Shown: positions 1-64,000 of the stretch, one piece after another
Layout: every line of letters begins with the position of its first letter
How positions within the stretch are numbered: position 1 is the first letter of the stretch
Notes under the pieces: model-generated
What the model saw: only the letters and a program-made list of their open reading frames with translations
Databases searched by the model: none
Told to the model about the DNA's origin: nothing
Assembly (NCBI GenBank): GCA_024709485.1
Contig: JANJWO010000065.1
Coordinates: forward strand, 61,670 to 125,669
Source: Hydrogenophilaceae bacterium
GTDB lineage: Bacteria > Pseudomonadota > Gammaproteobacteria > Burkholderiales > Thiobacillaceae
Direction of reading: 5' to 3'
Length of the DNA: 64,000 bases
Position numbers and translations under genes: made by a program

Positions 1-985
1 GGGCGGACAGGAGTTCGCCGAGCGCGGCGCCGTCCAGCGCCTGGTTGACGATGATGCGGGGCGGGATGGGCTTGTCCTGGTAATGCTGCTCGATGAAAGC
101 TTCCAGCACTTCGGCGCCGCTGACTTGCTCGGTGTTCTTGGGAAAGAAATGGCGGTCGCCCAGGTGGCGCCCGCCGCGCACCATGGCCAGCGCCACGCAC
201 CACACCCCCTGTTCCAGGATCGCGGCGATGATGTCGGCGTCGCGTTCGGCGTCGCCCTCGATCACCTGCTGTTCGCGCACCTTGGCGAGATTCTGGATCT
301 GGTTGCGGTAGCTGGCGGCCAGTTCGAATTCAAGTCTGCCTGCCGCCGCCTGCATGCGCGCGGTCAGATCCTGCAGCAGCTCGTCTTCCTTGCCCTCCAG
401 GAACAGCACCGCGCGTCTGACGTCGGCGGCGTAATCCTCGGGGCGGATGGCGTTGACGCAGGGTCCGCTGCAGCGCTTGATCTGGTACAGCAGGCAGGGG
501 CGTGAGCGGTTGGCGAACACGCTGTCCTCGCAGGTGCGCAGGCGGAACACGCGCTGCACCAGATTGATGGTTTCGCGCACCGCCCAGGCGTTGGGATAGG
601 GGCCGAAGTAACGGCTTTTCCTGTCCTGCGCGCCGCGGTAGTAAGCCAGGCGCGGGCTGGCATGGCCGGAGATCATCAGGTAGGGATAGGACTTGTCGTC
701 GCGGAACAGGATGTTGTAGCGCGGCGCGAGCGTCTTGATCAGGTTGTTTTCCAGCAGCAGCGCCTCGGCCTCGGTGCGCGTCACCGTGATGTCGACGCGC
801 GCGATTTTCGCCACCATCAGCTGGATGCGCGGCGACAGCCCGCTTTTGTTGAAATAGCTGGAGACGCGCTTTTTCAGGTCGCGCGCCTTGCCCACGTAGA
901 GCACGCTCTCCTCCGGCCCGATCATGCGGTAGACGCCGGGCAGATTGGGGAGCGAAGCGAGAAAGCCTTTAAGGTCGAAAGACAA
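1..985 (-). CDS. uvrC: UvrC excinuclease subunit C, N-terminal part (runs off the window)
   Basis: UvrABC nucleotide excision repair endonuclease subunit C, which makes the incisions on both sides of a lesion. Reading in from the right edge on the minus strand gives a continuous frame with the N-terminal GIY-YIG nuclease signature (LPGVYRMIG, then [14 protein letters not shown]), the family block [20 protein letters not shown] and a Cys-rich [13 protein letters not shown] segment, then a UvrB-binding (UVR) helix region. The C-terminal endonuclease and HhH domains lie outside the window. No ATG is available at the expected N-terminus; a TTG at 985 (after an ATT) gives the normal family length, but no clear ribosome binding site precedes it, so the start is provisional. 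The ORF track misses the gene because it is open at the edge. Confidence 0.9.
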
Positions 986-1060
986 AATCGGATTTACAAG
1001 GAGGACAAGAGGAAACCGGATTGGCGTTTTACGCTTGTTCGCCTGTCCTCTTTGTTCAAG

Positions 1061-1249
1061 CTAATCGTCTTCGTCGAGCAGCACGCCGGCGATGGCCCAG
1101 TTCTCGTCCGGCAGTTCCTCGAAGGCGATGTAGGTGTAGCGCGCCGGCTTGCCGGCGTGCTTTTCCAGGGTGGCGGTGATTTCCTCGGCGATGGCCTGCT
1201 TCTGCGCGCGCGTGAGCTTGCCGGCGAGTTTGATCGAGACGACGGGCAT
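1061..1249 (-). CDS. 4-oxalocrotonate tautomerase family protein
   Basis: A 62-residue protein of the tautomerase superfamily. Pro2 immediately after the initiator Met is the catalytic base of this family, and the beta-alpha pattern PVVSIKLAGKLTRAQKQAIAEE is typical of the 4-OT / YdcE group, which work as small oligomers. Its start lies two bases after the stop of the uracil-DNA glycosylase gene, with an AAGGAG ribosome site inside the 3' end of that gene, so the two are probably translated from one message. The substrate cannot be told from sequence; many members are promiscuous. Confidence 0.8.
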   Translation of the reverse strand: MPVVSIKLAGKLTRAQKQAIAEEITATLEKHAGKPARYTYIAFEELPDENWAIAGVLLDEDD

Positions 1250-1251
1250 GG

Positions 1252-1884
1252 CTACTCCTTGAGATCCTGAACGATACGTGCGAACACGGCGCGAAACATG
1301 TCCGCTGTGAGGCGCCGTGTCTGGGTATTGTAGCGGGAGCAGTGGTAGGAGTCGTACAGGCGCAGGCCCGAGGGCAGCTCATGCGCGGCGCCATGGCCGA
1401 AGGCGTGGGCCTTGGCCTTGAGGCCTTGCGCCATGAGCACCGCGGCATGGGCGATATTGCCGAGCGCAAGCACCGCGGTTCCGGGGGGCAGGGCGGCAAG
1501 CTCGGCCTGGAGATGGCGGTTGCACTGTTTGATCTCGGCGGTTTCCGGCTTGTTCGCGGGCGGCAGGCATTTGACCGCGTTGGTGATGCGGCAGCCGATG
1601 AGTTCCAGACCGTCGTCGGCGGAGACCGAAACCGGCCGGCTGGCGAAGCCGAATTGATGCAGGGTCTCGTACAGCAGGATGCCGGCGTAATCGCCGGTGA
1701 AAGGCCGCCCCGTGCGATTCGCGCCGTTCAGCCCCGGCGCCAGGCCGACGATCAGCAGCCGCGGTCTTGCCGTCCCGAAAGGCAGCACCGGTTTGCAATG
1801 GTAGCCGGGGTGGCCGGCCTTGACCTCATCGAGGAAACCGGCCAGGCGCGGGCAAGCGCGGCATTCAGTGAGCGTGTTCGTCAT
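1252..1884 (-). CDS. Uracil-DNA glycosylase, family 5 (UdgB type)
   Basis: Base-excision repair glycosylase of 210 residues. Motif A reads GLAPGLNGANRTGRPFTGD, the form characteristic of family 5 (UDGb), and the C-terminal motif HCSRYNTQTRRLT supplies the His-containing loop that inserts into DNA. Cysteines near the N-terminus (ECRACPRL) are consistent with the [4Fe-4S] cluster of family 4/5 enzymes. The ORF could start at 1902, but the Met at 1884 (MTNTLTECRACP) matches the usual N-terminus of the family. Either start overlaps the 3' end of the upstream CDF transporter gene (20 to 38 bases), so translational coupling is likely. Confidence 0.85.
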   Translation of the reverse strand: MTNTLTECRACPRLAGFLDEVKAGHPGYHCKPVLPFGTARPRLLIVGLAPGLNGANRTGRPFTGDYAGILLYETLHQFGFASRPVSVSADDGLELIGCRITNAVKCLPPANKPETAEIKQCNRHLQAELAALPPGTAVLALGNIAHAAVLMAQGLKAKAHAFGHGAAHELPSGLRLYDSYHCSRYNTQTRRLTADMFRAVFARIVQDLKE

Positions 1885-2806
1885 GTTGCGGGCGCTGCTC
1901 ATGCAGGAGAACGGGCGCGATTGAAACGATTTCCGGCTGCAGGGTGATGTGGCCGATGCCGAAATCCTTCTGCAGCAGGATTTGCGCGCTGGACAGGATC
2001 TGCGGCCAGTGCTCCAGATCCTTCACGTCGATGTGGGCCGACAAGGCGACCTGCCCGCTGGCCAGCGTCCAGATATGCAGATCATGGACCCGCACGACGT
2101 GCTCGAGCTGCGCCATGCTGTTGCCGACGGTATTGAGGTCGATATGGACGGGCACGCCTTCCATCAGGACGTGCAGGGATTTTTTCAGCAGGTTGAGCGT
2201 GGAAACCAGGATCAGCAGCGAGATCACCACCGACAGCAGAGGGTCGATCGGCGACCAGCCGGTGAGCATGATCACCAGGCCCGCCGTCAGCGCGGCGACC
2301 GAGCCCAGCGCATCGCCGGCGACGTGCAGCAGGGCGGCGTTGCGGTTGAGGCTCTCCTCGCCTTTCATCAAGAGCCAGCCGACGGCCAGGTTGACGCCCA
2401 GGCCGATCAGGGCCACCACGAAAACCATCGTGCCCTGGACTTCGCGCGGCGCGCTGAAGCGCTGCCAGGCTTCGTAAACGATGAACGCGACCAGCGCCAG
2501 CATGACCAGGCTGTTGATCAGCGCCGCCACCACTTCGGCGCGCGCCAGGCCGTAGGAATGGCTTGCCGAGGGCGGCCGCCGCGACAGCCAGGCGGCGAAG
2601 GCGGCAAGCCCAAGCGACAGGCTGTCGGTCAGCATGTGTCCGGCATCGGCCACCAGGGCGAGCGAGTTTGCCGCCAGGCCGACGACGGCTTCGACTGCGG
2701 CGAAGCCGAGGGTGAACAGGAGCGCCCAGCCGAACGTGCGATGCCCGCGGCTGTGCGGGTGGTAATGCATGATGTTGTCGCCGGAATGCTCGTGGAAAGG
2801 GTTCAT
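1865..2806 (-). CDS. Cation diffusion facilitator (zinc/cadmium/cobalt efflux transporter)
   Basis: Inner-membrane divalent metal/proton antiporter of 313 residues. It has a His-rich N-terminus (FHEHSG...HYHPHSRGH), six predicted membrane segments, the paired metal-site motifs HMLTD in TM2 and HVAGD in TM5 (HxxxD), and a cytoplasmic C-terminal ferredoxin-like domain ending in another His-rich tail. This layout matches CzcD/ZitB-type CDF proteins. The long ORF on the track starts upstream; the real start is ATG 2806, which overlaps the nagZ stop as TGATG. The metal is probably Zn2+ from the HxxxD/HxxxD pattern, but Cd or Co cannot be excluded. Confidence 0.9.
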   Translation of the reverse strand: MNPFHEHSGDNIMHYHPHSRGHRTFGWALLFTLGFAAVEAVVGLAANSLALVADAGHMLTDSLSLGLAAFAAWLSRRPPSASHSYGLARAEVVAALINSLVMLALVAFIVYEAWQRFSAPREVQGTMVFVVALIGLGVNLAVGWLLMKGEESLNRNAALLHVAGDALGSVAALTAGLVIMLTGWSPIDPLLSVVISLLILVSTLNLLKKSLHVLMEGVPVHIDLNTVGNSMAQLEHVVRVHDLHIWTLASGQVALSAHIDVKDLEHWPQILSSAQILLQKDFGIGHITLQPEIVSIAPVLLHEQRPQHDEHAH

Positions 2807-3885
2807 CAGGCGGTCTTTCCGCAGTAGTCGGTGGGGTCGGCGCCCAGCGCCAGGTCGCCGCTTTCCAGACCGAGCGCGGCGATGGCGTGGCGCGCCCGCG
2901 CATAGGCCGCCTGCTCCCGCAATTGCGTCATCGACAGGGCGTGCGGTTCGCCGTGCAGGCGCGCCAGGCGCGCCCGGCTCGCCGCCGACCACTCGAAATC
3001 GAGCCGTCCCAGCACCTCGTCGGCGAGGTCGGGGCGGTTGCAGATCAGCGCCATGTCGCAGCCGGCCTCGAGCGCGGCAAGCGCGCGGGCGGTGATGTCG
3101 CCCGCCACGGCGGCGCCTTCCATGGTGAGGTCGTCGCTGAAGATCATGCCCTGGAAATTCAGTTCGCCGCGCAGCACCCGCTGCAGCCAGAAGCGCGAGA
3201 ACCCGGCGGGCGCGGCATCGGCTTTCGGATAGATGACGTGCGCCGGCATGACGGCGGCGAGGCCCATGTCGATCAGCGCCCTGAATGGCAGCAGATCGTT
3301 GAGCGCAATGTCCGCATAGTCGCGCTCGTCCACGGGAATGGCGACGTGCGAGTCGGCGGCGATATGGCCGTGTCCGGGAAAATGCTTGCCGCAGGCCGCC
3401 ATGCCCGCATCCTTCATGCCCAGCATGAGGGCATGGGAAAGCTCGATGACGGCCTGTGGTGCGTGGTGAAAGGCGCGGTCGCCGATGACGCTGGAAACGC
3501 CGCAGTCGAGGTCGAGCACCGGCGCGAAGCTGAGATCGACGCCGTGCGCACGCAGCTCCGCGGCCATGACGTAGCCGGCCTCGCGCGCCAGGGTCTTGGC
3601 CTGGTGCGGGCGCGCGTCGTAAATCCGCCCGAGTATCCGCATCGGCGGCAGGCGCGTGAAGCCGTCGCGGAAACGCTGCACCCGTCCGCCCTCCTGGTCG
3701 GCCGCGATCAGCAGCGGCGGCGACTTGAGCGCGCGGATCTCGGCAGTGAGCTGCGCGAGCTGCGCCGGATTTTCGTAATTGCGCGCGAACAGGATGACGC
3801 CGCCCACCAGCGGATGCGCCAGGCGCGTGCGGTCGTCATCAGTGAGCGCGGTGCCGCGCACGTCGAGCATCAACGGGCCGAGCAT
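2806..3885 (-). CDS. nagZ: Beta-N-acetylhexosaminidase NagZ
   Basis: Cytoplasmic glycoside hydrolase family 3 enzyme of 359 residues that removes N-acetylglucosamine from anhydromuropeptides during cell-wall recycling. The GH3 signature [14 protein letters not shown] is present (its loop carries the catalytic His-Asp dyad of NagZ), and the nucleophile region reads [10 protein letters not shown]. Length and start ([18 protein letters not shown]) match proteobacterial NagZ. The start ATG overlaps the acpS stop as TGATG and the end overlaps the CDF gene the same way, placing it in a tight minus-strand operon. Confidence 0.95.
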
Positions 3886-4265
3886 CAGCTTTTCTCCAGC
3901 ACGACATAGGCGATGACGTATTCCTGCTCATCGCTCAGGGAAAGATGGTGCGCGGTGATGCCGCGCTGGCGCAGCCAGGCCGCCAGTTCCGGATGAAAGC
4001 TCAGTCCCGGCTGTCCAAGCGGGGTGTGGGTGACGGCCAGGCTGCGCAGCTGCAGGGGCGGGCGCAGGCCGGTGCCGGCGGCCTTGGCGAAGGCTTCCTT
4101 GGCGGCGAAGCGCTTGGCCAGGAAGCGCGCCGGCTCGGTGGCGGAGAAGAACTCCTGGTGCTCCTCGGGCGCGAGCAGGCGGTCGGCGTAATGCTCGCCG
4201 AAACGCGCCAGGCCGCTTTCCAGCCTTGCCACTTTCACCAGGTCGACGCCGATGCCGTAGATCAT
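3885..4265 (-). CDS. acpS: Holo-[acyl-carrier-protein] synthase
   Basis: Transfers 4'-phosphopantetheine from CoA to apo-ACP. The 126-residue protein has the two group I phosphopantetheinyl transferase motifs: [13 protein letters not shown] near the N-terminus (Mg-binding Asp) and [16 protein letters not shown] in the middle. Length is normal. In many betaproteobacteria acpS lies between pdxJ and nagZ; here nagZ follows as usual, but the upstream neighbour is a radical SAM gene whose last codons overlap the acpS ATG (ATGA). Confidence 0.95.
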
Positions 4266-5119
4266 GGCGTCAATTTAACGGGTAATCCGGCTTTCCGGAT
4301 AGTCTCCGCCCAGTTTTCCATCCAGGAAACCGGCAGCGGCGACAAACGCGGCGCCTGCGGCTGCAGCGATGGCCGCGCCAGGCCGTAGAGCAGCACGCCC
4401 TGCACGGGGATGCGTTGCTGCCTGATGCGGCGAACCATATCCAGGTAGGCGGCCTGTTCGGCCTCGTCCGGCGGCGCGCCATCGAGGGCGAATACGCAGC
4501 TCTGCAGCCAGGTCGGGCACAGCGTGGCGGCCAGCTTCAGGCGCGCGAAATGCTTTTCCGGTGGGGTGCGGGTCTGGTTGACGCGGCGCAGGCCGGCGGC
4601 GGTGGCGCTGTCGAACTTGAACCAGACTTCGCCGTTTAACGCCGCCATCTTTTTCAGGCCGTCCTGCACGCGCGGGCGGTCGATGAGGCTGCCGTTGGTG
4701 ATCAGCACCAGCTTGATCTGGCCGGTGAGACCGAAGTCCGCCATGACCCGACCGATCAAGTCGATCACCTGCGGGAATTCCTTCGCGCTGGTGGGTTCGC
4801 CGTTGCCCGAGAGCGCGATGTCGTTCAAGCGGCGCGCCCCTTGCGGTACGCGGGTCTGCATGAAATCTCCCCGCACTATATCCTGCAGCATGGCCCGCAG
4901 CTCCGTTTCCAGTTGCGCGAGATCGATGGCCGGCGCCGTGCCGCGCGCCAGACCGGGCACCTGGCAGTAGATGCAGGCCCAGTTGCAGGCATTGTTGGGA
5001 TTGAGGTTGACGCCGACCGACACCCCGCCCGCCCGGCGCGACACCACGGGGTAGACGTAGCGCATGCGCGCGCTGTCGCGGTCGTGGTTGGCAGGGCTCA
5101 GTTTATGGCTGGGTGACAT
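4262..5119 (-). CDS. Radical SAM protein of unknown function
   Basis: A 285-residue radical S-adenosylmethionine enzyme. The cluster-binding motif is CNWACIYC (Cx3Cx2C), followed by a glycine-rich SAM-binding region (ALSGNGEPTSAKEFPQVI) and a beta-strand pattern typical of a radical SAM TIM barrel. No auxiliary-cluster domain is obvious, so it resembles the short stand-alone radical SAM proteins annotated only as such in proteobacteria. The track ORF begins at 5308, inside the tRNA; Met at 5119 (MSPSHKLSPANHDRDS) is the first plausible start outside the tRNA. It overlaps acpS by four bases. Substrate unknown. Confidence 0.8.
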   Translation of the reverse strand: MSPSHKLSPANHDRDSARMRYVYPVVSRRAGGVSVGVNLNPNNACNWACIYCQVPGLARGTAPAIDLAQLETELRAMLQDIVRGDFMQTRVPQGARRLNDIALSGNGEPTSAKEFPQVIDLIGRVMADFGLTGQIKLVLITNGSLIDRPRVQDGLKKMAALNGEVWFKFDSATAAGLRRVNQTRTPPEKHFARLKLAATLCPTWLQSCVFALDGAPPDEAEQAAYLDMVRRIRQQRIPVQGVLLYGLARPSLQPQAPRLSPLPVSWMENWAETIRKAGLPVKLTP

Positions 5120-5161
5120 GAGTATTGGGCGGGGGCGAGGTTCTCGTGGCGGACTTGAAAT

Positions 5162-5182
5162 TTGGCGGAAGCGGTGAGATTC
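5162..5182 (-). repeat. Partial copy of the tRNA-Ser 3' end (att-like direct repeat)
   Basis: A 21-base segment beginning TTGGCGGAAGCGG is identical to 5264-5284, which is the CCA end, acceptor strand and part of the T arm of the neighbouring tRNA-Ser. Between the two copies lies a further short partial copy (TTGGCGGAATCCA near 5251). Duplicated tRNA 3' ends are what site-specific integrases leave as attL/attR, but no integrase or cargo is present in the 100 bp between copies, so this could equally be a deleted island or a local duplication. Confidence 0.6.
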
Positions 5183-5264
5183 TCTCACCGTAGCCCGCAT
5201 GAACACGGGTTTTGGCTGCGCCGAAACCGGCAAGTTAGCCAAGCAATCCATTGGCGGAATCCAT

Positions 5265-5354
5265 TGGCGGAAGCGGTGAGATTCGAACTCACGAATGACT
5301 TGCGTCATTGCCGGTTTTCAAGACCGGTGCATTCAACCACTCTGCCACGCTTCC
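5265..5354 (-). tRNA. tRNA-Ser(UGA)
   Basis: Class II tRNA of 90 nt on the minus strand. The acceptor stem is GGAAGCG paired with CGCTTCC, followed by discriminator G and an encoded CCA at the 3' end. The anticodon arm CCGGT-CTTGAAA-ACCGG gives anticodon TGA, reading UCA/UCG serine codons. A long variable arm (CAATGACGCAAGTCATT) is diagnostic of serine tRNAs, and the T arm contains GTTCGAATC. The gene is intact. Confidence 0.97.
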
Positions 5355-5697
5355 CAATAATTTAAATTTGCCGGTTTTAGTTCCGGCCGGGCTGTCGCGC
5401 TTAACCTGCTACGCAGATTAGCCTGCACTGGCGCAGTCGCTTCGCGCCTTGGCGCCAAGGCCGGTGCCTTGAGCCGCGCGGCCAGGCTTTCGTTTTGTCC
5501 GCCTCCCGGAAGCATCGGGGCCTCCGGTTTCCGGGGGTGCAGTGCTTTTTCCCAGGCGCTGCGCTTCGTGTCTTGTGGGGTAATATCCAAGCCGAACCCC
5601 GGGTGCGTATTGTACGTTTTGCCGGCAGCGGCGTCGATTGCCCGCCGCACCCGCCAAGATGTTTTTGAACCGGGAACGTGACCCGCTTGCATAAGGA
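5355..5697. other. Intergenic stretch with no recognisable gene
   Basis: About 340 bases between tRNA-Ser and the plus-strand gene at 5698. The two minus-strand ORFs here (5333-5692 and 5418-5801) run into the tRNA or the next gene and have no recognisable composition, so I do not call them. The stretch has several short GC-rich inverted segments (for example CCTCCGGTTTCCGGGGG) but no clear terminator or promoter. Confidence 0.5.
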
Positions 5698-7194
5698 ATG
5701 ATGGGCTTACTGGAAAAGATCAGGTCGATTGTCGCAGGAGGGGAGGGGCGGCGCGGCACGCCCTTCGTTTCGGTGAGGGCCACGCAGAGATGGCTGAGCA
5801 ATCTGCCGGGCGCTTCCGATTACGACATTCATCATGTTCTGGTGGAGGGGCTCGAACGCTATAACGGGGATACCCGCGGCGAGGTGCTCAAGCGCATCAG
5901 GATGCTGGGCCTGCTCGAAGAAGCGGGGCTGCCCCTGCAGGCCAGGCTGGTCGATCAGTATCTTCAAAGCCATGCGCGGAGCGAACCCGCCAGGCAGCCC
6001 TTGTGGCGCGAATGCCACTTGTTCTGGGACCAGTTGACCGTTGCCTACCTGCCATTCCTGAATCTGGCGCTGAGAGGGGGCGAGGAGTCGGGAAAGCTTG
6101 CGTCAATGGCCACGCCGATCGCCGTCAAGAGCCTGCGCTATTTTTCCTTGGGCATGCGTTGGGAATATTTGCGCGGGCGACGCCCTGCCGAATCGGCCTG
6201 GCGGCGCCTGCACAAAATCTACCGTGCCGCGGAGAGCGCCGGCATTGCCCTGGACGAGACGGACATTGCGGAGGGCGGCAAGACGAGTTGCGCGCGCGAA
6301 TATGTGATGACGCTGCTGTTCGATCTGGCCAATCCCTACGCATTCTGCCCCACCGAGATCAAATCCGCGCTCGGGCTGCTCGATGGCCTCATGGTCTTGC
6401 CCGTGCCCGAGGCGGGATTGAGGCGCGGGCTGCATACGCACATGGTCGACCTGACCGCGACAGCCGGGCCGGACAGGATCGATGAGCGCTGGGTGCCGGG
6501 CGGGCGACTGCGCTATCTCGATTTCCGTGACGTCATGCGCGAGCTTGAAGAGCATGCGAGGCGGGACCCGGGCAGCCCGCGCGCCGCGGTGGCGAAAAAG
6601 CTCGCGAGCGTGATCGGCCGCGCCGGGGCCAGCCGCCGGGGGCCGCGCAAGCCGCGCATGGGCGAAGTGAGGGCGGTTTTCGGGGCGGAGCGGGTATTCC
6701 GCATATTTTCCCCGCTGCCAGGCGCCGCCCAGGATGCCGAGTACCTCACCCTGCGCGACGAGAGCGGCGCAGGCCTTGGCTTCGTCTTGGGCGAGGCGCG
6801 GGAACTGCAGCCGGGCTGCCTGATGGCGGTCGATCGCGACGACGGCTGCGGCAACTGGCAGTTGCTGGCGGCCCGCTGGCTGAGGGAAGAGGACAGCCAA
6901 TGGCTGCTGGGCACCGAGGTGCTGTCCAGACACCCCAAGCGGGCGGACATCGAATGGGAGGCCGAAGGCGTGGGCAGGGAGGCCGCCGCTGCGCTCTTTC
7001 TGCCCTTGGCCAGCGCAAGCCAGGGGGCGACAAGCAATCTGCTGCTGCCCCGGATGGCCTACCTGGCCGGGCGCGAATTGCTGCTGCGCCAGGATGACGG
7101 CACGCGTTACCGCCTCAGGCTGGGGGACGCCGTCGAACCCCACGAATCCTGGCTGCGGGCGGAGTTCGACGTGCTGGCGCGGGAGGCCGTCTGA
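5698..7194 (+). CDS. Conserved-looking hypothetical protein, 498 aa
   Basis: I do not recognise this family. The protein looks soluble, with no signal peptide or membrane segment. The N-terminal two thirds (to about residue 300) is helix-rich and Trp/Leu-rich (WRECHLFWDQLTVAYLPFLNLAL), and the C-terminal third changes to a beta-rich character (ELQPGCLMAVDRDDG, NWQLLAARWLREEDSQWLLGTEVL) that resembles a small beta-barrel such as a PilZ-like fold; this is an impression, not a match. Two adjacent ATGs (5698 and 5701) follow AAGGA very closely, so the second ATG or a later start is possible. It is alone on the plus strand between tRNA-Ser and a minus-strand cluster. Confidence 0.6.
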   Translation: MMGLLEKIRSIVAGGEGRRGTPFVSVRATQRWLSNLPGASDYDIHHVLVEGLERYNGDTRGEVLKRIRMLGLLEEAGLPLQARLVDQYLQSHARSEPARQPLWRECHLFWDQLTVAYLPFLNLALRGGEESGKLASMATPIAVKSLRYFSLGMRWEYLRGRRPAESAWRRLHKIYRAAESAGIALDETDIAEGGKTSCAREYVMTLLFDLANPYAFCPTEIKSALGLLDGLMVLPVPEAGLRRGLHTHMVDLTATAGPDRIDERWVPGGRLRYLDFRDVMRELEEHARRDPGSPRAAVAKKLASVIGRAGASRRGPRKPRMGEVRAVFGAERVFRIFSPLPGAAQDAEYLTLRDESGAGLGFVLGEARELQPGCLMAVDRDDGCGNWQLLAARWLREEDSQWLLGTEVLSRHPKRADIEWEAEGVGREAAAALFLPLASASQGATSNLLLPRMAYLAGRELLLRQDDGTRYRLRLGDAVEPHESWLRAEFDVLAREAV

Positions 7195-7200
7195 GCCGGA

Positions 7201-7509
7201 TCAGTGCGTGGTGGGGTCGGGCTTTTTGCGGGAAATCTGCACCGTTTTCGCGGTCTGCTCCTGATCCGGATAAACCGGCCGGGACTCGGCCAGCCCCAGG
7301 GCGGCGCCGAGTTCGCGTTCGCGCGTGGCGATCAGTTCGAAGCAGGACTTGATCTGCTCCACGGTGTCGTCGGACAGAAAGCCCGAGGTGCCGGGCTGCG
7401 GCGTGGCGTCGCGCACCACACTGGCCAGCGTCTTGCGCATGGCGCGCAGGATGCGCTGTTCCACGCTCATTTCCTTTGCGGCGAGTTCCTTGATTTTGTC
7501 GTCTGACAT
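7201..7509 (-). CDS. Small hypothetical protein, 102 aa
   Basis: Unrecognised 102-residue soluble protein, charged and mostly helical (MSDDKIKELAAKEMSVEQRILRAM...), with a helix IKSCFELIATRERELGAALGLA and a basic C-terminus. It is the last gene of the minus-strand cluster that diverges from dsrA, starting 21 bases after the stop of the ferredoxin-reductase fusion. Operon position suggests it belongs with that redox protein, but no function can be assigned. The 3' end is six bases from the convergent gene at 5698-7194. Confidence 0.6.
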   Translation of the reverse strand: MSDDKIKELAAKEMSVEQRILRAMRKTLASVVRDATPQPGTSGFLSDDTVEQIKSCFELIATRERELGAALGLAESRPVYPDQEQTAKTVQISRKKPDPTTH

Positions 7510-7530
7510 GTCGGTTCCTTCAAGTTTGGT

Positions 7531-9012
7531 TTACACCGCCATGGCGGTGAGTCTGGATTTCTGGAATCCTGCAGCGACGAGTTGCGCCACGGCAGGGGCG
7601 ATAAAGGCTTCGGGGCCGGCCAGGTAGAGGTCGGCCTGGCGCACCCTGGGGAATTCGGCCAGCAGTCTTTCCACCACGCCGGCGACGGCGGCATCCGCCG
7701 AATCGCGGTTGGCCATGGAAACCGGGAGATAGCGGAAGGTCTCCAATGCGTCGCTCCAGGCGCGGCACAGATTGTTCATATAGTGCCCATCCGGCGAGGA
7801 GGCGCCCCAGATCAGCCCCATTTCCTCGTTCGACTCGCGTGCCATGGTGTGCTCGAGCAGGCTTTTGATGGGTGCGAAGCCGCGGTCGAAGGCAATGAAG
7901 ATCAAGCCGCCCTGGGCGTCCTCATCGAGGAGGTAATCCCCCCAGGGGCCGTACACGGTGACACTCTCGCCGGCCTTCATGCCGTTCCACACCCGCTGCC
8001 CGAAGGCGCCGCCCAGTCCGCGCTCGACATGGAACTGCAGGTCGCGATCGTTGCAGGGGCAGCTGGCGATGGGGAATTCCGCCGAGCCGGCGGCGGTATG
8101 ACCCAGCGTGACGCTTTGCCCGGCGAGAAAACGCAGACGATGGCTGCGCGGCGTTTGCAGGTGCAGGAGCATCATGTCGTTGCTCAACTGCGTGACCGCC
8201 TTCACCCGCGCGGTCAGCTGCTGCTTGGGGATGTCGCTCGCCGAGCGGGCTTCCAGCGCTTCCAGCACCACGTCGCTGACGGCGGTGTGGCAGCACATCA
8301 AAGTGTAGCCCTGCTGTTTTTCCGGGTCGGACAGCACGTAGTCGTAGTGCTTGGTCTGCATGACCTGGCCGGAAATGACCCGCGCCTTGCACAGGCCGCA
8401 ATTGCCGCTGCTGCAGCCGTAGTTGAGCGCCAGCCCGGCTTTCAGCGCGGCTTCCAGCAGGGAGTCGTTGCCTTCGACGAAAAAGTCCCGTCCCGAGGGC
8501 TGCAGGGTGACGTGGGCCGACATGACTTTGAGCATAGCATCCATTACCGCAAGGGAATCGGGTTTTTGTTCTTCGCCCAGCACGTGGCGGAGCTCGCGTT
8601 CCAGCCATTGATCCAGCTGTTCGAGGGCGCTTTGCGCGGCGGGCGCAGCCGTCCCGGCGAGCGCCTGGATGCGCGCTTGCAGGCCGACGACGAGGGTGTG
8701 ATAGCGCTGCAGGTGCAGCTTGAGATCGTTGAGCTCCATGCCTTGCTCGAACAGGCGCTCGGCGAGCACTTCCTTGGCGGGAAGCGTGCGATCCATGATG
8801 CGGCGGCGGAAGGCCTCTTCCTTGATCTTGCGGGTCTGCTCGAACAGGCCGCTGTCTTCCAGCTTGAGGTCGGGATAAATCCGCAGCAGCTCTTCGGTCG
8901 AGATGGTGCCGTCGAAGGAGTGCAGCCCGCCGTCCTTGATGCGCTTTTGCAATGCGGCGCGCGAAACGCCGATCAGCTTGGCGGCGCGGGAGAGGGCGAG
9001 CTGCTGGGGCAT
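7531..9012 (-). CDS. HTH - [2Fe-2S] ferredoxin - FAD/NAD(P) reductase fusion
   Basis: A 493-residue cytoplasmic electron-transfer protein with an unusual order. Residues about 1-25 form a helix-turn-helix-like segment (LSRAAKLIGVSRAALQKRI), followed by a helical linker to about 165. Next is a plant-type [2Fe-2S] ferredoxin domain with CSSGNCGLCKARV and a later single Cys (TLMCCHTA). The C-terminal part is a ferredoxin-NADP reductase module, with an FAD-binding barrel (LRFLAGQSVTLGH) and an NAD(P) lobe (GGLIFIAFDRGFAPIKSLLEH). The reductase half matches CDP-6-deoxyglucoseen-reductase/phenol-hydroxylase-type components. The track ORF extends upstream to 9330; ATG 9012, two bases before the dioxygenase stop, gives the natural N-terminus. 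It could supply electrons to a partner oxygenase or sulfur enzyme; whether the HTH binds DNA is unknown. Confidence 0.8.
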   Translation of the reverse strand: MPQQLALSRAAKLIGVSRAALQKRIKDGGLHSFDGTISTEELLRIYPDLKLEDSGLFEQTRKIKEEAFRRRIMDRTLPAKEVLAERLFEQGMELNDLKLHLQRYHTLVVGLQARIQALAGTAAPAAQSALEQLDQWLERELRHVLGEEQKPDSLAVMDAMLKVMSAHVTLQPSGRDFFVEGNDSLLEAALKAGLALNYGCSSGNCGLCKARVISGQVMQTKHYDYVLSDPEKQQGYTLMCCHTAVSDVVLEALEARSASDIPKQQLTARVKAVTQLSNDMMLLHLQTPRSHRLRFLAGQSVTLGHTAAGSAEFPIASCPCNDRDLQFHVERGLGGAFGQRVWNGMKAGESVTVYGPWGDYLLDEDAQGGLIFIAFDRGFAPIKSLLEHTMARESNEEMGLIWGASSPDGHYMNNLCRAWSDALETFRYLPVSMANRDSADAAVAGVVERLLAEFPRVRQADLYLAGPEAFIAPAVAQLVAAGFQKSRLTAMAV

Positions 9013-9013
9013 G

Positions 9014-9949
9014 TCAGGTCTGCCCGATGCGGTCGTAGTAACGCGCCCGGTACATGATGCGCGTGTGCGCGGGCGTGTCGACGAAGCCGGTGCGGTCATG
9101 CAGCACGTTGTTGCACAAAAGCCCCATGCCGGCTTCCAGCCTGTGCTGGAATTTCCAGGGCAGGTCCTGGTCGAGGAATTTTCCGATGGCGGCGACCGCG
9201 GCCTGGGTGGCGGCGTCCTGCTTCCAGGCGATCGAGCGGGTGCGCGCGGTATAGCGCAGGTGCAGCTGGCCGCCGCGCAGGGTGGAGAACACCGGGCCGG
9301 TTTCCTCGGCGCGCGCGACGCCGTTGTCATCCAGGCGCGCGGGGATGGACATAGCGTCTTCCTGCATCAAGGCGCGGATGTGTCCGGGATTCTCGTCGCG
9401 CAGCAAGAGGTAGAGGATCTCGTGGTCGAGCAGCGCATTGGCGCCGCCCTCATGGGCGGGCGCCACGCAATGCAGCATCATGCCGAGGATCTGGCGCTCG
9501 GGGCGGTTGTAATAGCCGTCGGTATGCCAGCGGATGGGGCGGTCGGTGTAGGGGATGAACTCGCCTTTCTTGCCGCCGCTTTCCGACGCCGTCAGCGTGC
9601 TGATGTCGTCCGCGTCCGACATCAGGTTGGCATCGAGATGCTCGAGCCCGAACTGCCGGCCCAGCAGGCGCGGGATGTCCTTGTCCGCGCCCGCATCCGG
9701 GCCGGCGTAGATCGCCATGTTGGCCTTGCGGCAGCGCGCCAGCAGGGCGGCGTGCTCCGCCGCGCTCAGCGCCCTGGGATCGGCGACTTCCACCACCAGG
9801 TCTTCCACCCGCTGCGGATAATCGCGCAGCTTGGCCTCGCGCCAGGCGCGGTAAGCGGCGTCATTGTCCGGATGGAACGGGCTGTTCGGATGGATCAATT
9901 CAACCTCCCGTGGCAAGCCGCGGAGCCTGCCTCGCGCCTGGGCCCGCAT
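9014..9949 (-). CDS. TauD/TfdA family Fe(II)/2-oxoglutarate-dependent dioxygenase
   Basis: A 311-residue member of the taurine/alpha-ketoacid dioxygenase family. The iron-binding facial triad is visible as WHTDGYY (HxD) and the distal His in NNVLHDRTGF, with the 2-oxoglutarate-binding Arg region RIMYRARYYD near the C-terminus. Related enzymes release sulfite from sulfonates or hydroxylate small acids; the substrate here is unknown. The gene sits between an unrecognised protein and the ferredoxin-reductase fusion, in a cluster that also has a sulfurtransferase and a DsrC paralogue, so a sulfur-related substrate is a reasonable inference. No signal peptide, so it acts in the cytoplasm. Confidence 0.85.
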   Translation of the reverse strand: MRAQARGRLRGLPREVELIHPNSPFHPDNDAAYRAWREAKLRDYPQRVEDLVVEVADPRALSAAEHAALLARCRKANMAIYAGPDAGADKDIPRLLGRQFGLEHLDANLMSDADDISTLTASESGGKKGEFIPYTDRPIRWHTDGYYNRPERQILGMMLHCVAPAHEGGANALLDHEILYLLLRDENPGHIRALMQEDAMSIPARLDDNGVARAEETGPVFSTLRGGQLHLRYTARTRSIAWKQDAATQAAVAAIGKFLDQDLPWKFQHRLEAGMGLLCNNVLHDRTGFVDTPAHTRIMYRARYYDRIGQT

Positions 9950-10051
9950 GCCTGCGGAGAGTCGCCTTGATTGCGTGGACGCCTGGCATTTTTCTGCGAA
10001 TCCCGTGTTCTCCGTGGCTGATTGTTTCGGGGCCGCTTGTTTCAGGGCCGT

Positions 10052-10627
10052 TTAAGCTGCGTGCCTCGGGTAGAACGCCTCGACCTGCTTTTTCAGCGGG
10101 GCGATGAAGGCGGGCGCCTCGATTTCGATGATCTGGTCGGCGATCCAAGACTGGTCGCGCGCTTCCATCACTTCGCGGATGCAGTTGGCGAGGTAGCGCT
10201 TGACCACGAAATTGGGGGTTTCCGGATCGAAGTCGAAGCCGGCGTAGTCGGCCCAGCGCTGGTTGAACTTGTTGAGAATGGCTTCGACGTAGGGGTGGCC
10301 GTGGTCGCCGACGACGGTATGGATGTTGTCTTCCAGGATCTCGGCCATTTTCACGCCCAGCGCGCCGATGAGCTCGGCGCGCTCCTCGTCGTCGATGCGC
10401 CCGTGCACCATGCGGTCCACCAGATGCACCATGTAGGCGATGAGTTCGGTCAGCAGGGTGAAGCCGCGCTGCGGCGTGATGATGTCGTATTCGGCTTGGG
10501 ACAGGCTGATCACCGCCTTGTCCGCCAGCTTCCAGATGGTCACGGACAGGGCCGTGGCCTGGTCCTTCGGGCCGTGGCCGTCTTCGCCCTCGCGAAACCA
10601 GGCCGTTTTGACGCGTATGCCGCTCAT
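10052..10627 (-). CDS. Hypothetical protein, 191 aa
   Basis: Unrecognised soluble protein, largely alpha-helical and acidic. Notable segments are VTIWKLADKAVISLSQAEYDIITP, LTELIAYMVHLVDRMVHGRID and an acidic middle ending EDNIHTVVGDHGHPYVEAIL. ATG 10627 is chosen because AGGAGAATGAT lies directly upstream and it starts just after the rhodanese stop at 10629; the track ORF begins too early. Position between the sulfurtransferase and the dioxygenase suggests co-transcription with both. No function is proposed. Confidence 0.65.
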   Translation of the reverse strand: MSGIRVKTAWFREGEDGHGPKDQATALSVTIWKLADKAVISLSQAEYDIITPQRGFTLLTELIAYMVHLVDRMVHGRIDDEERAELIGALGVKMAEILEDNIHTVVGDHGHPYVEAILNKFNQRWADYAGFDFDPETPNFVVKRYLANCIREVMEARDQSWIADQIIEIEAPAFIAPLKKQVEAFYPRHAA

Positions 10628-10628
10628 A

Positions 10629-11480
10629 TCATTCTCCTGTGGCAATCGGGCGGGCGGGATCGGTGATCCACTCGCCCCACGAACCGGGGTAGAGGCGCGA
10701 GCCGGAAAGGCCTGCCGCCTCCATGGCCAGCACATTGAGGCAGGCGGTGACGCCGGAGCCGCACAGGTGGATCACCTCGTGCGGCGCCGCGCCTTTCAGC
10801 AGGGCCTGATACTGTTCACGCAGCGCCTCCGGCGGCAGCATGGTGCCGTCGATGTCGAGGTTTTCCTCGAACGGCCAGTTGAGCGATCCGGGGATGTGTC
10901 CCGGGATCGGGTCGAAGGGCTCGTATTCGCCGGTGAAGCGGCGGTCCGGGCGCGCATCGATCAGGCGGGTCTTGCCGTCGTTCATGGCCTGCACGACTTC
11001 CTCGGCGGAAACCCACTGGCCGCGCTCGGGCAGGCAGGCGCAGGAGGCGCTGCGGATGTCCGTCGGCGCTTCCTTGGCGAGGGGGCGCTTTTCGCGCTGC
11101 CACTTGGGAAAGCCGCCATCCAGCAGGGCGACGTCGGGATGCCCGAGCCAGCGCAGCAGCCACCACATGCGCGCGGCCATGGAGCCGTAGCTGTCGTCGT
11201 AGACGACAACCTGGCGGTTGACGCCGACGCCCCATTTGCAGAGTTTCTCGGTCAGCAGCTTGGGGTCGGGCAGCGGGTGCCGGCCGGTCTTGGCGCCCTT
11301 CGGGCTGGACAGGTCGTTGTCCAGGTGTGCGTAGCGCGCGCCCGGGATGTGGCCTGCGTCATAGGCCCGGCGGCCGCCTTCCGGATCGGTCAGCGTGAAG
11401 CGGCAGTCGAAGATGACCCAGTCGGGATCACCCAAATGCGCGGCCAGTTCCTGCGTGGAAATCAGTGTGGTGTAGCTCAT
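10629..11480 (-). CDS. sseA: Sulfurtransferase, two-domain rhodanese (3-mercaptopyruvate/thiosulfate type)
   Basis: Transfers sulfane sulfur to an acceptor via a cysteine persulfide. The 283-residue protein has two rhodanese domains: an N-terminal inactive one (VIFDCRFTLTDPEGGRRAYDAGHIPGA) and a C-terminal catalytic one (LIDARPDRRFTGEYE...GHIPGSLNWPF) with active-site loop LCGSGVTA. The CGSGVTA form is that of 3-mercaptopyruvate sulfurtransferases rather than CRKGVTA thiosulfate rhodaneses. No signal peptide, so cytoplasmic. Placed after the RspA and Cas6-like genes in the minus-strand cluster, it may feed or accept sulfur for the neighbouring dsr system. Confidence 0.88.
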   Translation of the reverse strand: MSYTTLISTQELAAHLGDPDWVIFDCRFTLTDPEGGRRAYDAGHIPGARYAHLDNDLSSPKGAKTGRHPLPDPKLLTEKLCKWGVGVNRQVVVYDDSYGSMAARMWWLLRWLGHPDVALLDGGFPKWQREKRPLAKEAPTDIRSASCACLPERGQWVSAEEVVQAMNDGKTRLIDARPDRRFTGEYEPFDPIPGHIPGSLNWPFEENLDIDGTMLPPEALREQYQALLKGAAPHEVIHLCGSGVTACLNVLAMEAAGLSGSRLYPGSWGEWITDPARPIATGE

Positions 11481-11564
11481 CTGCTTTTGTCTGCTTCAGA
11501 AAGAAATCGCCCGCCGCCTGGCACCTGGCGGCGGGCGATTTTCCCGGTCTATCGGCCCGGACGA

Positions 11565-11897
11565 TCAGTAGCCGCCCTTGCCGTAGGGCTTGGGCAGGCC
11601 GGCGATGCGCACGGCCTGGCGAGCGGGCTGGTTGGGGAACAGCGTGTACAGCAGGGTTTTCCAGTCCTTGCTGTCGTCTTCCTCCTTCAGGGCGATGAGC
11701 ATGTTGCGGAAATTGGGGGTCTGGCCGTGCTGCTTGTACTGATCGCGCAGCCAGTTGATGACGAACCAGTGCTCGTCGGTCAAGGTGATTTTTTCCCGCT
11801 CCGCCAGAATCGGGCAGATCTCTTCGTCGTATACAGGCTCCAACAGGAAATCCTCATCGCCGGTTTCCAGTTCTTCGCCGTTATACATGACTCCCAT
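11565..11897 (-). CDS. DsrC/TusE-family paralogue lacking the C-terminal cysteines (RspA type)
   Basis: A 110-residue DsrC-fold protein (ITLTDEHWFVINWLRDQYKQHGQTPNFRNML). True DsrC carries two conserved C-terminal Cys and TusE carries one; here the tail reads ARQAVRIAGLPKPYGKGGY, keeping the AGLPKP signature but with both Cys replaced. The canonical DsrC in this window (16894-17226) ends QACKIAGLPKPTGCI for comparison. Such cysteine-less members have been called RspA and are thought to be regulatory or structural rather than sulfur carriers. ATG 11897 follows AGGAG at good spacing; the track start at 11930 is too early. Confidence 0.88.
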   Translation of the reverse strand: MGVMYNGEELETGDEDFLLEPVYDEEICPILAEREKITLTDEHWFVINWLRDQYKQHGQTPNFRNMLIALKEEDDSKDWKTLLYTLFPNQPARQAVRIAGLPKPYGKGGY

Positions 11898-11945
11898 GAT
11901 TGATACTCCTATAAAGTTTGAGTTGAACAAAAAAGCAAATAAAGG

Positions 11946-12545
11946 CTAGACCGCCTCGGCCGCGCCGATGGCGTTGATGGACTTGTGCGGAATGAAGATG
12001 CCGCAGCCCAGTTTGCGATGCAAACCCAGGCCCTGCTGCTGCACACGGATGGCGTGTTCGATGGGCAGGCCGTGCAGCATCAGGCTGTAGCCGGACGCTA
12101 TTTTCTCACCATCGAAGAACATTTGGGGCCTGCCGCAGATGAAACGGGTTTGAATATTCATCGCGTCCAGCTGGCTCAGGATGTCGCGGGTGAAACCCAG
12201 CTCGTCCTGGCTGCCCGTGCACACGAGATGCGCATACAGGGGCGTATGCTGGGTCAGCGCCTTGACCTTGGCCTTGCCCAGGGTGAGGCTATGGCCGGCA
12301 ACCGTGAACGACTGGCCGCTCAACTTTTCCAGGTCGGCGAGCCGGGCTGCCGGGAAGCGGATCACCAGCTTGGCGCGCCGGTTCAGGAGGATCTCGCCCT
12401 TGCCGGTATCGGCCCCCTGAATCGGATGGATGCCCACGTCCGCGTCCGCCATCCAGGGCGCGATCGAAAGCAGGCCCTGGAGCAGCGCCCAGGCGTGGTC
12501 GAGGGGGAGGGTGTGCCCCTTGAGCTCGAATTGGATATCCGACAC
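11946..12545 (-). CDS. Stand-alone Cas6-like RAMP protein (Cmx6-like), no CRISPR array nearby
   Basis: A 199-residue protein whose pattern resembles the CRISPR Cas6/Cmx6 RAMP family (subtype MYXAN): a ferredoxin-like beta-alpha N-terminal half with basic LLNRRAKLVIRFP, a central LTQHTPLYAHLV containing a His, and a C-terminal glycine-rich loop QGLGLHRKLGCGIFIPHK like the G-loop of RAMP endoribonucleases. No cas genes or repeat array are present in the window; its neighbours are a DsrC paralogue and a small unknown gene, all on the minus strand and divergent from dsrA. The RAMP assignment is from motif recognition only; the substrate, if any, is unknown. Confidence 0.65.
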   Translation of the reverse strand: MSDIQFELKGHTLPLDHAWALLQGLLSIAPWMADADVGIHPIQGADTGKGEILLNRRAKLVIRFPAARLADLEKLSGQSFTVAGHSLTLGKAKVKALTQHTPLYAHLVCTGSQDELGFTRDILSQLDAMNIQTRFICGRPQMFFDGEKIASGYSLMLHGLPIEHAIRVQQQGLGLHRKLGCGIFIPHKSINAIGAAEAV

Positions 12546-12595
12546 GGCAGAGATATCGATGTCTTTCGCCTCTGCGTGGTCTTCGTATAGCCAGC

Positions 12596-12844
12596 CTATT
12601 TTGATTCTCCTTCGCTTGCCGCGCCGCCCTCGGCTTCATGGCGCGCCGCCCAGTCCAGCATGGCCTGTCCCCAGATTTTCGCCGTGTGCGGATCGATGTC
12701 GAAAATGGTGAAACGCTTGATTTCACGGATGCGCACCCGCAACGTGACGTAGTCGGCCTGGTGGCTGACGTGCTGGAGCTCGATTTCCTGCCGATACGGG
12801 GTGGCAGTGAATTTCTCCAGGTTTTTGATCTCGATTTCGTCCAT
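12596..12844 (-). CDS. Small hypothetical protein, 82 aa, first gene of the divergent cluster
   Basis: Unrecognised 82-residue protein with alternating beta-strand-like segments (YRQEIELQHVSHQADYVTLRVRIREIKRFTIFDIDP) followed by one helix containing WGQAMLDWAARHEAE and a charged tail. No cysteine, signal peptide or membrane segment. It is the promoter-proximal gene of the minus-strand run and is followed by the Cas6-like gene after 50 bases. The upstream AT-rich stretch around 12910-12955 probably carries the promoter. Confidence 0.65.
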   Translation of the reverse strand: MDEIEIKNLEKFTATPYRQEIELQHVSHQADYVTLRVRIREIKRFTIFDIDPHTAKIWGQAMLDWAARHEAEGGAASEGESK

Positions 12845-13229
12845 TTTCCTTTGAAAGTCAAGGCGTTAAAAAGTTCTGTGCGACTGGCCGGCTTGTTTAT
12901 ATGGGGCCGGGCATGCAAAATTCAATAATATCAAAAATGCTAATATTCCATACTTTTGCAAGTGTGTCATTGGTGTCGCCGGCTGAACAGCGCCCGAGCG
13001 GGGTGAGGGGCGTATAACCCATTTGGGTAGGTGGGATTAACCCATCCTGATGATGGTGCCAAGGCGAAGCCGGGGGGTAGTATGCCACTCACGGTTTTTA
13101 TGGCGCAAACACGATTCCTTATCGTGCTGCAGTCGGGCGTTGATCCCGTCCGATTCCGCAAGTTTGAGGCGGGCCCGGACCGTAAATTCACATGTGAGTT
13201 TTGACTATTTAACTGAATGGAGAGTAAAC
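12845..13229. promoter_or_regulatory. Divergent control region between the accessory cluster and dsrA
   Basis: 385 bases with no gene. It contains an AT-rich block (about 12910-12955) nearest the minus-strand gene, a palindrome ACCCATTTGGGT at 13017-13028, two direct copies of TAACCCAT (13015-13022 and 13038-13045), a hairpin CACGAT-TCCTT-ATCGTG at 13110-13126, the 8-base palindrome CACATGTG near 13191, and the dsrA ribosome site GGAGAG just before ATG 13230. The repeats are candidate operators. I could not settle on convincing -35/-10 hexamers for dsrA. Confidence 0.55.
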
Positions 13230-14522
13230 ATGGCTAAGAAAATGTATGACACGCCCATGCTCGACCAGCTGGAAGGCGGTCCCTGGCCCAGTTTCGTAAC
13301 CGGTTTGAAGCGGCTGGCCAAAGACAAGGACATGATGGTTGACCTGCTGGGTCAATTGGAGGCGTCCTACCGGGACATCAAGGGCTACTGGAAGGGCGGC
13401 ACCGTCGGCGTGTTCGGTTACGGCGGCGGCGTGATTCCGCGCTTCACCGAGCTGAAGGACGAGAACGAAAAGCCCGTCTACCCCGAAGCGGCTGAATTCC
13501 ACACCCTGCGCATCCAGCCGCCCGCTGGTATGCACTACGACACCAAGACCCTGCGCTGGATGTGCGATGTCTGGGAAAAACATGGCTCCGGCCTGATTGC
13601 TTTCCACGGCCAGTCCGGCGACATTATGTTCCAGGGCATCCGGTCCGATGGCGTGCAGGCTGCTTTTGACGAGCTGAACGAAGGCGGCTTCGACATGGGC
13701 GGCGCCGGCCCCGCGCTGCGCACCTCCATGTCCTGCGTGGGTTCCGCCCGCTGCGAAATGTCCTGCTTCGACGAGGCCCGCGCCCTGCGCACCGTCATCA
13801 ACGCCAACATCGATGACATGCACCGCCCGGCCCTGCCCTACAAGTTCAAGTTCAAGTTCTCCGGCTGCCCGAACGACTGCGTGAACTCCATCCAGCGCGG
13901 CGACATGGCCGTCATCGGCACCTGGCGCGACAACATGCGGGTGAACGAAGAGCTGGTGCAAGCCTGGGTTGCCAAGAACGGCAAGGGCGAGCTGGTCAAC
14001 CAGGTTATCAGCATGTGCCCGACCAAGGCGCTGTCGCTGAAGAAGGTCGGCGCCGAGAGCAAGGCCGACGGCGTGGTTGCGGTCAAGGTTGACGCCGAAG
14101 ACTGCATGGAAATCGACAATCACAACTGCGTGCGCTGCATGCACTGCCTGAACGTCATCCCCGGCGGCCTGCTGCCCGGCAACGACAAGGGCGTGACCAT
14201 CCTGGTCGGCGGCAAGCGCACCCTGAAGATCGGCGACCTGATGGGCACCGTGGTGATTCCGTTCATGAAGCTCGAATCCGACGAGGATTTCGAGAAGCTG
14301 AACGATCTGGGCCGCAACGCCATCGACTTCTTTGCGGAAAACGCACTGGAGCACGAGCGTACCGGCGAGATGATCGACCGTATCGGCCTGGTCAACTTCC
14401 TGGAAGGCATCGGTCTGGAGATTGATCCCAACATGATCTCCCATCCGCGCTCGAACCCCTTCATCCGCATGGATGGCTGGGACGAAGAGGCGGCCAAGTG
14501 GGAAGAGCGCAAGAGCGCTTGA
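13230..14522 (+). CDS. dsrA: Reverse dissimilatory sulfite reductase alpha subunit
   Basis: Alpha subunit of the siroheme sulfite reductase that, in sulfur oxidisers, runs towards sulfite and oxidises DsrC-bound sulfur in the cytoplasm. The 430-residue protein has the siroheme/[4Fe-4S] ligand motifs CVGSARCEMSC (Cx5C) and SGCPNDC (Cx3C), and a ferredoxin-like insert (NCVRCMHCLNV). The track ORF starts at 13050; the true start is ATG 13230 (MAKKMYDTPMLDQLEGGPWPSF), preceded by GGAGAG. First gene of the dsr locus. Oxidative polarity is inferred from co-located dsrEFH, dsrL and two-Cys dsrC. Confidence 0.97.
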   Translation: MAKKMYDTPMLDQLEGGPWPSFVTGLKRLAKDKDMMVDLLGQLEASYRDIKGYWKGGTVGVFGYGGGVIPRFTELKDENEKPVYPEAAEFHTLRIQPPAGMHYDTKTLRWMCDVWEKHGSGLIAFHGQSGDIMFQGIRSDGVQAAFDELNEGGFDMGGAGPALRTSMSCVGSARCEMSCFDEARALRTVINANIDDMHRPALPYKFKFKFSGCPNDCVNSIQRGDMAVIGTWRDNMRVNEELVQAWVAKNGKGELVNQVISMCPTKALSLKKVGAESKADGVVAVKVDAEDCMEIDNHNCVRCMHCLNVIPGGLLPGNDKGVTILVGGKRTLKIGDLMGTVVIPFMKLESDEDFEKLNDLGRNAIDFFAENALEHERTGEMIDRIGLVNFLEGIGLEIDPNMISHPRSNPFIRMDGWDEEAAKWEERKSA

Positions 14523-14535
14523 TCGCTGTCCTACG

Positions 14536-14557
14536 CCGCGCGGGCAAGCCCGCGCGG
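14536..14557 (+). terminator. Intercistronic stem-loop between dsrA and dsrB
   Basis: A perfect GC-rich hairpin, CCGCGCGGG-CAAG-CCCGCGCGG, 14 bases after the dsrA stop and about 30 before dsrB. No U-run follows, so full termination is unlikely; it more probably shields the dsrA 3' end or marks a processing point. Confidence 0.6.
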
Positions 14558-14585
14558 CTGTGTTTACATACTGGAGGTTATTAAC

Positions 14586-15656
14586 ATGGCTGATTTGCGT
14601 CCCCCGATCGAAAGCGGCGTACCCGACCCGATGCCCCTCATGCATCCGGTCATGAAGAAGAACTACGGCAAGTGGGTGTTCCATTCCCATCCCAAGCCCG
14701 GCGTGCTGTATCACCGCGCCGAAAGCGGCGATGAGGTCTGGACCGTCAAGGCCGGTACCCAGCGCCAGATGGACGTCTACACCATCCGCCTGCTGTCGGA
14801 TATCGCCGACAAGTATGCCGATGGCCACGTGCGCTTCACCACGCGCTCCAACATCGAATACATGGTGGCCGACCAGGCCAAGGTCGAGCCCCTGATCAAG
14901 GCGCTCACCGACGCCGGCTTCCCGGTTGGCGGCACCGCCAACTCCGTGTCCATGATCGCCCACACCCAGGGCTTCCTGCACTGCGACATTCCCGGCACCG
15001 ACGCTTCCGGCGCCGTGAAGGCCCTGATGGACGAGCTGTATGAAGAGTTCATCAAGTGCGAGATGCCCAACCGCGTGAAACTGTCCACCTCCTGCTGCGA
15101 GATCAACTGCGGCGGCCAGGCTGACATCGCGATCATCATGCAGCACACCAAGCCGCCGAAGATCAACCACGATCTGGTGGCCAACGTCTGCGAGCGTCCG
15201 TCGGTCGTGGCGCGTTGCCCGGTGGCGGCGATCCGTCCCGCCCTGGTGAACGGCAAGCCCTCGCTGGAAGTGGACGAGAAGAAATGCATCTGCTGCGGCG
15301 CCTGCTACCCGCCCTGCCCCCCGATGCAGATCAACGATCCCGAGCATTCCAAGTTCGCGATCTGGATCGGCGGCAAGAACTCCAACGCCCGTTCCAAGCC
15401 CACCTTCCACAAGCTGGTGGCCGCTGGCATCCCGAACAATCCGCCGCGTTGGCCCGAGGTGAGCGAGATCGTCAAGAAGATCCTGCGCGTGTACAAGGAA
15501 GACGCCCGTCCCTGGGAGCGTATGAGTGACTGGATCGACCGCATCGGTTGGCCCCGTTTCTTCGAGAAGACCGGCCTGCCGTTCACCAAGTACCACATCG
15601 ACAACTGGCGCGGTTCCCGTGCCAGCCTGAACGCCTCCACGCACATCCGCTTCTAA
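14586..15656 (+). CDS. dsrB: Reverse dissimilatory sulfite reductase beta subunit
   Basis: Beta subunit of DsrAB, 356 residues. It carries the cluster motif SCCEINCGG and a downstream ferredoxin domain with CICCGACYPPCPPMQ, and provides the C-terminal region with which DsrC docks in known structures. Start ATG 14586 follows a strong GGAGG ribosome site. Length is typical. Together with dsrA it forms the catalytic alpha2beta2 enzyme; siroheme is supplied by the cysG product at the end of the locus and may be amidated by dsrN. Confidence 0.97.
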   Translation: MADLRPPIESGVPDPMPLMHPVMKKNYGKWVFHSHPKPGVLYHRAESGDEVWTVKAGTQRQMDVYTIRLLSDIADKYADGHVRFTTRSNIEYMVADQAKVEPLIKALTDAGFPVGGTANSVSMIAHTQGFLHCDIPGTDASGAVKALMDELYEEFIKCEMPNRVKLSTSCCEINCGGQADIAIIMQHTKPPKINHDLVANVCERPSVVARCPVAAIRPALVNGKPSLEVDEKKCICCGACYPPCPPMQINDPEHSKFAIWIGGKNSNARSKPTFHKLVAAGIPNNPPRWPEVSEIVKKILRVYKEDARPWERMSDWIDRIGWPRFFEKTGLPFTKYHIDNWRGSRASLNASTHIRF

Positions 15657-15678
15657 GCGGCGCGCTCGGAGGAAATCG

Positions 15679-15706
15679 TGCCCGCCGGTCTGCCGGCCGG
15701 TGGGCA
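15679..15706 (+). terminator. Intercistronic stem-loop between dsrB and dsrE
   Basis: Stem TGCCCGCCGG with CCGGTGGGCA (one G-U wobble) closing a short loop, followed by TGATTTTAAAT. It lies 22 bases after dsrB. The short T-run makes it a possible leaky terminator separating dsrAB from dsrEFHC. Confidence 0.55.
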
Positions 15707-15743
15707 TGATTTTAAATAGAACTAGAGATTGCATGGATAAAGC

Positions 15744-16136
15744 ATGAAAATCGCGATTATGGTTAATGAGGGTCCCTACACCCATCAGGCAACCGATTCT
15801 GCTTACCAATTTGCCAAGGCAGCCATTGCCAAAGGCCATGAGATTACCCGGGTGTTTTTCTATCACGACGGCGTCAACAATGGCACCCGTCTGACGGTGC
15901 CCCCCCAGGATGATCGTCATATCGTCAACCGCTGGTCCGAAATGGGCACCCAGCACAATATCGATCTGGTGATCTGCATTGCCGCGGCTCAGCGCCGTGG
16001 CCTGCTCGACGAGAACGAAGCCAAGCGCCAAGGCAAGAATGCCGACAACATTGCGCCCGGCTTCCGTATTTCCGGTCTGGGGCAGCTGGTGGAAGCCGGC
16101 ATTCAGTCCGACCGCCTGGTTGTGTTTGGCGACTGA
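15744..16136 (+). CDS. dsrE: Sulfurtransferase subunit DsrE
   Basis: Subunit of the cytoplasmic DsrE2F2H2 hexamer that passes persulfide sulfur to DsrC. The 130-residue protein has the DsrE fold opening MKIAIMVNEGPY and the conserved catalytic cysteine in LVICIAAAQRRG. The window also has dsrF and dsrH directly after, in the order that separates oxidisers from sulfate reducers, which lack dsrEFH. Length and start are normal. Confidence 0.97.
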   Translation: MKIAIMVNEGPYTHQATDSAYQFAKAAIAKGHEITRVFFYHDGVNNGTRLTVPPQDDRHIVNRWSEMGTQHNIDLVICIAAAQRRGLLDENEAKRQGKNADNIAPGFRISGLGQLVEAGIQSDRLVVFGD

Positions 16137-16156
16137 CAGTAACAGGGATTAGGAAA

Positions 16157-16549
16157 ATGTCTGACGAAATGGATTTCGAAGAAGGCGGCACGGTTAAAAA
16201 GTTCATGTTCGTGAACCGCAAGGCCCCCTATGGCACCATCTACGCGCTGGAAGGCCTGGAAGTCGTGCTGATTTCCGCTGCGTTCGATCAGGACGTGAGC
16301 CTTGCCTTCGTGGATGACGGCGTGTTCCAACTGGTCAAGGGCCAGAAGACCGACGGCGTCGAGATGAAGAACTTCTCGCCCACCTATCGTGCGCTGGAAG
16401 GCTACGACATCGAGAAGCTGTACGTGGACCGCGAGTCCCTGGAAGCGCGTGGTTTGACCGAAGATGATCTGCTGGTTGATGTCCAGGTCATGTCCGCCGC
16501 CGAGATGGGCGACATGATGGCCCAGCAGGATGTCTTAATCAGCTTCTAA
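16157..16549 (+). CDS. dsrF: Sulfur relay protein DsrF
   Basis: 130-residue TusC-like subunit of the DsrEFH complex (KKFMFVNRKAPYGTIYALEGLEVVLISAAFDQDVSLAFVDDGV is the family opening, with the typical GTIYALEGLE segment). DsrF has no catalytic cysteine in most oxidisers and is regarded as structural; none is visible here. It starts 20 bases after dsrE and is followed by dsrH after 13 bases, consistent with translation as a stoichiometric complex. Confidence 0.95.
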   Translation: MSDEMDFEEGGTVKKFMFVNRKAPYGTIYALEGLEVVLISAAFDQDVSLAFVDDGVFQLVKGQKTDGVEMKNFSPTYRALEGYDIEKLYVDRESLEARGLTEDDLLVDVQVMSAAEMGDMMAQQDVLISF

Positions 16550-16562
16550 GGGGAACCTCAAA

Positions 16563-16859
16563 ATGCTGCATATCGTGAACAAATCCCCATTCGACACCGG
16601 CTCCCTTGCCAGCGTGTTGCGTGTGGCCAAGAAAGACGGCGGCGCCGTGTTGCTGATCGAAGACGGCGTCTATGCCGCCGTCAAGAGCAGCGCAACCGAA
16701 GCCAGTCTGAAAGCAGCCGGCATGCCGGTGTATGTACTGCAAGCTGACGCGGACGCCCGTGGCCTCCAGAGCAAGCTCATGGAAGGCGTGAACATGGTCG
16801 ACTACGGCGGGTTTGTGGATTTGGTGGCGGGGCACGACAACGTGCAATCCTGGCTGTAA
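16563..16859 (+). CDS. dsrH: Sulfur relay protein DsrH
   Basis: 98-residue TusB-like subunit of DsrEFH. It opens MLHIVNKSPFDTGSLASVLRV and contains the characteristic GGAVLLIEDGVYAAV stretch. The Cys often present in DsrH of purple sulfur bacteria is not seen in this sequence, so sulfur handling would rest on the DsrE Cys. It immediately precedes dsrC, the acceptor of the complex. Confidence 0.94.
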   Translation: MLHIVNKSPFDTGSLASVLRVAKKDGGAVLLIEDGVYAAVKSSATEASLKAAGMPVYVLQADADARGLQSKLMEGVNMVDYGGFVDLVAGHDNVQSWL

Positions 16860-16893
16860 GTTTTTTAATGATTCTTTCGAGAGGAGTTGAATC

Positions 16894-17226
16894 ATGGCAA
16901 TGGATGTAAACGGCGTTTCTATCGAGACCGATGAAGAAGGTTTCCTGGTCAACCTGAGCGACTGGAATCCCGATGTCGCATTGGAGCTGGCCAAAGGCGA
17001 AAGCATCGAGCTGACCGAACAGCACTGGGAAGTGATCAACTTCCTGCGCGAGTACTACGACGAGTATCAAATTGCGCCTGCCGTGCGCGTGCTGACCAAG
17101 GCGATCGGCAAGAAGCTCGGTCCGGACAAGGGCAACAGCAAGTACCTGTACGACCTGTTCCCCTACGGCCCCGGCAAGCAGGCGTGCAAGATCGCCGGTC
17201 TGCCCAAGCCCACCGGCTGTATCTAA
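16894..17226 (+). CDS. dsrC: DsrC sulfur carrier protein
   Basis: 110-residue soluble carrier that presents sulfur to DsrAB and whose trisulfide or disulfide form connects to the DsrMKJOP membrane complex. The C-terminal arm is complete: QACKIAGLPKPTGCI, with both conserved Cys (the penultimate one is the carrier). ATG 16894 follows GAGAGGAG. Two stem-loops sit right after the stop, which would favour an abundant separate dsrC message, as reported for dsrC in Allochromatium vinosum. Confidence 0.97.
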   Translation: MAMDVNGVSIETDEEGFLVNLSDWNPDVALELAKGESIELTEQHWEVINFLREYYDEYQIAPAVRVLTKAIGKKLGPDKGNSKYLYDLFPYGPGKQACKIAGLPKPTGCI

Positions 17227-17291
17227 GCAGGCAATCGCTGTTTGCCTGCCAAGCGGCAATGAAGCGGTGGCCCTCCTGCGGGCTGCCGCTT
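17227..17291 (+). terminator. Tandem stem-loops downstream of dsrC
   Basis: Two consecutive inverted repeats: GCAGGCAA (17227-17234) with TTGCCTGC (17242-17249), then AAGCGGCA (17251-17258) with TGCCGCTT (17284-17291). Neither has a long T-run, so partial termination or 3'-end stabilisation is more likely than a full stop; dsrM begins 38 bases later. Confidence 0.6.
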
Positions 17292-17328
17292 GCTCCGAAT
17301 GTCCATTAAACGGAAGACCGACTGACGC

Positions 17329-18057
17329 ATGTCTACGCTTTCCATCATTTACGTGGTGCTGTTCTACGTCGCGACCTTGCTGCTGGTAGTGGGCCTGGCG
17401 CGAAAAATAGTGCAATACACGCGCAGCCCCGCCCCCCTAAAGATTCCGACCACTCCCGCGCCGACTTCCACGTCGGGGGTGGCCTACCGCATGGCCAAAG
17501 AGGTCGTGCTGTTCGAAAGCCTGTTCAAATCCAGCAAGTGGACCTGGATTTTCGGCTGGATGTTCCATTTCGGCATGCTCCTTGTGCTGGTTCGCCATCT
17601 GCGCTATTTCGTGGCTGACGTTCCCGGCTGGCTCGCCGCCATGCAGCCCTTCGGCAAATATGCCGCCTTCATGATGGTGGCCGGCCTCGCCGGGCTGTGG
17701 GCGCGCCGCTTCCTGGTCGACCGGGTGCGCTACATCTCCACTCTGTCGGACCATCTGATGCTGGCGCTGCTCATGGCCATCGGCATCTCCGGCGCCCTGA
17801 TGACTTTCGTCTCGCACACCGACATCGTGTCGCTCAAGATGTTCGCGCTCGGCCTGGTGCGTCTGTCGCCCCAGCCTGTTCCCGAAACGCCGATCCTGCT
17901 GGTGCACCTGGCCACGGTGGCCGCGCTGATGATCATCTTCCCGATCAGCAAGCTGCTGCATGCGCCGGGCGTGTTCTTCAGCCCCACTCGCAACCAGGTG
18001 GACAACCCCCGCGAGCGCCGCCATTTGGCGGACTGGGCTGCCCAGCTTGAGAAATAA
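17329..18057 (+). CDS. dsrM: DsrM membrane cytochrome b subunit
   Basis: Integral-membrane diheme b subunit of the DsrMKJOP complex, related to NarI, exchanging electrons between the quinone pool and the cytoplasmic DsrK. The 242-residue protein has five to six hydrophobic segments, including YVVLFYVATLLLVVGLA and WIFGWMFHFGMLLVLVRHLRYF, with candidate axial His residues in FHFGMLLVLVRH and DHLMLALLMA. Length matches the short DsrM of sulfur oxidisers. dsrK follows after 14 bases. Confidence 0.95.
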   Translation: MSTLSIIYVVLFYVATLLLVVGLARKIVQYTRSPAPLKIPTTPAPTSTSGVAYRMAKEVVLFESLFKSSKWTWIFGWMFHFGMLLVLVRHLRYFVADVPGWLAAMQPFGKYAAFMMVAGLAGLWARRFLVDRVRYISTLSDHLMLALLMAIGISGALMTFVSHTDIVSLKMFALGLVRLSPQPVPETPILLVHLATVAALMIIFPISKLLHAPGVFFSPTRNQVDNPRERRHLADWAAQLEK

Positions 18058-18071
18058 GACAGGAGATTTGC

Positions 18072-19676
18072 GTGGCCGCTGCACCGAATTTTGAAGTCGC
18101 CAAGCTGACCGGCGAAATTACCGTCCCGAAATTGCGCGAAGGCGCGATGGCTGGCATCAAGTCCTACAATGCCAACGATAAAATGCAGGAGGCGCTGGGC
18201 TTCCCCGGCGCGCTGGTCGAGGACTGGCATGACCGCGCCATCGGCAAGATGGGCGAACTGCTCAAGAAATACCGCTCGCTGCAGGTGTTCATGGACGCCT
18301 GTGTGCATTGCGGCGCCTGCACCGACAAGTGCCATTACTATCTCGGCACCTCGGATCCCAAGAACATGCCGGTCGCGCGCCAGGAGCTGATGCGCCAGGT
18401 CTACCGCCGCTACTTCACCTTCGCCGGCAAGTATTTCCCCAAGCTGGTGGGCGCCAAGGATCTGACCAAGGAGATCCTCGACGACTGGTACAGCTACTAC
18501 TACCAGTGCTCGGAGTGCCGCCGCTGCTCGGTCTACTGCCCCTACGGCATCGACACCGCCGAGATCACCATGGCCGGCCGCGAGATCCTCGACAGCATCG
18601 GCGTCGGCCAGAAATACAGCAACGAGATTCTCGGCAAGCTGATTCGCATCGGCAACAACCTCGGCCTGCCCGGACCGGCGATTCTGGACACCCTGCAGGG
18701 CCTGGAAGAGGACGTGCTGGACGAAACCGGCATTCCGGTCAGATTCCCGCTCGACGAGGAAGGCGCCGAAGTGCTGCTGGTGACGCCGTCCGCGGACTTC
18801 TTCTCCGAGCCCCACGTGGAGTCGCTGATCGGCTATGCCAAGGTGTTCCACGCCGCCGGCATCAGCTGGACCATGTCCACCAAGGCTTCCGAGGCCGGCA
18901 ACTTCGGCCTTTTCATCGGCAGCTACGAAAACATGCGCAAGGCCGCGCTGCGCATCCGCGATGCCGCGCTGGAACTGGGCGTGAAGCGCATCGTGGTGGG
19001 CGAGTGCGGCCATGCCTGGCGTGTCGCCTACAGCTTCTGGAATACCCTGACCGGCGTCGGCGACGGCGCGGCCGAGGCCGACGAATTCGCCAAGAAGCTG
19101 CAGGCCCAGCTCGACCACAGCGTCCCGCAGCCCTCGCACATCTGCGAATTCACCCACGATCTCCTGAAGCGCGGCGTGATCAAGGTGGACAAGTCCAAGA
19201 ACGACCACCGCATCATTACCTTCCACGACTCCTGCAACGTGTCGCGCGCCTCGCGCATGGGCGACATGCCCGGCGGGCAGTTCATCATTCCGCGCGAGGT
19301 CATCAAGATGGTGGCCAACCACTACCAGGACATGGCGCCCGGCACCACGCACGAAGCCACGTTCTGCTGCGGCGGCGGCGGCGGTCTGCTGACCGACGAT
19401 CTCATGGAGGTGCGCGTCAAGGGCGCACAGCCGCGCATGGAGGCGTTCAAGGACGTCGTGGACAGCAACAAGGTCAATTTCCTTGCCCTGATCTGCGCCA
19501 TCTGCAAGGCGCAGTTCACCAAGGTTCTGCCGTACTACGGCTACGACATGGGCATGGTGGGTGGCGTCCACCAGCTTGTAGGCACTGCCATTGAATTGCC
19601 TGGCCTGGGTGCAGGCCCGGTCGAAGAGGAGGCTGAGGAAGCCGAATCCGAAGCCGCAGCGGCTGGCGATGAATAA
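18072..19676 (+). CDS. dsrK: DsrK Fe-S subunit (HdrD-like)
   Basis: 534-residue cytoplasmic subunit with two [4Fe-4S] ferredoxin motifs (CVHCGACTDKCHYY and CSECRRCSVYCPYG) and C-terminal CCG cysteine-rich domains (EATFCCGGGGG), the noncubane-cluster site proposed to handle DsrC disulfide/trisulfide. GTG 18072 is the start, six bases after AGGAG. The C-terminal tail is acidic (EEEAEEAESEAAAAG). Partner is DsrM. Confidence 0.96.
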   Translation: MAAAPNFEVAKLTGEITVPKLREGAMAGIKSYNANDKMQEALGFPGALVEDWHDRAIGKMGELLKKYRSLQVFMDACVHCGACTDKCHYYLGTSDPKNMPVARQELMRQVYRRYFTFAGKYFPKLVGAKDLTKEILDDWYSYYYQCSECRRCSVYCPYGIDTAEITMAGREILDSIGVGQKYSNEILGKLIRIGNNLGLPGPAILDTLQGLEEDVLDETGIPVRFPLDEEGAEVLLVTPSADFFSEPHVESLIGYAKVFHAAGISWTMSTKASEAGNFGLFIGSYENMRKAALRIRDAALELGVKRIVVGECGHAWRVAYSFWNTLTGVGDGAAEADEFAKKLQAQLDHSVPQPSHICEFTHDLLKRGVIKVDKSKNDHRIITFHDSCNVSRASRMGDMPGGQFIIPREVIKMVANHYQDMAPGTTHEATFCCGGGGGLLTDDLMEVRVKGAQPRMEAFKDVVDSNKVNFLALICAICKAQFTKVLPYYGYDMGMVGGVHQLVGTAIELPGLGAGPVEEEAEEAESEAAAAGDE

Positions 19677-19716
19677 CTGTTAAGAACACAGACTGGAATT
19701 TTTTAGGAGAGCAGCA

Positions 19717-21678
19717 ATGTCGACCACATCCGATGACATGAAAAAAGGCCTTACCTTCCGCAAGTTCGAGGACGGTGAAACCAGCGAGTACCGCAAGGGC
19801 AGCGAATGGATCTTCGACGCCGACCACAGCCACAAGTGCCCTGAATACATGCTGTCGTCTCCCCCCTGCCAGGCCTCCTGCCCGGCCGGCGAAGACATTC
19901 GCGGCTACCTCAACATCGTGCGCGGCATCGAGAAGCCGCCGGCAGGCATGAACTGGCAGGAGTACGGCTTCCGCCGCCTCACCGAGGCCAACCCGTTCCC
20001 GTCCGTCATGGGCCGCGTGTGCCCGGCGCCCTGCGAATCCGGCTGCAACCGCAACCAGGTTGAGGATCACGTCGGCATCAACTCCGTCGAGCATTTCCTC
20101 GGCGACTACGCCATCGAGAACAAGCTGGCGTTCAAGCGTCCCGACGACGTGCAGCCCTCCGGCAAGAAGGTCGCCATCATCGGCGGCGGCCCCGGCGGCC
20201 TGGCGGCGGCCTATCAGCTGTCGCTGAAGGGCCACAGCTGCACGATTTTCGACGACCACGAACTGCTGGGCGGCATGATGCGCTACGGCATCCCCGGTTT
20301 CCGCACCCCGCGCCACATTCTCGACGGCGAAATCCAGCGCATCCTGGACCTGGGCGTGGAAACCCGCATGAAGACCCGCATCGGCTCCGACGTGAAATTC
20401 GAGGATCTGGAAAAGGAATTCGACGCGATCTTCATGGCCATGGGTGCCCAGAGCGGCCGCGCCCTGCCGGTGCCGGGCGCCGAAGCGCCCAACTGCGTGA
20501 CCGCCATGGCCTTCCTCAAGGCCTTCAACGACGGGCGCCTGCAGCATGTCGGCAACCGCGTGGTCGTGATCGGTGGCGGCGACACCTCCATCGACGTGGC
20601 GACCGTTGCCCGCCGCCTTGGCAACATCAGCAACGTGACCGACCTGGACCGGCCGGAAAACGTGCTGGCCGGCCACGCGGCGCACGACGTCGCCAAGATC
20701 TCCGCCCGTGAGGGCGCGGACGTGGTGCTGGTTTCGCGCGCCAGCATGGACAAGATGAACGCCAACAAGCACGAGATCGAGCACGCCCTGGAAGAGGGCA
20801 TCAAGATCATCGGCGGCGTGACCCCGATTGCCGTCGTGGTCGGTGCCGACGGCCGTGCCACCGCGCTGCGCGTGGCTGAGTTCGAAGTGGTGAAGGGCGA
20901 GACCATCATCAAGGAAGGCACCGAGCAGGATCTGCCCGCCGACCTCGTCGTGTCCGCCATCGGCCAGGCCGTCGATTTCACCGGCCTCGAGCAGTTCAAC
21001 AACAACAAGGGCCTGATCAAGCCGGACGGCAACTACCGCTTCCCCGGCAAGCCGCACATCTTCGTGGGCGGCGACGTGATCAAGCCGCACCTGCTGACCA
21101 CCGCCATCGGCCATGCCTCCATCGCCGCCGACGGCATCGATGCCTACCTGCGCCAGGGCTCGACCGATCTGGGCAAGCGTCCCAAGGTGGATGCGCACCG
21201 CTTCGATCTGATCCGCAAGATGATTGAATCCGGCCAGACGATCGAGGAATACAACCACAAGCAGGACTGGGGCACCGCCAGCTCCAAGTTCGCCGTGCAC
21301 AACTACGAGGATCGCTCCGCCAAGTACGTGATCCCGGCCAACGAGCTGTTCCTCGGCCACTTCATGTACGAAGAGCGCAACAAGCGCGACATGGTGCACC
21401 TGACCGCCGAAGAGGCCCTGGGCAACTTCGAGGAGCGCCTGAAGCTGCTGTCCGAGAAGGAGGTGGTTGCCGAGGCCAAGCGCTGCATGTCCTGCGGCCT
21501 GTGCTTCGAGTGCGACAACTGCGTGGTGTACTGCCCGCAAACCGCCGTGTTCCGCGTGAAGAAGAACGAGCGCGCCACCGGCCGCTACGTCGACACCGAC
21601 TACACCAAGTGCATCGGCTGCCACATCTGCGCGGATGTCTGCCCCACCGGCTACATCCAGATGGGCATGGGCGATTAA
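19717..21678 (+). CDS. dsrL: DsrL iron-sulfur flavoprotein (NAD(P)H:acceptor oxidoreductase)
   Basis: 653-residue protein related to the small subunit of glutamate synthase. An N-terminal cluster region (CPEYMLSSPPCQASCPAGEDI) is followed by FAD-binding GGGPGGLAAAYQ, an NAD(P)-binding VVIGGGDTSIDVA, and a C-terminal two-cluster ferredoxin (CMSCGLCFECDNCVVYCP, CIGCHICADVCPTGY). DsrL is essential for sulfur oxidation in purple sulfur bacteria and passes electrons from rDsrAB to NAD+. Its place between dsrK and dsrJ is the classic oxidiser order. Confidence 0.96.
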   Translation: MSTTSDDMKKGLTFRKFEDGETSEYRKGSEWIFDADHSHKCPEYMLSSPPCQASCPAGEDIRGYLNIVRGIEKPPAGMNWQEYGFRRLTEANPFPSVMGRVCPAPCESGCNRNQVEDHVGINSVEHFLGDYAIENKLAFKRPDDVQPSGKKVAIIGGGPGGLAAAYQLSLKGHSCTIFDDHELLGGMMRYGIPGFRTPRHILDGEIQRILDLGVETRMKTRIGSDVKFEDLEKEFDAIFMAMGAQSGRALPVPGAEAPNCVTAMAFLKAFNDGRLQHVGNRVVVIGGGDTSIDVATVARRLGNISNVTDLDRPENVLAGHAAHDVAKISAREGADVVLVSRASMDKMNANKHEIEHALEEGIKIIGGVTPIAVVVGADGRATALRVAEFEVVKGETIIKEGTEQDLPADLVVSAIGQAVDFTGLEQFNNNKGLIKPDGNYRFPGKPHIFVGGDVIKPHLLTTAIGHASIAADGIDAYLRQGSTDLGKRPKVDAHRFDLIRKMIESGQTIEEYNHKQDWGTASSKFAVHNYEDRSAKYVIPANELFLGHFMYEERNKRDMVHLTAEEALGNFEERLKLLSEKEVVAEAKRCMSCGLCFECDNCVVYCPQTAVFRVKKNERATGRYVDTDYTKCIGCHICADVCPTGYIQMGMGD

Positions 21679-21699
21679 ATCAATAATTAAGGGACGAAG

Positions 21700-22218
21700 A
21701 TGCTGGCAAGCTGGCTAAAATCTGCTGCCCTGGGCGCCCTGCTCGCCCTGTCCCCGCTGGCCACAGCGGGCGACAGCGGCGCCGGGGTGCCTGCGCCCGT
21801 TATTCAAAAGGGCACGGGCGACAAATGTGTGGCGGATACCGAATATATGCGCCGCAATCACATGAAGGATCTGAAGCATCAGCGTGATCAGACCATGCAC
21901 CAGGGCATTCGCACCAAGCAGTTCAGTCTGAAGAACTGCATCGAATGCCACGCCACCCCGGATGCTTCCGGGCAGCGCACGGTGCTGGGCAAGGATCACT
22001 TCTGCCAGAGCTGCCACACCTACGCGGCAGTGAAGATCGATTGCTTCCAATGCCATTCCAGCAAGCCCGAAGGCAACGGCGCCATGCATCCGATCGTTTC
22101 CGCCACCGACGGCCCCGGCTCGCGGACTGCCGCGAGCATGCGCCATCATTCCCTGGGCAAGTCGCCGAACCTGGATTCGCCGATTTCGGTCAAGGACTTT
22201 GCGGGGGTGCTGAAATGA
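21700..22218 (+). CDS. dsrJ: DsrJ triheme cytochrome c
   Basis: Periplasmic triheme c-type cytochrome of the DsrMKJOP complex. The 172-residue protein has an uncleaved-type or Sec signal (MLASWLKSAALGALLALSPL), then three CxxCH heme sites: CIECH, CQSCH and CFQCH. In characterised DsrJ one heme has unusual His/Cys ligation. Its stop overlaps the dsrO start (ATGA), so the two are translationally coupled. Confidence 0.95.
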   Translation: MLASWLKSAALGALLALSPLATAGDSGAGVPAPVIQKGTGDKCVADTEYMRRNHMKDLKHQRDQTMHQGIRTKQFSLKNCIECHATPDASGQRTVLGKDHFCQSCHTYAAVKIDCFQCHSSKPEGNGAMHPIVSATDGPGSRTAASMRHHSLGKSPNLDSPISVKDFAGVLK

Positions 22219-22949
22219 ACAATTTTGAACAGTATCGCCGCCGCTTCCTGGGCGGCGCGCTGGCCACCGCCGGCGCTGCCGTCATGCCGGGCTTGGTGCT
22301 GGTGGAAGTGGCCCACAGCCGCGCGCCGGACGAGCCGGTAAGCAGCAAGAACCGCTGGGGCCTGCTGATCGACACCACCAAGTGCGCCACCGGCTGCAAC
22401 GAGTGCGTGACCGCCTGCAGCAAGGAAAACGGCTGGACGCAAAAGGAAGTCTACAGCCCCCAGGATCCCCAATGGATCCGCAAGGTTGAACTCACCCACA
22501 ACAGCACCGGCGCCAAGCACTCGCTGCCGGTCATGTGCCAGCACTGCGAAGAGCCGCCCTGCGTGGACGTGTGCCCGACCGGCGCCTCGTTCAAGCGCGA
22601 CGACGGCATCGTGCTGGTCGACCGTCACATCTGCATCGGCTGCCGCTACTGCATGATGGCCTGCCCCTACAAGGCGCGCTCGCTGGTGCATGAAGACCTC
22701 AACGACACGCAACTGGCGCGCATGCCGCGCGGCAAGGGCTGTGTCGAATCCTGCACCCTGTGCATGCACAAGATCGACGCCGGCGACAACACCACCGCCT
22801 GCGCGGAGGCCTGCCCTGAGCACGCCATTCTGTTCGGCGACCTGAACGACGCCGGCAGCGAAATCGCGCAGCGCCTGGCCGGCCATGCCAGCAGGGAAAT
22901 TCGCGCCGACCTCGGTTTGAACACCGGCGTGCGCTACACGGGGATCTGA
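22215..22949 (+). CDS. dsrO: DsrO periplasmic ferredoxin-like subunit (Tat substrate)
   Basis: 244-residue iron-sulfur subunit. A twin-arginine signal is visible (YRRRFLGGALATAGAAVMPG), so the folded protein is exported by Tat. Four [4Fe-4S]-type Cys groups follow: CATGCNECVTAC, CQHCEEPPCVDVCP, CIGCRYCMMACPY and CTLCMHKI...CAEACP, as in NrfC/TtrB proteins. The track ORF is too long at the 5' side; ATG 22215 overlaps the dsrJ stop. It pairs with DsrP. Confidence 0.95.
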   Translation: MNNFEQYRRRFLGGALATAGAAVMPGLVLVEVAHSRAPDEPVSSKNRWGLLIDTTKCATGCNECVTACSKENGWTQKEVYSPQDPQWIRKVELTHNSTGAKHSLPVMCQHCEEPPCVDVCPTGASFKRDDGIVLVDRHICIGCRYCMMACPYKARSLVHEDLNDTQLARMPRGKGCVESCTLCMHKIDAGDNTTACAEACPEHAILFGDLNDAGSEIAQRLAGHASREIRADLGLNTGVRYTGI

Positions 22950-22953
22950 ATCA

Positions 22954-24159
22954 ATGCATATCATCAATCGCGAAATCGAGGGCAAGAGCGCGGGTTACTG
23001 GGCGCTGCTGTGCGGCCTCGGCATCCTGGTGCTTATCGGCCTGTATGCCGCCTACAACATGGAGCATCACGGCCATGTCATCACCGGCATGAACAACCAG
23101 ATCGTCTGGGGCCTGCCGCACGTGTTCGCCGTGTTCCTGGTGGTGGCGGCGTCGGGCGCGCTCAACGTCGCTTCCGTGGCGGGCGTTTTCGGCAAGAAGG
23201 CCTACAAGCCGCTGGCGCCGTTGTCCGCGCTGCTGGCCATCGCCTTGCTGGCGGGCGGCCTGGCGGTGCTGATGCTGGATCTCGGCCGCGCCGACCGCGC
23301 CATCATCACCGCCTGGGAAGTGAACCCCACTTCGGTGTTCTCCTGGAACGTGGTGCTGTACAGCGGCTTCTTCGGCTTTACCGCAGCCTACCTCTGGACC
23401 ATGCTCGACAAGACGGCCAAGCCGTTGTATCTGTTTGCCGGCTACGGCGCCTTTATCTGGCGCCTGATCCTCACCACCGGCACCGGTCTGATTTTCGGCT
23501 TCCTGGTGGCGCGCCAGGCCTACGGCACGGCGCTGCTGGCACCCAAGTTCATCGTCTTCTCGCTGCTCTACGGCACGGCGATCTACGTGCTGGTGCTGAT
23601 GGCCGCCTACGGCTGGGGGCAGCGCGCGCTCGGCGACGAGGTGCTGCGCCGGTTGAAGAACATGCTGCAGATCTTTATCGCCGCCTCGTTCTACATGACC
23701 TTTGTCTACCACCTGACCAACCTTTATTTCGCCAAGGAATGGGATTTCGAACGCTTCATCCTGGCGGACGGCGGTCTGTACACCACCCTGTTCTGGGTGG
23801 GGCAGGTCGTGCTCGGCTACGTCGTGCCCTTCATCCTGATGGCGGCGCCCGCCACCCGCAGCAACCGCGCCGTGATCGCCGTATCGGCCATCCTGATCAT
23901 CCTGGGCGCGCTGGCGCAGATGTACGTCACCATCATCGGCGGCCAGGCCTTCCCGCTGGAACTGTTCCCCGGCTTCAGCGAGAGCAGCAGCTTCTTCGAT
24001 GGCGAGATTCATGCCTATACGCCCAGTCATTGGGAATGGATGCTGGGCATCGGCGGCGTCGGCATCGCGCTGGCCCTGGTGGTGTTCGCGGTGAAAGTCC
24101 TGCGTATCCTGCCGGAAAGCCTGGCGGACGAGGTGGCCGACCCGCACGTCAAGAAGTAA
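22954..24159 (+). CDS. dsrP: DsrP integral membrane subunit (NrfD family)
   Basis: 401-residue polytopic membrane protein with about ten hydrophobic segments (for example YWALLCGLGILVLIGLYAAY, FAVFLVVAASGALNVASVAG, VSAILIILGALAQMYVTII). NrfD/PsrC-type subunits bind quinol without heme and pass electrons to a periplasmic ferredoxin partner, here DsrO four bases upstream. The tail LADEVADPHVKK is cytoplasmic or periplasmic; orientation is not determined here. A terminator lies about 30 bases beyond the stop. Confidence 0.95.
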   Translation: MHIINREIEGKSAGYWALLCGLGILVLIGLYAAYNMEHHGHVITGMNNQIVWGLPHVFAVFLVVAASGALNVASVAGVFGKKAYKPLAPLSALLAIALLAGGLAVLMLDLGRADRAIITAWEVNPTSVFSWNVVLYSGFFGFTAAYLWTMLDKTAKPLYLFAGYGAFIWRLILTTGTGLIFGFLVARQAYGTALLAPKFIVFSLLYGTAIYVLVLMAAYGWGQRALGDEVLRRLKNMLQIFIAASFYMTFVYHLTNLYFAKEWDFERFILADGGLYTTLFWVGQVVLGYVVPFILMAAPATRSNRAVIAVSAILIILGALAQMYVTIIGGQAFPLELFPGFSESSSFFDGEIHAYTPSHWEWMLGIGGVGIALALVVFAVKVLRILPESLADEVADPHVKK

Positions 24160-24190
24160 GGACACCGGCTGCAAGCGGACGGCAAGGCAT

Positions 24191-24210
24191 AAGGGCGCGC
24201 GAGCGCCCTT
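24191..24210 (+). terminator. Rho-independent-like terminator after dsrP
   Basis: Perfect 8-bp stem AAGGGCGC-GCGA-GCGCCCTT, followed by GTTTGCCTTT. The stem can be extended imperfectly with GGCAA/TTGCC outside. It closes the dsrA-P unit before dsrN. Confidence 0.65.
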
Positions 24211-24261
24211 GTTTGCCTTTGGAGCTTCGGGTTTTGGATACTTGGGCCAAGGCCTGAAAAA

Positions 24262-24376
24262 ACCAGCCACAGAGGACACAGGGAACACCGAGAGCACAGA
24301 GAAACACCCGAGTTCAAAATCTGGCTGGTCACAAGCCTCGCTTTTCCTTTGTGACCTCTGTGCGCTCGGTGGCTTG
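24262..24376. repeat. CACAGAG-type imperfect inverted repeat upstream of dsrN
   Basis: Left arm around 24265-24306 (CCACAGAGGACACAGGG, CACCGAGAGCACAGAG) and right arm around 24350-24374 (GTGACCTCTGTGCGCTCGGTGG), which is its approximate complement. Repeats built of CACAGAG/CTCTGTG units occur dispersed in many proteobacterial genomes. A second copy of the same type lies before cysG at 26229. Confidence 0.6.
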
Positions 24377-24402
24377 ATTTGGTTTTAAGGTTCAAAGACT
24401 TG

Positions 24403-25815
24403 ATGCAATCGCGCTTTCTGATTTCTGCTGCCCACAAGTCCTCGGGGAAGACCACCCTGAGCATCGGCTTGTGCGCGGCGTTCGCCGAGCGCGGCCTCAA
24501 GGTGCAGCCCTACAAGAAGGGGCCCGATTACATCGACCCGATGTGGCTGACGCGCGCGAGCCGGCGCCCCTGCCACAATCTCGACTTCTACCTGATGGGC
24601 AAGGACGAGGTGGGCGAGGTGTTCGAGACCCAGGCCCGGGATGCCGACGTCGCCCTGGTCGAGGGCAACAAGGGCCTGTATGACGGCCTGGACCTCGACG
24701 GCAGCAACAGCAACGCGGCGCTCGCCAAATTGCTGGATATTCCCGTGGTGCTGGTGATCGATGCGCGCGGCATGACCCGCGGTGTGGCCCCGCTGATCCT
24801 GGGTTACCAGGCTTTCGACAAGGATATCCGCATCGCCGGCGTCATCCTCAACCAGCTGGGCGGCAGCCGCCACGAAAGCAAGTTGCGCGCGGTGATCGAG
24901 CACTACACGGACGTGCCGGTGCTCGGCGCGGTGCAGCGCGAGCCCGGCATGCAGATCCTCGAACGCCATCTCGGCCTCATTCCCAGCAACGAGGCGGGAG
25001 CGGCGAGCGCACAGATCGGCCAGATTGCGCAGCGCGTGGCGGAACAGGTCGACCTCGACCAGTTGCTCGCCCTGACCCAAGGCCGGCAAAAGCTCGAACT
25101 GGCCCTGCCCGCGCCGGCGCCGGCCGCGGGCAGGCTGCGCATCGGCATCCTGCGCGATGCCGCCTTCGGCTTCTATTACGAGGACGACCTGCAGGCGCTG
25201 GTCGAGGGCGGCGCGGAGCTGGTGCCGATCGATGCCCTGCGGGACCGGCATCTGCCGGCGGTCGACGGCCTCATCATCGGCGGCGGCTTTCCCGAGTCCT
25301 TCATGGCCGAGCTGGAGGCCAATGCCAGCCTGCGCGGCGAGATCAAGCAGGCCATCGACAACGGCCTGCCGGCTTACGCGGAATGCGGCGGCCTCATGTA
25401 CCTGGCGCGCTCCCTGAGCTGGAAGGGCAGGACCCATGCCATGGCCGGCGTGATCCCGGGCGACGTGGTCATGCATGAGCGCCCGGTCGGCCGCGGCTAT
25501 GTGCGCCTCAAGGAAACCGGCGCCAGCCCCTGGCAGAGCGGGGCGCCCGAAGACGATATTCATGCGCACGAATTCCACTATTCCAGCATTGAGAATCTGC
25601 CGGATGGCCTCAACTACGCATATGAGGTATTGCGCGGGCACGGCATCGATGGCAAGCACGATGGCCTGGTATACCGCAACCTGCTCGCGTCCTACACCCA
25701 TTTGCGTTCCACCCGGCGTTTTTCCTGGGTGAGGCGCTTCCTGGCGCTGGTGGAGAAATGCAAATCGACAGGGTCGGCCAGCTCCGGCCCTGATACCAAA
25801 GTGGCTGCTGCCTGA
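24403..25815 (+). CDS. dsrN: DsrN, cobyrinate a,c-diamide synthase-like siroheme amidase
   Basis: 470-residue CbiA/CobB-family glutamine-dependent amidotransferase. The P-loop-type ATP-binding segment AAHKSSGKTTLSIGLC, the KKGPDYIDPMWL signature and the C-terminal class I glutaminase triad region (YAECGGLMYL, Cys nucleophile; HAHEFHYS) are complete. In sulfur oxidisers DsrN is thought to convert siroheme to siroheme amide for DsrAB. ATG 24403 is used; the track start is a TTG at 24379. It leads a probable dsrN-dsrR-cysG unit. Confidence 0.92.
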   Translation: MQSRFLISAAHKSSGKTTLSIGLCAAFAERGLKVQPYKKGPDYIDPMWLTRASRRPCHNLDFYLMGKDEVGEVFETQARDADVALVEGNKGLYDGLDLDGSNSNAALAKLLDIPVVLVIDARGMTRGVAPLILGYQAFDKDIRIAGVILNQLGGSRHESKLRAVIEHYTDVPVLGAVQREPGMQILERHLGLIPSNEAGAASAQIGQIAQRVAEQVDLDQLLALTQGRQKLELALPAPAPAAGRLRIGILRDAAFGFYYEDDLQALVEGGAELVPIDALRDRHLPAVDGLIIGGGFPESFMAELEANASLRGEIKQAIDNGLPAYAECGGLMYLARSLSWKGRTHAMAGVIPGDVVMHERPVGRGYVRLKETGASPWQSGAPEDDIHAHEFHYSSIENLPDGLNYAYEVLRGHGIDGKHDGLVYRNLLASYTHLRSTRRFSWVRRFLALVEKCKSTGSASSGPDTKVAAA

Positions 25816-25837
25816 AATTTTTTAACTTGGAGAAACC

Positions 25838-26221
25838 ATGCTTACCCTGACTCCCGCCGCCGTTCACCAGATCCAGTCGGCCATTCCGCCCGAGGCCTCC
25901 GTCGAGGGCCTGGCCCTGCGCATCGCCGCCCGCCGCGCTTTTGACGGCTCCATCGAGTACGCGATGGGCATGGACAACGAGCGCGAAAACGACAAGAGCC
26001 TCATCGTCGACGGCATCACGCTGCTCATCAACGAGCACAGCGCCGATTTGCTCGCCGGCGTGACCGTCGATTTCGTCGAGGAAAACGGCCAGCCCTTGTT
26101 CGTGTTCATGAACCCCAACGACACCGGGCCGATGGCCGGCGGCGGTTGCGGCTCCAGCAGCAGCAGCGGCGGCGGCTGCAGCAGCGGCGGTTGCAGCTCC
26201 GGCGGCTGCGGCAGCCGTTAA
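25838..26221 (+). CDS. dsrR: DsrR, A-type carrier-like protein with Gly/Ser/Cys tail
   Basis: 127-residue protein of the IscA/HesB family (MLTLTPAAVHQIQSAI..., FDGSIEYAMGMD, GITLLINEHSADLLAGVTVDFVEENGQPLFVFMNPND). As reported for Allochromatium DsrR, the cysteines that coordinate Fe-S in IscA are missing from the body. Here the C-terminus is extended into a low-complexity Gly-Ser tail with four Cys (GGGCGSSSSS, then GGGCSSGGC and SGGCGSR). Follows dsrN by 22 bases. A role in DsrA/B production has been suggested for the family, mechanism unknown. Confidence 0.9.
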   Translation: MLTLTPAAVHQIQSAIPPEASVEGLALRIAARRAFDGSIEYAMGMDNERENDKSLIVDGITLLINEHSADLLAGVTVDFVEENGQPLFVFMNPNDTGPMAGGGCGSSSSSGGGCSSGGCSSGGCGSR

Positions 26222-26228
26222 AGACATC

Positions 26229-26299
26229 AACACAGAGGGAGCAGAGGCAACAGAGGGAACCCCTTTGTCTTCCTCTGGGCCCTCTGTTACCTCTGTGTT
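26229..26299. repeat. CACAGAGG inverted repeat between dsrR and cysG
   Basis: Left arm AACACAGAGG(gagcagagg)CAACAGAGGG and right arm CCCTCTGTTACCTCTGTGTT are complementary apart from a 9-base insertion in the left arm and one mismatch. The hairpin would be large and stable in the message. It is of the same sequence type as the repeat at 24262-24376. Confidence 0.7.
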
Positions 26300-26322
26300 T
26301 AAACAATCGGTTTGACTCGGGT

Positions 26323-27732
26323 ATGAACTTTCTTCCCATCTTTCTCGACCTGCGCGGCAAGGCCTGCCTCGTGGTCGGCGGCGGTGAAACCGCCGCGCGC
26401 AAGGCCGCCCTGCTGGCGAGCGCCGGCGCCACGGTGCATGTTGCGCACGACGGCGACCTGGCCCCGGCCTTTGCCGACATCAAGGAGCAGGCGCGCATCA
26501 GCCACCAGCGCGCCGCGTTTGGCCCCAGCCTGCTCGACGGCATGGAACTGGTCATCGGCGCGGCCGAGGACGATGCCGTCGACCGTCAGGTATACGAAGC
26601 CGCGCGCGCCCGGCAGCTGCCGGTCAACGTGGTCGACAAGCCCGCGCTGTGCAGTTTCGTGCTGCCGGCGATCCTCGACCGCTCGCCCATGATCGTGGCG
26701 ATCGGCACCGGCGGCGCCTCGCCGGTGCTGGCCCGCCTCCTGCGCGCGCGCCTGGAAACGCTGATCCCGGCCAGCTACGGCCGTCTCGCCCACCTCGCCG
26801 AAAGCTTCCGCGAGAAGGTCAAGGCCAAGTTCTCGCATGCGCCCATGCGCCGCATCTTCTGGGAAAAAATCCTGCAGGGCCCGGTGGCGGAACTGGTGTT
26901 CTCCGGCAAGGAGGAGGACGCGGCCAGGCTGCTGCAGCACACGCTGGACAGCGAGCAGGATGCGCTTCCGCAAGGCGAGGTGTATCTGGTCGGCGCCGGC
27001 CCCGGCAACCCCGATCTGCTGACTTTTCGCGCGCTGCGCCTCATGCAGCAGGCCGACGTCGTGGTGCACGACAATCTGGTGAGCGATCCCATCCTGGAAA
27101 TGTGCCGGCGCGACGCCGAGCGCGTCTATGTGGGCAAGAAGCGCGCAAACCATGCGGTGCCGCAGGAGGACATCAACATGCTGCTGGTGCGGCTGGCCAA
27201 GGAAGGCAAGCGCGTGCTGCGGCTGAAGGGCGGCGACCCCTTCATCTTCGGCCGCGGCGGCGAGGAGATCGAAACTCTGGTCGATCACGGCGTGCCCTTC
27301 CAGGTCGTGCCCGGCATCACCGCGGCGGCGGGTGTGGCTTCCTATGCCGGCATTCCGCTCACCCATCGCGACTATGCGCAGTCGGTCACCTTCGTCACCG
27401 GCCATCTCAAGAGCGACAGCCCCAATCTCGACTGGGACGCCATGGTCAAGCCCAATCAGACCATCGTCATCTACATGGGCCTGCAGGGCCTGCCGCTGCT
27501 GGCGCAGGAACTGGTCAAGCACGGCCTGTCGCCGCAAACCCCCGCCGCCATCGTGCAGCAGGGCACCACGCCGCATCAGCGCGTGGTCACCGGCACCCTG
27601 GAGACCCTGCCGGCGCTGGCGGAAGAGGCCCAACTCAGGCCGCCCACGCTCATCATCGTCGGCAAGGTCGTGAGCCTGCACCACAAACTCAAGTGGTTCG
27701 TCAGCGAGGCCGACCGGCTCGACGCCCAATAA
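26323..27732 (+). CDS. cysG: Siroheme synthase CysG (trifunctional)
   Basis: 469-residue fusion making siroheme from uroporphyrinogen III. The N-terminal precorrin-2 dehydrogenase/ferrochelatase half starts MNFLPIFLDLRGKACLVVGGG (NAD-binding GGGETAARKA); the C-terminal uroporphyrinogen-III methyltransferase half has VYLVGAGPGNPDLLT, RLKGGDPFIFGRGGEE and the VVPGITAAAGVA signature. The track ORF begins too early; ATG 26323 is the family start. Placement at the end of the dsr locus fits the high siroheme demand of DsrAB. Confidence 0.95.
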   Translation: MNFLPIFLDLRGKACLVVGGGETAARKAALLASAGATVHVAHDGDLAPAFADIKEQARISHQRAAFGPSLLDGMELVIGAAEDDAVDRQVYEAARARQLPVNVVDKPALCSFVLPAILDRSPMIVAIGTGGASPVLARLLRARLETLIPASYGRLAHLAESFREKVKAKFSHAPMRRIFWEKILQGPVAELVFSGKEEDAARLLQHTLDSEQDALPQGEVYLVGAGPGNPDLLTFRALRLMQQADVVVHDNLVSDPILEMCRRDAERVYVGKKRANHAVPQEDINMLLVRLAKEGKRVLRLKGGDPFIFGRGGEEIETLVDHGVPFQVVPGITAAAGVASYAGIPLTHRDYAQSVTFVTGHLKSDSPNLDWDAMVKPNQTIVIYMGLQGLPLLAQELVKHGLSPQTPAAIVQQGTTPHQRVVTGTLETLPALAEEAQLRPPTLIIVGKVVSLHHKLKWFVSEADRLDAQ

Positions 27733-27736
27733 CAAT

Positions 27737-27761
27737 CCCCTCGCCCTGAACGGGGGAGGGG
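27737..27761. terminator. GC-rich stem-loop between cysG and the convergent DUF599 gene
   Basis: CCCCTCGCCC-TGAACG-GGGGGAGGGG forms an almost perfect stem five bases after cysG. There is no T-run; it may serve as a bidirectional 3' end for the convergent genes, or be one of the common CCCTC-type dispersed repeats. Confidence 0.45.
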
Positions 27762-27822
27762 CAGCCAGCGCCTGAGCCGGCTGAAACGCCCCAGCAGCCA
27801 GACAGGGGGCCGATTCCGGGGG

Positions 27823-28566
27823 TTACTTCGCGTACTTGGCCGGCAGGGGAATGACCGGCGTCTTGCGCGGGCGGGACGCAGGCGCGAGCGCCGGCTCCTG
27901 GATTTCCGCGGGCTCGCTGCGGTCCAGGCGGTAAAGCGCGACGACCAGGCCCATCGCGGACGCCAGCAGGTAATAAGGGCCGAACAGCCAGAACACCAGC
28001 GGGATGGCGAAGAAGAAGGCGCGCATGCCGATCGAGAACATGTTGCCGGCGCGGTGCAGGCGCCGGGCGACCGCCCTGGGCGCGAGGTTGTGGTGCGCGT
28101 CGTGTTCCGGCACGTTCACCATGAACACGACGTGATTGGCGAGGCGCACCGACATCGCGAAGGCAAAAAACGCCACCATGAAATCCACCAGCAGGAACAG
28201 CACCTTGAGCGTCCACAGCTCGGCGGAGTGAGCGCCGGCCGGGCTCAGCGCATGCCAGCTGCCGGCGATGTGCTCGGCCTGGCCCGACAGGGTGAGCGTG
28301 CCGATGATCAGCAGCGCCGCCGTGGAGGCCATCAGCGACGCGCCCATCACGAAATTGCGCAAGGTCTGCACCGCCATCACGTCCTTGGACGGGTTGCGCA
28401 TGATGTTCTCGACCCACAGCCTGCGCGCCAGGGCGTTCACGCCGTGGATGGTGTAGGTGGGATTGCGGCGCAGCTGGCGCAGCAGAAAGTAATAGTAGGC
28501 GACGACGAGGGCGCAGCTGATGCCCAGCGCCGCGGCGTCGGTCTTGAATTCCAGAAACCAATGCAT
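27823..28566 (-). CDS. DUF599 family inner-membrane protein
   Basis: 247-residue protein with four or five hydrophobic segments (ALGISCALVVAYYYFLLRQL, FVMGASLMASTAALLIIGTL, FLLVDFMVAFFAFAMSVRLANH, FFFAIPLVFWLFGPYYLLAS) and a proline-rich cytoplasmic tail. The early motif YTIHGVNALARRLWVENIM is typical of DUF599. Function unknown. Met 28566 is chosen; the track ORF overruns upstream. It follows the small sigma-54-linked ORF by 38 bases and is likely co-transcribed with it. Confidence 0.8.
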   Translation of the reverse strand: MHWFLEFKTDAAALGISCALVVAYYYFLLRQLRRNPTYTIHGVNALARRLWVENIMRNPSKDVMAVQTLRNFVMGASLMASTAALLIIGTLTLSGQAEHIAGSWHALSPAGAHSAELWTLKVLFLLVDFMVAFFAFAMSVRLANHVVFMVNVPEHDAHHNLAPRAVARRLHRAGNMFSIGMRAFFFAIPLVFWLFGPYYLLASAMGLVVALYRLDRSEPAEIQEPALAPASRPRKTPVIPLPAKYAK

Positions 28567-28604
28567 CCTTGTCCCTTCCTCGGCTTGATTCTGCGGGGCG
28601 CGGC

Positions 28605-28793
28605 TTACAGGGCGCGCCGGGCGAGGGCGCGTGCCGCCATTCCCGGACCCGGCGCGGGCCGCGCCTGACGGCCTTGCGCGTGGGCGGCATCCCGGAACCT
28701 GCGCAGCAGCGCCCGGCATGCGCTGTCGTTGCCGGCATTGGCAAAGGCCATGGCGTTGAGGATGGTGGTGCCGGCACGGACGAGTGCGTTCAT
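28605..28793 (-). CDS. Small ORF (62 aa) behind a sigma-54 promoter
   Basis: MNALVRAGTTILNAMAFANAGN... is a 62-residue basic peptide with a hydrophobic/amphipathic N-terminus and an Arg/Pro-rich C-terminus. I do not recognise a family. Support for it being real: AAGGA seven bases before ATG 28793, a well-formed sigma-54 promoter 38 bases further upstream, and an adjacent gene pair encoding a sigma-54 activator. It is followed by the DUF599 gene. The track lists a longer frame (28826), but that start overlaps the predicted transcription start. Confidence 0.5.
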   Translation of the reverse strand: MNALVRAGTTILNAMAFANAGNDSACRALLRRFRDAAHAQGRQARPAPGPGMAARALARRAL

Positions 28794-28830
28794 GGTGAGT
28801 CCTTCAGTGTGTTGGTGTTGCCACAACTGT

Positions 28831-28846
28831 TGCAGTTTGTGTGCCA
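28831..28846 (-). promoter_or_regulatory. Predicted sigma-54 (RpoN) promoter
   Basis: On the minus strand: TGGCAC-ACAAA-CTGCA, against the consensus TGGCAC-N5-TTGCA. The GG (-24) and GC (-12) doublets are conserved at the required spacing. Initiation would fall near 28820, about 27 bases ahead of ATG 28793. Confidence 0.75.
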
Positions 28847-29002
28847 GTTCGGCAAGTGCATGAATTCAATGAGATTTATTGAGATTGCGGCTGGCATGGA
28901 AAACAGGCCATGTCGTAATCGGCAACAGCCTGGGCCGGAATTCGTCTTGTAACATCATGAATATGAAAGGTTTACCAAATTCGCGCTGATTGTGTTGTTT
29001 AA

Positions 29003-29018
29003 TGATGCATATGTATCA
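29003..29018. promoter_or_regulatory. Palindrome upstream of the histidine kinase, possible activator-binding site
   Basis: TGATGCATATGTATCA is palindromic at 14 of 16 positions. It lies about 160 bp from the sigma-54 promoter, an ordinary distance for an upstream activating sequence, and just ahead of a TATAAT hexamer (29028-29033) that could serve the kinase gene. It is a candidate binding site for the neighbouring response regulator. Confidence 0.55.
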
Positions 29019-29060
29019 ATACGCAACTATAATGGTCGCGTGTTTAATGATTCAGCGCGG

Positions 29061-30524
29061 ATGATGCGGCACTCCCTGCAGGGAAAAATGACCCTGGGCT
29101 ACTACGCCGTCGCCGGCATCATGCTGGTCGCCTCCGTGTTTTTCGTCGGCGAGCTGCGCACCCTCGAAGCCCGCGTGGTGCTGGGGCAGCGGGCCACCGA
29201 CCTGTACGACAGCGTCCTCGAGATCCGCCGTTTCGAGCGCAATTATTTCCTCTACCACCAGGCCGCCGACCGCGAGGAGAACGCGCGCCACATCGGCCTG
29301 GCACGGCAGCTGCTGAGCGAGAACGAGGCGGACTATCTCGCCATCGTGCCGCGCGCGCGCCTCGGGCAGCTGGAAGCCCGACTCAACGCCTACCAGGAGG
29401 CCATGGCCGGCCTGCCGGCGGCGGAGGCCGCGCCGGCGCAGATGCAGGCGCTCGAGCCGCGCATCCGCAATCTGGGGCAGGAGGTGGTCGGGATCGCCGG
29501 GGAAATCGCGGCCTCCGAGCGCCGGCAGATCCAGGCCACGCTGGCCGGCTTCCAGACCCTGCTGCTGGCCGCCATCCTCTGCATGGCGCTGCTGATCGTC
29601 GCCGTCGGCCGCGCCCTGTCGCAGCGCGTGGTGCGGCCGCTCAAGGCAATGGAGGCGAGCGTCGAGGCCATCATCGCCAATCGCCGCGAGAGCCTGTCGG
29701 CGCCGTCCAACGACCGCGAAATCATTTCCGTCATCGCCGCCTTCAATCACATGCTCAAGGAGCTGGATCTCAGGCAGAAATCGCTGATGCGCTCGGAGCG
29801 GCTGGCATCCTTGGGCACCATGCTTTCCGGCGTGGCGCACGAGCTCAACAACCCGCTGTCCAACATCTCCAGCTCGTGCCAGATCCTGCACGAGGAAATC
29901 GGCGAACACGATCCGGAAACGCAGAAGCGCTACCTGGAACGCATCGATCAGCAGACCGAGCGCGCGCGCCACATCGTGCGTTCGCTGCTGGAGTTTTCGC
30001 GCGAGAAGGAATTCCGCAAGGAGCAGGTGCCGCTGCGCGCCATGGTGGCGCAGACCGTCGGCTTCGTGCGCGGAGCCGTCTCGGCCAAGTCCGTGGTGAA
30101 GCTGTCCATCGACGAAGAGCTGCGCGTGCCGGCGGACGCCCAGCGTTTGCAGCAGGTCATGGTGAACCTGATCAGCAATGCGCTCGAAGGCGTGGGGGCG
30201 GACGGCGAGATCGTGATTGCGGCGCAGCGCCTGCAGGCGGCGGCGCCGCCCGCCGGCATCGCGCTGGGGCCGGGCTGCGACACCCCGGGCGAGGTGGTGG
30301 AGATCAGCGTCGCCGACAACGGCCCCGGCATCGCCCCGGAAATCCTGCCGCGCATATTCGATCCCTTCTTCACCACCAAGCAGGTCGGCCATGGCATGGG
30401 GCTCGGCCTTTTCGTCGTCTACGAAATCGTGGACGAGCACGGCGGCTGCATCGCCGTGCAAAGCGCGCCGGGCCGGGGCACGGTCTTCCGCATCCGCCTG
30501 CCGGCGCAAACGGAGGCGCAATGA
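29061..30524 (+). CDS. Membrane sensor histidine kinase
   Basis: 487-residue kinase of a two-component system. TM1 (YYAVAGIMLVASVFFVG) is followed by a helical periplasmic sensor of about 140 residues (four-helix-bundle character), then TM2 (LLLAAILCMALLIVAVG), a HAMP segment and a HisKA domain with H-box AHELNNPLSN. The ATPase has the N box NLISNALEG, the G1 box DNGPGIAPE and the G2 box GMGLGLFVV. Start 29061 or 29064 (double ATG) is after the predicted -10; the ATG at 29088 is an alternative. The stop overlaps the response-regulator start. Confidence 0.85.
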   Translation: MMRHSLQGKMTLGYYAVAGIMLVASVFFVGELRTLEARVVLGQRATDLYDSVLEIRRFERNYFLYHQAADREENARHIGLARQLLSENEADYLAIVPRARLGQLEARLNAYQEAMAGLPAAEAAPAQMQALEPRIRNLGQEVVGIAGEIAASERRQIQATLAGFQTLLLAAILCMALLIVAVGRALSQRVVRPLKAMEASVEAIIANRRESLSAPSNDREIISVIAAFNHMLKELDLRQKSLMRSERLASLGTMLSGVAHELNNPLSNISSSCQILHEEIGEHDPETQKRYLERIDQQTERARHIVRSLLEFSREKEFRKEQVPLRAMVAQTVGFVRGAVSAKSVVKLSIDEELRVPADAQRLQQVMVNLISNALEGVGADGEIVIAAQRLQAAAPPAGIALGPGCDTPGEVVEISVADNGPGIAPEILPRIFDPFFTTKQVGHGMGLGLFVVYEIVDEHGGCIAVQSAPGRGTVFRIRLPAQTEAQ

Positions 30525-31891
30525 TGGAAGCGCGGCTGTTGATCATCGACGACGAAGAAATCACCCTCGGCAACCTGCAGCATGTGATGGAGCGGCAGGG
30601 CTACCGCGTGGTCGCCTGCCGGAGCGGCGCGGAGGGCGTGAAATGCCTGGAAACCCAGGCTTTCGACGTGGTGCTGACCGACCTGCGCATGGAAGGCGTG
30701 AACGGCATGGACGTGCTGAACAAAAGCCGCGCATTGCAGCCGGATGCGGAAGTCATTTTCATCACCGCCTACGCCACGGCGGAATCGGCGGTGCAGGCCC
30801 TGAAGCACGGCGCCTTCTACTACATCGCCAAGCCGTTCCGGCTCGACGAGGTGCGCAAGGTCGTGGCCGAGGCGCTGGAGAAGGTCCGCCTGCGCCGGGA
30901 AAACCAGGCGCTGCACCGCGAAATCGCGCGCTACCGCGACAGCGACAGCATCATCACCCAGGATCCCGGGATGCAGCGGCTGCTGGACATGGCGCGGCAG
31001 ATCGCGCCGACCGACTGCAGCGTGCTCATCACCGGCGAGAGCGGGACCGGCAAGGAGCTGTTCGCGAAATTCCTGCACCGGCACAGCGCTCGCCGCGACG
31101 GCCCCTATGTCGCCCTCAACTGCGGCGCCTTCAGCGAGCAGCTGCTGGCGAACGAGCTTTTCGGCCACGAGAAGGGGGCGTTCACCGGCGCCACGGCGCT
31201 GAAGAAAGGGCTGATCGAAGTCAGCGCCGGCGGCACGCTGTTTCTCGACGAGGTCACCGAGATGGAGCCGTCGATGCAGGTCAAGCTGCTGCGCGTCTTG
31301 CAGGAAAAGGAGGTGCTGCGCGTCGGCGGCACGCGGCCGGTGAAGTGCGACGTGCGCGTGATCGCCGCCACCAACCGCGATGTCGAGAAGGCCGTGCGCG
31401 AGGGGCGTTTCCGCGAGGATCTGTATTTCCGGCTGAACGTGGTCAACCTCCACATTCCGCCGCTTGCGCGGCGCCGCGGCGACATCCCGCTGCTGGCGCG
31501 GCATTTCCTGCTCAGGTACGCGGAGCGCATGAAGAAGCCGGTGACGCGGATTTCCGACGAGGTGCTGGCCGCGATGATGCAATATTCCTTTCCCGGCAAT
31601 GTCCGGGAACTGGAGAACCTCATCGAGCGCGGCGTCGCCATGGCCCAGGGCGACGCCATCGAGCCGGGCCAGCTGCCGGACACGATGCGCAAAGGCGATA
31701 ATAAGTTCGGCTATCGCGCGCTTGGCGGTCGCCTGCCGACCCTGGAGGAGCAGGAGCGGGACTACATCCGGCGCGTGCTCGACGAGGTCAAGGGCAACCA
31801 GACCGCGGCCGCCAGGATCCTGGGGATCAACCGCGCGTCGCTGTGGCGGAAGCTGAAGTCACGGCCGGACGCCGAGGCGGACGGCGACTGA
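30521..31891 (+). CDS. Sigma-54-dependent response regulator (NtrC family)
   Basis: 456-residue activator. An N-terminal receiver (LLIIDDEEITL; phospho-Asp in VVLTDLRMEG; conserved Lys in YIAKPF) is joined to an AAA+ domain with Walker A GESGTGKELF, the sigma-54-contacting loop GAFTGA, Walker B GTLFLDEV and an arginine finger region (GRFREDLYFRLNVV). The C-terminal Fis-type HTH reads NQTAAARILGINRASLWRKL. Start codon overlaps the kinase stop (ATGATG). The sigma-54 promoter at 28831-28846 is the nearest plausible target. Confidence 0.92.
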   Translation: MMEARLLIIDDEEITLGNLQHVMERQGYRVVACRSGAEGVKCLETQAFDVVLTDLRMEGVNGMDVLNKSRALQPDAEVIFITAYATAESAVQALKHGAFYYIAKPFRLDEVRKVVAEALEKVRLRRENQALHREIARYRDSDSIITQDPGMQRLLDMARQIAPTDCSVLITGESGTGKELFAKFLHRHSARRDGPYVALNCGAFSEQLLANELFGHEKGAFTGATALKKGLIEVSAGGTLFLDEVTEMEPSMQVKLLRVLQEKEVLRVGGTRPVKCDVRVIAATNRDVEKAVREGRFREDLYFRLNVVNLHIPPLARRRGDIPLLARHFLLRYAERMKKPVTRISDEVLAAMMQYSFPGNVRELENLIERGVAMAQGDAIEPGQLPDTMRKGDNKFGYRALGGRLPTLEEQERDYIRRVLDEVKGNQTAAARILGINRASLWRKLKSRPDAEADGD

Positions 31892-31907
31892 AGCGGCCCG
31901 CCGCGCC

Positions 31908-32342
31908 TCATTCACCGTCTTTTGCATTCCAGAAGCGCGCCATCGCGATATAGGCGAAGGACGTGGTCCAGCCGATGAGCAGCAGGCCGTTCAGCGCTTC
32001 CATGCCCGCCACCAGCCGTATCGGCCCGAGCGGGACCACGTCGCCGAAGCCGAGCGACGAATAGGTTTCCGCGGACAGATACATGCAGTTTTCGAGCGTC
32101 GAGCCGCCGGGGCCGCTGAGCGTGCCGACGTTGGCGAAATGGATGCAGGCGAACACCACCAGCCCGTACAGCAGGATTTCCGTGCCGTGCGCGAGGAACG
32201 CGGAAAAAATGACGGCGATCAGCTTGGTTCTGGGCGGCACCCGCAGCCCGGGCAGGCGGGTCGTCAGCTGCCGGAGCACTTCGTAATGAATCAGCGTGGT
32301 CATCACGAGCAGGAAGACGCAAGTCAGGCCGACGATAAGCAT
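31908..32342 (-). CDS. Two-TM potassium-channel-like pore protein
   Basis: 144-residue membrane protein of the Ion_trans_2 type. Two or three hydrophobic segments flank a pore loop with the selectivity-filter-like sequence ETYSSLGFGDVVP (SLGFGD resembling T-x-GYGD). No RCK or cyclic-nucleotide domain is attached. Convergent with the response regulator and 17 bases from its stop. Ion and gating unknown. Confidence 0.75.
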   Translation of the reverse strand: MLIVGLTCVFLLVMTTLIHYEVLRQLTTRLPGLRVPPRTKLIAVIFSAFLAHGTEILLYGLVVFACIHFANVGTLSGPGGSTLENCMYLSAETYSSLGFGDVVPLGPIRLVAGMEALNGLLLIGWTTSFAYIAMARFWNAKDGE

Positions 32343-32494
32343 GGTCGTTGGAAGCAGTCCGGCAAATTAGGAGGCGGCTCCAGGGCGCGCGGGGCAGGGC
32401 AACGGGCGCGCTGGATGATGCAAAGAGAGCCTGCGGCCGGTTGAAAGTTCCGCCGCCGCCCCGCGGTCGCGCGCCGGGGCGGCCGGCAATCGGA

Positions 32495-32824
32495 TCACGT
32501 CTGCTCCCGGGCCTGCGCCATCATGCGCTCCAGCGGCGCGTGCAGGGCGGCTTCCAGGTTTTGCACCTGATCCTGGGGAATCGTCATGCCGGCCAGCGCA
32601 GCGGCGATGTCCGACGGCATCAGGATCAGGCCGTCTTCGGGCTGCACGGCGACACCGTCCAGCCACAGGCTGGGGAAGCCGTTGCCGTGCGCCGCGCGGG
32701 TTTCGCTGTAGACGGTTTCCGTCTCGGCGCCCAGCTGGCGCGCGAGCGTGTCGGCGTAGTCGGCATATAGCTTGCAGCGTCCGCCGGGCGGCTGCTGCGA
32801 GATGACGCGAATTTTCATGCGCAT
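32495..32824 (-). CDS. Small hypothetical protein at the end of the molybdoenzyme operon
   Basis: 109-residue protein without signal peptide. The pattern IRVISQQPPGGRCKLYADYADTLARQLG, then FPSLWLDGVAVQPEDGLILMPSDIAAAL suggests a thioredoxin-like fold of the Rdx/SelT kind but with only one Cys, so this is weak. It is the last gene after the heme subunit (gap 15 bases; AAGGAC ribosome site). It does not look like the TorD/NarJ-type chaperone normally found with such enzymes. Confidence 0.55.
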   Translation of the reverse strand: MRMKIRVISQQPPGGRCKLYADYADTLARQLGAETETVYSETRAAHGNGFPSLWLDGVAVQPEDGLILMPSDIAAALAGMTIPQDQVQNLEAALHAPLERMMAQAREQT

Positions 32825-32839
32825 GGCGAGTGTCCTTGT

Positions 32840-33775
32840 TCAGGGTGGGCGTTTCATCAGGTAGGCGGTCAGGTTTTCGATGTCTTCCGCCTGCAGCGGA
32901 AATGCCGGCATGAGGGCGGCATAGCCCGGCACCAGGAAGGCGCTGGGCTCGCGGATCGAACGGCGCAGATAGCCGGGCCAGTGAATGTCGCCGGCGCTGG
33001 CGAGGTCGGGGGCGAGGCCGGCCTGCGGGGCGTGGCAGGCCGCGCAGCCAAGCTTCGCGTAGAGGCGCTCGCCGCGCGCGGCATCGCCGCCGGCGCGCGC
33101 TTCCTCGCGCAGGCTCGCGGGCAGCGCGCCGGTCGGCGCGGCCAGGGCCTGCCAGGCCGACAGGCGCTTGCGCCCGGCGCGGCCGTCCTCGGCGCCGTCC
33201 CAGGCTGCGAAGGCGAGTGCAACGGGCGCGTGTGCGGCGACCCTGCCGCGCAACACCACTTCCCAGCCGCCGGCGCTGCGCCGCGCGTGCGCCTCGATGG
33301 GGGCGGCGCCGCGTTCCAGGCTGCCGAAGCCGTGCGCCGTCAGGCTCTCGGGCGGCCGCCCTGCGCGCCAGAGCCAGAGCGACACCGCGCGGCCCGGCTC
33401 GCCCATGCCGACATAGGGCAGGGTCTTGCCGGGCGGGGCGAACTGCACCGCCACGGCGTCGGCGAAGCGGTCGGTGGCGTGGACATCGTAGGTGTTTTCG
33501 CCGGCATCCGCCCAGGCGAGCCGCAGCGCCAGCCGGGTGCCGCCGCGCAGCGCGCGCGCTTCCAGCATCAGGGGCTCGCCGCCCGGGCCGCCGGCGATGG
33601 TGGCCTGGGGATAAAGCCGCAGCGTGGCGGCGGGCGCTCGCTCCCAGGCGGCGGCGGCGGGGTCGAGCGGCGGCTCGCCGGGGGTCTCGGCGAGCCGGAT
33701 GATGCGTTCGGGCGGCGGCGCCGGCCATGCCGGCAGCGCGCAGCACAGCAGCAGCCCGAACAGCGCCGCCCTCAT
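32840..33775 (-). CDS. Heme b gamma-subunit domain fused to cytochrome c
   Basis: 311-residue exported protein. After a Sec signal (MRAALFGLLLCCALPAWPAP) comes a beta-rich domain like the heme-b gamma subunit of ethylbenzene/dimethylsulfide dehydrogenases (LRLAWADAGENTYDVHATDRFADAVAVQF). Residues about 230-311 form a monoheme cytochrome c with CAACH and a distal Met region (PGYAALMPAF). Gamma subunits are normally separate from cytochrome c, so this fusion would pass electrons straight from the Mo enzyme to a c-type heme. Overlaps the beta-subunit gene by four bases. Confidence 0.75.
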   Translation of the reverse strand: MRAALFGLLLCCALPAWPAPPPERIIRLAETPGEPPLDPAAAAWERAPAATLRLYPQATIAGGPGGEPLMLEARALRGGTRLALRLAWADAGENTYDVHATDRFADAVAVQFAPPGKTLPYVGMGEPGRAVSLWLWRAGRPPESLTAHGFGSLERGAAPIEAHARRSAGGWEVVLRGRVAAHAPVALAFAAWDGAEDGRAGRKRLSAWQALAAPTGALPASLREEARAGGDAARGERLYAKLGCAACHAPQAGLAPDLASAGDIHWPGYLRRSIREPSAFLVPGYAALMPAFPLQAEDIENLTAYLMKRPP

Positions 33776-34770
33776 GGCTTCTCCGCCTCGGGCCGGCTCA
33801 GGCGGAACATGTCGCCGTGGCGGTAGGCGATGAGCATGTCCATCAGCGGCGAGGCCTCGCCGCGCGATTTCTTGTCGATTTCCCGCTGCAGGGTGGCGAG
33901 CGCCGCGTCCACGCCGGGGCCGAACAGCTGGCTGAGATAGTCGTCGGGAATGCGCGGCTGGCCGCTCGGCTTGCCGTCGGCGTCAAACGCCGGCGGCGAC
34001 AAGGGTGGCACGTAGTAGACGTTGGGCTGGGTGCCGTATTCGGGGTGCAGCGGCAGCGCCACTTTCCAGACGTTCACCAGTTGATGCAGGGCGCCGCCTT
34101 CGTCGTCAAGGTAGGACACGTGGCGCGCGCGCCCCACGCACTGATAGGCGCAGGCCTGGGGGATGCCTTTTTCCACGCGTGGATAGCAGAAGATGCATTT
34201 CTCGGACGTGCCCGCCAGCGGATTGAAATAGATCTTCTTGTATGGGCAGGCGGCGACGCAGTAGCGGTAGCCGCGGCAGCGCTCCTGGTCGATCAGCACG
34301 ATGCCGTCCTCCTCGCGCTTGTAGATGGCCTGGCGCGGACAGGCGGCGAGGCAGGCCGGCTTGGTGCAGTGGTTGCACAGGCGCGGCAGGTAGAAGAAAT
34401 AGCCGTTGGGGAATTCGCCCGCGCCCTGGTCCTCTTCCCAGTTGGGGCCCCACTGCATGGGTTCCAGGGGGCGCAGGGGCTGGTCGCTGTCGCGGAACAG
34501 CGCCGCCTCGAAGTTGAAGTCGGCGGGGATGCCGTAGTCCTCGGTCAGGCGCGGCAGGCGGCCGGGCTTGAGCCGCGCGCCGTCCCAGCCGCCGCCGGCG
34601 GTTTCCCAGTCGCGCGGATAGCCCTTGCCGGGCTTGGTTTCCACGTGGTTCCAGTACATGAACTCGCGGCCGTCGCGGTCGGTCCATTGCGACTTGCAGG
34701 CGAGCGTGCAGGTCTGGCAGCCGATGCACTTGTTGAGGTCGATGACCATGCCGAGTTGACGTGCGCTCAT
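33772..34770 (-). CDS. Iron-sulfur beta subunit of a type II DMSO-reductase-family enzyme
   Basis: 332-residue electron-transfer subunit resembling EbdB, DdhB, SerB and NarH. Motifs: CIGCQTCTLACK, CNHCTKPACLAACP, then CRGYRYCVAACPY, in which Tyr replaces a Cys and marks a [3Fe-4S] cluster as in this group, and KCIFCYPRVEKGIPQAC. No own signal peptide, as expected if it is co-exported with the Tat-carrying alpha subunit. Start ATG 34770, overlapping the alpha stop; the track ORF is overlong. Confidence 0.9.
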   Translation of the reverse strand: MSARQLGMVIDLNKCIGCQTCTLACKSQWTDRDGREFMYWNHVETKPGKGYPRDWETAGGGWDGARLKPGRLPRLTEDYGIPADFNFEAALFRDSDQPLRPLEPMQWGPNWEEDQGAGEFPNGYFFYLPRLCNHCTKPACLAACPRQAIYKREEDGIVLIDQERCRGYRYCVAACPYKKIYFNPLAGTSEKCIFCYPRVEKGIPQACAYQCVGRARHVSYLDDEGGALHQLVNVWKVALPLHPEYGTQPNVYYVPPLSPPAFDADGKPSGQPRIPDDYLSQLFGPGVDAALATLQREIDKKSRGEASPLMDMLIAYRHGDMFRLSRPEAEKP

Positions 34771-37517
34771 GCTGTTTTCTCCACATCCACCGCTGATTCG
34801 AAAGCGATCATGTTGCCGTCCCAGTTGGGGTTGAATTTGAGATGCCCCCAGCCCTCCACCAGCTCCAGCGGCGAAAGCAGCCCCGCCACCACGCTGTTGA
34901 GCCCCAGCCGGCCGCGGAACTGGAAGGGCTCCCAGGCATGGTCCATGACCAAGGCATCGGGCGGGATGGCGGGCATGAGCTTGGCGCGCGCCTGGAAGGC
35001 GCCGACATCGTTGAACACGCGCACCGGATCGCCTTCGGCGATGCCGCGCTGGCGCGCCGTGGCGGGGTTGAGCCAGACATGCGGCTCGCCGCGCTGCAAT
35101 CTGAGCAACTGCGCGTTGGTCCGCCACTGCGAGTGGATGCCGTGGCGCGTGTGCGGCGTCCAGAAGGCGAGCGGATAAGTCTTTGGCCGCAGCGGCCGCA
35201 GCGCGGTGGGCGTTGCGCAGCCCAGCCGCTTGAACAGCGGATGGTCGACATAGAACTGCTGCCGGCCCGAGAGCGTCTTGTAGGGCTGGCGCAGGTAGAC
35301 GTTGTGCTCGAAGGAATGGAACGGCCGGTTGGCATAGAGCGGCGAATTGAAACCGGCCTCGCGATTGAGCGTGACGTAGCCGTGCTGCATGGCCTCTTCC
35401 GGCGTCCACGGCGCGATGGCGGGGACGTTCGCCATCAACCAGCGCACCACGTCCTCGTCGTTCCTGAGCTTGCCGTGGTCGCTGAAGTCGTCGGCAAGAC
35501 GCGCGAGCTCGCGCATCACCGGCGCCGCCTTGTCGCCCTTCGTTTCCAGGAAGTCGGGATCGGGGATGGCGTCGAGGCCGCGCTTCTTCGCCGCCGCCGC
35601 GATGGCCTCGGCGAGCAGCAGGCAGATTTCCCATTCGGATTTGGTTTCGCCGACGGGCTTCAGCCCTTTCGGCGGCACGGTGATGTTGCAGAAGCGGTGG
35701 TAGCCCAGTTCGCCGCGCAGGTCCCACGACTCGTACTGGCTCTTGGCCGGCAGCACGTAATCCGCCCACAGCGCGGTGCTGTCCATGCGGTGGTTGACAT
35801 CGACGAAGAGGTCGAGGCCCTCGATGAAGGCGCGGCGGTAATGCGCCTCCGACTTGTTGCGCCTGAGCATGTTGTCGGCGAACAGCAGCAGCGCGCGCGG
35901 CTTGCCGAACCAGGCGCCGCTGGTCTCGGCGTAGCGCCCGGCCAGCGCGTCGATCTCGCGGTTGTCGAGGCCGAGGCTGTGCTTGAGGTGGGCGTCGGAA
36001 TAGTGGCGTTTCATGGAACTGGCCATGTCGCCGTTCATCCATTCGCTGAAGAAGCCGGAGGCGAAGCGCGCCGGTTTGGGGCTGGAGAGCGGGCCGATGC
36101 CGCCCAGGCTCCAGTTGTTCTCGGTGTCCAGTCCGCCGCGTTCGCCGGCGTGGCCGGTGAGCGCGCAGGCGAGCGCCGCTGCCCAGCAGGTCATGGTGCC
36201 CGATACGTATTTATGCAGCGAGAAGCCGATGTTGACGATGGCCTTTTCCGCCTTCGCCAGATCCTGCGCCATGCGTTCCACCAGCGCCGGATGCACGCCG
36301 GTGCTGGCCTGCGTCTCGCCGGGCGGAAACTTCAGCGCCTCGCGCCTTGCCTGCTCGAACACGGTGGTGACCGGGATCAGGGCGCCGTCCCGGCCCTTGA
36401 CCGTCCAGCTTCCCCGCAGCGCGGGCCTGAGCTTGCCCAGGCGCAGGGACTTCTTGAAGTGGCCCTGCGTGCCGGGCATGGTCTGGACCGCATCGCTGGC
36501 TTCGTCCCAGCAATAGAACACATCGTCCTTGCCCTTGTCGCGCAGATCGCGATGGCGCAGCAGGTCGCCGGTGTCGGTGCGCACCAGGAAGGGCAGATCG
36601 GTCTGCTCGCGCACGAAGGCCTCGTCGATGAGCCCGTCGCGGAACAGAACGTGCAGCAGCGACAGGGCGAGGAAGCTGTCGCTGCCCGGCTTCACCGGCA
36701 GCCAGTCGCTGGCCAGCTTGGCGCTGGCGTTGTACTCCGGCGTGATGCAGTAGATCCGGGCGCCGTTGTAGCGCGCCTCCATCAGGTAGTGGGCGTCGGG
36801 GATGCGGGTCACCGCCGGGTTGATGCCCCAGAGGATGATGGTGTCGGCCTCGAACCAGGCGTCGAGGGTGTGGCCCACGGTGGCGAGGCCATAGGCCAGC
36901 GAGGCGCCGGTGAACATGTCGCCCACGGCGCTGGCCGGGTACAGGCGCTGCGCGCCCAGCAGCGAGCCCAGGCGCAGCGGGCCGGCGCGCCGCCCCAGCG
37001 AGAGGATGCCGGTGCCGCAATGCAGCATCAGCGAGGCCAGGCCGTGGCCTTGCAGATTGTCGAGCACGCGCGCGGCGATGTCGTCCAGCGCCTCGTTCCA
37101 GGATACCCGCTCCCATTTGCCTGCGCCGCGGCGGCCCGCGCGTTTCATGGGGTAAAGCAGGCGGTCGGCCTGGTACATCTGCTTCGAGTGCACGATGCCC
37201 TTGTTGCAGCCGCGCGGGTTGGCGTCCGGGATTTTCGGATTGATCGCGGGATAGGCGGCGGCCTGCTCCTCGCGCGTGACCACGCCGTCCTTGGCGTACA
37301 CCTTCCAGGCGCAGTTGCCCTGGCAGTTGGAGCAGTGGAAGGCGAAACCCTGGGCGTCGCCGCGGGTGTCGAGGAATTCGCGCCGGTATCTGTTCTCCCA
37401 CGCCCGCCGCGCCTTGGGATTTTCGGCCGCGAAGGCGGAGAGCGGCGTGAGCGGCCCGCCGAAGGCCAGCGCCAGCCCGCAGTAAGCGGTGCCTTTGAGG
37501 AAGTCTCTGCGTTCCAT
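34767..37517 (-). CDS. Molybdopterin catalytic subunit, type II DMSO-reductase family, substrate unknown
   Basis: 916-residue periplasmic enzyme with a twin-arginine signal (MERRDFLKGTAYCGLALAFGG). The Fe-S binding segment is HCSNCQGNCAWKVYAKDG with a further Cys in NPRGCNKG, followed by family segments DRLLYPMKRAGRRGAGKWERVSW and, near the C-terminus, VWLNPATARQRGIAEGDPV. This is the architecture of ethylbenzene, dimethylsulfide, selenate and chlorate enzymes. The linked rhodanese, TlpA and TauE genes argue for a sulfur compound, but that is inference. Track start (38177) is wrong; ATG 37517 gives the signal peptide. Confidence 0.88.
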   Translation of the reverse strand: MERRDFLKGTAYCGLALAFGGPLTPLSAFAAENPKARRAWENRYRREFLDTRGDAQGFAFHCSNCQGNCAWKVYAKDGVVTREEQAAAYPAINPKIPDANPRGCNKGIVHSKQMYQADRLLYPMKRAGRRGAGKWERVSWNEALDDIAARVLDNLQGHGLASLMLHCGTGILSLGRRAGPLRLGSLLGAQRLYPASAVGDMFTGASLAYGLATVGHTLDAWFEADTIILWGINPAVTRIPDAHYLMEARYNGARIYCITPEYNASAKLASDWLPVKPGSDSFLALSLLHVLFRDGLIDEAFVREQTDLPFLVRTDTGDLLRHRDLRDKGKDDVFYCWDEASDAVQTMPGTQGHFKKSLRLGKLRPALRGSWTVKGRDGALIPVTTVFEQARREALKFPPGETQASTGVHPALVERMAQDLAKAEKAIVNIGFSLHKYVSGTMTCWAAALACALTGHAGERGGLDTENNWSLGGIGPLSSPKPARFASGFFSEWMNGDMASSMKRHYSDAHLKHSLGLDNREIDALAGRYAETSGAWFGKPRALLLFADNMLRRNKSEAHYRRAFIEGLDLFVDVNHRMDSTALWADYVLPAKSQYESWDLRGELGYHRFCNITVPPKGLKPVGETKSEWEICLLLAEAIAAAAKKRGLDAIPDPDFLETKGDKAAPVMRELARLADDFSDHGKLRNDEDVVRWLMANVPAIAPWTPEEAMQHGYVTLNREAGFNSPLYANRPFHSFEHNVYLRQPYKTLSGRQQFYVDHPLFKRLGCATPTALRPLRPKTYPLAFWTPHTRHGIHSQWRTNAQLLRLQRGEPHVWLNPATARQRGIAEGDPVRVFNDVGAFQARAKLMPAIPPDALVMDHAWEPFQFRGRLGLNSVVAGLLSPLELVEGWGHLKFNPNWDGNMIAFESAVDVEKTA

Positions 37518-37534
37518 GATCGAGCCCGTGTCAG

Positions 37535-37576
37535 GAAAAAACATGCCCCGCGCCGCCCGCCTGCGGGAGGCGGCGC
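37535..37576 (-). terminator. Stem-loop plus T-run upstream of the molybdoenzyme gene
   Basis: Reading on the minus strand, GCGCCGCC...GGCGGCGC (37576 to 37550) is followed nine bases later by TTTTTT (37540-37535). This could be an attenuator or weak terminator between the rhodanese and the alpha-subunit genes. A 61-codon ORF across it (37531-37716) is not convincing. Confidence 0.4.
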
Positions 37577-37723
37577 AAGGCGCGGGGGGCGAAGCCTGAT
37601 CGTTTCGCATGCGCCGTCCGCAGCGCGGCCATGCGCCCGCAGGCAGGCGGCGCGCAGGGCCGCGGTCCTGGGCGGCGGTGCGGTATCGCAGCGCGGGGCA
37701 TGTCTTCTCCTGGCATCGGCGCC

Positions 37724-38578
37724 TTACCTTTCGATGGGGCGGGCCGGGTCGGACGCCCACTCGATCCACGAGCCGGGGTAGACCTTCACCTTGTCGTAGC
37801 CCAGGTGCTTCAGCGCGGCATAGAGATAGGTGGAACGGCCGAGCCCGCCATTGCAGTAAGTGACGATTTCCTGGTCGGGGGTGAGGCCGGCCGCGGTCAG
37901 CGCGCGGCGCATGGCGGCTTCGTCCTTGAAAGTGGCGAGGTCGCCGGCGAGCCGGCTCCACGCGAAGCTCCTGGCGCCGGGCAGGTGGCCGCCCTGGCGC
38001 GCGCCGCCGCTGTCCTTGCCGCTGTATTCGGCGATGGAGCGCGCATCCACGCGCAGGGCGGAGGACGCGGCCAGGTCCTGCGTCCTGAGCGCCCAGTCGG
38101 TGCGCGGCTGCGGCACATAAGTGGTCTTGGCGGGGTGCGGCACGGCCTGGGTCACGGCGCGGCCTTCCTTCAGCCATTTGCGGTAGCCGCCGTCGAGGAT
38201 GCGCACCTGGTCATGGCCCAGGAAGCCGAGGATGTACCACACCGCCGAAGCGCCGCGGCCGTCGCCGGCGTCGTACACCACCACTTCGCGGCCGCGCGAG
38301 ATGCCGAGCGTTTCCAGCTTGGAGGCCGCCAGGCGCGGGAAAATCGGCAGGCCGGTCTTGGCGTTCTCCTCCGCGTCCTCCAGTTCCAGGTAGGGCAGAT
38401 TCAGCGCGCCGGGCAGATGCGCGCGCGCGTAGTTTTCCGCGTTCTCGGCGTCCACCAGGCTGACGCGCCCCTGCGCCAGCGCGGCGGCAAGCTCGTCGGT
38501 GGAGATCAGCAGCGCAGGCCCGGCCCAGTTCAGCGTCCAGGGCAGCAGCAACAACAGGGCAAGCAATCGCATGGTCAC
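37724..38578 (-). CDS. Exported two-domain rhodanese
   Basis: 284-residue sulfurtransferase with a hydrophobic signal (RLLALLLLLPWTLNWAGPA), so periplasmic or membrane-anchored. N-terminal domain: VSLVDAENAENYARAHLPGALNL; C-terminal domain carries the active-site loop VTYCNGGLGR with a single catalytic Cys. The start overlaps the stop of the TlpA-like gene (ATGA). Placed upstream of the molybdoenzyme genes, it may produce or use sulfane sulfur in the periplasm. Confidence 0.85.
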   Translation of the reverse strand: MTMRLLALLLLLPWTLNWAGPALLISTDELAAALAQGRVSLVDAENAENYARAHLPGALNLPYLELEDAEENAKTGLPIFPRLAASKLETLGISRGREVVVYDAGDGRGASAVWYILGFLGHDQVRILDGGYRKWLKEGRAVTQAVPHPAKTTYVPQPRTDWALRTQDLAASSALRVDARSIAEYSGKDSGGARQGGHLPGARSFAWSRLAGDLATFKDEAAMRRALTAAGLTPDQEIVTYCNGGLGRSTYLYAALKHLGYDKVKVYPGSWIEWASDPARPIER

Positions 38579-39120
38579 TCCTCGCGTGAATGTATGGTTT
38601 CCCGGATCAGCCGCTGCATCTGGGGGCTGTCCCAGTGCTGCGCCCCGGTCTTGCCGGCCAAGAGGCGCCCCTCGCGGTCGAGCAGGTAGGTCACCGGCAC
38701 GCCCGCGGCCCGGTAGTCGCCGGCGGTCTGGCGCGCGTCGTCCAGCAGCACGTCGAAGCCCGGCCGCTTGCCCCCCAGAAAGCGCGCCACCGCCGCCTCG
38801 CTATCCGCCACGGCGATGGCGAGCACGGTGAAGTCCTGCCCGCCCAGGGCCTGCTGCAGGCGCTGCAGCGAGGGGAATTCCTCGCGGCAGGGCGGGCACC
38901 AACTGCCCCAGAAATTGAGCAGCACCACCCGCCCGCGGTAGTCGTGCTTGGCGCGCGTCTCGCCGTCGAGGCCGGGCAGCGTGAAGGGCGGGGCTTTCAG
39001 CGGCACGGCATAGGCCTCCATGCCGGCGGCGCGCGCGAGCCCGGCATAGCCGCCCTCGGCCGCCGCCGACCCGCCGGCCAGCAGCAACAGCACGGCGAAA
39101 ATCCTGCCCAATCGGGACAT
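38575..39120 (-). CDS. TlpA-like thiol:disulfide oxidoreductase
   Basis: 181-residue periplasmic thioredoxin-fold protein with signal MSRLGRIFAVLLLLAGGSAAA and active site FWGSWCPPCREEFPSL (WCPPC), plus the cis-Pro segment GVPVTYLLDREG. Such proteins reduce disulfides for cytochrome c maturation or keep sulfur-enzyme cysteines reduced (SoxW-like). ATG 39120; overlaps the rhodanese start by four bases. Confidence 0.85.
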   Translation of the reverse strand: MSRLGRIFAVLLLLAGGSAAAEGGYAGLARAAGMEAYAVPLKAPPFTLPGLDGETRAKHDYRGRVVLLNFWGSWCPPCREEFPSLQRLQQALGGQDFTVLAIAVADSEAAVARFLGGKRPGFDVLLDDARQTAGDYRAAGVPVTYLLDREGRLLAGKTGAQHWDSPQMQRLIRETIHSREE

Positions 39121-39140
39121 GCGGCGGCGCCCTCCTGAAG

Positions 39141-39488
39141 CTACAGGCAGCCCTTGAAGAACTTGCGCTCGCCGCTGGTTTCCTGCAGATCCAGCTTGTC
39201 CGCATGCAGCACGCCCGCCTTGAGTTCGCCGGTCAGGCGCACCTTTTTGCCGTAGGCCTTGTCGAGCGCGTCGGGCGCGATGCTCCCGCCTTCGCCGTGG
39301 AGGAAGGCGAGCGTGCGGCCGTCTTCCAGCAGCAGCACGGGGCGCTCGATGTGGCGCAGCGGGCAGTCCGCCACCTGGAACGCCGCCGCGCAAGGCTCGC
39401 CGACGATCCAGCCGTCCCAGCTCTGGCCCGCGGCACGGACCGCCGGCGCGGCGAGCAGGGTGAGGCCGAGCAGGGCGATCCGGCGCAT
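39141..39488 (-). CDS. Small exported hypothetical protein (115 aa)
   Basis: Unrecognised secreted protein with signal MRRIALLGLTLLAAPAVRAA. The mature part has three Cys (WIVGEPCAAAFQVADCPLRHIE and the C-terminal GCL) and an OB-like stretch (KKVRLTGELKAGVLHADKLDL). Cys spacing suggests a disulfide or metal site. Start 39488 gives the signal peptide; the longer track ORF does not. Lies between the TlpA-like gene and another exported protein. Confidence 0.65.
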   Translation of the reverse strand: MRRIALLGLTLLAAPAVRAAGQSWDGWIVGEPCAAAFQVADCPLRHIERPVLLLEDGRTLAFLHGEGGSIAPDALDKAYGKKVRLTGELKAGVLHADKLDLQETSGERKFFKGCL

Positions 39489-39489
39489 T

Positions 39490-39930
39490 TCAGTTGCCTC
39501 CCTTGATGGCGGATTTGAGGGCTTCAAGCTCCTTCTTCACCTCGGTGAGGCGGCCGCCGCGATCCTGCTTGGGCACGCCTTCGATCTCGATGATGTCGAC
39601 CATCTGGTCGTAGCCGACCATGCCGTTGAAATCGCCGCCGTCCTCGGCGATGAGCTGATCGCCGTAATACACCGCCGGCGCCTTGGACCAGGGCGCGAGG
39701 CTGGCGGGCAGCACGACGATGGGGAGCTTGTACAGATTGGACAGCTCGGCGGCGATCTGCAGGTTGTTGTTGCAGCGCAGCGCCGGCGGCTCGCGCACCA
39801 CCAGGGTGAGCACCTTCTGCCCCTCGATCATGGTGTTGGCGGGCGGGCCGGCGAGCACGGGCTGCATTGCCGCCAGCAGCAGGGTCAGCAACAGGACATA
39901 CAGGCCGGCGAAGAAAGTACGGACAGGCAT
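39490..39930 (-). CDS. Exported hypothetical protein, possible thioredoxin-like fold
   Basis: 146-residue protein with N-terminal membrane/signal segment (FFAGLYVLLLTLLLAAMQPVLA). Mature part: VLTLVVREPPALRCNNNLQIAAELSNLYKLPIVVLPA then VYYGDQLIAEDGG, which loosely resembles thioredoxin-fold periplasmic proteins with one Cys, and a Lys/Glu-rich helix at the end. Function unknown. Follows the TauE gene after 10 bases. Confidence 0.65.
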   Translation of the reverse strand: MPVRTFFAGLYVLLLTLLLAAMQPVLAGPPANTMIEGQKVLTLVVREPPALRCNNNLQIAAELSNLYKLPIVVLPASLAPWSKAPAVYYGDQLIAEDGGDFNGMVGYDQMVDIIEIEGVPKQDRGGRLTEVKKELEALKSAIKGGN

Positions 39931-39940
39931 GGAAAACCTC

Positions 39941-40738
39941 CTAGATGACGCTTTTGAACAGGATGTAGGTGGCGACCACCACCAGAAACCAGGCGAACGC
40001 CTTTTTCAGCGCGTCCTGCGAGATGCGCGCGGAGAAGTGCGCGCCGGCAAAGCTGCCGATCACCGTGATGGCCGTGAAGCTGCCCATCAAGGCCCAGTCG
40101 ATCGGCACCCCGCCCATGTAGCCGGCGAAGCCGGCATAGGACTTGGCGGCGACGATGGCGAGCGAGGTGCCCACCGCCGTTTTCATGGGAATGCCGGACA
40201 GCAGCACCAGCGCGGGCACGATGAGGAAGCCGCCGCCGACGCCGACCAGTCCGGTGAGCACGCCGACGCCGATGCCGTGCAGCGCGATGTGGCCCATGCA
40301 GGGCGAGAAAAAGTCGCGGCAGCCGCCGATCACGGCGACGTTGCCGTCAGGCTGCGCGCCGCCGCCGGCGGCCGGCGCGGCCAGCCGCGCCGGGCGCAGC
40401 ATGCGCCAGGCGGCGGCGTACATGACCAGCGCGAACAGGCCGAGCTGGATGGTCACCGGCGTCAGCAGGCCGAGGCGCGCGCCGGCGAAGGTGCCGGCCA
40501 CCCCGAACAGGCCGAAGACCATGGCCACGCGGACATCGACCAGGCCGCGCCGCCAGTTGTCGAGGGCCGATACCGTGGCGGTGACCGCCACCACGCCCAG
40601 GCTCATGGCGATGGCCGACTTCGGCTCGACATGCAAGAGATAGATCAGGGCCGGCAGCGCGATGATGGAGCCGCCTGAGCCGAACAATCCCAGCACCAGG
40701 CCGGTGGCCAGTCCGGCGAGTATTGCGGATATACCCAT
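39941..40738 (-). CDS. TauE/SafE family anion exporter (sulfite/sulfonate)
   Basis: 265-residue inner-membrane protein with seven to eight hydrophobic segments and the two family repeats ([27 protein letters not shown] and [23 protein letters not shown]). An inter-repeat insert contains [12 protein letters not shown] with two Cys. TauE/SafE proteins export sulfite, sulfoacetate or related anions. First gene of the minus-strand run that leads into the molybdoenzyme genes and divergent from the ArsR-rhodanese regulator. Start ATG 40738 chosen over the overlong track ORF. Confidence 0.85.
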
Positions 40739-40761
40739 TTGATTCTCCTGGAAAAATTGCC

Positions 40762-40790
40762 TTGACGCCGCCGGAAAATCATAGTCTAAT
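40762..40790 (+). promoter_or_regulatory. Predicted sigma-70 promoter of the arsR-rhodanese gene
   Basis: TTGACG at 40762-40767, 17-base spacer, TCTAAT at 40785-40790 (each 5 of 6 to consensus). The sequence from 40780 to 40815 is AT-rich and includes TTC-AATG-GAA, a possible ArsR operator half-site pair. The region is shared with the divergent tauE gene. Confidence 0.65.
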
Positions 40791-40815
40791 AATCCAACGT
40801 TCAATGGAATATAAG

Positions 40816-41487
40816 ATGAAGAACTCCGGAAGGCAAGTAAAAGATTTGCTCTACGCCCAGGTCGCCCGCATCGGCAAGGCCGTGTGCAGCCCCAAGCGCC
40901 TGGAGCTGATCGATCTTTTGTGCCAGGGCGAGAAGCCCGTCGAGCGCCTGGCGGCCGAGGCCCAGATATCGCTCAAGCTCGCCAGCGCGCACTTGAAGGA
41001 GCTGCGCCTCGCCCATCTGGTGGAGGCGCGCAAGGAGGGCAAGCACGTCTATTACCGGCTGACCGGCAACGCGGTCGCCGATTTCTGGGTGGCGATCCGC
41101 TCGCTCGCCGAGGACCGGCTGCTCGACCTGCAGGCGGCGCTGGACAAGCTGACCGAGCATCCGAGCCAGCTGCAGCCGCTGAGCGGCAAGGAATTGCTGG
41201 CGCGCGCGCGCAATGGCGAGGTGATGGTGCTGGATGTAAGGCCGACCAGTGAATACGCCGCCGGGCATCTGCCCTATGCCCAGTCCATGCCACTGGACGA
41301 GCTGAAAAAGCGCCTGGCCGAGCTGCCGCGCGACAAGCCCATCGTGGCGTATTGCCGCGGCCCCTTCTGCCTGATGGCGGTGGAGGCGGCCGAATTGCTC
41401 AACCAGAAGGGCTTTCAGGCCATCCGCTTCGAGGAAGGCGTGGCGGAATGGCGCGCGCACGGCCTGCCGGTCGAAGTCGAACAATAA
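40816..41487 (+). CDS. ArsR-type repressor fused to a rhodanese domain
   Basis: 223-residue protein. Residues about 1-100: winged HTH of the ArsR family (RIGKAVCSPKRLELIDLLCQGEKPVERLAAEAQISLKLASAHLKELR) with two Cys; residues about 125-223: rhodanese domain (VMVLDVRPTSEYAAGHLPYAQSMPL) with active-site loop YCRGPFCLMA. A sulfurtransferase domain on a repressor suggests sensing of persulfide or sulfide. ATG 40816 matches family N-termini (MKNSGRQVKDLLY). Divergent from tauE, so probably controls one or both sides. Confidence 0.88.
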   Translation: MKNSGRQVKDLLYAQVARIGKAVCSPKRLELIDLLCQGEKPVERLAAEAQISLKLASAHLKELRLAHLVEARKEGKHVYYRLTGNAVADFWVAIRSLAEDRLLDLQAALDKLTEHPSQLQPLSGKELLARARNGEVMVLDVRPTSEYAAGHLPYAQSMPLDELKKRLAELPRDKPIVAYCRGPFCLMAVEAAELLNQKGFQAIRFEEGVAEWRAHGLPVEVEQ

Positions 41488-41523
41488 CGAGCAATAGTTT
41501 TCTTGCATCGAGGAGTGGAGTGA

Positions 41524-42387
41524 ATGGATTTTGAACAGTTCGTGCGGGCCCACGAACCCGCCATCCGGCTCGGCTTTTTTCTGGGCACGTTTGCGGCGGT
41601 CGGGCTGTGGGAAGTGCTTGCGCCCAGGCGCGCGCTGCGCGTGGCGAAGGCCTATCGCTGGGCCAGCAACCTCGGCCTGGTGGTGCTCAATACCGTGATC
41701 GTCCGCCTGCTGTTCCCGCTGGCGGCGGTGGGGATGGCGGCCTTTGCCGCGGAAAACGGCTGGGGCCTCATCAACCATTTCCAGGTGCCGTTCTGGCTCG
41801 CGCTGCCGCTGGCGGTGATCGCCATGGATCTCGTGATCTGGCTGCAGCACGTCATGGTGCATGCGGTGCCGGCGCTGTGGCGCCTGCACCGCGTGCACCA
41901 CGCCGACCTCGACTACGACGTGACCACGGGTGCGCGCTTCCATCCCCTCGAGATCATCCTGTCGATGCTGATCAAGTTCGCCACCATCGTGGTGCTGGGC
42001 CCGTCGGTGGCGGCGGTGGTGATCTTCGAGGTGCTGCTCAATGCCACCGCCATGTTCAACCACGGCAACATCCGCCTGCCGCAAGGCCTGGACCGGCTAT
42101 TGCGCTGGGTGGTCGTCACCCCGGACATGCACCGCGTGCATCACTCGATCGAGGATGATGAAACCAACTCCAATTTCGGCTTCAACCTGAGCTGGTGGGA
42201 TCGCCTGTTCGGCACGTACCGCGAGGCGCCGCGCGCCGGGCACACCGGCATGAGCATCGGCATCCGCGATTTCGCCAATCCGCGCGAGGTGGACCGCCTC
42301 GACGGCATGCTGTGGCTGCCGTTCAGGGGTGAGATCAAGGACTACGTCATCAACCGCCGCAACTATTCCGGCGAGGTATCGAAATGA
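41524..42387 (+). CDS. Fatty acid hydroxylase / sterol desaturase family protein
   Basis: 287-residue membrane di-iron protein. Four hydrophobic segments and the three His clusters: HVMVH, HRVHHAD and HRVHHS (with HNHGN between). The family covers sterol desaturases and hydroxylases and alkyl lipid oxidases. Starts after AGGAG, 36 bases after the regulator gene; the stop overlaps the next start. Substrate unknown, probably a membrane lipid. Confidence 0.85.
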   Translation: MDFEQFVRAHEPAIRLGFFLGTFAAVGLWEVLAPRRALRVAKAYRWASNLGLVVLNTVIVRLLFPLAAVGMAAFAAENGWGLINHFQVPFWLALPLAVIAMDLVIWLQHVMVHAVPALWRLHRVHHADLDYDVTTGARFHPLEIILSMLIKFATIVVLGPSVAAVVIFEVLLNATAMFNHGNIRLPQGLDRLLRWVVVTPDMHRVHHSIEDDETNSNFGFNLSWWDRLFGTYREAPRAGHTGMSIGIRDFANPREVDRLDGMLWLPFRGEIKDYVINRRNYSGEVSK

Positions 42388-43379
42388 GCAAGACGGTTGT
42401 GCGCGTCATCATCGCCCTGCTGCTGCTCGCAGCGGTCGGCGCGGCCATCATCCACCGCGACCGCCTCGATCCCGCCGCCTTGCAGGCCTGGGTCGCAGGC
42501 GCGGGTGCGGCCGGCCCCGCGCTGTTCATGGCGATTTATGCCCTCGCCACCGTGCTGTTCCTGCCCGGCTCGGTGCTGACCCTGGCCGGCGGCGCGCTGT
42601 TCGGGCCGGTGTGGGGCACGCTGTGGAACCTCGCCGGCGCCACCCTCGGCGCGGCGCTGGCCTTCCTCATCGCGCGCCACCTCGGTGCCGACTGGGTGTC
42701 GCGCCGCGCCGGGCCGCGTCTTTCGCGGCTGAATGAGGGGGTGAGCTCGGAAGGCTGGCGCTTCATCGCCTTCGTGCGCCTGGTGCCGGTGTTCCCCTTC
42801 AGCCTGCTCAACTACGCGCTCGGCCTCACCCGCATCCCCTTCCTCACCTATGTCGTCGCCAGCGGCATCTTCATGCTGCCGGGCGCCATCGCCTACACCT
42901 GGCTCGGCTATGCCGGGCGCGAGGCGCTGGCTGGCGGCGAGGGCCTGATCCGCAACATCGGCATCGCGCTCGCGCTGCTGGCGGCCGTCGCCTTCCTGCC
43001 GCGCCTGCTGCGCAAGCTGCGCGAGAAGCCGATGCTGGCGGTGGAGGCGCTGAAACAGCAGCTCGATGCCGGCGCGGAGGTGCTGATGCTCGACGTGCGC
43101 GCGGCCGCAGAATACCGCGGCGAGATGGGCCACATCCCCGGCGCGCGCAACCTGCCGCTGGAAGAACTGCCGGCGCGGCTGGCGGAGCTGGACGCATACA
43201 AGGCGTGCCCGGTGCGCATCGTCTGCCGCACCGACCGCCGCTCGGCCCGGGCCGCGCGCCTGCTGGACGAGGCGGGCTTTGCCGACGCCCAGGTCGTCGA
43301 GGGCGGCATGACGGCGTGGCGCGCCAAAGGCTGGGCGGTGGAGGACGAGGCAAAGCGGCGGGAGGTCGAACATGCATGA
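42384..43379 (+). CDS. TVP38/TMEM64 (DedA-like) membrane protein fused to rhodanese
   Basis: 331-residue protein. The N-terminal 220 residues are a TVP38/TMEM64 domain (ATVLFLPGSVLTLAGGALFGPVWG, FVRLVPVFPFSLLNYALGLTRI). The C-terminal 100 residues are a rhodanese domain (VLMLDVRAAAEYRGEMGHIPGARNLP) with Cys in IVCRTDRRSA. ATGA overlap with the desaturase gene. The fusion could tether sulfur transfer to a membrane transporter or scramblase-like protein. Confidence 0.85.
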   Translation: MSKTVVRVIIALLLLAAVGAAIIHRDRLDPAALQAWVAGAGAAGPALFMAIYALATVLFLPGSVLTLAGGALFGPVWGTLWNLAGATLGAALAFLIARHLGADWVSRRAGPRLSRLNEGVSSEGWRFIAFVRLVPVFPFSLLNYALGLTRIPFLTYVVASGIFMLPGAIAYTWLGYAGREALAGGEGLIRNIGIALALLAAVAFLPRLLRKLREKPMLAVEALKQQLDAGAEVLMLDVRAAAEYRGEMGHIPGARNLPLEELPARLAELDAYKACPVRIVCRTDRRSARAARLLDEAGFADAQVVEGGMTAWRAKGWAVEDEAKRREVEHA

Positions 43380-44415
43380 GGTGGTGAAGGATTATTACGG
43401 CAAGCAGTTGAAGGGCACGGCGGATCTGCGCACCTCGGCCTGCTGCGACGCGAGCCAGCTGCCGCCGTGGCTGAAACCCTTGCTGGCGCGCATCCATCCC
43501 GAAGTGACGGCGCGCTACTACGGCTGCGGCCTGGTCTGCCCGACCCTGCTCGACGGCTTGAAAGTGCTCGACCTCGGCTGCGGCTCCGGCCGCGACGTCT
43601 ATGCCCTGGCGCAGCTGGTGGGCGAAAACGGCTTGGTCGTGGGCGTGGACATGACCGAGGAACAATTGAATGTGGCCGAGGCGCACCGCGCGCATCACCG
43701 CCAGGCCTTCGGCTACCGCCGCGACAATGTGGAATTTCGCCTCGGCTACATCGAGCGCCTCGACGAACTGGGGCTGGCCGACGCCAGCTTCGACGTCGTG
43801 GTGTCCAATTGCGTGATCAATCTTTCGCCGGACAAGGAAGCCGTGCTGCGCCAGGTGCACCGCCTGCTCAAACCCGGCGGCGAGCTGTATTTTTCCGACA
43901 TCTACGCCGACCGCCGCGTGCCGGCCGAGCTGCGCCACGACCCGGTGCTGTACGGCGAATGCCTGGGCGGCGCGCTGTACTGGAACGACTTCCAGCATCT
44001 GGCGCGGCGCTGCGGCTTCGCCGACCCGCGCCTGGTCGAGGACCGTCCCATCGCCCTCACCGATCCGGCGCTGGCGGCGCGCGTGGGGAATACGAAGTTC
44101 TATTCCGCGACCTACCGCCTGTTCAAGCTCGACGGCCTCGAGCCGGAATGCGAGGACTACGGACAGGCCGTGGTCTACCGCGGCGGCATCGCCGGGCAGG
44201 AAACCAAATTCGTGCTGGACAAGCATCACGCCATCGAGGCCAGCCGCGTGTTTCCGGTGTGCGGCAACACCTGGCGCATGCTCGCCGACACGCGCTTCGC
44301 GCCGTATTTCGATTTCCTCGGCGACTTCTCGCGCCATTACGGCATCTTCCCCGGCTGCGGCGGCGGGCTGCCGTTCGACGACGGCGTGGCGGGTTCGGGC
44401 TCCTCGTGCTGCTGA
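43372..44415 (+). CDS. arsM: ArsM-like arsenite/selenite-type methyltransferase
   Basis: 347-residue SAM-dependent methyltransferase. Motif I is VLDLGCGSGRDVYALA, followed by VGVDMTEEQLNVAE; motif II region VVVSNCVINLSPDK. Several Cys suited to As(III) binding (ACCDASQ, YYGCGLVCP, NCVIN, GECLGGA) and a C-terminal GSSCC. Start overlaps the previous gene by eight bases. Linked ArsS and TIGR04283 genes support an arsenosugar pathway, which needs an ArsM product. Confidence 0.8.
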   Translation: MHEVVKDYYGKQLKGTADLRTSACCDASQLPPWLKPLLARIHPEVTARYYGCGLVCPTLLDGLKVLDLGCGSGRDVYALAQLVGENGLVVGVDMTEEQLNVAEAHRAHHRQAFGYRRDNVEFRLGYIERLDELGLADASFDVVVSNCVINLSPDKEAVLRQVHRLLKPGGELYFSDIYADRRVPAELRHDPVLYGECLGGALYWNDFQHLARRCGFADPRLVEDRPIALTDPALAARVGNTKFYSATYRLFKLDGLEPECEDYGQAVVYRGGIAGQETKFVLDKHHAIEASRVFPVCGNTWRMLADTRFAPYFDFLGDFSRHYGIFPGCGGGLPFDDGVAGSGSSCC

Positions 44416-44423
44416 GCTAGACC

Positions 44424-46481
44424 CTAGAACAGCCAGCCGCCCAGTTCCAGCGGCCAGCGCACGGCGGCGGCAACGACCAGCGCCACGACGACGGAGAGCC
44501 CCACCGAATACAGCGCATCGCGCCGCCCCAGCAGCTTCAGCATCATGGCGAAGGTCGACACGCAGGGCACGTAGAAGATCAGGAAGGCGAGGAAGGTGGC
44601 GATCTGCGTGCTGTCCAGCACGCCGGCCAGTTCCTGCGTGCCCAGCGCCTGGAAAATCATCAGCAGCGACAGCTCCTTGCGCAGCACGCCGAACAGGATC
44701 GGCACGCCCAGCACCACCGGCAGCCCCAGCCACCATGCCGTCATCGGCGTGAGCGCAAGATTGATCCAGGCGTCGGCGCCGTAATAGCTAAGCAGCGCCA
44801 ATACCACGCTGCCCGCCACCAGGAGCGGCAGCACGATGGTGACGATGTCGCGGCTGCGCTCCCAGGTGTTGGCGAGCAGGGCGTGCAGCGTGGGCACCGC
44901 GTAGTCGGGGATCTCCTGGATCATGCCGGGCGTGGTTTCGGGATAGCGGCGCTTCAACAGCTTGCCGACCAGACTGACGACGACGGGTGCGAGCATGAAC
45001 AGCGCGAACACGCCGAGGCCGCCGAGATACTTGCCGCCCACCGCGAGGATGATGGCCGAGCGCGCCGAGCAGGGCAGGAAGGTGATGAGCAGCGCGGCCA
45101 CGGTGCGGTCGCGGCCCTGGGTGACGGCGGCGGTCGCGGCGAGCGCCGGCACGTTGCAGCCCAGGCCCATGAGGAAGGGCAGGGCGACGCCGCCGTGCAG
45201 TCCCAATTTGTGGAAGCCGCGATCCACCACGAAGGCGACGCGGTGCATGATGCCGGACTCCTCCAGCCATACCAGCAGCAGCACCAGCGGAATCATGTAG
45301 GGGATGACGATGCCGGTCAGCCCGATGAAGCCGTCGAGCACGGCGCGCCCGAGCACGCCCATGAGATCGGTCGGCTGCCAGGGCTCGGCCCACGCGATCA
45401 TGCGCGCGACGGTGAGGCTGTCGAGATAGGCGCTGACCTCGAACACGAAGAACAGCACCAGCGCGAACACCGCCAGGCTGCCGGCGAAGCCCCAGCGCGG
45501 GTGCAGGAAGAGGTCGTCGGCCCAGCGCTGCCAGCGCGGCGGCGCGCCTTCGCCGCCGGGGTGGCTCACGCCCTCGTAGCAGAGCGCGGCGCGATGATGG
45601 CGGTCGGCGTGGATTTCCTCGGCCAGCAGGCGCGGCAGCAGCACGTTGGCGGAAGCGCGCGCGGCCAGCAGCGCCGCATGCCGCTCGGGAAAATGGGCGG
45701 CAAGCTCCTGGGTGAAATAGCCGTCGTTTTCGGCCAGCTGCAGGGTGAGCAGCGAGGCGGGCGCGGCGAAGGCGGCGGCCACCTCGGGCGCGCGGGCGAT
45801 GGCTTCGATCGGCGCAAGCTGCTTGAGGATGTGCGCGCTCGGCATGCAGTCCGGCAGATGCCGGCGCACGTAATTGGCCTCGCGCGCCGTGCGCACCGCG
45901 GCGGCGAACAGGTCGGCGAGGCCGATGCCCATGTGCGCCACTGTGGGCACCACCGGCGCGCCGAGCTTGGCCGAGAGCGCGCGCACGTTGATGAAGCGGC
46001 GCCGGGCGCGCGCCTCGTCCATGCGGTTCAGCGCGAAGACCATGGGCTTGCCGAGCTGCATCAATTCCAGCGCCAGTTCCAGGTCGCGCTCCAGCGCGGT
46101 GGCGTCCATCACCATCAGCAGCAGGTCGGGGGCGGCGAAGGCGTTTTCCGGCTGGTGCGCCTCGTGCCGCGCGATCTCCGGCCAGCGGTCGCCCCACAGC
46201 AGGTATTTCAGCGCCACCAGGGTGGTGTCGTCGGGCTGGTGGAAGCTGTCGATGGCGGGCAGCGCCACCAGCGAGATCTGGTCGATGCCGACCTCGACCA
46301 CGCACTCCGCGTAGGCCGGGCCGATGCCGGCGAGGCGCTCGTGATGCACTGCGGTGCTGGAGGCGGCGCGGAAAATGCTGTGCTTGCCGCTGCCGGGGCG
46401 GCCGACGATGGCGACGCGCGGGCGGCGCGATCCGCGCAGTCCGGGGCCGTGGAGCGGAAAGGTCTGCGCGGGGGAGCTCAT
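44424..46481 (-). CDS. feoB: FeoB-family ferrous iron transporter with degenerate G domain
   Basis: 685-residue inner-membrane protein. The transport part is typical: GCNVPALAATAAVTQGRDR, FLPCSARSAIILAVGG, and many membrane segments. The N-terminal G domain is degenerate: G1 reads GRPGSGKHS (His where Thr/Ser binds Mg), G3 DxxG is replaced by ALPAID, while G4 NRMD remains. No feoA is adjacent. A Fur-box palindrome and a good promoter lie directly upstream. Confidence 0.85.
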   Translation of the reverse strand: MSSPAQTFPLHGPGLRGSRRPRVAIVGRPGSGKHSIFRAASSTAVHHERLAGIGPAYAECVVEVGIDQISLVALPAIDSFHQPDDTTLVALKYLLWGDRWPEIARHEAHQPENAFAAPDLLLMVMDATALERDLELALELMQLGKPMVFALNRMDEARARRRFINVRALSAKLGAPVVPTVAHMGIGLADLFAAAVRTAREANYVRRHLPDCMPSAHILKQLAPIEAIARAPEVAAAFAAPASLLTLQLAENDGYFTQELAAHFPERHAALLAARASANVLLPRLLAEEIHADRHHRAALCYEGVSHPGGEGAPPRWQRWADDLFLHPRWGFAGSLAVFALVLFFVFEVSAYLDSLTVARMIAWAEPWQPTDLMGVLGRAVLDGFIGLTGIVIPYMIPLVLLLVWLEESGIMHRVAFVVDRGFHKLGLHGGVALPFLMGLGCNVPALAATAAVTQGRDRTVAALLITFLPCSARSAIILAVGGKYLGGLGVFALFMLAPVVVSLVGKLLKRRYPETTPGMIQEIPDYAVPTLHALLANTWERSRDIVTIVLPLLVAGSVVLALLSYYGADAWINLALTPMTAWWLGLPVVLGVPILFGVLRKELSLLMIFQALGTQELAGVLDSTQIATFLAFLIFYVPCVSTFAMMLKLLGRRDALYSVGLSVVVALVVAAAVRWPLELGGWLF

Positions 46482-46499
46482 GTATCAGCCGGTTTTCAT

Positions 46500-46516
46500 A
46501 TGAGAATGTTTCTCAT
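46500..46516. promoter_or_regulatory. Fur-box-like palindrome upstream of feoB
   Basis: ATGAGAA-TGT-TTCTCAT is a perfect 7-bp inverted repeat closely matching Fur operators. It begins 19 bases before the feoB ATG and overlaps the predicted transcription start, the expected position for iron-dependent repression. Confidence 0.75.
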
Positions 46517-46544
46517 TTAAACGCTTTTCATACCTTCTTGTCAA
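46516..46544 (-). promoter_or_regulatory. Predicted sigma-70 promoter of feoB
   Basis: On the minus strand: TTGACA (46544-46539), 17-base spacer, TTTAAA (46521-46516), running into the Fur box. The -35 overlaps the 3' end of the upstream TIGR04282 gene. Confidence 0.7.
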
Positions 46545-47170
46545 CTTTGCGCGCCGGGTCCCTGCGCCAGCGCCCGGGGCAAATGGGCGAGATCGGCGGG
46601 CTCGTCGATGTCGCGCAGCGTCTCGCCGGTCCAGACCCGCCAGTGCAAGCCGGCCATGCGTTCGAGCGTGAGGCGGGCCACCGCGGCGGTGCTCCAGGGC
46701 ATGTCGCAAAACAGGCCGGGGTCGAAGGCGTTGAGGCCCAGCAGCGGATAGCCGCCGTCCAGCGCCGGATACAGCACGGCGTCGTGCGAGTCGAGCTGGC
46801 GCGCGGCTTCGGCAAGGCGCGCGGCGTTGAGCTCGGGGCAGTCGGTGCCGGTGAGCAGCACCGCTTCGCCGCGCCCAATGACGCGGCGCGCGGCGCGCGC
46901 CATGCGCTCGCCGAGGTCGCCCTCGCCCTGGTCGCTGGTTTCGATGCCGGCGGGAAGGGGGATGCCCGCCCAGGCCGGCGCATCCGGCGCCGGGCTCATG
47001 CACAGTTCCACCGGGCCGATGTCGGCGGCCAGGGCCTGCGCCAGCGCGAGCTCCAGCATGCGCTTCGCCAGCGCGGCCGCGCCCTCCGCCCCCAGCGCGG
47101 GCATCAGCCGCGTCTTGACGCGGCCCGGCAGCGGCGCCTTGGCGAAGACGAGGATGCGCACCGGCCTCAT
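46541..47170 (-). CDS. TIGR04282 (DUF2064) glycosyltransferase-family protein
   Basis: 209-residue nucleotide-sugar-transferase-like protein. Motifs: ILVFAKAPLPGRVKTRLMP (CofC/GT-A-like start), LLTGTDCPEL and PALDGGYPLLGL. Frequently adjacent to TIGR04283 glycosyltransferases and ArsS in arsenosugar-type clusters, as here. Overlaps the next upstream gene (47167) by four bases. Confidence 0.85.
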   Translation of the reverse strand: MRPVRILVFAKAPLPGRVKTRLMPALGAEGAAALAKRMLELALAQALAADIGPVELCMSPAPDAPAWAGIPLPAGIETSDQGEGDLGERMARAARRVIGRGEAVLLTGTDCPELNAARLAEAARQLDSHDAVLYPALDGGYPLLGLNAFDPGLFCDMPWSTAAVARLTLERMAGLHWRVWTGETLRDIDEPADLAHLPRALAQGPGAQS

Positions 47171-47844
47171 GCGTCAGGGTAATAGCGCGCAACGAGGCGC
47201 GACGCCGGCACCCCGCGCCAGTAGTCGAAGCGCAGCCGCCACATGAGCAGGATGGTGCGCCAGGCGCCGTGGCGGTCCCAACGCCGCCCCGATGTCCTTG
47301 CCCTGGCGCGCAGGCAGGCAGGCTTGCCGATGCGCTTCAGGCGCTTCGACAGCTCGATGTCCTCCATCAGCGGCTGCGCGGGAAATCCGCCGGCGGCGTC
47401 GAATGCCGCGCGCGTGACGAAGAGGGCCTGGTCGCCGGTGCAGATGCCGCTTGCGCGCGAGCGCAGGTTCATCGTCATGGCAATGACCGGCAGCCAGCGC
47501 GAGCGGCCCTCGATTTCCACGTCGAAGCGGCCCCATGCGCGCTGCCGCAAGGCCTGTTCGATCAAGGCTGCGGCATTGGCGGGCAGGCGTGTGTCGGCGT
47601 GCAGGAATAGCAGGACGTCGCCGCCGGCGGCGCGCGCGCCGGCGTTCATCTGTGCCGCGCGCCCGCGCGCGGCGGCGAGGACGCGGTCGGCGAGCGGCGC
47701 CGCCAGCGCAGCGGTGGCGTCCGTGCTGCCGCCGTCGGCGACGATCACTTCGGCGCCGTTTTTTCTCAAGGCTTGCAACGATTGCAGGATGTCGGCGATG
47801 TGCGGCGCCTCGTTCAGCACCGGCATGACGATGGACAGCCTCAC
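47167..47844 (-). CDS. TIGR04283 glycosyltransferase (arsenosugar type)
   Basis: 225-residue GT-A family 2 glycosyltransferase with the N-terminal LSIVMPVLNEAPHIADIL, EVIVADGGSTD, a FLHADTRLP motif (DxD-like) and GDQALFVTRAAFDAAGGFP. TIGR04283 members are named for their co-occurrence with arsenosugar radical SAM proteins. Overlaps both neighbours by four bases, indicating one operon. Confidence 0.85.
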   Translation of the reverse strand: MRLSIVMPVLNEAPHIADILQSLQALRKNGAEVIVADGGSTDATAALAAPLADRVLAAARGRAAQMNAGARAAGGDVLLFLHADTRLPANAAALIEQALRQRAWGRFDVEIEGRSRWLPVIAMTMNLRSRASGICTGDQALFVTRAAFDAAGGFPAQPLMEDIELSKRLKRIGKPACLRARARTSGRRWDRHGAWRTILLMWRLRFDYWRGVPASRLVARYYPDA

Positions 47845-49307
47845 CCCCGTCTCCAGGCGTGGAAGCGTTCGAGCCAGCGCAGCAGCATTTCAGGCTTGTG
47901 CGCCTGCTTCCAGACCCCGGCGGCGTGCCGGTTGGCTTCGGCGAAGGTCGGATAGGCGTGCAGGGTGCCGAGGATCTTGTTGAGGCCGAGGCCGTGCCGC
48001 ATCGCCAGCGCGTATTCGGCGATGAGCTCGCCGGCCCGCTCGCCGACGAGGGTGACGCCGAGGATCTTGTCCTTGCCCGGCGCGGTCAGCACCTTGACGA
48101 AGCCCTGGGTCGCGCCGTCGACGATGGCGCGGTCGAGCTCGGCCAGGTCGTAGCGGCTCGCCTCATAAGCGATGTTTTGCGCCTGCGCCTCCTCTTCGCT
48201 GAGGCCGACGCGCGCGACTTCGGGATCGGTGAAGCTGACCCAGGGGATGACCGGGCAGCCGGCCTTGAATTTCCACACGGGATCGAACAGGGCGTTGACC
48301 GCCGCATGCCAGCCCTGGTGCGCGGCGCTGTGGGTGAACTGCAGCGGCCCGGCGACATCGCCCACCGCATAGATGTTCGGATAATTGGTCTGCAGGAAGG
48401 CGTTGGTTTCGATGGTGCGCGCGGTCTTCACCCCCAGTTCCTCCAGGCCGTAGCCCGCGAGGTTGGCGGCGCGGCCGACGGCGAGCAGCACGGCGTCGAA
48501 GGGGATTTTCACCTCGCTCCCGGCGTGTGCGGCGCGCAGGGTTTTTTCGCCGTTCTCGACCAGGAAGCTTTTGGCCTCGCACCCGGCCAGCACCTCGATG
48601 CCCTCGGCGCGGAATTGCTCGGTGACGAGTTCGGCAACCTCCGCGTCTTCGCGCGGCAACAGCCGCGGGCCCTGCTGGACCAGCGTCACCTTGGAACCGA
48701 AACGCGCGAAGGCCTGCGCCAGCTCGCAGCCGATGGCGCCGCCGCCCAGTATCAAAAAACGTCCGGGCAGCTCGCCTAGATTCCACACCGTGTCCGAGGT
48801 CAGATAGCCGACTTCATCGAGGCCGGGAATGGCCGGCACGACAGGCCTGGCGCCGGCGGCGACGACGATGCTGCGCGTGGTGAGTGTTTGCCTGGCGCCG
48901 TCCTTGCGCGCGATCTCGACTTCCCAGGGCGTGAGGATTCTCGCCGCGCCCTCGATGACCTCGACGCCGAGCGCGCTGTAGCGCGCGATGGAATCGTGCG
49001 GTTCGATTGCCTGCACCGTGCGCCGCACGCGCTGCATCACCTCGGCGAAGTCGAACTCGGCGCGGGCTTTGCGGATGCCGAACTCCCCGGCGCGCGCCAT
49101 CTGGGCGAGCAGCCTGGCCGAGCGGATCAAGGCTTTCGACGGCACGCAGCCGGTGTTGAGGCAGTCGCCGCCCATCCTGTGCTTCTCGACCAGGGTGACC
49201 TTGGCTTTCAGCGCGGCGGCGAGGTAGGCCGTCACCAGCCCCCCGGCGCCGGCGCCGATCACCACCAGGTTGCGCTCGAAGCGGCGCGGTTTCCGCCACT
49301 TGCCCAA
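47841..49307 (-). CDS. Class I pyridine nucleotide-disulfide oxidoreductase
   Basis: 488-residue FAD flavoprotein of the mercuric reductase/lipoamide dehydrogenase family. FAD motif VVIGAGAGGLVTAYLAA, redox-active CLNTGCVPSKALIRS, NAD(P) motif FLILGGGAIGCELAQAFARFG, and the C-terminal catalytic HAYPTFAE. No heavy-metal-binding N-terminal domain or C-terminal Cys pair, so not MerA. No ATG fits; TTG 49307 (LGKWRKPRRFERN) fits the family N-terminus, and the start is provisional. Confidence 0.85.
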   Translation of the reverse strand: MGKWRKPRRFERNLVVIGAGAGGLVTAYLAAALKAKVTLVEKHRMGGDCLNTGCVPSKALIRSARLLAQMARAGEFGIRKARAEFDFAEVMQRVRRTVQAIEPHDSIARYSALGVEVIEGAARILTPWEVEIARKDGARQTLTTRSIVVAAGARPVVPAIPGLDEVGYLTSDTVWNLGELPGRFLILGGGAIGCELAQAFARFGSKVTLVQQGPRLLPREDAEVAELVTEQFRAEGIEVLAGCEAKSFLVENGEKTLRAAHAGSEVKIPFDAVLLAVGRAANLAGYGLEELGVKTARTIETNAFLQTNYPNIYAVGDVAGPLQFTHSAAHQGWHAAVNALFDPVWKFKAGCPVIPWVSFTDPEVARVGLSEEEAQAQNIAYEASRYDLAELDRAIVDGATQGFVKVLTAPGKDKILGVTLVGERAGELIAEYALAMRHGLGLNKILGTLHAYPTFAEANRHAAGVWKQAHKPEMLLRWLERFHAWRRG

Positions 49308-49312
49308 GACGC

Positions 49313-50272
49313 TTATGCCGCTTCGTCGAGCGCGCCGCCGCAGCTGCTGCCCTGGCCGGCGGTGCAGCCGTGGCAATGGTCGGCGACGCGGATGGGCTGG
49401 CCGGAGATGTCCTGCGTGAGCAGGCCGGCGAGTGTGGCCGGGCCGGCGGCGGGGATGCCCAGCATCTGGTTGAAATCGCAGTCGTAGAGGCGCCCGCGCC
49501 AGTCCACGCTGACGAGCTCGCGGCACATGACTTGCTCGAGATTGGCCGGGTTGTGGCTGGCGCGCAGCAATTGCATGTAGTCGGCGAACTGGCCTTTGGA
49601 CACCAGGGTGCTGCCGAAGCGCAGGATGGGCATGTTGGCCAGGGTGTAGAGCCGGTTGAAGACGATGCCGTGGCGCGTGTGCAGCTCGCGCTTGTAGGCG
49701 GCCTCCAGGCCGGCCTGCGCCGGCGGCAGGCTGGGCCCCTGCGGGTTGTAGACCAGATGCAGTTCGAGCCCGCTGCCGGCCTGGCCGTAGCCGAGTGCGT
49801 TGAGTTGTTTCAGCCCGGCGAGACTGCGCTCGAACACGCCCTGGCCGCGCTGGCCGTCGACGTTCTGCTCGAGATAGCAGGGCAGCGAGGCGATGATCTC
49901 GACGCGCTGGGCGGCGAGGAACTCGGCCAGGTCTTCCTGGCCCGGCTCGGACAGGATGGTGAGGTTGCAGCGGTCGATCACCTTCGCGCCCGATTTGCGC
50001 GCGGCCTTGACCAGCCAGCGAAAGCGCGAGTGCAGCTCGGGCGCGCCGCCGGTGATGTCGAGCGTGGCGAGCCTGCGCGCGGCCAGCACGCGCGGGATGA
50101 GTTCCAGCGTGGCGTCGTCCATCATTTCGCTGCGATTCGGCCCGGCGTTGACGTGGCAGTGCAGGCAGCTCTGGTTGCAGCGGTAGCCGAGGTTGACTTG
50201 CAGCGTGGTCAGGCGGCCGCGGCAAAGCGGCGGGAAATCCGTGGTCTGGAGCAGGGGCAGGGTGTTGTGCAT
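49313..50272 (-). CDS. arsS: Arsenosugar biosynthesis radical SAM protein ArsS
   Basis: 319-residue radical SAM enzyme, Cx3Cx2C motif in NLGYRCNQSCLHCHVNAGP, and a C-terminal Cys-rich SPASM-like part (CRELVSVDWRGRLYDCDFNQM, CHGCTAGQGSSCGG). ArsS is proposed to build 5'-deoxy-5'-arsinoyl-adenosine in arsenosugar formation. Start ATG 50272. First gene of the minus-strand operon. Confidence 0.88.
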   Translation of the reverse strand: MHNTLPLLQTTDFPPLCRGRLTTLQVNLGYRCNQSCLHCHVNAGPNRSEMMDDATLELIPRVLAARRLATLDITGGAPELHSRFRWLVKAARKSGAKVIDRCNLTILSEPGQEDLAEFLAAQRVEIIASLPCYLEQNVDGQRGQGVFERSLAGLKQLNALGYGQAGSGLELHLVYNPQGPSLPPAQAGLEAAYKRELHTRHGIVFNRLYTLANMPILRFGSTLVSKGQFADYMQLLRASHNPANLEQVMCRELVSVDWRGRLYDCDFNQMLGIPAAGPATLAGLLTQDISGQPIRVADHCHGCTAGQGSSCGGALDEAA

Positions 50273-50539
50273 GAAACGAGGGATTCGGGGCGTTGCGCGA
50301 TGCGTACATTTTGCATCAGCCCCGCGTGTTTGGGCGGTTTTCGGCAATAAATTGCCGGCTGCGCTGGTTGGTTCTGGTCATTGCGAAATGACGCGACGGG
50401 CGGGGGCAAAGGCCTGAATTTGAACGGGCGTGGATGTTTTTACTACCGCGCCTGGTAGTTATGGATGCTTGCTGGCCGGATTTCTGGCGACAATACTGGT
50501 TCGAGCCCCTTCCGCTTTTAAAAGAATACCAATCCGATC

Positions 50540-51498
<959 letters not shown>

Positions 51499-51502
<4 letters not shown>

Positions 51503-52500
51503 TTGCCGCGTTCGAGAAAATCCGCAGCCAGGCATGGCAGGCGGGAAGGCGCGTTTTGCGTTCCGGTGCGCGCCATGCGCCAGCGCGCGGCGCGACCCTC
51601 GACGCGCCGCTGCTGTCCGGCGATGACATCGCCCAGCTCGCCATCCAGGCGGCCGGCCTGGCGCAGGCGCCGGCAAAGCGCGAAGTGCACGACCACCATG
51701 CCGGCGACTGGCCTTCGGCCTGGCTCGGGCGCGGCCTCGATTTCGAGGAGGCGCGCCCCTACACCCCCGGCGACGACATCCGCGACATGGATTGGCGCAT
51801 CACCGCGCGCCTTGGCCAGCCCTTCGTCAAGACCTATCGCGAGGAGCGCCAGCCGGTGCTGCATCTCGTGGTGGATCGCGGGCCCGCCATGCGCTTCGGC
51901 ACCCGCCGCCATCTGAAGGCGGCGCAGGCCGCGCGCATCGCCGCGCTGGCAGCCTTCGCCGCCAGCGCGCGCAACGTCGCGGTGGGCGCCAGCCTGTGGG
52001 ACGCGCACGACCTCAGCCTGCCGCCGCGCCACGGCAGGAGCGGCATCATCGAACTGGTGCGGGCCGCCGCCGCGCCGTGTCCGCCGCTGCCGGCGCAAGC
52101 GGCCGAGGCGGTGCACGAAAGCGACCGCCTGCAGCGCCTGGCCGAAGAACTGCCGCGCGGCGCCCGGCTGCTGCTCATCAGCGATTTTGCCTGGCTGGGC
52201 GCCGAACACGAACTGCCGCTCGCGCAGCTCGCCGAACGCACCGACCTCTTGGCGCTGCGCATCAGCGACCCGGCCGAGCGCGAACTGCCCGACGTCGGCC
52301 TGGCGCGCTTCCAGGACCTGAACAGCGGCGCCATCCGCTGGCTGGACACCGGCTTGGCCGCCGCGCGCAAGGCGCATGCCGCCGAATTCGCCAGGCGCCG
52401 CGCGCAAGTCGATGCGCTGTTCGGCCGCGCCGGGGTGCGCTGCCTGGACATCGGCAGCGAAGCGGAGGATCTCGTGCAGGCCCTGCAAGGCCATGCCTGA
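51499..52500 (+). CDS. DUF58 domain protein
   Basis: 333-residue protein of the MoxR-associated DUF58 family; signature FEEARPYTPGDDIRDMDWRITARLGQPFVKTYREE, then a VWA-like fold without a full MIDAS (LHLVVDRGPAMRFG). GTG 51499 overlaps the moxR stop. No membrane segment seen at the N-terminus. Confidence 0.88.
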
Positions 52501-52520
52501 TCCGCGCCATCCCTGACGCC

Positions 52521-52889
52521 ATGCCCGATCCGCAACGTGACATCGCCCCCATCATCGAGCCGGCCGCCCCACCGCTGCCGCCGGCGGGGCCGGACTACAC
52601 CCTGCCGGCGATGCTGGTGCTGGGCGGACTGATTTTGTTTGCCGTGCTGTTCTGGCACTGGCGCCGGCGTGCGCCGCTGCGGACCTTGCGCAAAATCGCG
52701 CAGACGCCCGACGCGGCGGCGGGCGCCGATGCCCTGGCCGCGCTGGTGAAGCGCCAGGGCATCACGCCGCCGCCATTCTGGCAGGAAGAACTGGAACTGC
52801 TGCGCTTCGGCCCGCCCACGCAAGATGCGCCGTCGCTGCTGAAGCACCTGTGCCAGGGCGCGGCAGCCATGCTGCGGGTCAAGCGCTGA
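52521..52889 (+). CDS. DUF4381 single-TM protein
   Basis: 122-residue protein with one central membrane helix (LPAMLVLGGLILFAVLFWHW) and a C-terminal cytoplasmic helical part (WQEELELLRFGPP). DUF4381 is a regular member of MoxR/Bat operons. ATG 52521 chosen; its stop overlaps the next gene (TGATG). Confidence 0.8.
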   Translation: MPDPQRDIAPIIEPAAPPLPPAGPDYTLPAMLVLGGLILFAVLFWHWRRRAPLRTLRKIAQTPDAAAGADALAALVKRQGITPPPFWQEELELLRFGPPTQDAPSLLKHLCQGAAAMLRVKR

Positions 52890-53848
52890 TGGAACTCGGC
52901 TCTCCGTTTTTCCTGCTGTTGCTGCCGCTGCCGCTGGTGTGGGCCTATCTTGCCCGGAAGCGCGGCGCCCAGGGCGAGGCCGCTGCCTGGCTGCTGCGGC
53001 ATCCGCGCCTCGCCGGCGGCGGCGCGCCGCCGCCCAGCCCCTTATTGCCGCAGGCGCTGCTGACGCTGGCCTTCCTGCTGCTGGTGACGGCGCTGGCGCA
53101 GCCGAGGGAAATCGGCCGCTGGCTCATGCCGCCGCCGCAAGGCCGCGACATCGCGCTGGTCATCGACACCTCGCTCACCATGAGCATCGACGACTTCACG
53201 CTGCAGCACCGCAAAGCCACGCGGCTCGCGGTGCTGAAGGCAGTGCTGGGCGATTTCATCGCACAGCGCACGGCCGACCGTTTCGCCATCCTCGCCTTCG
53301 GCTCCGAAGCGGCGCTGCTCACGCCGCCGACTTTCGACCGCGACCATGTGCTGGCGCAATTGAACCGCCTGCAGGTCGGCATGGCCGGCGACAACACCGC
53401 GCTGGGCGATGCGCTGGGCCTGGCCATCAAGCATCTGCGGCAGCAGAAGCTGAGGCCCGCCATCATCCTGGTGAGCGACGGCGAGCCCTCCAACACCGGC
53501 GACCTGACACCTGCCGAAACCATTGCAGTGGCGCGCCAGCTCGGCATTGCCATCCACACCCTGCAGATCGGCAGCAATCTCTTTGCCGCCGGGCGCGAGG
53601 CCGTGGGGGAAAAGGATCCGCAGCCGGATCTCGCCGACATCGCGCGCCTCACTGGCGGCCAGCACTGGTTCGTGAAAAGCACCGAGGACGCACGCAAGGT
53701 GGTGCAGGACATCGACCGCCTGGAAAAAACCCTGGCGCGGCCGGCGCAGCATCGCGAAGTGCGCGAATGGTACGGGCTGCCGCTGAGCGCGGCGGTGATC
53801 TGCATGCTGTTTGCGCGTGTGCTGCTGATCCGCAGGCAGGGCGCGTGA
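52889..53848 (+). CDS. VWA domain protein BatA-like
   Basis: 319-residue membrane-anchored von Willebrand A protein. N-terminal TM (FFLLLLPLPLVWAYLA), second TM (ALLTLAFLLLVTALAQ), VWA with MIDAS-like DTSLTMS and SDGEPSNTGD, and a C-terminal TM. The start codon overlaps DUF4381 stop; the stop overlaps the next VWA gene. Confidence 0.88.
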   Translation: MELGSPFFLLLLPLPLVWAYLARKRGAQGEAAAWLLRHPRLAGGGAPPPSPLLPQALLTLAFLLLVTALAQPREIGRWLMPPPQGRDIALVIDTSLTMSIDDFTLQHRKATRLAVLKAVLGDFIAQRTADRFAILAFGSEAALLTPPTFDRDHVLAQLNRLQVGMAGDNTALGDALGLAIKHLRQQKLRPAIILVSDGEPSNTGDLTPAETIAVARQLGIAIHTLQIGSNLFAAGREAVGEKDPQPDLADIARLTGGQHWFVKSTEDARKVVQDIDRLEKTLARPAQHREVREWYGLPLSAAVICMLFARVLLIRRQGA

Positions 53849-55635
53849 TGGATTATTCGCAACTCGACTGGGCGACGCCGTGGGGCGCGCTGTTTTTGCT
53901 GGTCCCCGTCGCGCTCGCCTGGCTCGCATACCGCCGCCGCGCCCGGCTCGAAGCCTGGGCCGAGCCGCACCTGCAGCCGTGGGCGGTTGCGGCCAAGGGA
54001 ACCGGCGAGGGCCGCAACTGGCGGAGCTATGCTGCCTGGCTGGCGTGGGCGCTGCTTGCAGTGGCCGCGTCCGGGCCGCGCCTGCCGCTGCAGGCGGACG
54101 CGGCCGACACCCGCACGGCGGGCCGCCATGTCGTGAGCGTGCTGGTGGCGCTCGACGTTTCGGCCTCGATGGCGGCAGGCGACCTTGCGCCGGACCGGCT
54201 GGCGCGCGCGCGCCTGGAACTGGCCGATCTCACGAAGCGGCTCCAGGGCGAGCGCCTGGGGCTGCTGCTGTATGCCGGCGAGGCCGGCCTGCTGCTGCCG
54301 CCCACCGACGATGCCGGCCTGTTCGTGCGCGCCCTCGGTCAGGCCGCGCCGGACTTGATCGAGGCGCAAGGTTCGAACCCGGCGGCCGCGCTGGAACTGG
54401 CGGCGCACATCCTGGGCAAGGAAATAATCCGCAGCCGCGCCGTGCTGCTGGTCACCGATGCCGACAACGACAGCCTGGCCGGGCCGCTTGCCGAGGCCGC
54501 GCGCAAGGCGGCGCAAGACCTCAAGGCTGCCGGCATTCCGCTTTTTGTGCTGGTGGCGTCGACCGCGGCTGGTGCAGCGATCCCCTTGGCCGACGGCGGC
54601 TTCGTCGAGCACGATGGCGGCTTCGCCGAGCACGATGGCGGCTTCGCCGAGCGCGAGGGCGTGCCGGTCGCGAGCCGGCCGGCGCTCGCAGCCTATGCCG
54701 GGCTCGCGCGCATGACCGGCGGGGCGCTGGTCGCGGCGAGTGACGGCGATGCCGACTGGCGCCGCCTCTACGACGGCGGCCTCGCCATGCTGCCCGGCGA
54801 GGCGCCGGCGCCAGAAACCGTGCGTGCCTGGCGCAGCCTGCATACGTGGCCGCTGCTGCTCTCGCTGCTGCTGTTCATGCTCGCCTGGCTGCCGCGCACC
54901 GCGCCGCATTCGGCGCTGCTGCTCGCCTTGCTGCTGGCCCCCGGCCATGACAGCTTCGCCAGCGACATGACGCGGCAGGCCTGGCAGGCGTATCGGGCCG
55001 GGCAGTTCAACGACGCGGCCAGGCTGTATGCCGGCATCGGCGGTTACGCGGGCCAGATGGGCGCTGGCGCCGCCAGCTGGAAACTCAAGGACTATGCCGC
55101 GGCGGCACGCCATTTCGGCGCCGCCCTGCTGCTGGCGAGGAATGCCGGCGCGCGCAGCGACGCGCTCTACAACCTGGGCAACGCACACTTCGCGCTGGCG
55201 CGCTGGCAGACCGCCGCCGAGGCTTACCGCACGGTGCTGCAGGCGCGGCCCGGGGATGCGCGCGCGCAGCGCAACCTGGCCGAAGCGGAAAGGCAGCTCG
55301 CCAAGCGCAGGGACGCGCCGATCAGGACCGACCTGCGCGGACGCCGCGGCACGCTGGCCGAAGGCGAGGCCAATGTGGACTGGGCCAAGGAACTCGCCAT
55401 GCCCGAGTTCGAGCCGCCCGAGGACAACGTGCTGGCCGAGCAGGGCGATGCTGCCGGCGCATGCCTGCAAGGTGCGCAGACGAGGGGCGCCTCGGTATCG
55501 CTCGACGCGCGCCGCCTGCAATCCGGGCTGCGCAAGCTGGAGCGGCTGGAGGAACGCCCGCGCACCCTGCTCAAGGGCCTGCTGAAACAGGACAGTTCGC
55601 ACGCGGCGCAGGACCTGGAGCGGTCACCGTGGTGA
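53848..55635 (+). CDS. VWA-TPR fusion protein BatB/BatC-like
   Basis: 595-residue protein. N-terminal TM segments, VWA with MIDAS DVSASM and VTDADNDS, a TM near 330 (LLLSLLLFMLAWLPR), then a TPR region (SDALYNLGNAHFALARWQTAAEAYRTVLQARPGDARAQRNLAEAE), so BatB and BatC are fused in one chain. Contains a short in-frame tandem repeat (see 54592). The stop overlaps the next gene. Confidence 0.88.
   Translation: MDYSQLDWATPWGALFLLVPVALAWLAYRRRARLEAWAEPHLQPWAVAAKGTGEGRNWRSYAAWLAWALLAVAASGPRLPLQADAADTRTAGRHVVSVLVALDVSASMAAGDLAPDRLARARLELADLTKRLQGERLGLLLYAGEAGLLLPPTDDAGLFVRALGQAAPDLIEAQGSNPAAALELAAHILGKEIIRSRAVLLVTDADNDSLAGPLAEAARKAAQDLKAAGIPLFVLVASTAAGAAIPLADGGFVEHDGGFAEHDGGFAEREGVPVASRPALAAYAGLARMTGGALVAASDGDADWRRLYDGGLAMLPGEAPAPETVRAWRSLHTWPLLLSLLLFMLAWLPRTAPHSALLLALLLAPGHDSFASDMTRQAWQAYRAGQFNDAARLYAGIGGYAGQMGAGAASWKLKDYAAAARHFGAALLLARNAGARSDALYNLGNAHFALARWQTAAEAYRTVLQARPGDARAQRNLAEAERQLAKRRDAPIRTDLRGRRGTLAEGEANVDWAKELAMPEFEPPEDNVLAEQGDAAGACLQGAQTRGASVSLDARRLQSGLRKLERLEERPRTLLKGLLKQDSSHAAQDLERSPW
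54592..54654 (+). repeat. Three 21-bp tandem repeats inside the VWA-TPR gene
   Basis: Three near-identical copies of GATGGCGGCTTCGCCGAGCA-type units, encoding DGGFVEH, DGGFAEH and DGGFAER. In frame, so copy number can change without breaking the gene. Sits at the C-terminal end of the VWA domain. Confidence 0.85.
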
Positions 55636-57044
55636 GGGCATTGGCCGCTTTTCTGCTTTTTGCTGCGGCCGTGCCGGCTGCGGCGGCGCCGGCCTATCGC
55701 GTCGTGCCGGCCAGCGTCGCCCTGGGCGAAGCGCTGAGCGTGAGCATCACGGCGCGTGCGGGCCTGCTCGACAAGCTGGACCTCGCGCCGCTGATGCGGG
55801 ACTTCGAAGTGCGCGACCGCAGCCAGGGCGGCGATGGCAGGGAAGCCAGCCTGTCGCTCACGCTCTATCCGCTGCGCACCGGCCGCATCGCGCTGCCGAA
55901 TCTCGGATTGCCCATGCGCGCGCCGAGCGTGACCGTGCTGGAGCAGTCCGACACCGTGCCCAGGGTGCGCTTCAGCGTCGAGACCGCACCGGCGCGAGTC
56001 CACGTGCGTGAGCCCGCGCGATTGACGGTCGAAGCCTGCGATGACGGCAGCCTGATGTGGCAGCGCCCGCAGCTGGCGACGCAGGCAGGCCTGTTGCTGC
56101 GCCCGCTCAACGAAGAGCAGTTCGACGCCGAGCGCGAGGGCGAACGCTGCACCGCGCATCGCTGGCACTGGCAGGCGGTGCCGACCGCGCCAGGGCGGAT
56201 CGTGCTGCCGCTGCCCATGCTGCAGGCGAGCAAGTTCGGCGCGCAGCTGCGCTTTCCGCCGCCGGCTGCGGCGCTGGATGCCTTGCCGCTGCCCAACTGG
56301 CTGCCTGCCGATGCGGCCGTCGGCCAGCCGGAGATTGCCGCCGCGCCGCTGCCGCATGCGTGGCCGCGCGAGCGTCCCCTGGCCTGGCGCATCGAAGTGG
56401 CCGGCGGCTACAGCGCCGAGGCGCTCAGGAACCTGCTGCAACTGCAGCTGGCCGGCCTGCCGGCGTTCGCCGATTACGCGCCGCTAGTAACACCGCTGGA
56501 CGGCGCTGCGCCGCGTTTTGCGGTGACGTTGTATGCGGTGTTGCGCGCGCGCGGCGACGCGCAACTGCCCGAACTGGTCTTTCCCTGGTACGACCCGGCC
56601 GGGGCGCAGCTGCGGCAGGCGACGCTGAAGGGCGCGGCCATCACTGTCGTCGACCCGGCACGGCAGCGCATCTTCGCCTGGCTCCAGGGATTGTCGGCTG
56701 CGCTGGCAGCGTTCGTGCTCGGATATTTTCTCTGGCGTTCGCTGGCCTGGCGCGTGCGCCGCCGGCGCGCGCTGGCGGAATTGAAACGTGCCGCCGACCT
56801 CGCCGGCCTGGTCCGGCGGCTCTGCGCATTCAGCCTGCAATCGAAGGCCTCGCCTGCGGCCACTTTAGGCGAGTGGCTACAGCGCATGCGCCGGGAATTG
56901 CGCAGCGAGGGGCTTGCCGAACTGGTGGCCGCGGTGGAGGCCGCGCACTATGGCCGGGCGGAAACGCAGCTCCCCGTGCTGCGCGAGCGGGCGCTGGCCT
57001 GCCTCGCCGCAGCGCAGCCGCGGCGTTCCGGTCTCAGGCCCTGA
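55632..57044 (+). CDS. BatD-like exported protein
   Basis: 470-residue protein with signal (RALAAFLLFAAAVPAAAA), Ig-like beta domains (VVPASVALGEALSVSITAR..., LYPLRTGRIALPNLGLP) and a C-terminal TM (GLSAALAAFVLGYFLWRSLAW) followed by a cytoplasmic tail. Fits the BatD/oxygen-tolerance family closing Bat operons. Two tandem GTGs (55629, 55632); the second overlaps the preceding stop. Its 3' end overlaps the convergent tgpA-like gene by 11 bp. Confidence 0.8.
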   Translation: MRALAAFLLFAAAVPAAAAPAYRVVPASVALGEALSVSITARAGLLDKLDLAPLMRDFEVRDRSQGGDGREASLSLTLYPLRTGRIALPNLGLPMRAPSVTVLEQSDTVPRVRFSVETAPARVHVREPARLTVEACDDGSLMWQRPQLATQAGLLLRPLNEEQFDAEREGERCTAHRWHWQAVPTAPGRIVLPLPMLQASKFGAQLRFPPPAAALDALPLPNWLPADAAVGQPEIAAAPLPHAWPRERPLAWRIEVAGGYSAEALRNLLQLQLAGLPAFADYAPLVTPLDGAAPRFAVTLYAVLRARGDAQLPELVFPWYDPAGAQLRQATLKGAAITVVDPARQRIFAWLQGLSAALAAFVLGYFLWRSLAWRVRRRRALAELKRAADLAGLVRRLCAFSLQSKASPAATLGEWLQRMRRELRSEGLAELVAAVEAAHYGRAETQLPVLRERALACLAAAQPRRSGLRP

Positions 57045-58998
57045 AGCGGCGCACCTGCGCGGCGAACAGCCTCTGCATTTCCGCCGTGGCATGCGCGCCG
57101 TAGCGCAACGCGATGTAGCGGCGCACGAGTGCGTCGGCGTCATCGGCAAGTTCGGGCCGCAGCACACGGATGCGCTGCGCGAAATCGAGCGGGCCTTCGC
57201 TGGGCAGTCTGGCCAGGCCGGCCTTTTCCAGCTTGCCGCAGAACCTTAGATACAGCGCCTGCACCTTGTCGGGCGCAGCTCGCCTGCCCGGCCACAGGGT
57301 GAAGGCGGCAATCAGGCCAAGCGCCACGCCGAGGCCGATGGCCAGGCCCCAGACCAGCTCGCGCCAGGACACGATGCCGAAGCCGAGGCGGGCGAACAGG
57401 CCGATCTGCTGTTCCTGGTTAAAGCCCAGCACCCACAGGTCCCAGTAGGTGCTGACGGCGTCCCATTGCTGGCGCAGCTGTTTCAGCCATGCCATGTTCG
57501 TGCGCAACAGGAAGGGCAGCGGCTCGCCGGCGGAGAGGGCGGAGGCGATGCCGTTCTGGATGCGGCTCGCGGAAACCGCGGCGGTGGGGTCGACCCGCAC
57601 CCAGCCGCGTCCCTCTAGCCACACCTCGCTCCAGGCGTGCGCGTCGGACTGGCGCACGATGAAGTAGCCGCCGGCCGGGTTGAACTCGCCGCCCTGGTAG
57701 CCGGCGACGATGCGCGCCGGCACGCCGGCCGCGCGCATGAGAAAGGTGAAGGCGCTGGCGTAGTGTTCGCAGAACCCGCTGCGGGTGGCGAAGAGGAATT
57801 CGTCGATGCTGTTCTTGCCGAGCAGCGGCGGGGTCAGCGTGTAGCTGTAGCCCTGTTCGCGGAACAGCGCCAGCGCGCGCGCCACCACTTCGGCATCGCT
57901 GCCGGCCTCGCTGCGCAGGCGCAGCGCCAGCTCCCGCGCCTGCGGGTTGCCCTGCTCCGGCAGCTGCAGCGCATGCTTCAACTGGCTCGGCACGGCATCG
58001 GCGGCCACCCGGTGGTCGAGATAGGCGGAAAGATTCAGGCGCGTGAGCCGCTGCATGGGCTTGTTTGCCAAGAGCTGCAGGTTGCGGGTGAGGAAGGTGT
58101 CGGGCGGCAGCGCCTGCGGGTCGGGCACTTCCAGCGCGAAGATCCAGGGCTTGTCGTGCGGCTCGATGGTGAGGGTGTAGGCAATAGGCTTGCCCGCCGT
58201 TTCCAGCGCCGGCTGAGCTTCCTGCCTGCCGCGCTGCCGGCCCCAGCTGCGGCCATCGAAGTTTTCCAGCACCAGTGCGCGCCAGTACAGGCTGGATGCT
58301 GCGGGCGGCGTGTCTTCGAACTGCGCGCGGAAGGCGACGGCGTCGGATTGCACCAGTTCGCTGATGGAGCCCGGCGATATGGTTTCGGAAAGCCCGCTCT
58401 TCGCGGAGAAGGCGTCGCTGGGCATGCCCCACAGCGGGCCGCCCAGGCGCGGGAACAGCACGAACAGCAGCAGCATGACCGGCACCGCCTGCGCCAGCAT
58501 CAGCGCGGACAGCTTGAGCGGGCGGCGCCAGTGCCGGGCCGAAGCGGGGTGGTTGAGCGCAACCAGCGCCGAGCTGAGCACCAGTACCACGGCGAACAGG
58601 TACACCGCGAGCGGAATGTCCTGGGTGTAGAAGAAATGGGTGATGACGAGAAAGTAGCCGAGGAACACTGTGAGCAAGGCGTCGCGATAGCTGCGCATCT
58701 CCAAGAGCTTGAGCGCGAGCATGAGCGTGAGCATGGCCACGCCGGCGTCGCGGCCGAACAGGGTGCGGTACTGCAACAGGATGCCGGCAGCCGAGCCGGC
58801 GAGCAGCAGCAACAGGATCCATTTGCCGGGCAGCGGCAAGCGGCCGGCGGCGGCCGCCCAACGCCAGGCGATCATGGCAAAGGCAAGCGCGCTGAGCCAC
58901 GGCGGCAGGTGCAGCGCATGCGGCGCGAGCACCAGGACGATGCCGGCGAACAGCCAATGCCCAGCAGGCAGGGGCGGGAAAAATCCGCGGCTAGCCAT
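57034..58998 (-). CDS. TgpA-like transglutaminase with DUF3488 and DUF4129 parts
   Basis: 654-residue membrane protein. About six N-terminal TM helices (DUF3488), a periplasmic transglutaminase-like core with catalytic triad: Cys in FCEHYASAFTFLMRAAGVPARIVAGYQGG, His in DAHAWSEVWLEGRGWVRVDPT, Asp in VDPTAAV; then a TM and a cytoplasmic C-terminal domain. Downstream partner of the DUF58 gene; overlaps it by eight bases. Confidence 0.9.
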   Translation of the reverse strand: MASRGFFPPLPAGHWLFAGIVLVLAPHALHLPPWLSALAFAMIAWRWAAAAGRLPLPGKWILLLLLAGSAAGILLQYRTLFGRDAGVAMLTLMLALKLLEMRSYRDALLTVFLGYFLVITHFFYTQDIPLAVYLFAVVLVLSSALVALNHPASARHWRRPLKLSALMLAQAVPVMLLLFVLFPRLGGPLWGMPSDAFSAKSGLSETISPGSISELVQSDAVAFRAQFEDTPPAASSLYWRALVLENFDGRSWGRQRGRQEAQPALETAGKPIAYTLTIEPHDKPWIFALEVPDPQALPPDTFLTRNLQLLANKPMQRLTRLNLSAYLDHRVAADAVPSQLKHALQLPEQGNPQARELALRLRSEAGSDAEVVARALALFREQGYSYTLTPPLLGKNSIDEFLFATRSGFCEHYASAFTFLMRAAGVPARIVAGYQGGEFNPAGGYFIVRQSDAHAWSEVWLEGRGWVRVDPTAAVSASRIQNGIASALSAGEPLPFLLRTNMAWLKQLRQQWDAVSTYWDLWVLGFNQEQQIGLFARLGFGIVSWRELVWGLAIGLGVALGLIAAFTLWPGRRAAPDKVQALYLRFCGKLEKAGLARLPSEGPLDFAQRIRVLRPELADDADALVRRYIALRYGAHATAEMQRLFAAQVRRFRA

Positions 58999-59950
58999 GC
59001 TCGGACAATCCGTGCAGCGCGAGCGCCTCCAGGCATTGCTGGCGATGCGCGGCGCCATTGCCCGGCGCGATGTCGCGGCCGGGAATGCGCAGGCCATAGC
59101 GCAGGCCCGCCTGTTCCGCATCCAGCACCCAGCGCGTGAGCTGCGACAGGCGCGTCTCGGTGTCGGCGCCGGCCAGCCGCGCCCAATCGAGCAGCACGCT
59201 GCTGCCCTCGACGTCGCTGAAGCGCTTGGTCGCCAGCAGGTCGCTGCGTGCGGCCACCTTCCACGCCACCTGGCGCGGCGAATCGCCCGGCTGCCATGCG
59301 CGCAGGCCGGCGAAATCCTCGCTGCCTTCGCCCGGCCCTGGCCGCGTGTCCGCATCGTCTTCGCCCGCCGCCAGGAAATCCGGCGGCATCTCGCCCGGTT
59401 TCGGGTAGACGATGGCGGCATGATCGAATTCCACGTAGGACCAGGCGCGGAACAGGCCGAGCGGATAGACCGTGGACAAGGTAAAGCGGCCCGGCTTCAG
59501 GCGGCCGCGCTGCGGCGCCGGCACGCGCACGCCGATGCGCTGCGCAGCCTCGATGTCGAATATCACGGACGCCTCGCCGCGCCAGCGCAGGTTGAGGGCC
59601 AGGCGCTCGGCCGGCGCCTCGAACAGAAAATGAAACATTGCGTCCTCGCCGGCGAATGCGGGCGTGGCGCCGGCATCGGCGATGCGCAGGCCCTGCAGGT
59701 TGCGGTAGGTATGCAGGATGCCGACCACCGCCACGCCGCCGAGCAGGAAGGTGAGGATGTAGCCGAGGCTGAGTCCGTAGTTGATCGAGCCGATCAGCAT
59801 GGCCAGCAGGAACAGCGCGAAGATCAGGCCGAGGCGCGTGGGCAGGATGTAGATGCGGCGGCGGTCGAGCACGATGGGGCCGGCCTCGCTGCCGCGCCCG
59901 CGCACGAGCTGGGCAAGCAGGGGGAACAGGCGGCTGGCGAGCGTCGCCAC
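58991..59950 (-). CDS. DUF58 domain membrane protein
   Basis: 319-residue DUF58 protein of the TgpA-associated kind: two TM helices near the N-terminus (LGLIFALFLLAMLIGSINYG, YILTFLLGGVAVVGILHTY) and the signature FAGLRAWQPGDSPRQVAWKVAARS. GTG 59950 chosen just after the MoxR stop; starts further upstream would overlap moxR. Confidence 0.85.
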   Translation of the reverse strand: MATLASRLFPLLAQLVRGRGSEAGPIVLDRRRIYILPTRLGLIFALFLLAMLIGSINYGLSLGYILTFLLGGVAVVGILHTYRNLQGLRIADAGATPAFAGEDAMFHFLFEAPAERLALNLRWRGEASVIFDIEAAQRIGVRVPAPQRGRLKPGRFTLSTVYPLGLFRAWSYVEFDHAAIVYPKPGEMPPDFLAAGEDDADTRPGPGEGSEDFAGLRAWQPGDSPRQVAWKVAARSDLLATKRFSDVEGSSVLLDWARLAGADTETRLSQLTRWVLDAEQAGLRYGLRIPGRDIAPGNGAAHRQQCLEALALHGLSEHG

Positions 59951-59966
59951 GGCTGCCGCGCTTGCC

Positions 59967-60893
59967 TTAAGGAATTGCGACGCTGGCCAGCAAGGCCTGC
60001 GCCAGCGCTTCGGCATCGGCTTCGCCCGCGGGGCCGCGCAGGCGGTGGCCGGCGACGGCCGGCAGCACCGCCTGCACGTCCTCGGGCAGCACCTGGCTGC
60101 GGCCAGCGAGGAAGGCCCAGGCGCGGCTGGCATGCACCAGCGCGAGCCCCGCGCGCGGCGACAGGCCGGCGCCGAATTTTCCGCCGCGCGAGCGCGCGAT
60201 CAGCGCCTGCACGTAGTCGAGCAGCGCCTCGGCGATGAACACCTCGGACACCTTGTGCTGCGCCGCGAGCAGGCTGGCCGGGTCGAGCAGCGGCTGCATG
60301 TGCGCGATCATTTCGCGCCGGTCCTCGCCGGCGAGCAGCATGCGCTCGGCCTGGGCATCGGGATAGCCGAGCGCGATGCGCATGAGGAAGCGGTCGAGCT
60401 GGGATTCCGGCAGCGGGAAGGTGCCGACCTGCTGGGTGGGGTTCTGCGTGGCGATGACGAAGAAGGGCGCGGGCAGGGGACGGGTTTCGCCTTCGGTGGT
60501 GACCTGATGCTCTTCCATGGCTTCGAGCAGCGCGCTCTGCGCCTTGGGCGTGGCGCGGTTCACCTCGTCGGCGAGGATCAGGTGCGCGAAGATCGGGCCG
60601 GGATGGAACACGAACTGGCTGCGCTCGCGGTCGAACACCGAGACGCCGAGGATGTCCGCCGGCAGGAGGTCGGCGGTGAACTGGATGCGGTGGAACTGCA
60701 GGCCCAGGGTCTGCGCCAGCGCGTGCGCCAGCGTGGTCTTGCCCATGCCCGGCAGGTCTTCGATCAGCAGGTGGCCGCGCGCCAGCACGCAGGCCAGCGC
60801 CAGGCGGATTTCACGTTCCTTGCCGAGCACGATCTGGCCGACCTGGCGCACGGCGGATTCGAGCATGACGGCGAGGGGGGTGGCGGTGTCCAT
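59967..60893 (-). CDS. MoxR-family AAA+ ATPase (second copy)
   Basis: 308-residue MoxR protein: Walker A IEDLPGMGKTTLAHALA, Walker B ILADEVNRATPKAQSALLEAMEE, sensor 1 FVIATQNPTQQVGTFPLPESQLDRFLMR. First gene of moxR-DUF58-tgpA on the minus strand. It is a different subfamily from the MoxR at 50540, judged by its sequence and partners. Confidence 0.92.
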   Translation of the reverse strand: MDTATPLAVMLESAVRQVGQIVLGKEREIRLALACVLARGHLLIEDLPGMGKTTLAHALAQTLGLQFHRIQFTADLLPADILGVSVFDRERSQFVFHPGPIFAHLILADEVNRATPKAQSALLEAMEEHQVTTEGETRPLPAPFFVIATQNPTQQVGTFPLPESQLDRFLMRIALGYPDAQAERMLLAGEDRREMIAHMQPLLDPASLLAAQHKVSEVFIAEALLDYVQALIARSRGGKFGAGLSPRAGLALVHASRAWAFLAGRSQVLPEDVQAVLPAVAGHRLRGPAGEADAEALAQALLASVAIP

Positions 60894-60957
60894 AAATTAA
60901 AAACGGCGAAAAAGTCTCTGTCTTGACGCGCCCTCGCGCCAATCGTTCCTCAAACGG

Positions 60958-62244
60958 TCATCCGGCTGCGCTTTCTTCCGCGGGGCGCAACGGCAGGGCC
61001 TGCCCCTGCTGGCGGCTGAGAAAAGGCACCAGCAGGTAGCACAGCGCGAGCGAGCCGGCGGCGACCCACAGCAGCGGCGCGAAAGACTGGTGGAAGGTCT
61101 CTTCGTAGAGGCGCGCGCCGATCACGGAAGAGAGCTGGTCGGCGGCGTTGTAGAGCGACATCATGACGGCAAAGGTGAAGCCCTCGGCGCGCGGCGGGCA
61201 GGCGCGCGCCGCCACGGCGAGGATCATCAGCATGCCGATCTGGTTCAGCGTGCCGACGGCGACATGCAGCGGCGCGGCGATGGCCTGTGCGTAGCCGCTG
61301 GGCTGGGCCAGAGCAAGGTAGGCCAGCACTGCCAGGATCGCGGCGCTGATGGCGACATTGGCCTGCACCGCGACCGAGCGCCGCGCCAGCACATGGCCGA
61401 ACAGCCAGGCGCCGATGACGCCACCCGCCGCGGTGAAGGCGGAGAGCTGGCCGATGAACTGCTGGTCGAAGCGCAGCACGTCGCTCATGTGGAAATACAG
61501 CGGCGTGCCGAAGCCGGGGCTGAAGCACCACAGCGTCACGAACAGCGCCGCCAGCTGCAGTTTCGGCGAGCGCACCGCCAGCCACACGCTTTGCGTGGTC
61601 TGCTTCATCGCCGCCAGCTCGATGCGGCTGGGTTGTTCCTGCACCAGGAAATAACTGGCCGTGAGCACGGCGATGGGCGCCAGCATGGTGACGGTGGCGG
61701 CGAGGTGCAGCGCGGTGGCCGGCGCGAAGGTGTTGGCGAGAAAGCCGCCGGCGAGGGCGGTGACGACGGCGGCGAGCTTGAACCAGAGCCACTGCGTGCC
61801 GAGGAAGCGCGCGGTGAGCCCGGTCTCGGCGCCCTTTTCCACCATCAGCGCGTCGATGATGACATCCGAAGCGGCGGTGCCGAAGGCGGTGAGCGTGAGC
61901 GCGACGACCAGCGAGGCGGGCTCGGCGAGCCCGGCCAGCCACATGAAGCCGGCCGCCGCAAAAAGGTTGACGAGCATGAGCCAGGTCTTGCGGCGGTAGC
62001 CGAAAAGCGGCAGGTAATCGCTGACCAGGCCGTAGAGCGGCTTGATCACCCAGGGCATCGAGGCGATGGCGAGGTATTCGGAGACCGCGCTGGCGGAAAG
62101 CCCCAGTTCTTCCTTGAGGTAGAAGTTGAGCGGCTGGCCGATCAGCCCGCCCAGCTGCGCGAAGCTCTGGGCGAAATAGGCCAGGCCGAACAGGAAGAAC
62201 AGGCGCCGGGCGGGGGCGGGATCGCTGGCGGCGGGGGGATTCAT
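60958..62244 (-). CDS. MFS transporter, BT1/folate-biopterin-like
   Basis: 428-residue major facilitator with about twelve TM helices. The segment PWVIKPLYGLVSDYLPLFGYRRKTWLML is characteristic of the BT1 (folate-biopterin transporter) group. ATG 62244; the track ORF overruns upstream. Substrate not determined. Divergent from the ECF sigma gene. Confidence 0.8.
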   Translation of the reverse strand: MNPPAASDPAPARRLFFLFGLAYFAQSFAQLGGLIGQPLNFYLKEELGLSASAVSEYLAIASMPWVIKPLYGLVSDYLPLFGYRRKTWLMLVNLFAAAGFMWLAGLAEPASLVVALTLTAFGTAASDVIIDALMVEKGAETGLTARFLGTQWLWFKLAAVVTALAGGFLANTFAPATALHLAATVTMLAPIAVLTASYFLVQEQPSRIELAAMKQTTQSVWLAVRSPKLQLAALFVTLWCFSPGFGTPLYFHMSDVLRFDQQFIGQLSAFTAAGGVIGAWLFGHVLARRSVAVQANVAISAAILAVLAYLALAQPSGYAQAIAAPLHVAVGTLNQIGMLMILAVAARACPPRAEGFTFAVMMSLYNAADQLSSVIGARLYEETFHQSFAPLLWVAAGSLALCYLLVPFLSRQQGQALPLRPAEESAAG

Positions 62245-62413
62245 CGGCGATTCTGCGGATTTGCGGAGTGTGCCGCCATCATAGCCGCTTTGGGCGCGGT
62301 TTAGCCGGATAGTCGACATGTACCGTTGCCGCGGGCGAATCGGGGGAACAGAATGAAGCGGGATGGAATAAGACGGGCGGCTGCCGCGTCTTAACGGATA
62401 ACGGAGAAGACAA

Positions 62414-62959
62414 ATGTTCAGGTTCTGCAGAAGCACGCAGCAGGAAATCCTGCGCCATCGCACGCGCCTGTTCCGCCTCGCCTATGCCTGGTGCGGCGAC
62501 CGCGACATGGCCGAGGATCTGGTGCAGGAGGCGCTCGCCCGAGCGCTGGCCACGACTTCTCCGCTGAAGGAGCCGCGCGCGCTCGAAGGCTGGCTCATGG
62601 TCATCCTCAACAACTGCTGGCGCGATTGCCTGCGCAAGAAGATGGCCGGCGTGCTGGAGGACATCGACGACTGGGCCGAGCGCCTGGAGGCCGAGGAGCT
62701 TTCGCCGGAGCAGAACCTGGCCGGCCGCCAGACCGCGCTGAGCGTGCGCAATGCCATCGCCCGTCTGCCGCTGGGCCAGCGTCAGGTGCTGACCCTGGTG
62801 GACATGGAGGACCGCAGCTATGCCGAAGTCGCGGAAATCCTCGGCGTGCCCGCAGGCACGGTGATGAGCCGGCTGGCGCGCGCGCGCGCCGCCCTCAAGG
62901 CAATGTTGACCGAGGTCAGGCCGGCCGCACCGGCAGCCGGCCTCAGGAGAGTGAAATGA
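62414..62959 (+). CDS. ECF-family RNA polymerase sigma factor
   Basis: 181-residue sigma-70 family factor of region 2 (LFRLAYAWCGDRDMAEDLVQEALARALAT) and region 4 (LPLGQRQVLTLVDMEDRSYAEVAEILGVPAGTVMSRLARARAAL) only. Overlaps the next gene by ATGA, typical of a sigma/anti-sigma pair. The first ORF Met lies after GGAGAAGAC. Confidence 0.92.
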   Translation: MFRFCRSTQQEILRHRTRLFRLAYAWCGDRDMAEDLVQEALARALATTSPLKEPRALEGWLMVILNNCWRDCLRKKMAGVLEDIDDWAERLEAEELSPEQNLAGRQTALSVRNAIARLPLGQRQVLTLVDMEDRSYAEVAEILGVPAGTVMSRLARARAALKAMLTEVRPAAPAAGLRRVK

Positions 62960-63678
62960 GAATGCCGATCACCGACGAAATCCTGAATGCCTTCGTCGAC
63001 CAGCAGCTCACCCCCGGCGAAATGGGCGAAGTGTTCGAGGCGCTCAAGCAGGATCCTGAGCTTGCCAAACGCAGCTGCGAAATCCGCCAGCTCAAATCCC
63101 TGCTCAAGCACGCCTACGAAGGCGTCGAGCCGAGCCGGCCCGTGCAACGGAGCAAGGCACGTTCCCGGAGCATGCAGGTCATGGCCGCCGCGCTGCTGCT
63201 GGGCCTGGGCGGCCTGCTCGGCTGGACCCTGCGCCCGATGGGCGGCGGCATCCTGCCCGCCGCGCTGGCGCAAAAAGGCGAATTCATGCACGTCAGCCAG
63301 CCAGGCGCCACGGCGGGCAACCGCTTCATCCTGCACATCGACAGCGACAAGCCCGAGCGCATGGCCGCGGTGCTGGACTACGCCGACCAGATCCTCGACA
63401 ACGCCAGGCAGGATGGCGTTGCCGCCGAACTGGAAATCGTCGCCAACAACTACGGCCTCAACCTGCTGCGCGAAGACCTCACCCCTTACCGCGCGCGCAT
63501 CGACGCCCTGGCCGCCAAGCACGCCAACCTCAAGTTCATCGCCTGCGGCCAGGCGGTGGCGCGGGTCGAGCGCGAGGGCAAGAAAGTCAGGCTGGTCGAG
63601 GAAGCCAGGGTGGTGCCGTCGGTGATCGGCGAGGTGGTGAGCAAGATGAAGGAGGGCTGGACTTACATCCGGGTGTGA
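62956..63678 (+). CDS. Membrane anti-sigma-like protein with DsrE-like C-terminal domain
   Basis: 240-residue protein. Residues 1-60 are a short anti-sigma-type helical N-terminus (TDEILNAFVDQQLTPGEMGEVFEALKQDPELA), then one TM helix (MQVMAAALLLGLGGLLGWTL). Residues about 110-240 resemble the DsrE-like COG1416 fold (RFILHIDSDKPERMAAVLDYADQIL, ANLKFIACGQAVARV with a Cys, EGWTYIRV). A cytoplasmic anti-sigma part joined to a periplasmic sulfur-type domain suggests a sensor of periplasmic sulfur species; inference. Confidence 0.8.
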   Translation: MRMPITDEILNAFVDQQLTPGEMGEVFEALKQDPELAKRSCEIRQLKSLLKHAYEGVEPSRPVQRSKARSRSMQVMAAALLLGLGGLLGWTLRPMGGGILPAALAQKGEFMHVSQPGATAGNRFILHIDSDKPERMAAVLDYADQILDNARQDGVAAELEIVANNYGLNLLREDLTPYRARIDALAAKHANLKFIACGQAVARVEREGKKVRLVEEARVVPSVIGEVVSKMKEGWTYIRV

Positions 63679-63718
63679 GGACGATAATGCCGCTCCCAAT
63701 GCAGGAGACGGCAGGTGT

Positions 63719-63747
63719 AAAAGGGGATTCTTCGGGATTCCCTTTTT
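63719..63747 (+). terminator. Rho-independent terminator after the anti-sigma gene
   Basis: AAAAGGGGATTC...GGATTCCCTTTTT: AAAAGGG pairs with CCCTTTT and a T-run follows. It lies about 40 bases after the stop. Confidence 0.75.
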
Positions 63748-63768
63748 GTTGCCTGCGGAAGCCTTTGC

Positions 63769-63800
63769 CGTCATTGCGAGGCGTAGCTGAAGCAATCCAG
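63769..63800. repeat. Dispersed repeat of the GTCATTGCGAGG...GAAGCAATCCAG type
   Basis: CGTCATTGCGAGGCGTAGC-TGAAGCAATCCAG matches a well-known short intergenic repeat in many bacterial genomes. Followed by TTTTTTG. Confidence 0.7.
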
Positions 63801-63859
63801 TTTTTTGTTCGATGAGTGGAGAGCGTTGGTCAGATTGACTATCTCCTGATTGCATGGGG

Positions 63860-64000
63860 CTCTGGCCGGGGGTTGCCCGGCGGCAAGTTACTTTCTTTGC
63901 TCCGCCAAAGAAAGTAACCAAAGAAAGGCGGCCCCGCTGTGCTGCCCCGCCGAAAATCGTGGCGGGGTAAACCTCGGTCGGTGACTTGAATTGGGCGGCT
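63860..64000. repeat. Dispersed intergenic repeat with 13-bp hairpin
   Basis: GTTACTTTCTTTG-CTCCGC-CAAAGAAAGTAAC (63887-63918) is a perfect 13-bp hairpin embedded in a repeat family common in beta- and gammaproteobacteria, followed by AAAGAAAGGCGGCC. No gene is seen in 63748-64000. Confidence 0.7.

Follow-up and report, generated by a model that had tools for sequence, protein, structure and literature searches.

A Cas6-family RAMP protein as an apparently CRISPR-independent companion of the oxidative dsr genes

The closest described relatives of the protein analysed here are the Cas6 proteins of type I-MYXAN and type I-B systems (PF09559, TIGR02807; structure 8fcj_B), which combine a fold of two RAMP domains with a glycine-rich loop and a D-H motif in helix 1. 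A catalytic histidine following the first strand is not universal among active Cas6 enzymes. The glycine-rich loop of Cas6 has the consensus G-phi-GXXXXXG-phi-G, and some proteins with the Cas6 fold are known to bind RNA without cutting it (PMC3727216). We analysed a 64,000-nucleotide stretch of DNA from a Hydrogenophilaceae bacterium (the window), in which a member of this family, referred to here as Cas6L, is encoded beside the genes of the oxidative (reverse) Dsr pathway. Cas6L shares the family, the fold, the loop and the helix-1 motif of the type I-MYXAN/I-B proteins, but it stands without a cas operon or array, is neutral in charge, belongs to a separate clade, contains E115 and H187-K188 as well as an N-terminal tryptophan-containing tail, and is located in a dsr neighborhood. 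In the open full-text literature (subscription papers were outside the scope of the search), no paper joining Cas6 to dsr was found.

Identity, fold and start codon of Cas6L

The first-pass annotation had assigned the protein to the Cas6/Cmx6 type and proposed profile and Foldseek searches as a check; these recovered the RAMP fold and bear the assignment out. Cas6L matches PF09559 with an E-value of 1e-57 (195.7 bits, cut-off 26.7) and TIGR02807 (cas6_cmx6) with 143.8 bits (cut-off 98.85), and PADLOC models likewise identify it as Cas6. In a sequence search of the PDB, its nearest solved relative is 8fcj_B, the Cas6 subunit of a type I-B CAST (E 5.6e-16). An AlphaFold2 model built from 59 sequences (the window and relatives) has a pLDDT of 91.3 and a pTM of 0.86 and, together with the Foldseek matches, reveals two ferredoxin-like RAMP domains; 8fcj_B is again the top match (TM 0.88, 1.6 Å), followed by Pyrococcus Cas6 and the non-catalytic homologue 3qjj (TM 0.63-0.69), with 3pkm also among the matches, and then by Cas6e. 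Pyrococcus Cas6 and 3qjj resemble Cas6L in fold, but they share only 10-18% identity with it and belong to CRISPR biology. The glycine-rich loop of Cas6L (G172-LGLHRKLGCG-182) agrees with the consensus of PMC3727216. Profile, structure and loop evidence thus confirm that Cas6L is a true Cas6-family RAMP protein.

The open reading frame of 199 amino acids first assigned to this protein (11946-12545, minus strand) is real, but its GTG start at 12545 is probably too late by 18 codons and would yield an N-terminally truncated form, as the frame is conserved for 18 codons above the GTG (beginning ATA GGC TGG CTA TAC GAA GAC CAC); the likely start is ATA, which gives a protein of 217 amino acids. 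In all 33 distinct loci compared (L002-L039), which comprise the window's clade and a Sulfuricellaceae-type clade, the codon at this position is ATA (23 loci) or ATC (10 loci); it is followed by G-W in 32 loci and by S-W in one, and a GGAG sequence lies 5' of it, at a distance of 7 nt in 30 loci and of 6 nt in 3. Within clade A the extension is protein-coding (pS 0.54 vs pN 0.067), the coding signal is absent from the 36 nt 5' of it, and the ATA overlaps the stop codon of the upstream DUF6967 gene as ATAG. ATA is rare in dsrABCMKL of the window, where it accounts for 1 of 136 isoleucine codons. The same position is occupied by ATG in 83 gamma loci (M-F/Y-W-E-E) and mostly by ATG or GTG in the Thiobacillus clade (M-S-W). 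A programmed frameshift fusing DUF6967 to Cas6L was considered as an alternative to an AUA start. Locus L003 reads AGATAG without a slippery run and the Shine-Dalgarno spacing is constant at 6-7 nt, which makes initiation the likelier of the two, short of proof. Non-AUG starts exist, for example the AUU codons of infC and pcnB, and these resemble Cas6L in placing a rare isoleucine-type start behind a good Shine-Dalgarno sequence; Cas6L differs in using AUA or AUC and in keeping this start across 33 relatives of a single gene. The data are best read as initiation of Cas6L at a conserved AUA/AUC codon in the two clades. Such a conserved start is unusual in its own right, and ordinary gene callers truncate Cas6L in the window's clade. 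The added N-terminal tail is acidic, disordered and contains tryptophan; in the 217-residue AlphaFold2 model residues 1-11 are disordered (pLDDT <50), yet W3 is invariant, which would fit a docking motif.

Gene neighborhood and candidate RNA elements

Table 1. Positions of Cas6L, its expression signals, neighboring genes and dsr hairpins in the window.
Feature	Position	Strand	Evidence or remark
TauD-like Fe/2-oxoglutarate dioxygenase, end of conserved block	9014..9949	-	PF02668, E 2.6e-16
Conserved operon protein, ~192 aa	10052..10627	-	no Pfam family; conserved order
Two-domain rhodanese, same operon as Cas6L	10629..11480	-	PF00581; conserved order
Cys-less DsrC-family protein, KGGY tail (RspA-type)	11565..11897	-	PF04358; likely start is the internal ATG at 11897
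Cas6L	11946..12599	-	217 aa from ATA 12597-12599; PF09559/TIGR02807, AlphaFold2, Foldseek
DUF6967 protein, first operon gene	12596..12844	-	PF22295, E 3.5e-27; conserved position ahead of Cas6L in most beta-type loci
Probable ATA (AUA) initiation codon of Cas6L	12597..12599	-	overlaps DUF6967 stop as ATAG (12596-12599)
Shine-Dalgarno sequence GAAGGAGA of Cas6L	12606..12613	-	upstream of the ATA start
dsrA, first gene of divergent dsrABEFHCMKL... operon	13230..14522	+	NIR_SIR domains; dsrA model E 5e-151
dsrA-dsrB intercistronic hairpin	14523..14585	+	candidate RNA element; link to Cas6L is a candidate only
dsrB-dsrE intercistronic hairpin	15657..15743	+	candidate RNA element; link to Cas6L is a candidate only
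dsrC-dsrM intercistronic hairpin(s)	17227..17328	+	candidate RNA element, single copy in genome; link to Cas6L is a candidate only

The arrangement described in the first-pass annotation, in which the Cas6-like gene lies between a Cys-less DsrC paralogue and a small gene and is divergent from dsrA, was confirmed, and the small gene proved to encode a DUF6967 protein (Table 1). Among 190 relatives in named genomes, the closest 80, mostly from Thiobacillus, Sulfuricella, Sulfurimicrobium, Sulfuriferula and Hydrogenophilales, were examined for gene order. The usual arrangement in these ~80 named loci is dsrA-B-E-F-H-C-M in one direction and, diverging from it, DUF6967, Cas6L, the DsrC-like gene, the rhodanese gene, the gene for the conserved operon protein (195 aa in this arrangement) and the TauD-like gene. 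In 117 further loci from across the class dsrA is likewise divergent and the DsrC-like gene follows Cas6L; the TauD-like gene usually lies between dsrA and Cas6L, a placement found in the majority of the class's other families. Individual loci depart from these patterns. Two genomes of 1.4-1.5 Mb (L222, L226) carry Cas6L outside the dsr block, divergent beside a putative rnc (RNase III) gene and with a thioredoxin-like gene adjacent. In L157 Cas6L precedes a gene that, judged from its sequence, putatively encodes a YeeE/YedE transporter, and in L060, L061 and L070 a second open reading frame of the Cas6 cluster lies upstream of DUF6967, which may reflect duplication or a clustering artefact.

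The DsrC-like neighbor belongs to the DsrC/TusE/RspA superfamily, and its closest PDB structure is A. vinosum DsrC (1yx3), but it differs in lacking the sulfur-carrying cysteines and in its KGGY end. It is encoded closely downstream of Cas6L in 169 loci; in these, CysA (the C-terminal cysteine) is absent from 169 of 169 proteins and CysB from 154 of 169, and all examples listed end in KGGY. Outside the class, dsr genomes devoid of Cas6L also encode KGGY-tailed DsrC proteins; the two proteins are thus neighbors, and the idea that they form an obligate pair was rejected.

The dsr operon itself contains intercistronic hairpins (Table 1), whose strength in beta loci reaches median z values of -1.7 (dsrA-B), -2.4 (dsrB-E) and -3.5 (dsrC-M); no strong hairpins were seen at the dsrM-K or dsrK-L gaps. 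Paired columns show two-sided changes (covariation) within clades. No obvious sequence is shared among the hairpins of the window, no Rfam match was found in the window, and Rfam returned only a tRNA in 8 loci. In the Thiobacillus-type loci L043-L081, there is a second dsrC-dsrM hairpin whose stem hardly varies (GUUUCCCAAUCGAAUG...CGUUUGAUUCGUAAAC) and which belongs to no Rfam family. Outside the class, dsr operons without PF09559 also have hairpins after dsrA or dsrC. The hairpins are real, but they do not identify a substrate of Cas6L.

Co-occurrence with dsrA and relation to CRISPR-linked Cas6

A survey of the kind suggested in the first-pass annotation, covering 369 genomes that belong to the window's class (dsrA threshold E <1e-30), showed co-occurrence with dsr. 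PF09559 was present in 118 genomes, nearly always as a single copy, and dsrA in 119; the two occurred together in 111 genomes, which corresponds to 111 of 118 PF09559 carriers and 111 of 119 dsrA genomes (odds ratio 482, Fisher p 7e-75). In contrast, PF09559 was not associated with Cas1: the carriers of PF09559 had Cas1 in 50 of 118 cases and the remaining genomes in 85 of 251 (OR 1.4, p 0.13). Where PF09559 and dsrA share a contig, 82 of 84 pairs are divergent with a gap of 0.7-4.5 kb. Fifteen genomes are exceptions to the co-occurrence; in 13 of these the contig stops short of the position where the partner would lie, or a fragment of the partner is present, leaving two (G211 and G299) that neither circumstance explains. 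All 12 single-contig carriers that were checked have dsrA, and Cas1 is missing in 8 of them. Five Cas6L carriers of only 1.0-1.1 Mb are without Cas1, and some genomes of 1.4-1.5 Mb keep Cas6L at 40-517 kb from dsrA. The retention of Cas6L in small genomes and far from dsrA argues that linkage alone is not the explanation. A mirror-tree correlation between Cas6L and DsrA was set aside (r 0.78 overall but 0.41 within 63 gamma loci).

The absence of CRISPR components noted in the first-pass annotation held as well: Cas1 was not detected in the window's genome (83% complete) and an array scan of the window found no CRISPR-like array. Nor are relatives regularly found in CRISPR loci, as nearly all Cas6L loci have a dsr context, with no placement beside cas3/cas8/cas7/cas5/cas1 or an array; the scan found arrays in none of 202 dsr-linked loci and in 3 of 8 control loci. 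Homologues on cyanobacterial plasmids, used as controls, are for the most part located in complete type I-MYXAN operons. One homologue, on a Gloeobacter morelensis plasmid (L237, 7968-8759), is a PF09559 protein without cas genes, surrounded by hypothetical genes, two genes of the PAPS-reductase family and DNA methyltransferases, and is possibly another non-CRISPR use of the family.

In a tree of 124 proteins, one branch separates 115 dsr-linked sequences from 9 non-dsr (mostly CRISPR-linked) ones, with both groups supported at 100/99. W31, R57, E115, G138, H187 and K188 are nearly invariant in the dsr clade, and E115 and H187-K188 are absent from the CRISPR set, whereas both groups have R63, Q169 and the glycines of the loop. 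The putative catalytic H17 is present in 162 of 199 dsr-linked and 7 of 9 CRISPR-linked Cas6 proteins; one Thiobacillus clade has N17 and Q40, and the CAST Cas6 8fcj also has N at position 17. The median domain charge is approximately 0 in the dsr clade as compared to +7 in CRISPR-linked Cas6. Among close relatives dN/dS is 0.08-0.21, which shows purifying selection.

In a set of 399 genomes of the phylum, PF09559 was found in 5, all from the window's order and each carrying dsrA within an identical gene arrangement, and it was absent from all 48 further dsrA genomes outside the class. Four of the five highest dsrA scorers among these 48 were examined: all four have dsrABEFHCMKLJ with an upstream TauD-like gene, three have DUF6967 and none has Cas6L. 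In three such loci (L266, L268 and L269) the TauD-like and DUF6967 genes flank dsrA in the absence of Cas6L, so these two genes may be older members of the dsr neighborhood. The simplest reading is a single recruitment of Cas6L within the class.

Possible roles of Cas6L in sulfur oxidation

Fold, clade, co-occurrence and synteny strongly support the proposal of the first-pass annotation that this is a repurposed Cas6 with a sulfur-linked role. We are nearly certain that the oxidative dsr genes of this class include, as a standard member, a domesticated protein of the Cas6 family that is independent of CRISPR; a single-copy dsr companion that is built as a Cas6 and does not need CRISPR suggests that a part of CRISPR was given a job in sulfur metabolism. 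It is very hard to credit that Cas6L is an ordinary Cas6 processing crRNA in trans for arrays elsewhere in the genome: annotation models do call it Cas6 and 50 of the 118 carriers have Cas1, but the Cas1 association is absent next to an almost perfect one with dsrA, the window's genome and the 1.0-1.1 Mb carriers have no Cas1, none of the 202 dsr-linked loci scanned has an array, and the proteins form their own clade. Least probable is a functionless relic that hitch-hikes with the dsr block and is inherited or transferred with it as a unit, for although the block is conserved and adjoins dsrA, purifying selection, intact frames in nearly all copies, and the persistence of the gene both in reduced genomes and where it has moved away from dsrA argue against it.

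What Cas6L does is a more delicate matter. The suggestion in the first-pass annotation that it acts on dsr-related RNA is a guess, and the chances of an RNA-directed role come close to even. A specific version, in which Cas6L cuts the polycistronic dsr mRNA at the dsrA-B, dsrB-E and dsrC-M hairpins to leave stable, hairpin-capped 5' messages (e.g. one containing dsrC), is unlikely. Strong hairpins do occur at these gaps and not at dsrM-K or dsrK-L, their paired columns show two-sided changes within clades and the hairpin region occurs only once in the genome; however, similar hairpins follow dsrA and dsrC outside the class where PF09559 is absent, their sequences differ between gaps, and they are equally strong, with no weakening seen, where H17 is lost. 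A doubtful but weightier alternative is that the Cas6 fold was kept while RNA binding was lost, leaving a scaffold, or an assembly or regulatory subunit, in the Dsr sulfur relay, with the tryptophan tail docking on the KGGY DsrC, DsrEFH or DsrAB. The neutral charge of the domain, the new invariant residues (E115 and H187-K188, with W31 also counted), the acidic disordered tail, the adjoining Cys-less DsrC and the clade that lost H17/H40 yet kept the gene all favor such a subunit. On the other side, most members retain the glycine-rich loop, R63, Q169 and D16-H17 of RNA-binding Cas6, and the KGGY DsrC is found without Cas6L.

We favor a mechanism in which a Cas6 parted from CRISPR a single time, early in the history of the class, and now would serve as a dedicated accessory of oxidative (reverse) Dsr. 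Cas6L may still recognize one specific structured RNA, perhaps cutting it as well, in a cleft that helix 1 (D16-H17) would form with the glycine-rich loop and the newly gained H187-K188 pair. Its disordered tryptophan motif would dock it to another protein, for which the KGGY DsrC or the Dsr machinery would be a plausible candidate, with the result that dsr gene output would be tuned post-transcriptionally, and the AUA/AUC start, of an inefficient type and overlapping the upstream stop codon, may keep Cas6L scarce and coupled to DUF6967. The neutral charge, the N17/Q40 Thiobacillus clade, and the occurrence of both hairpins and KGGY DsrC without Cas6L count against this mechanism. Taken as a whole, the reading of an ex-CRISPR Cas6 as an RNA-recognizing accessory of oxidative Dsr that tunes dsr output narrowly misses an even chance. 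Its fuller form, in which the protein performs RNA-level control or processing in the sulfur oxidation of the class, is AUA/AUC-started in one clade and is docked through its tryptophan to the Cys-less DsrC or another Dsr protein, is put forward tentatively.

Because the clade passes the score threshold of the automatic 'type I-MYXAN Cas6/Cmx6' model, CRISPR is misreported in sulfur oxidizers, and the annotation hides a nearly universal, unstudied companion gene of dsr. If Cas6L acts on RNA, it would add a new regulatory layer to a globally important pathway and clearly exemplify the transfer of a Cas protein to metabolism; a CRISPR nuclease family would then have been recruited into core energy metabolism.
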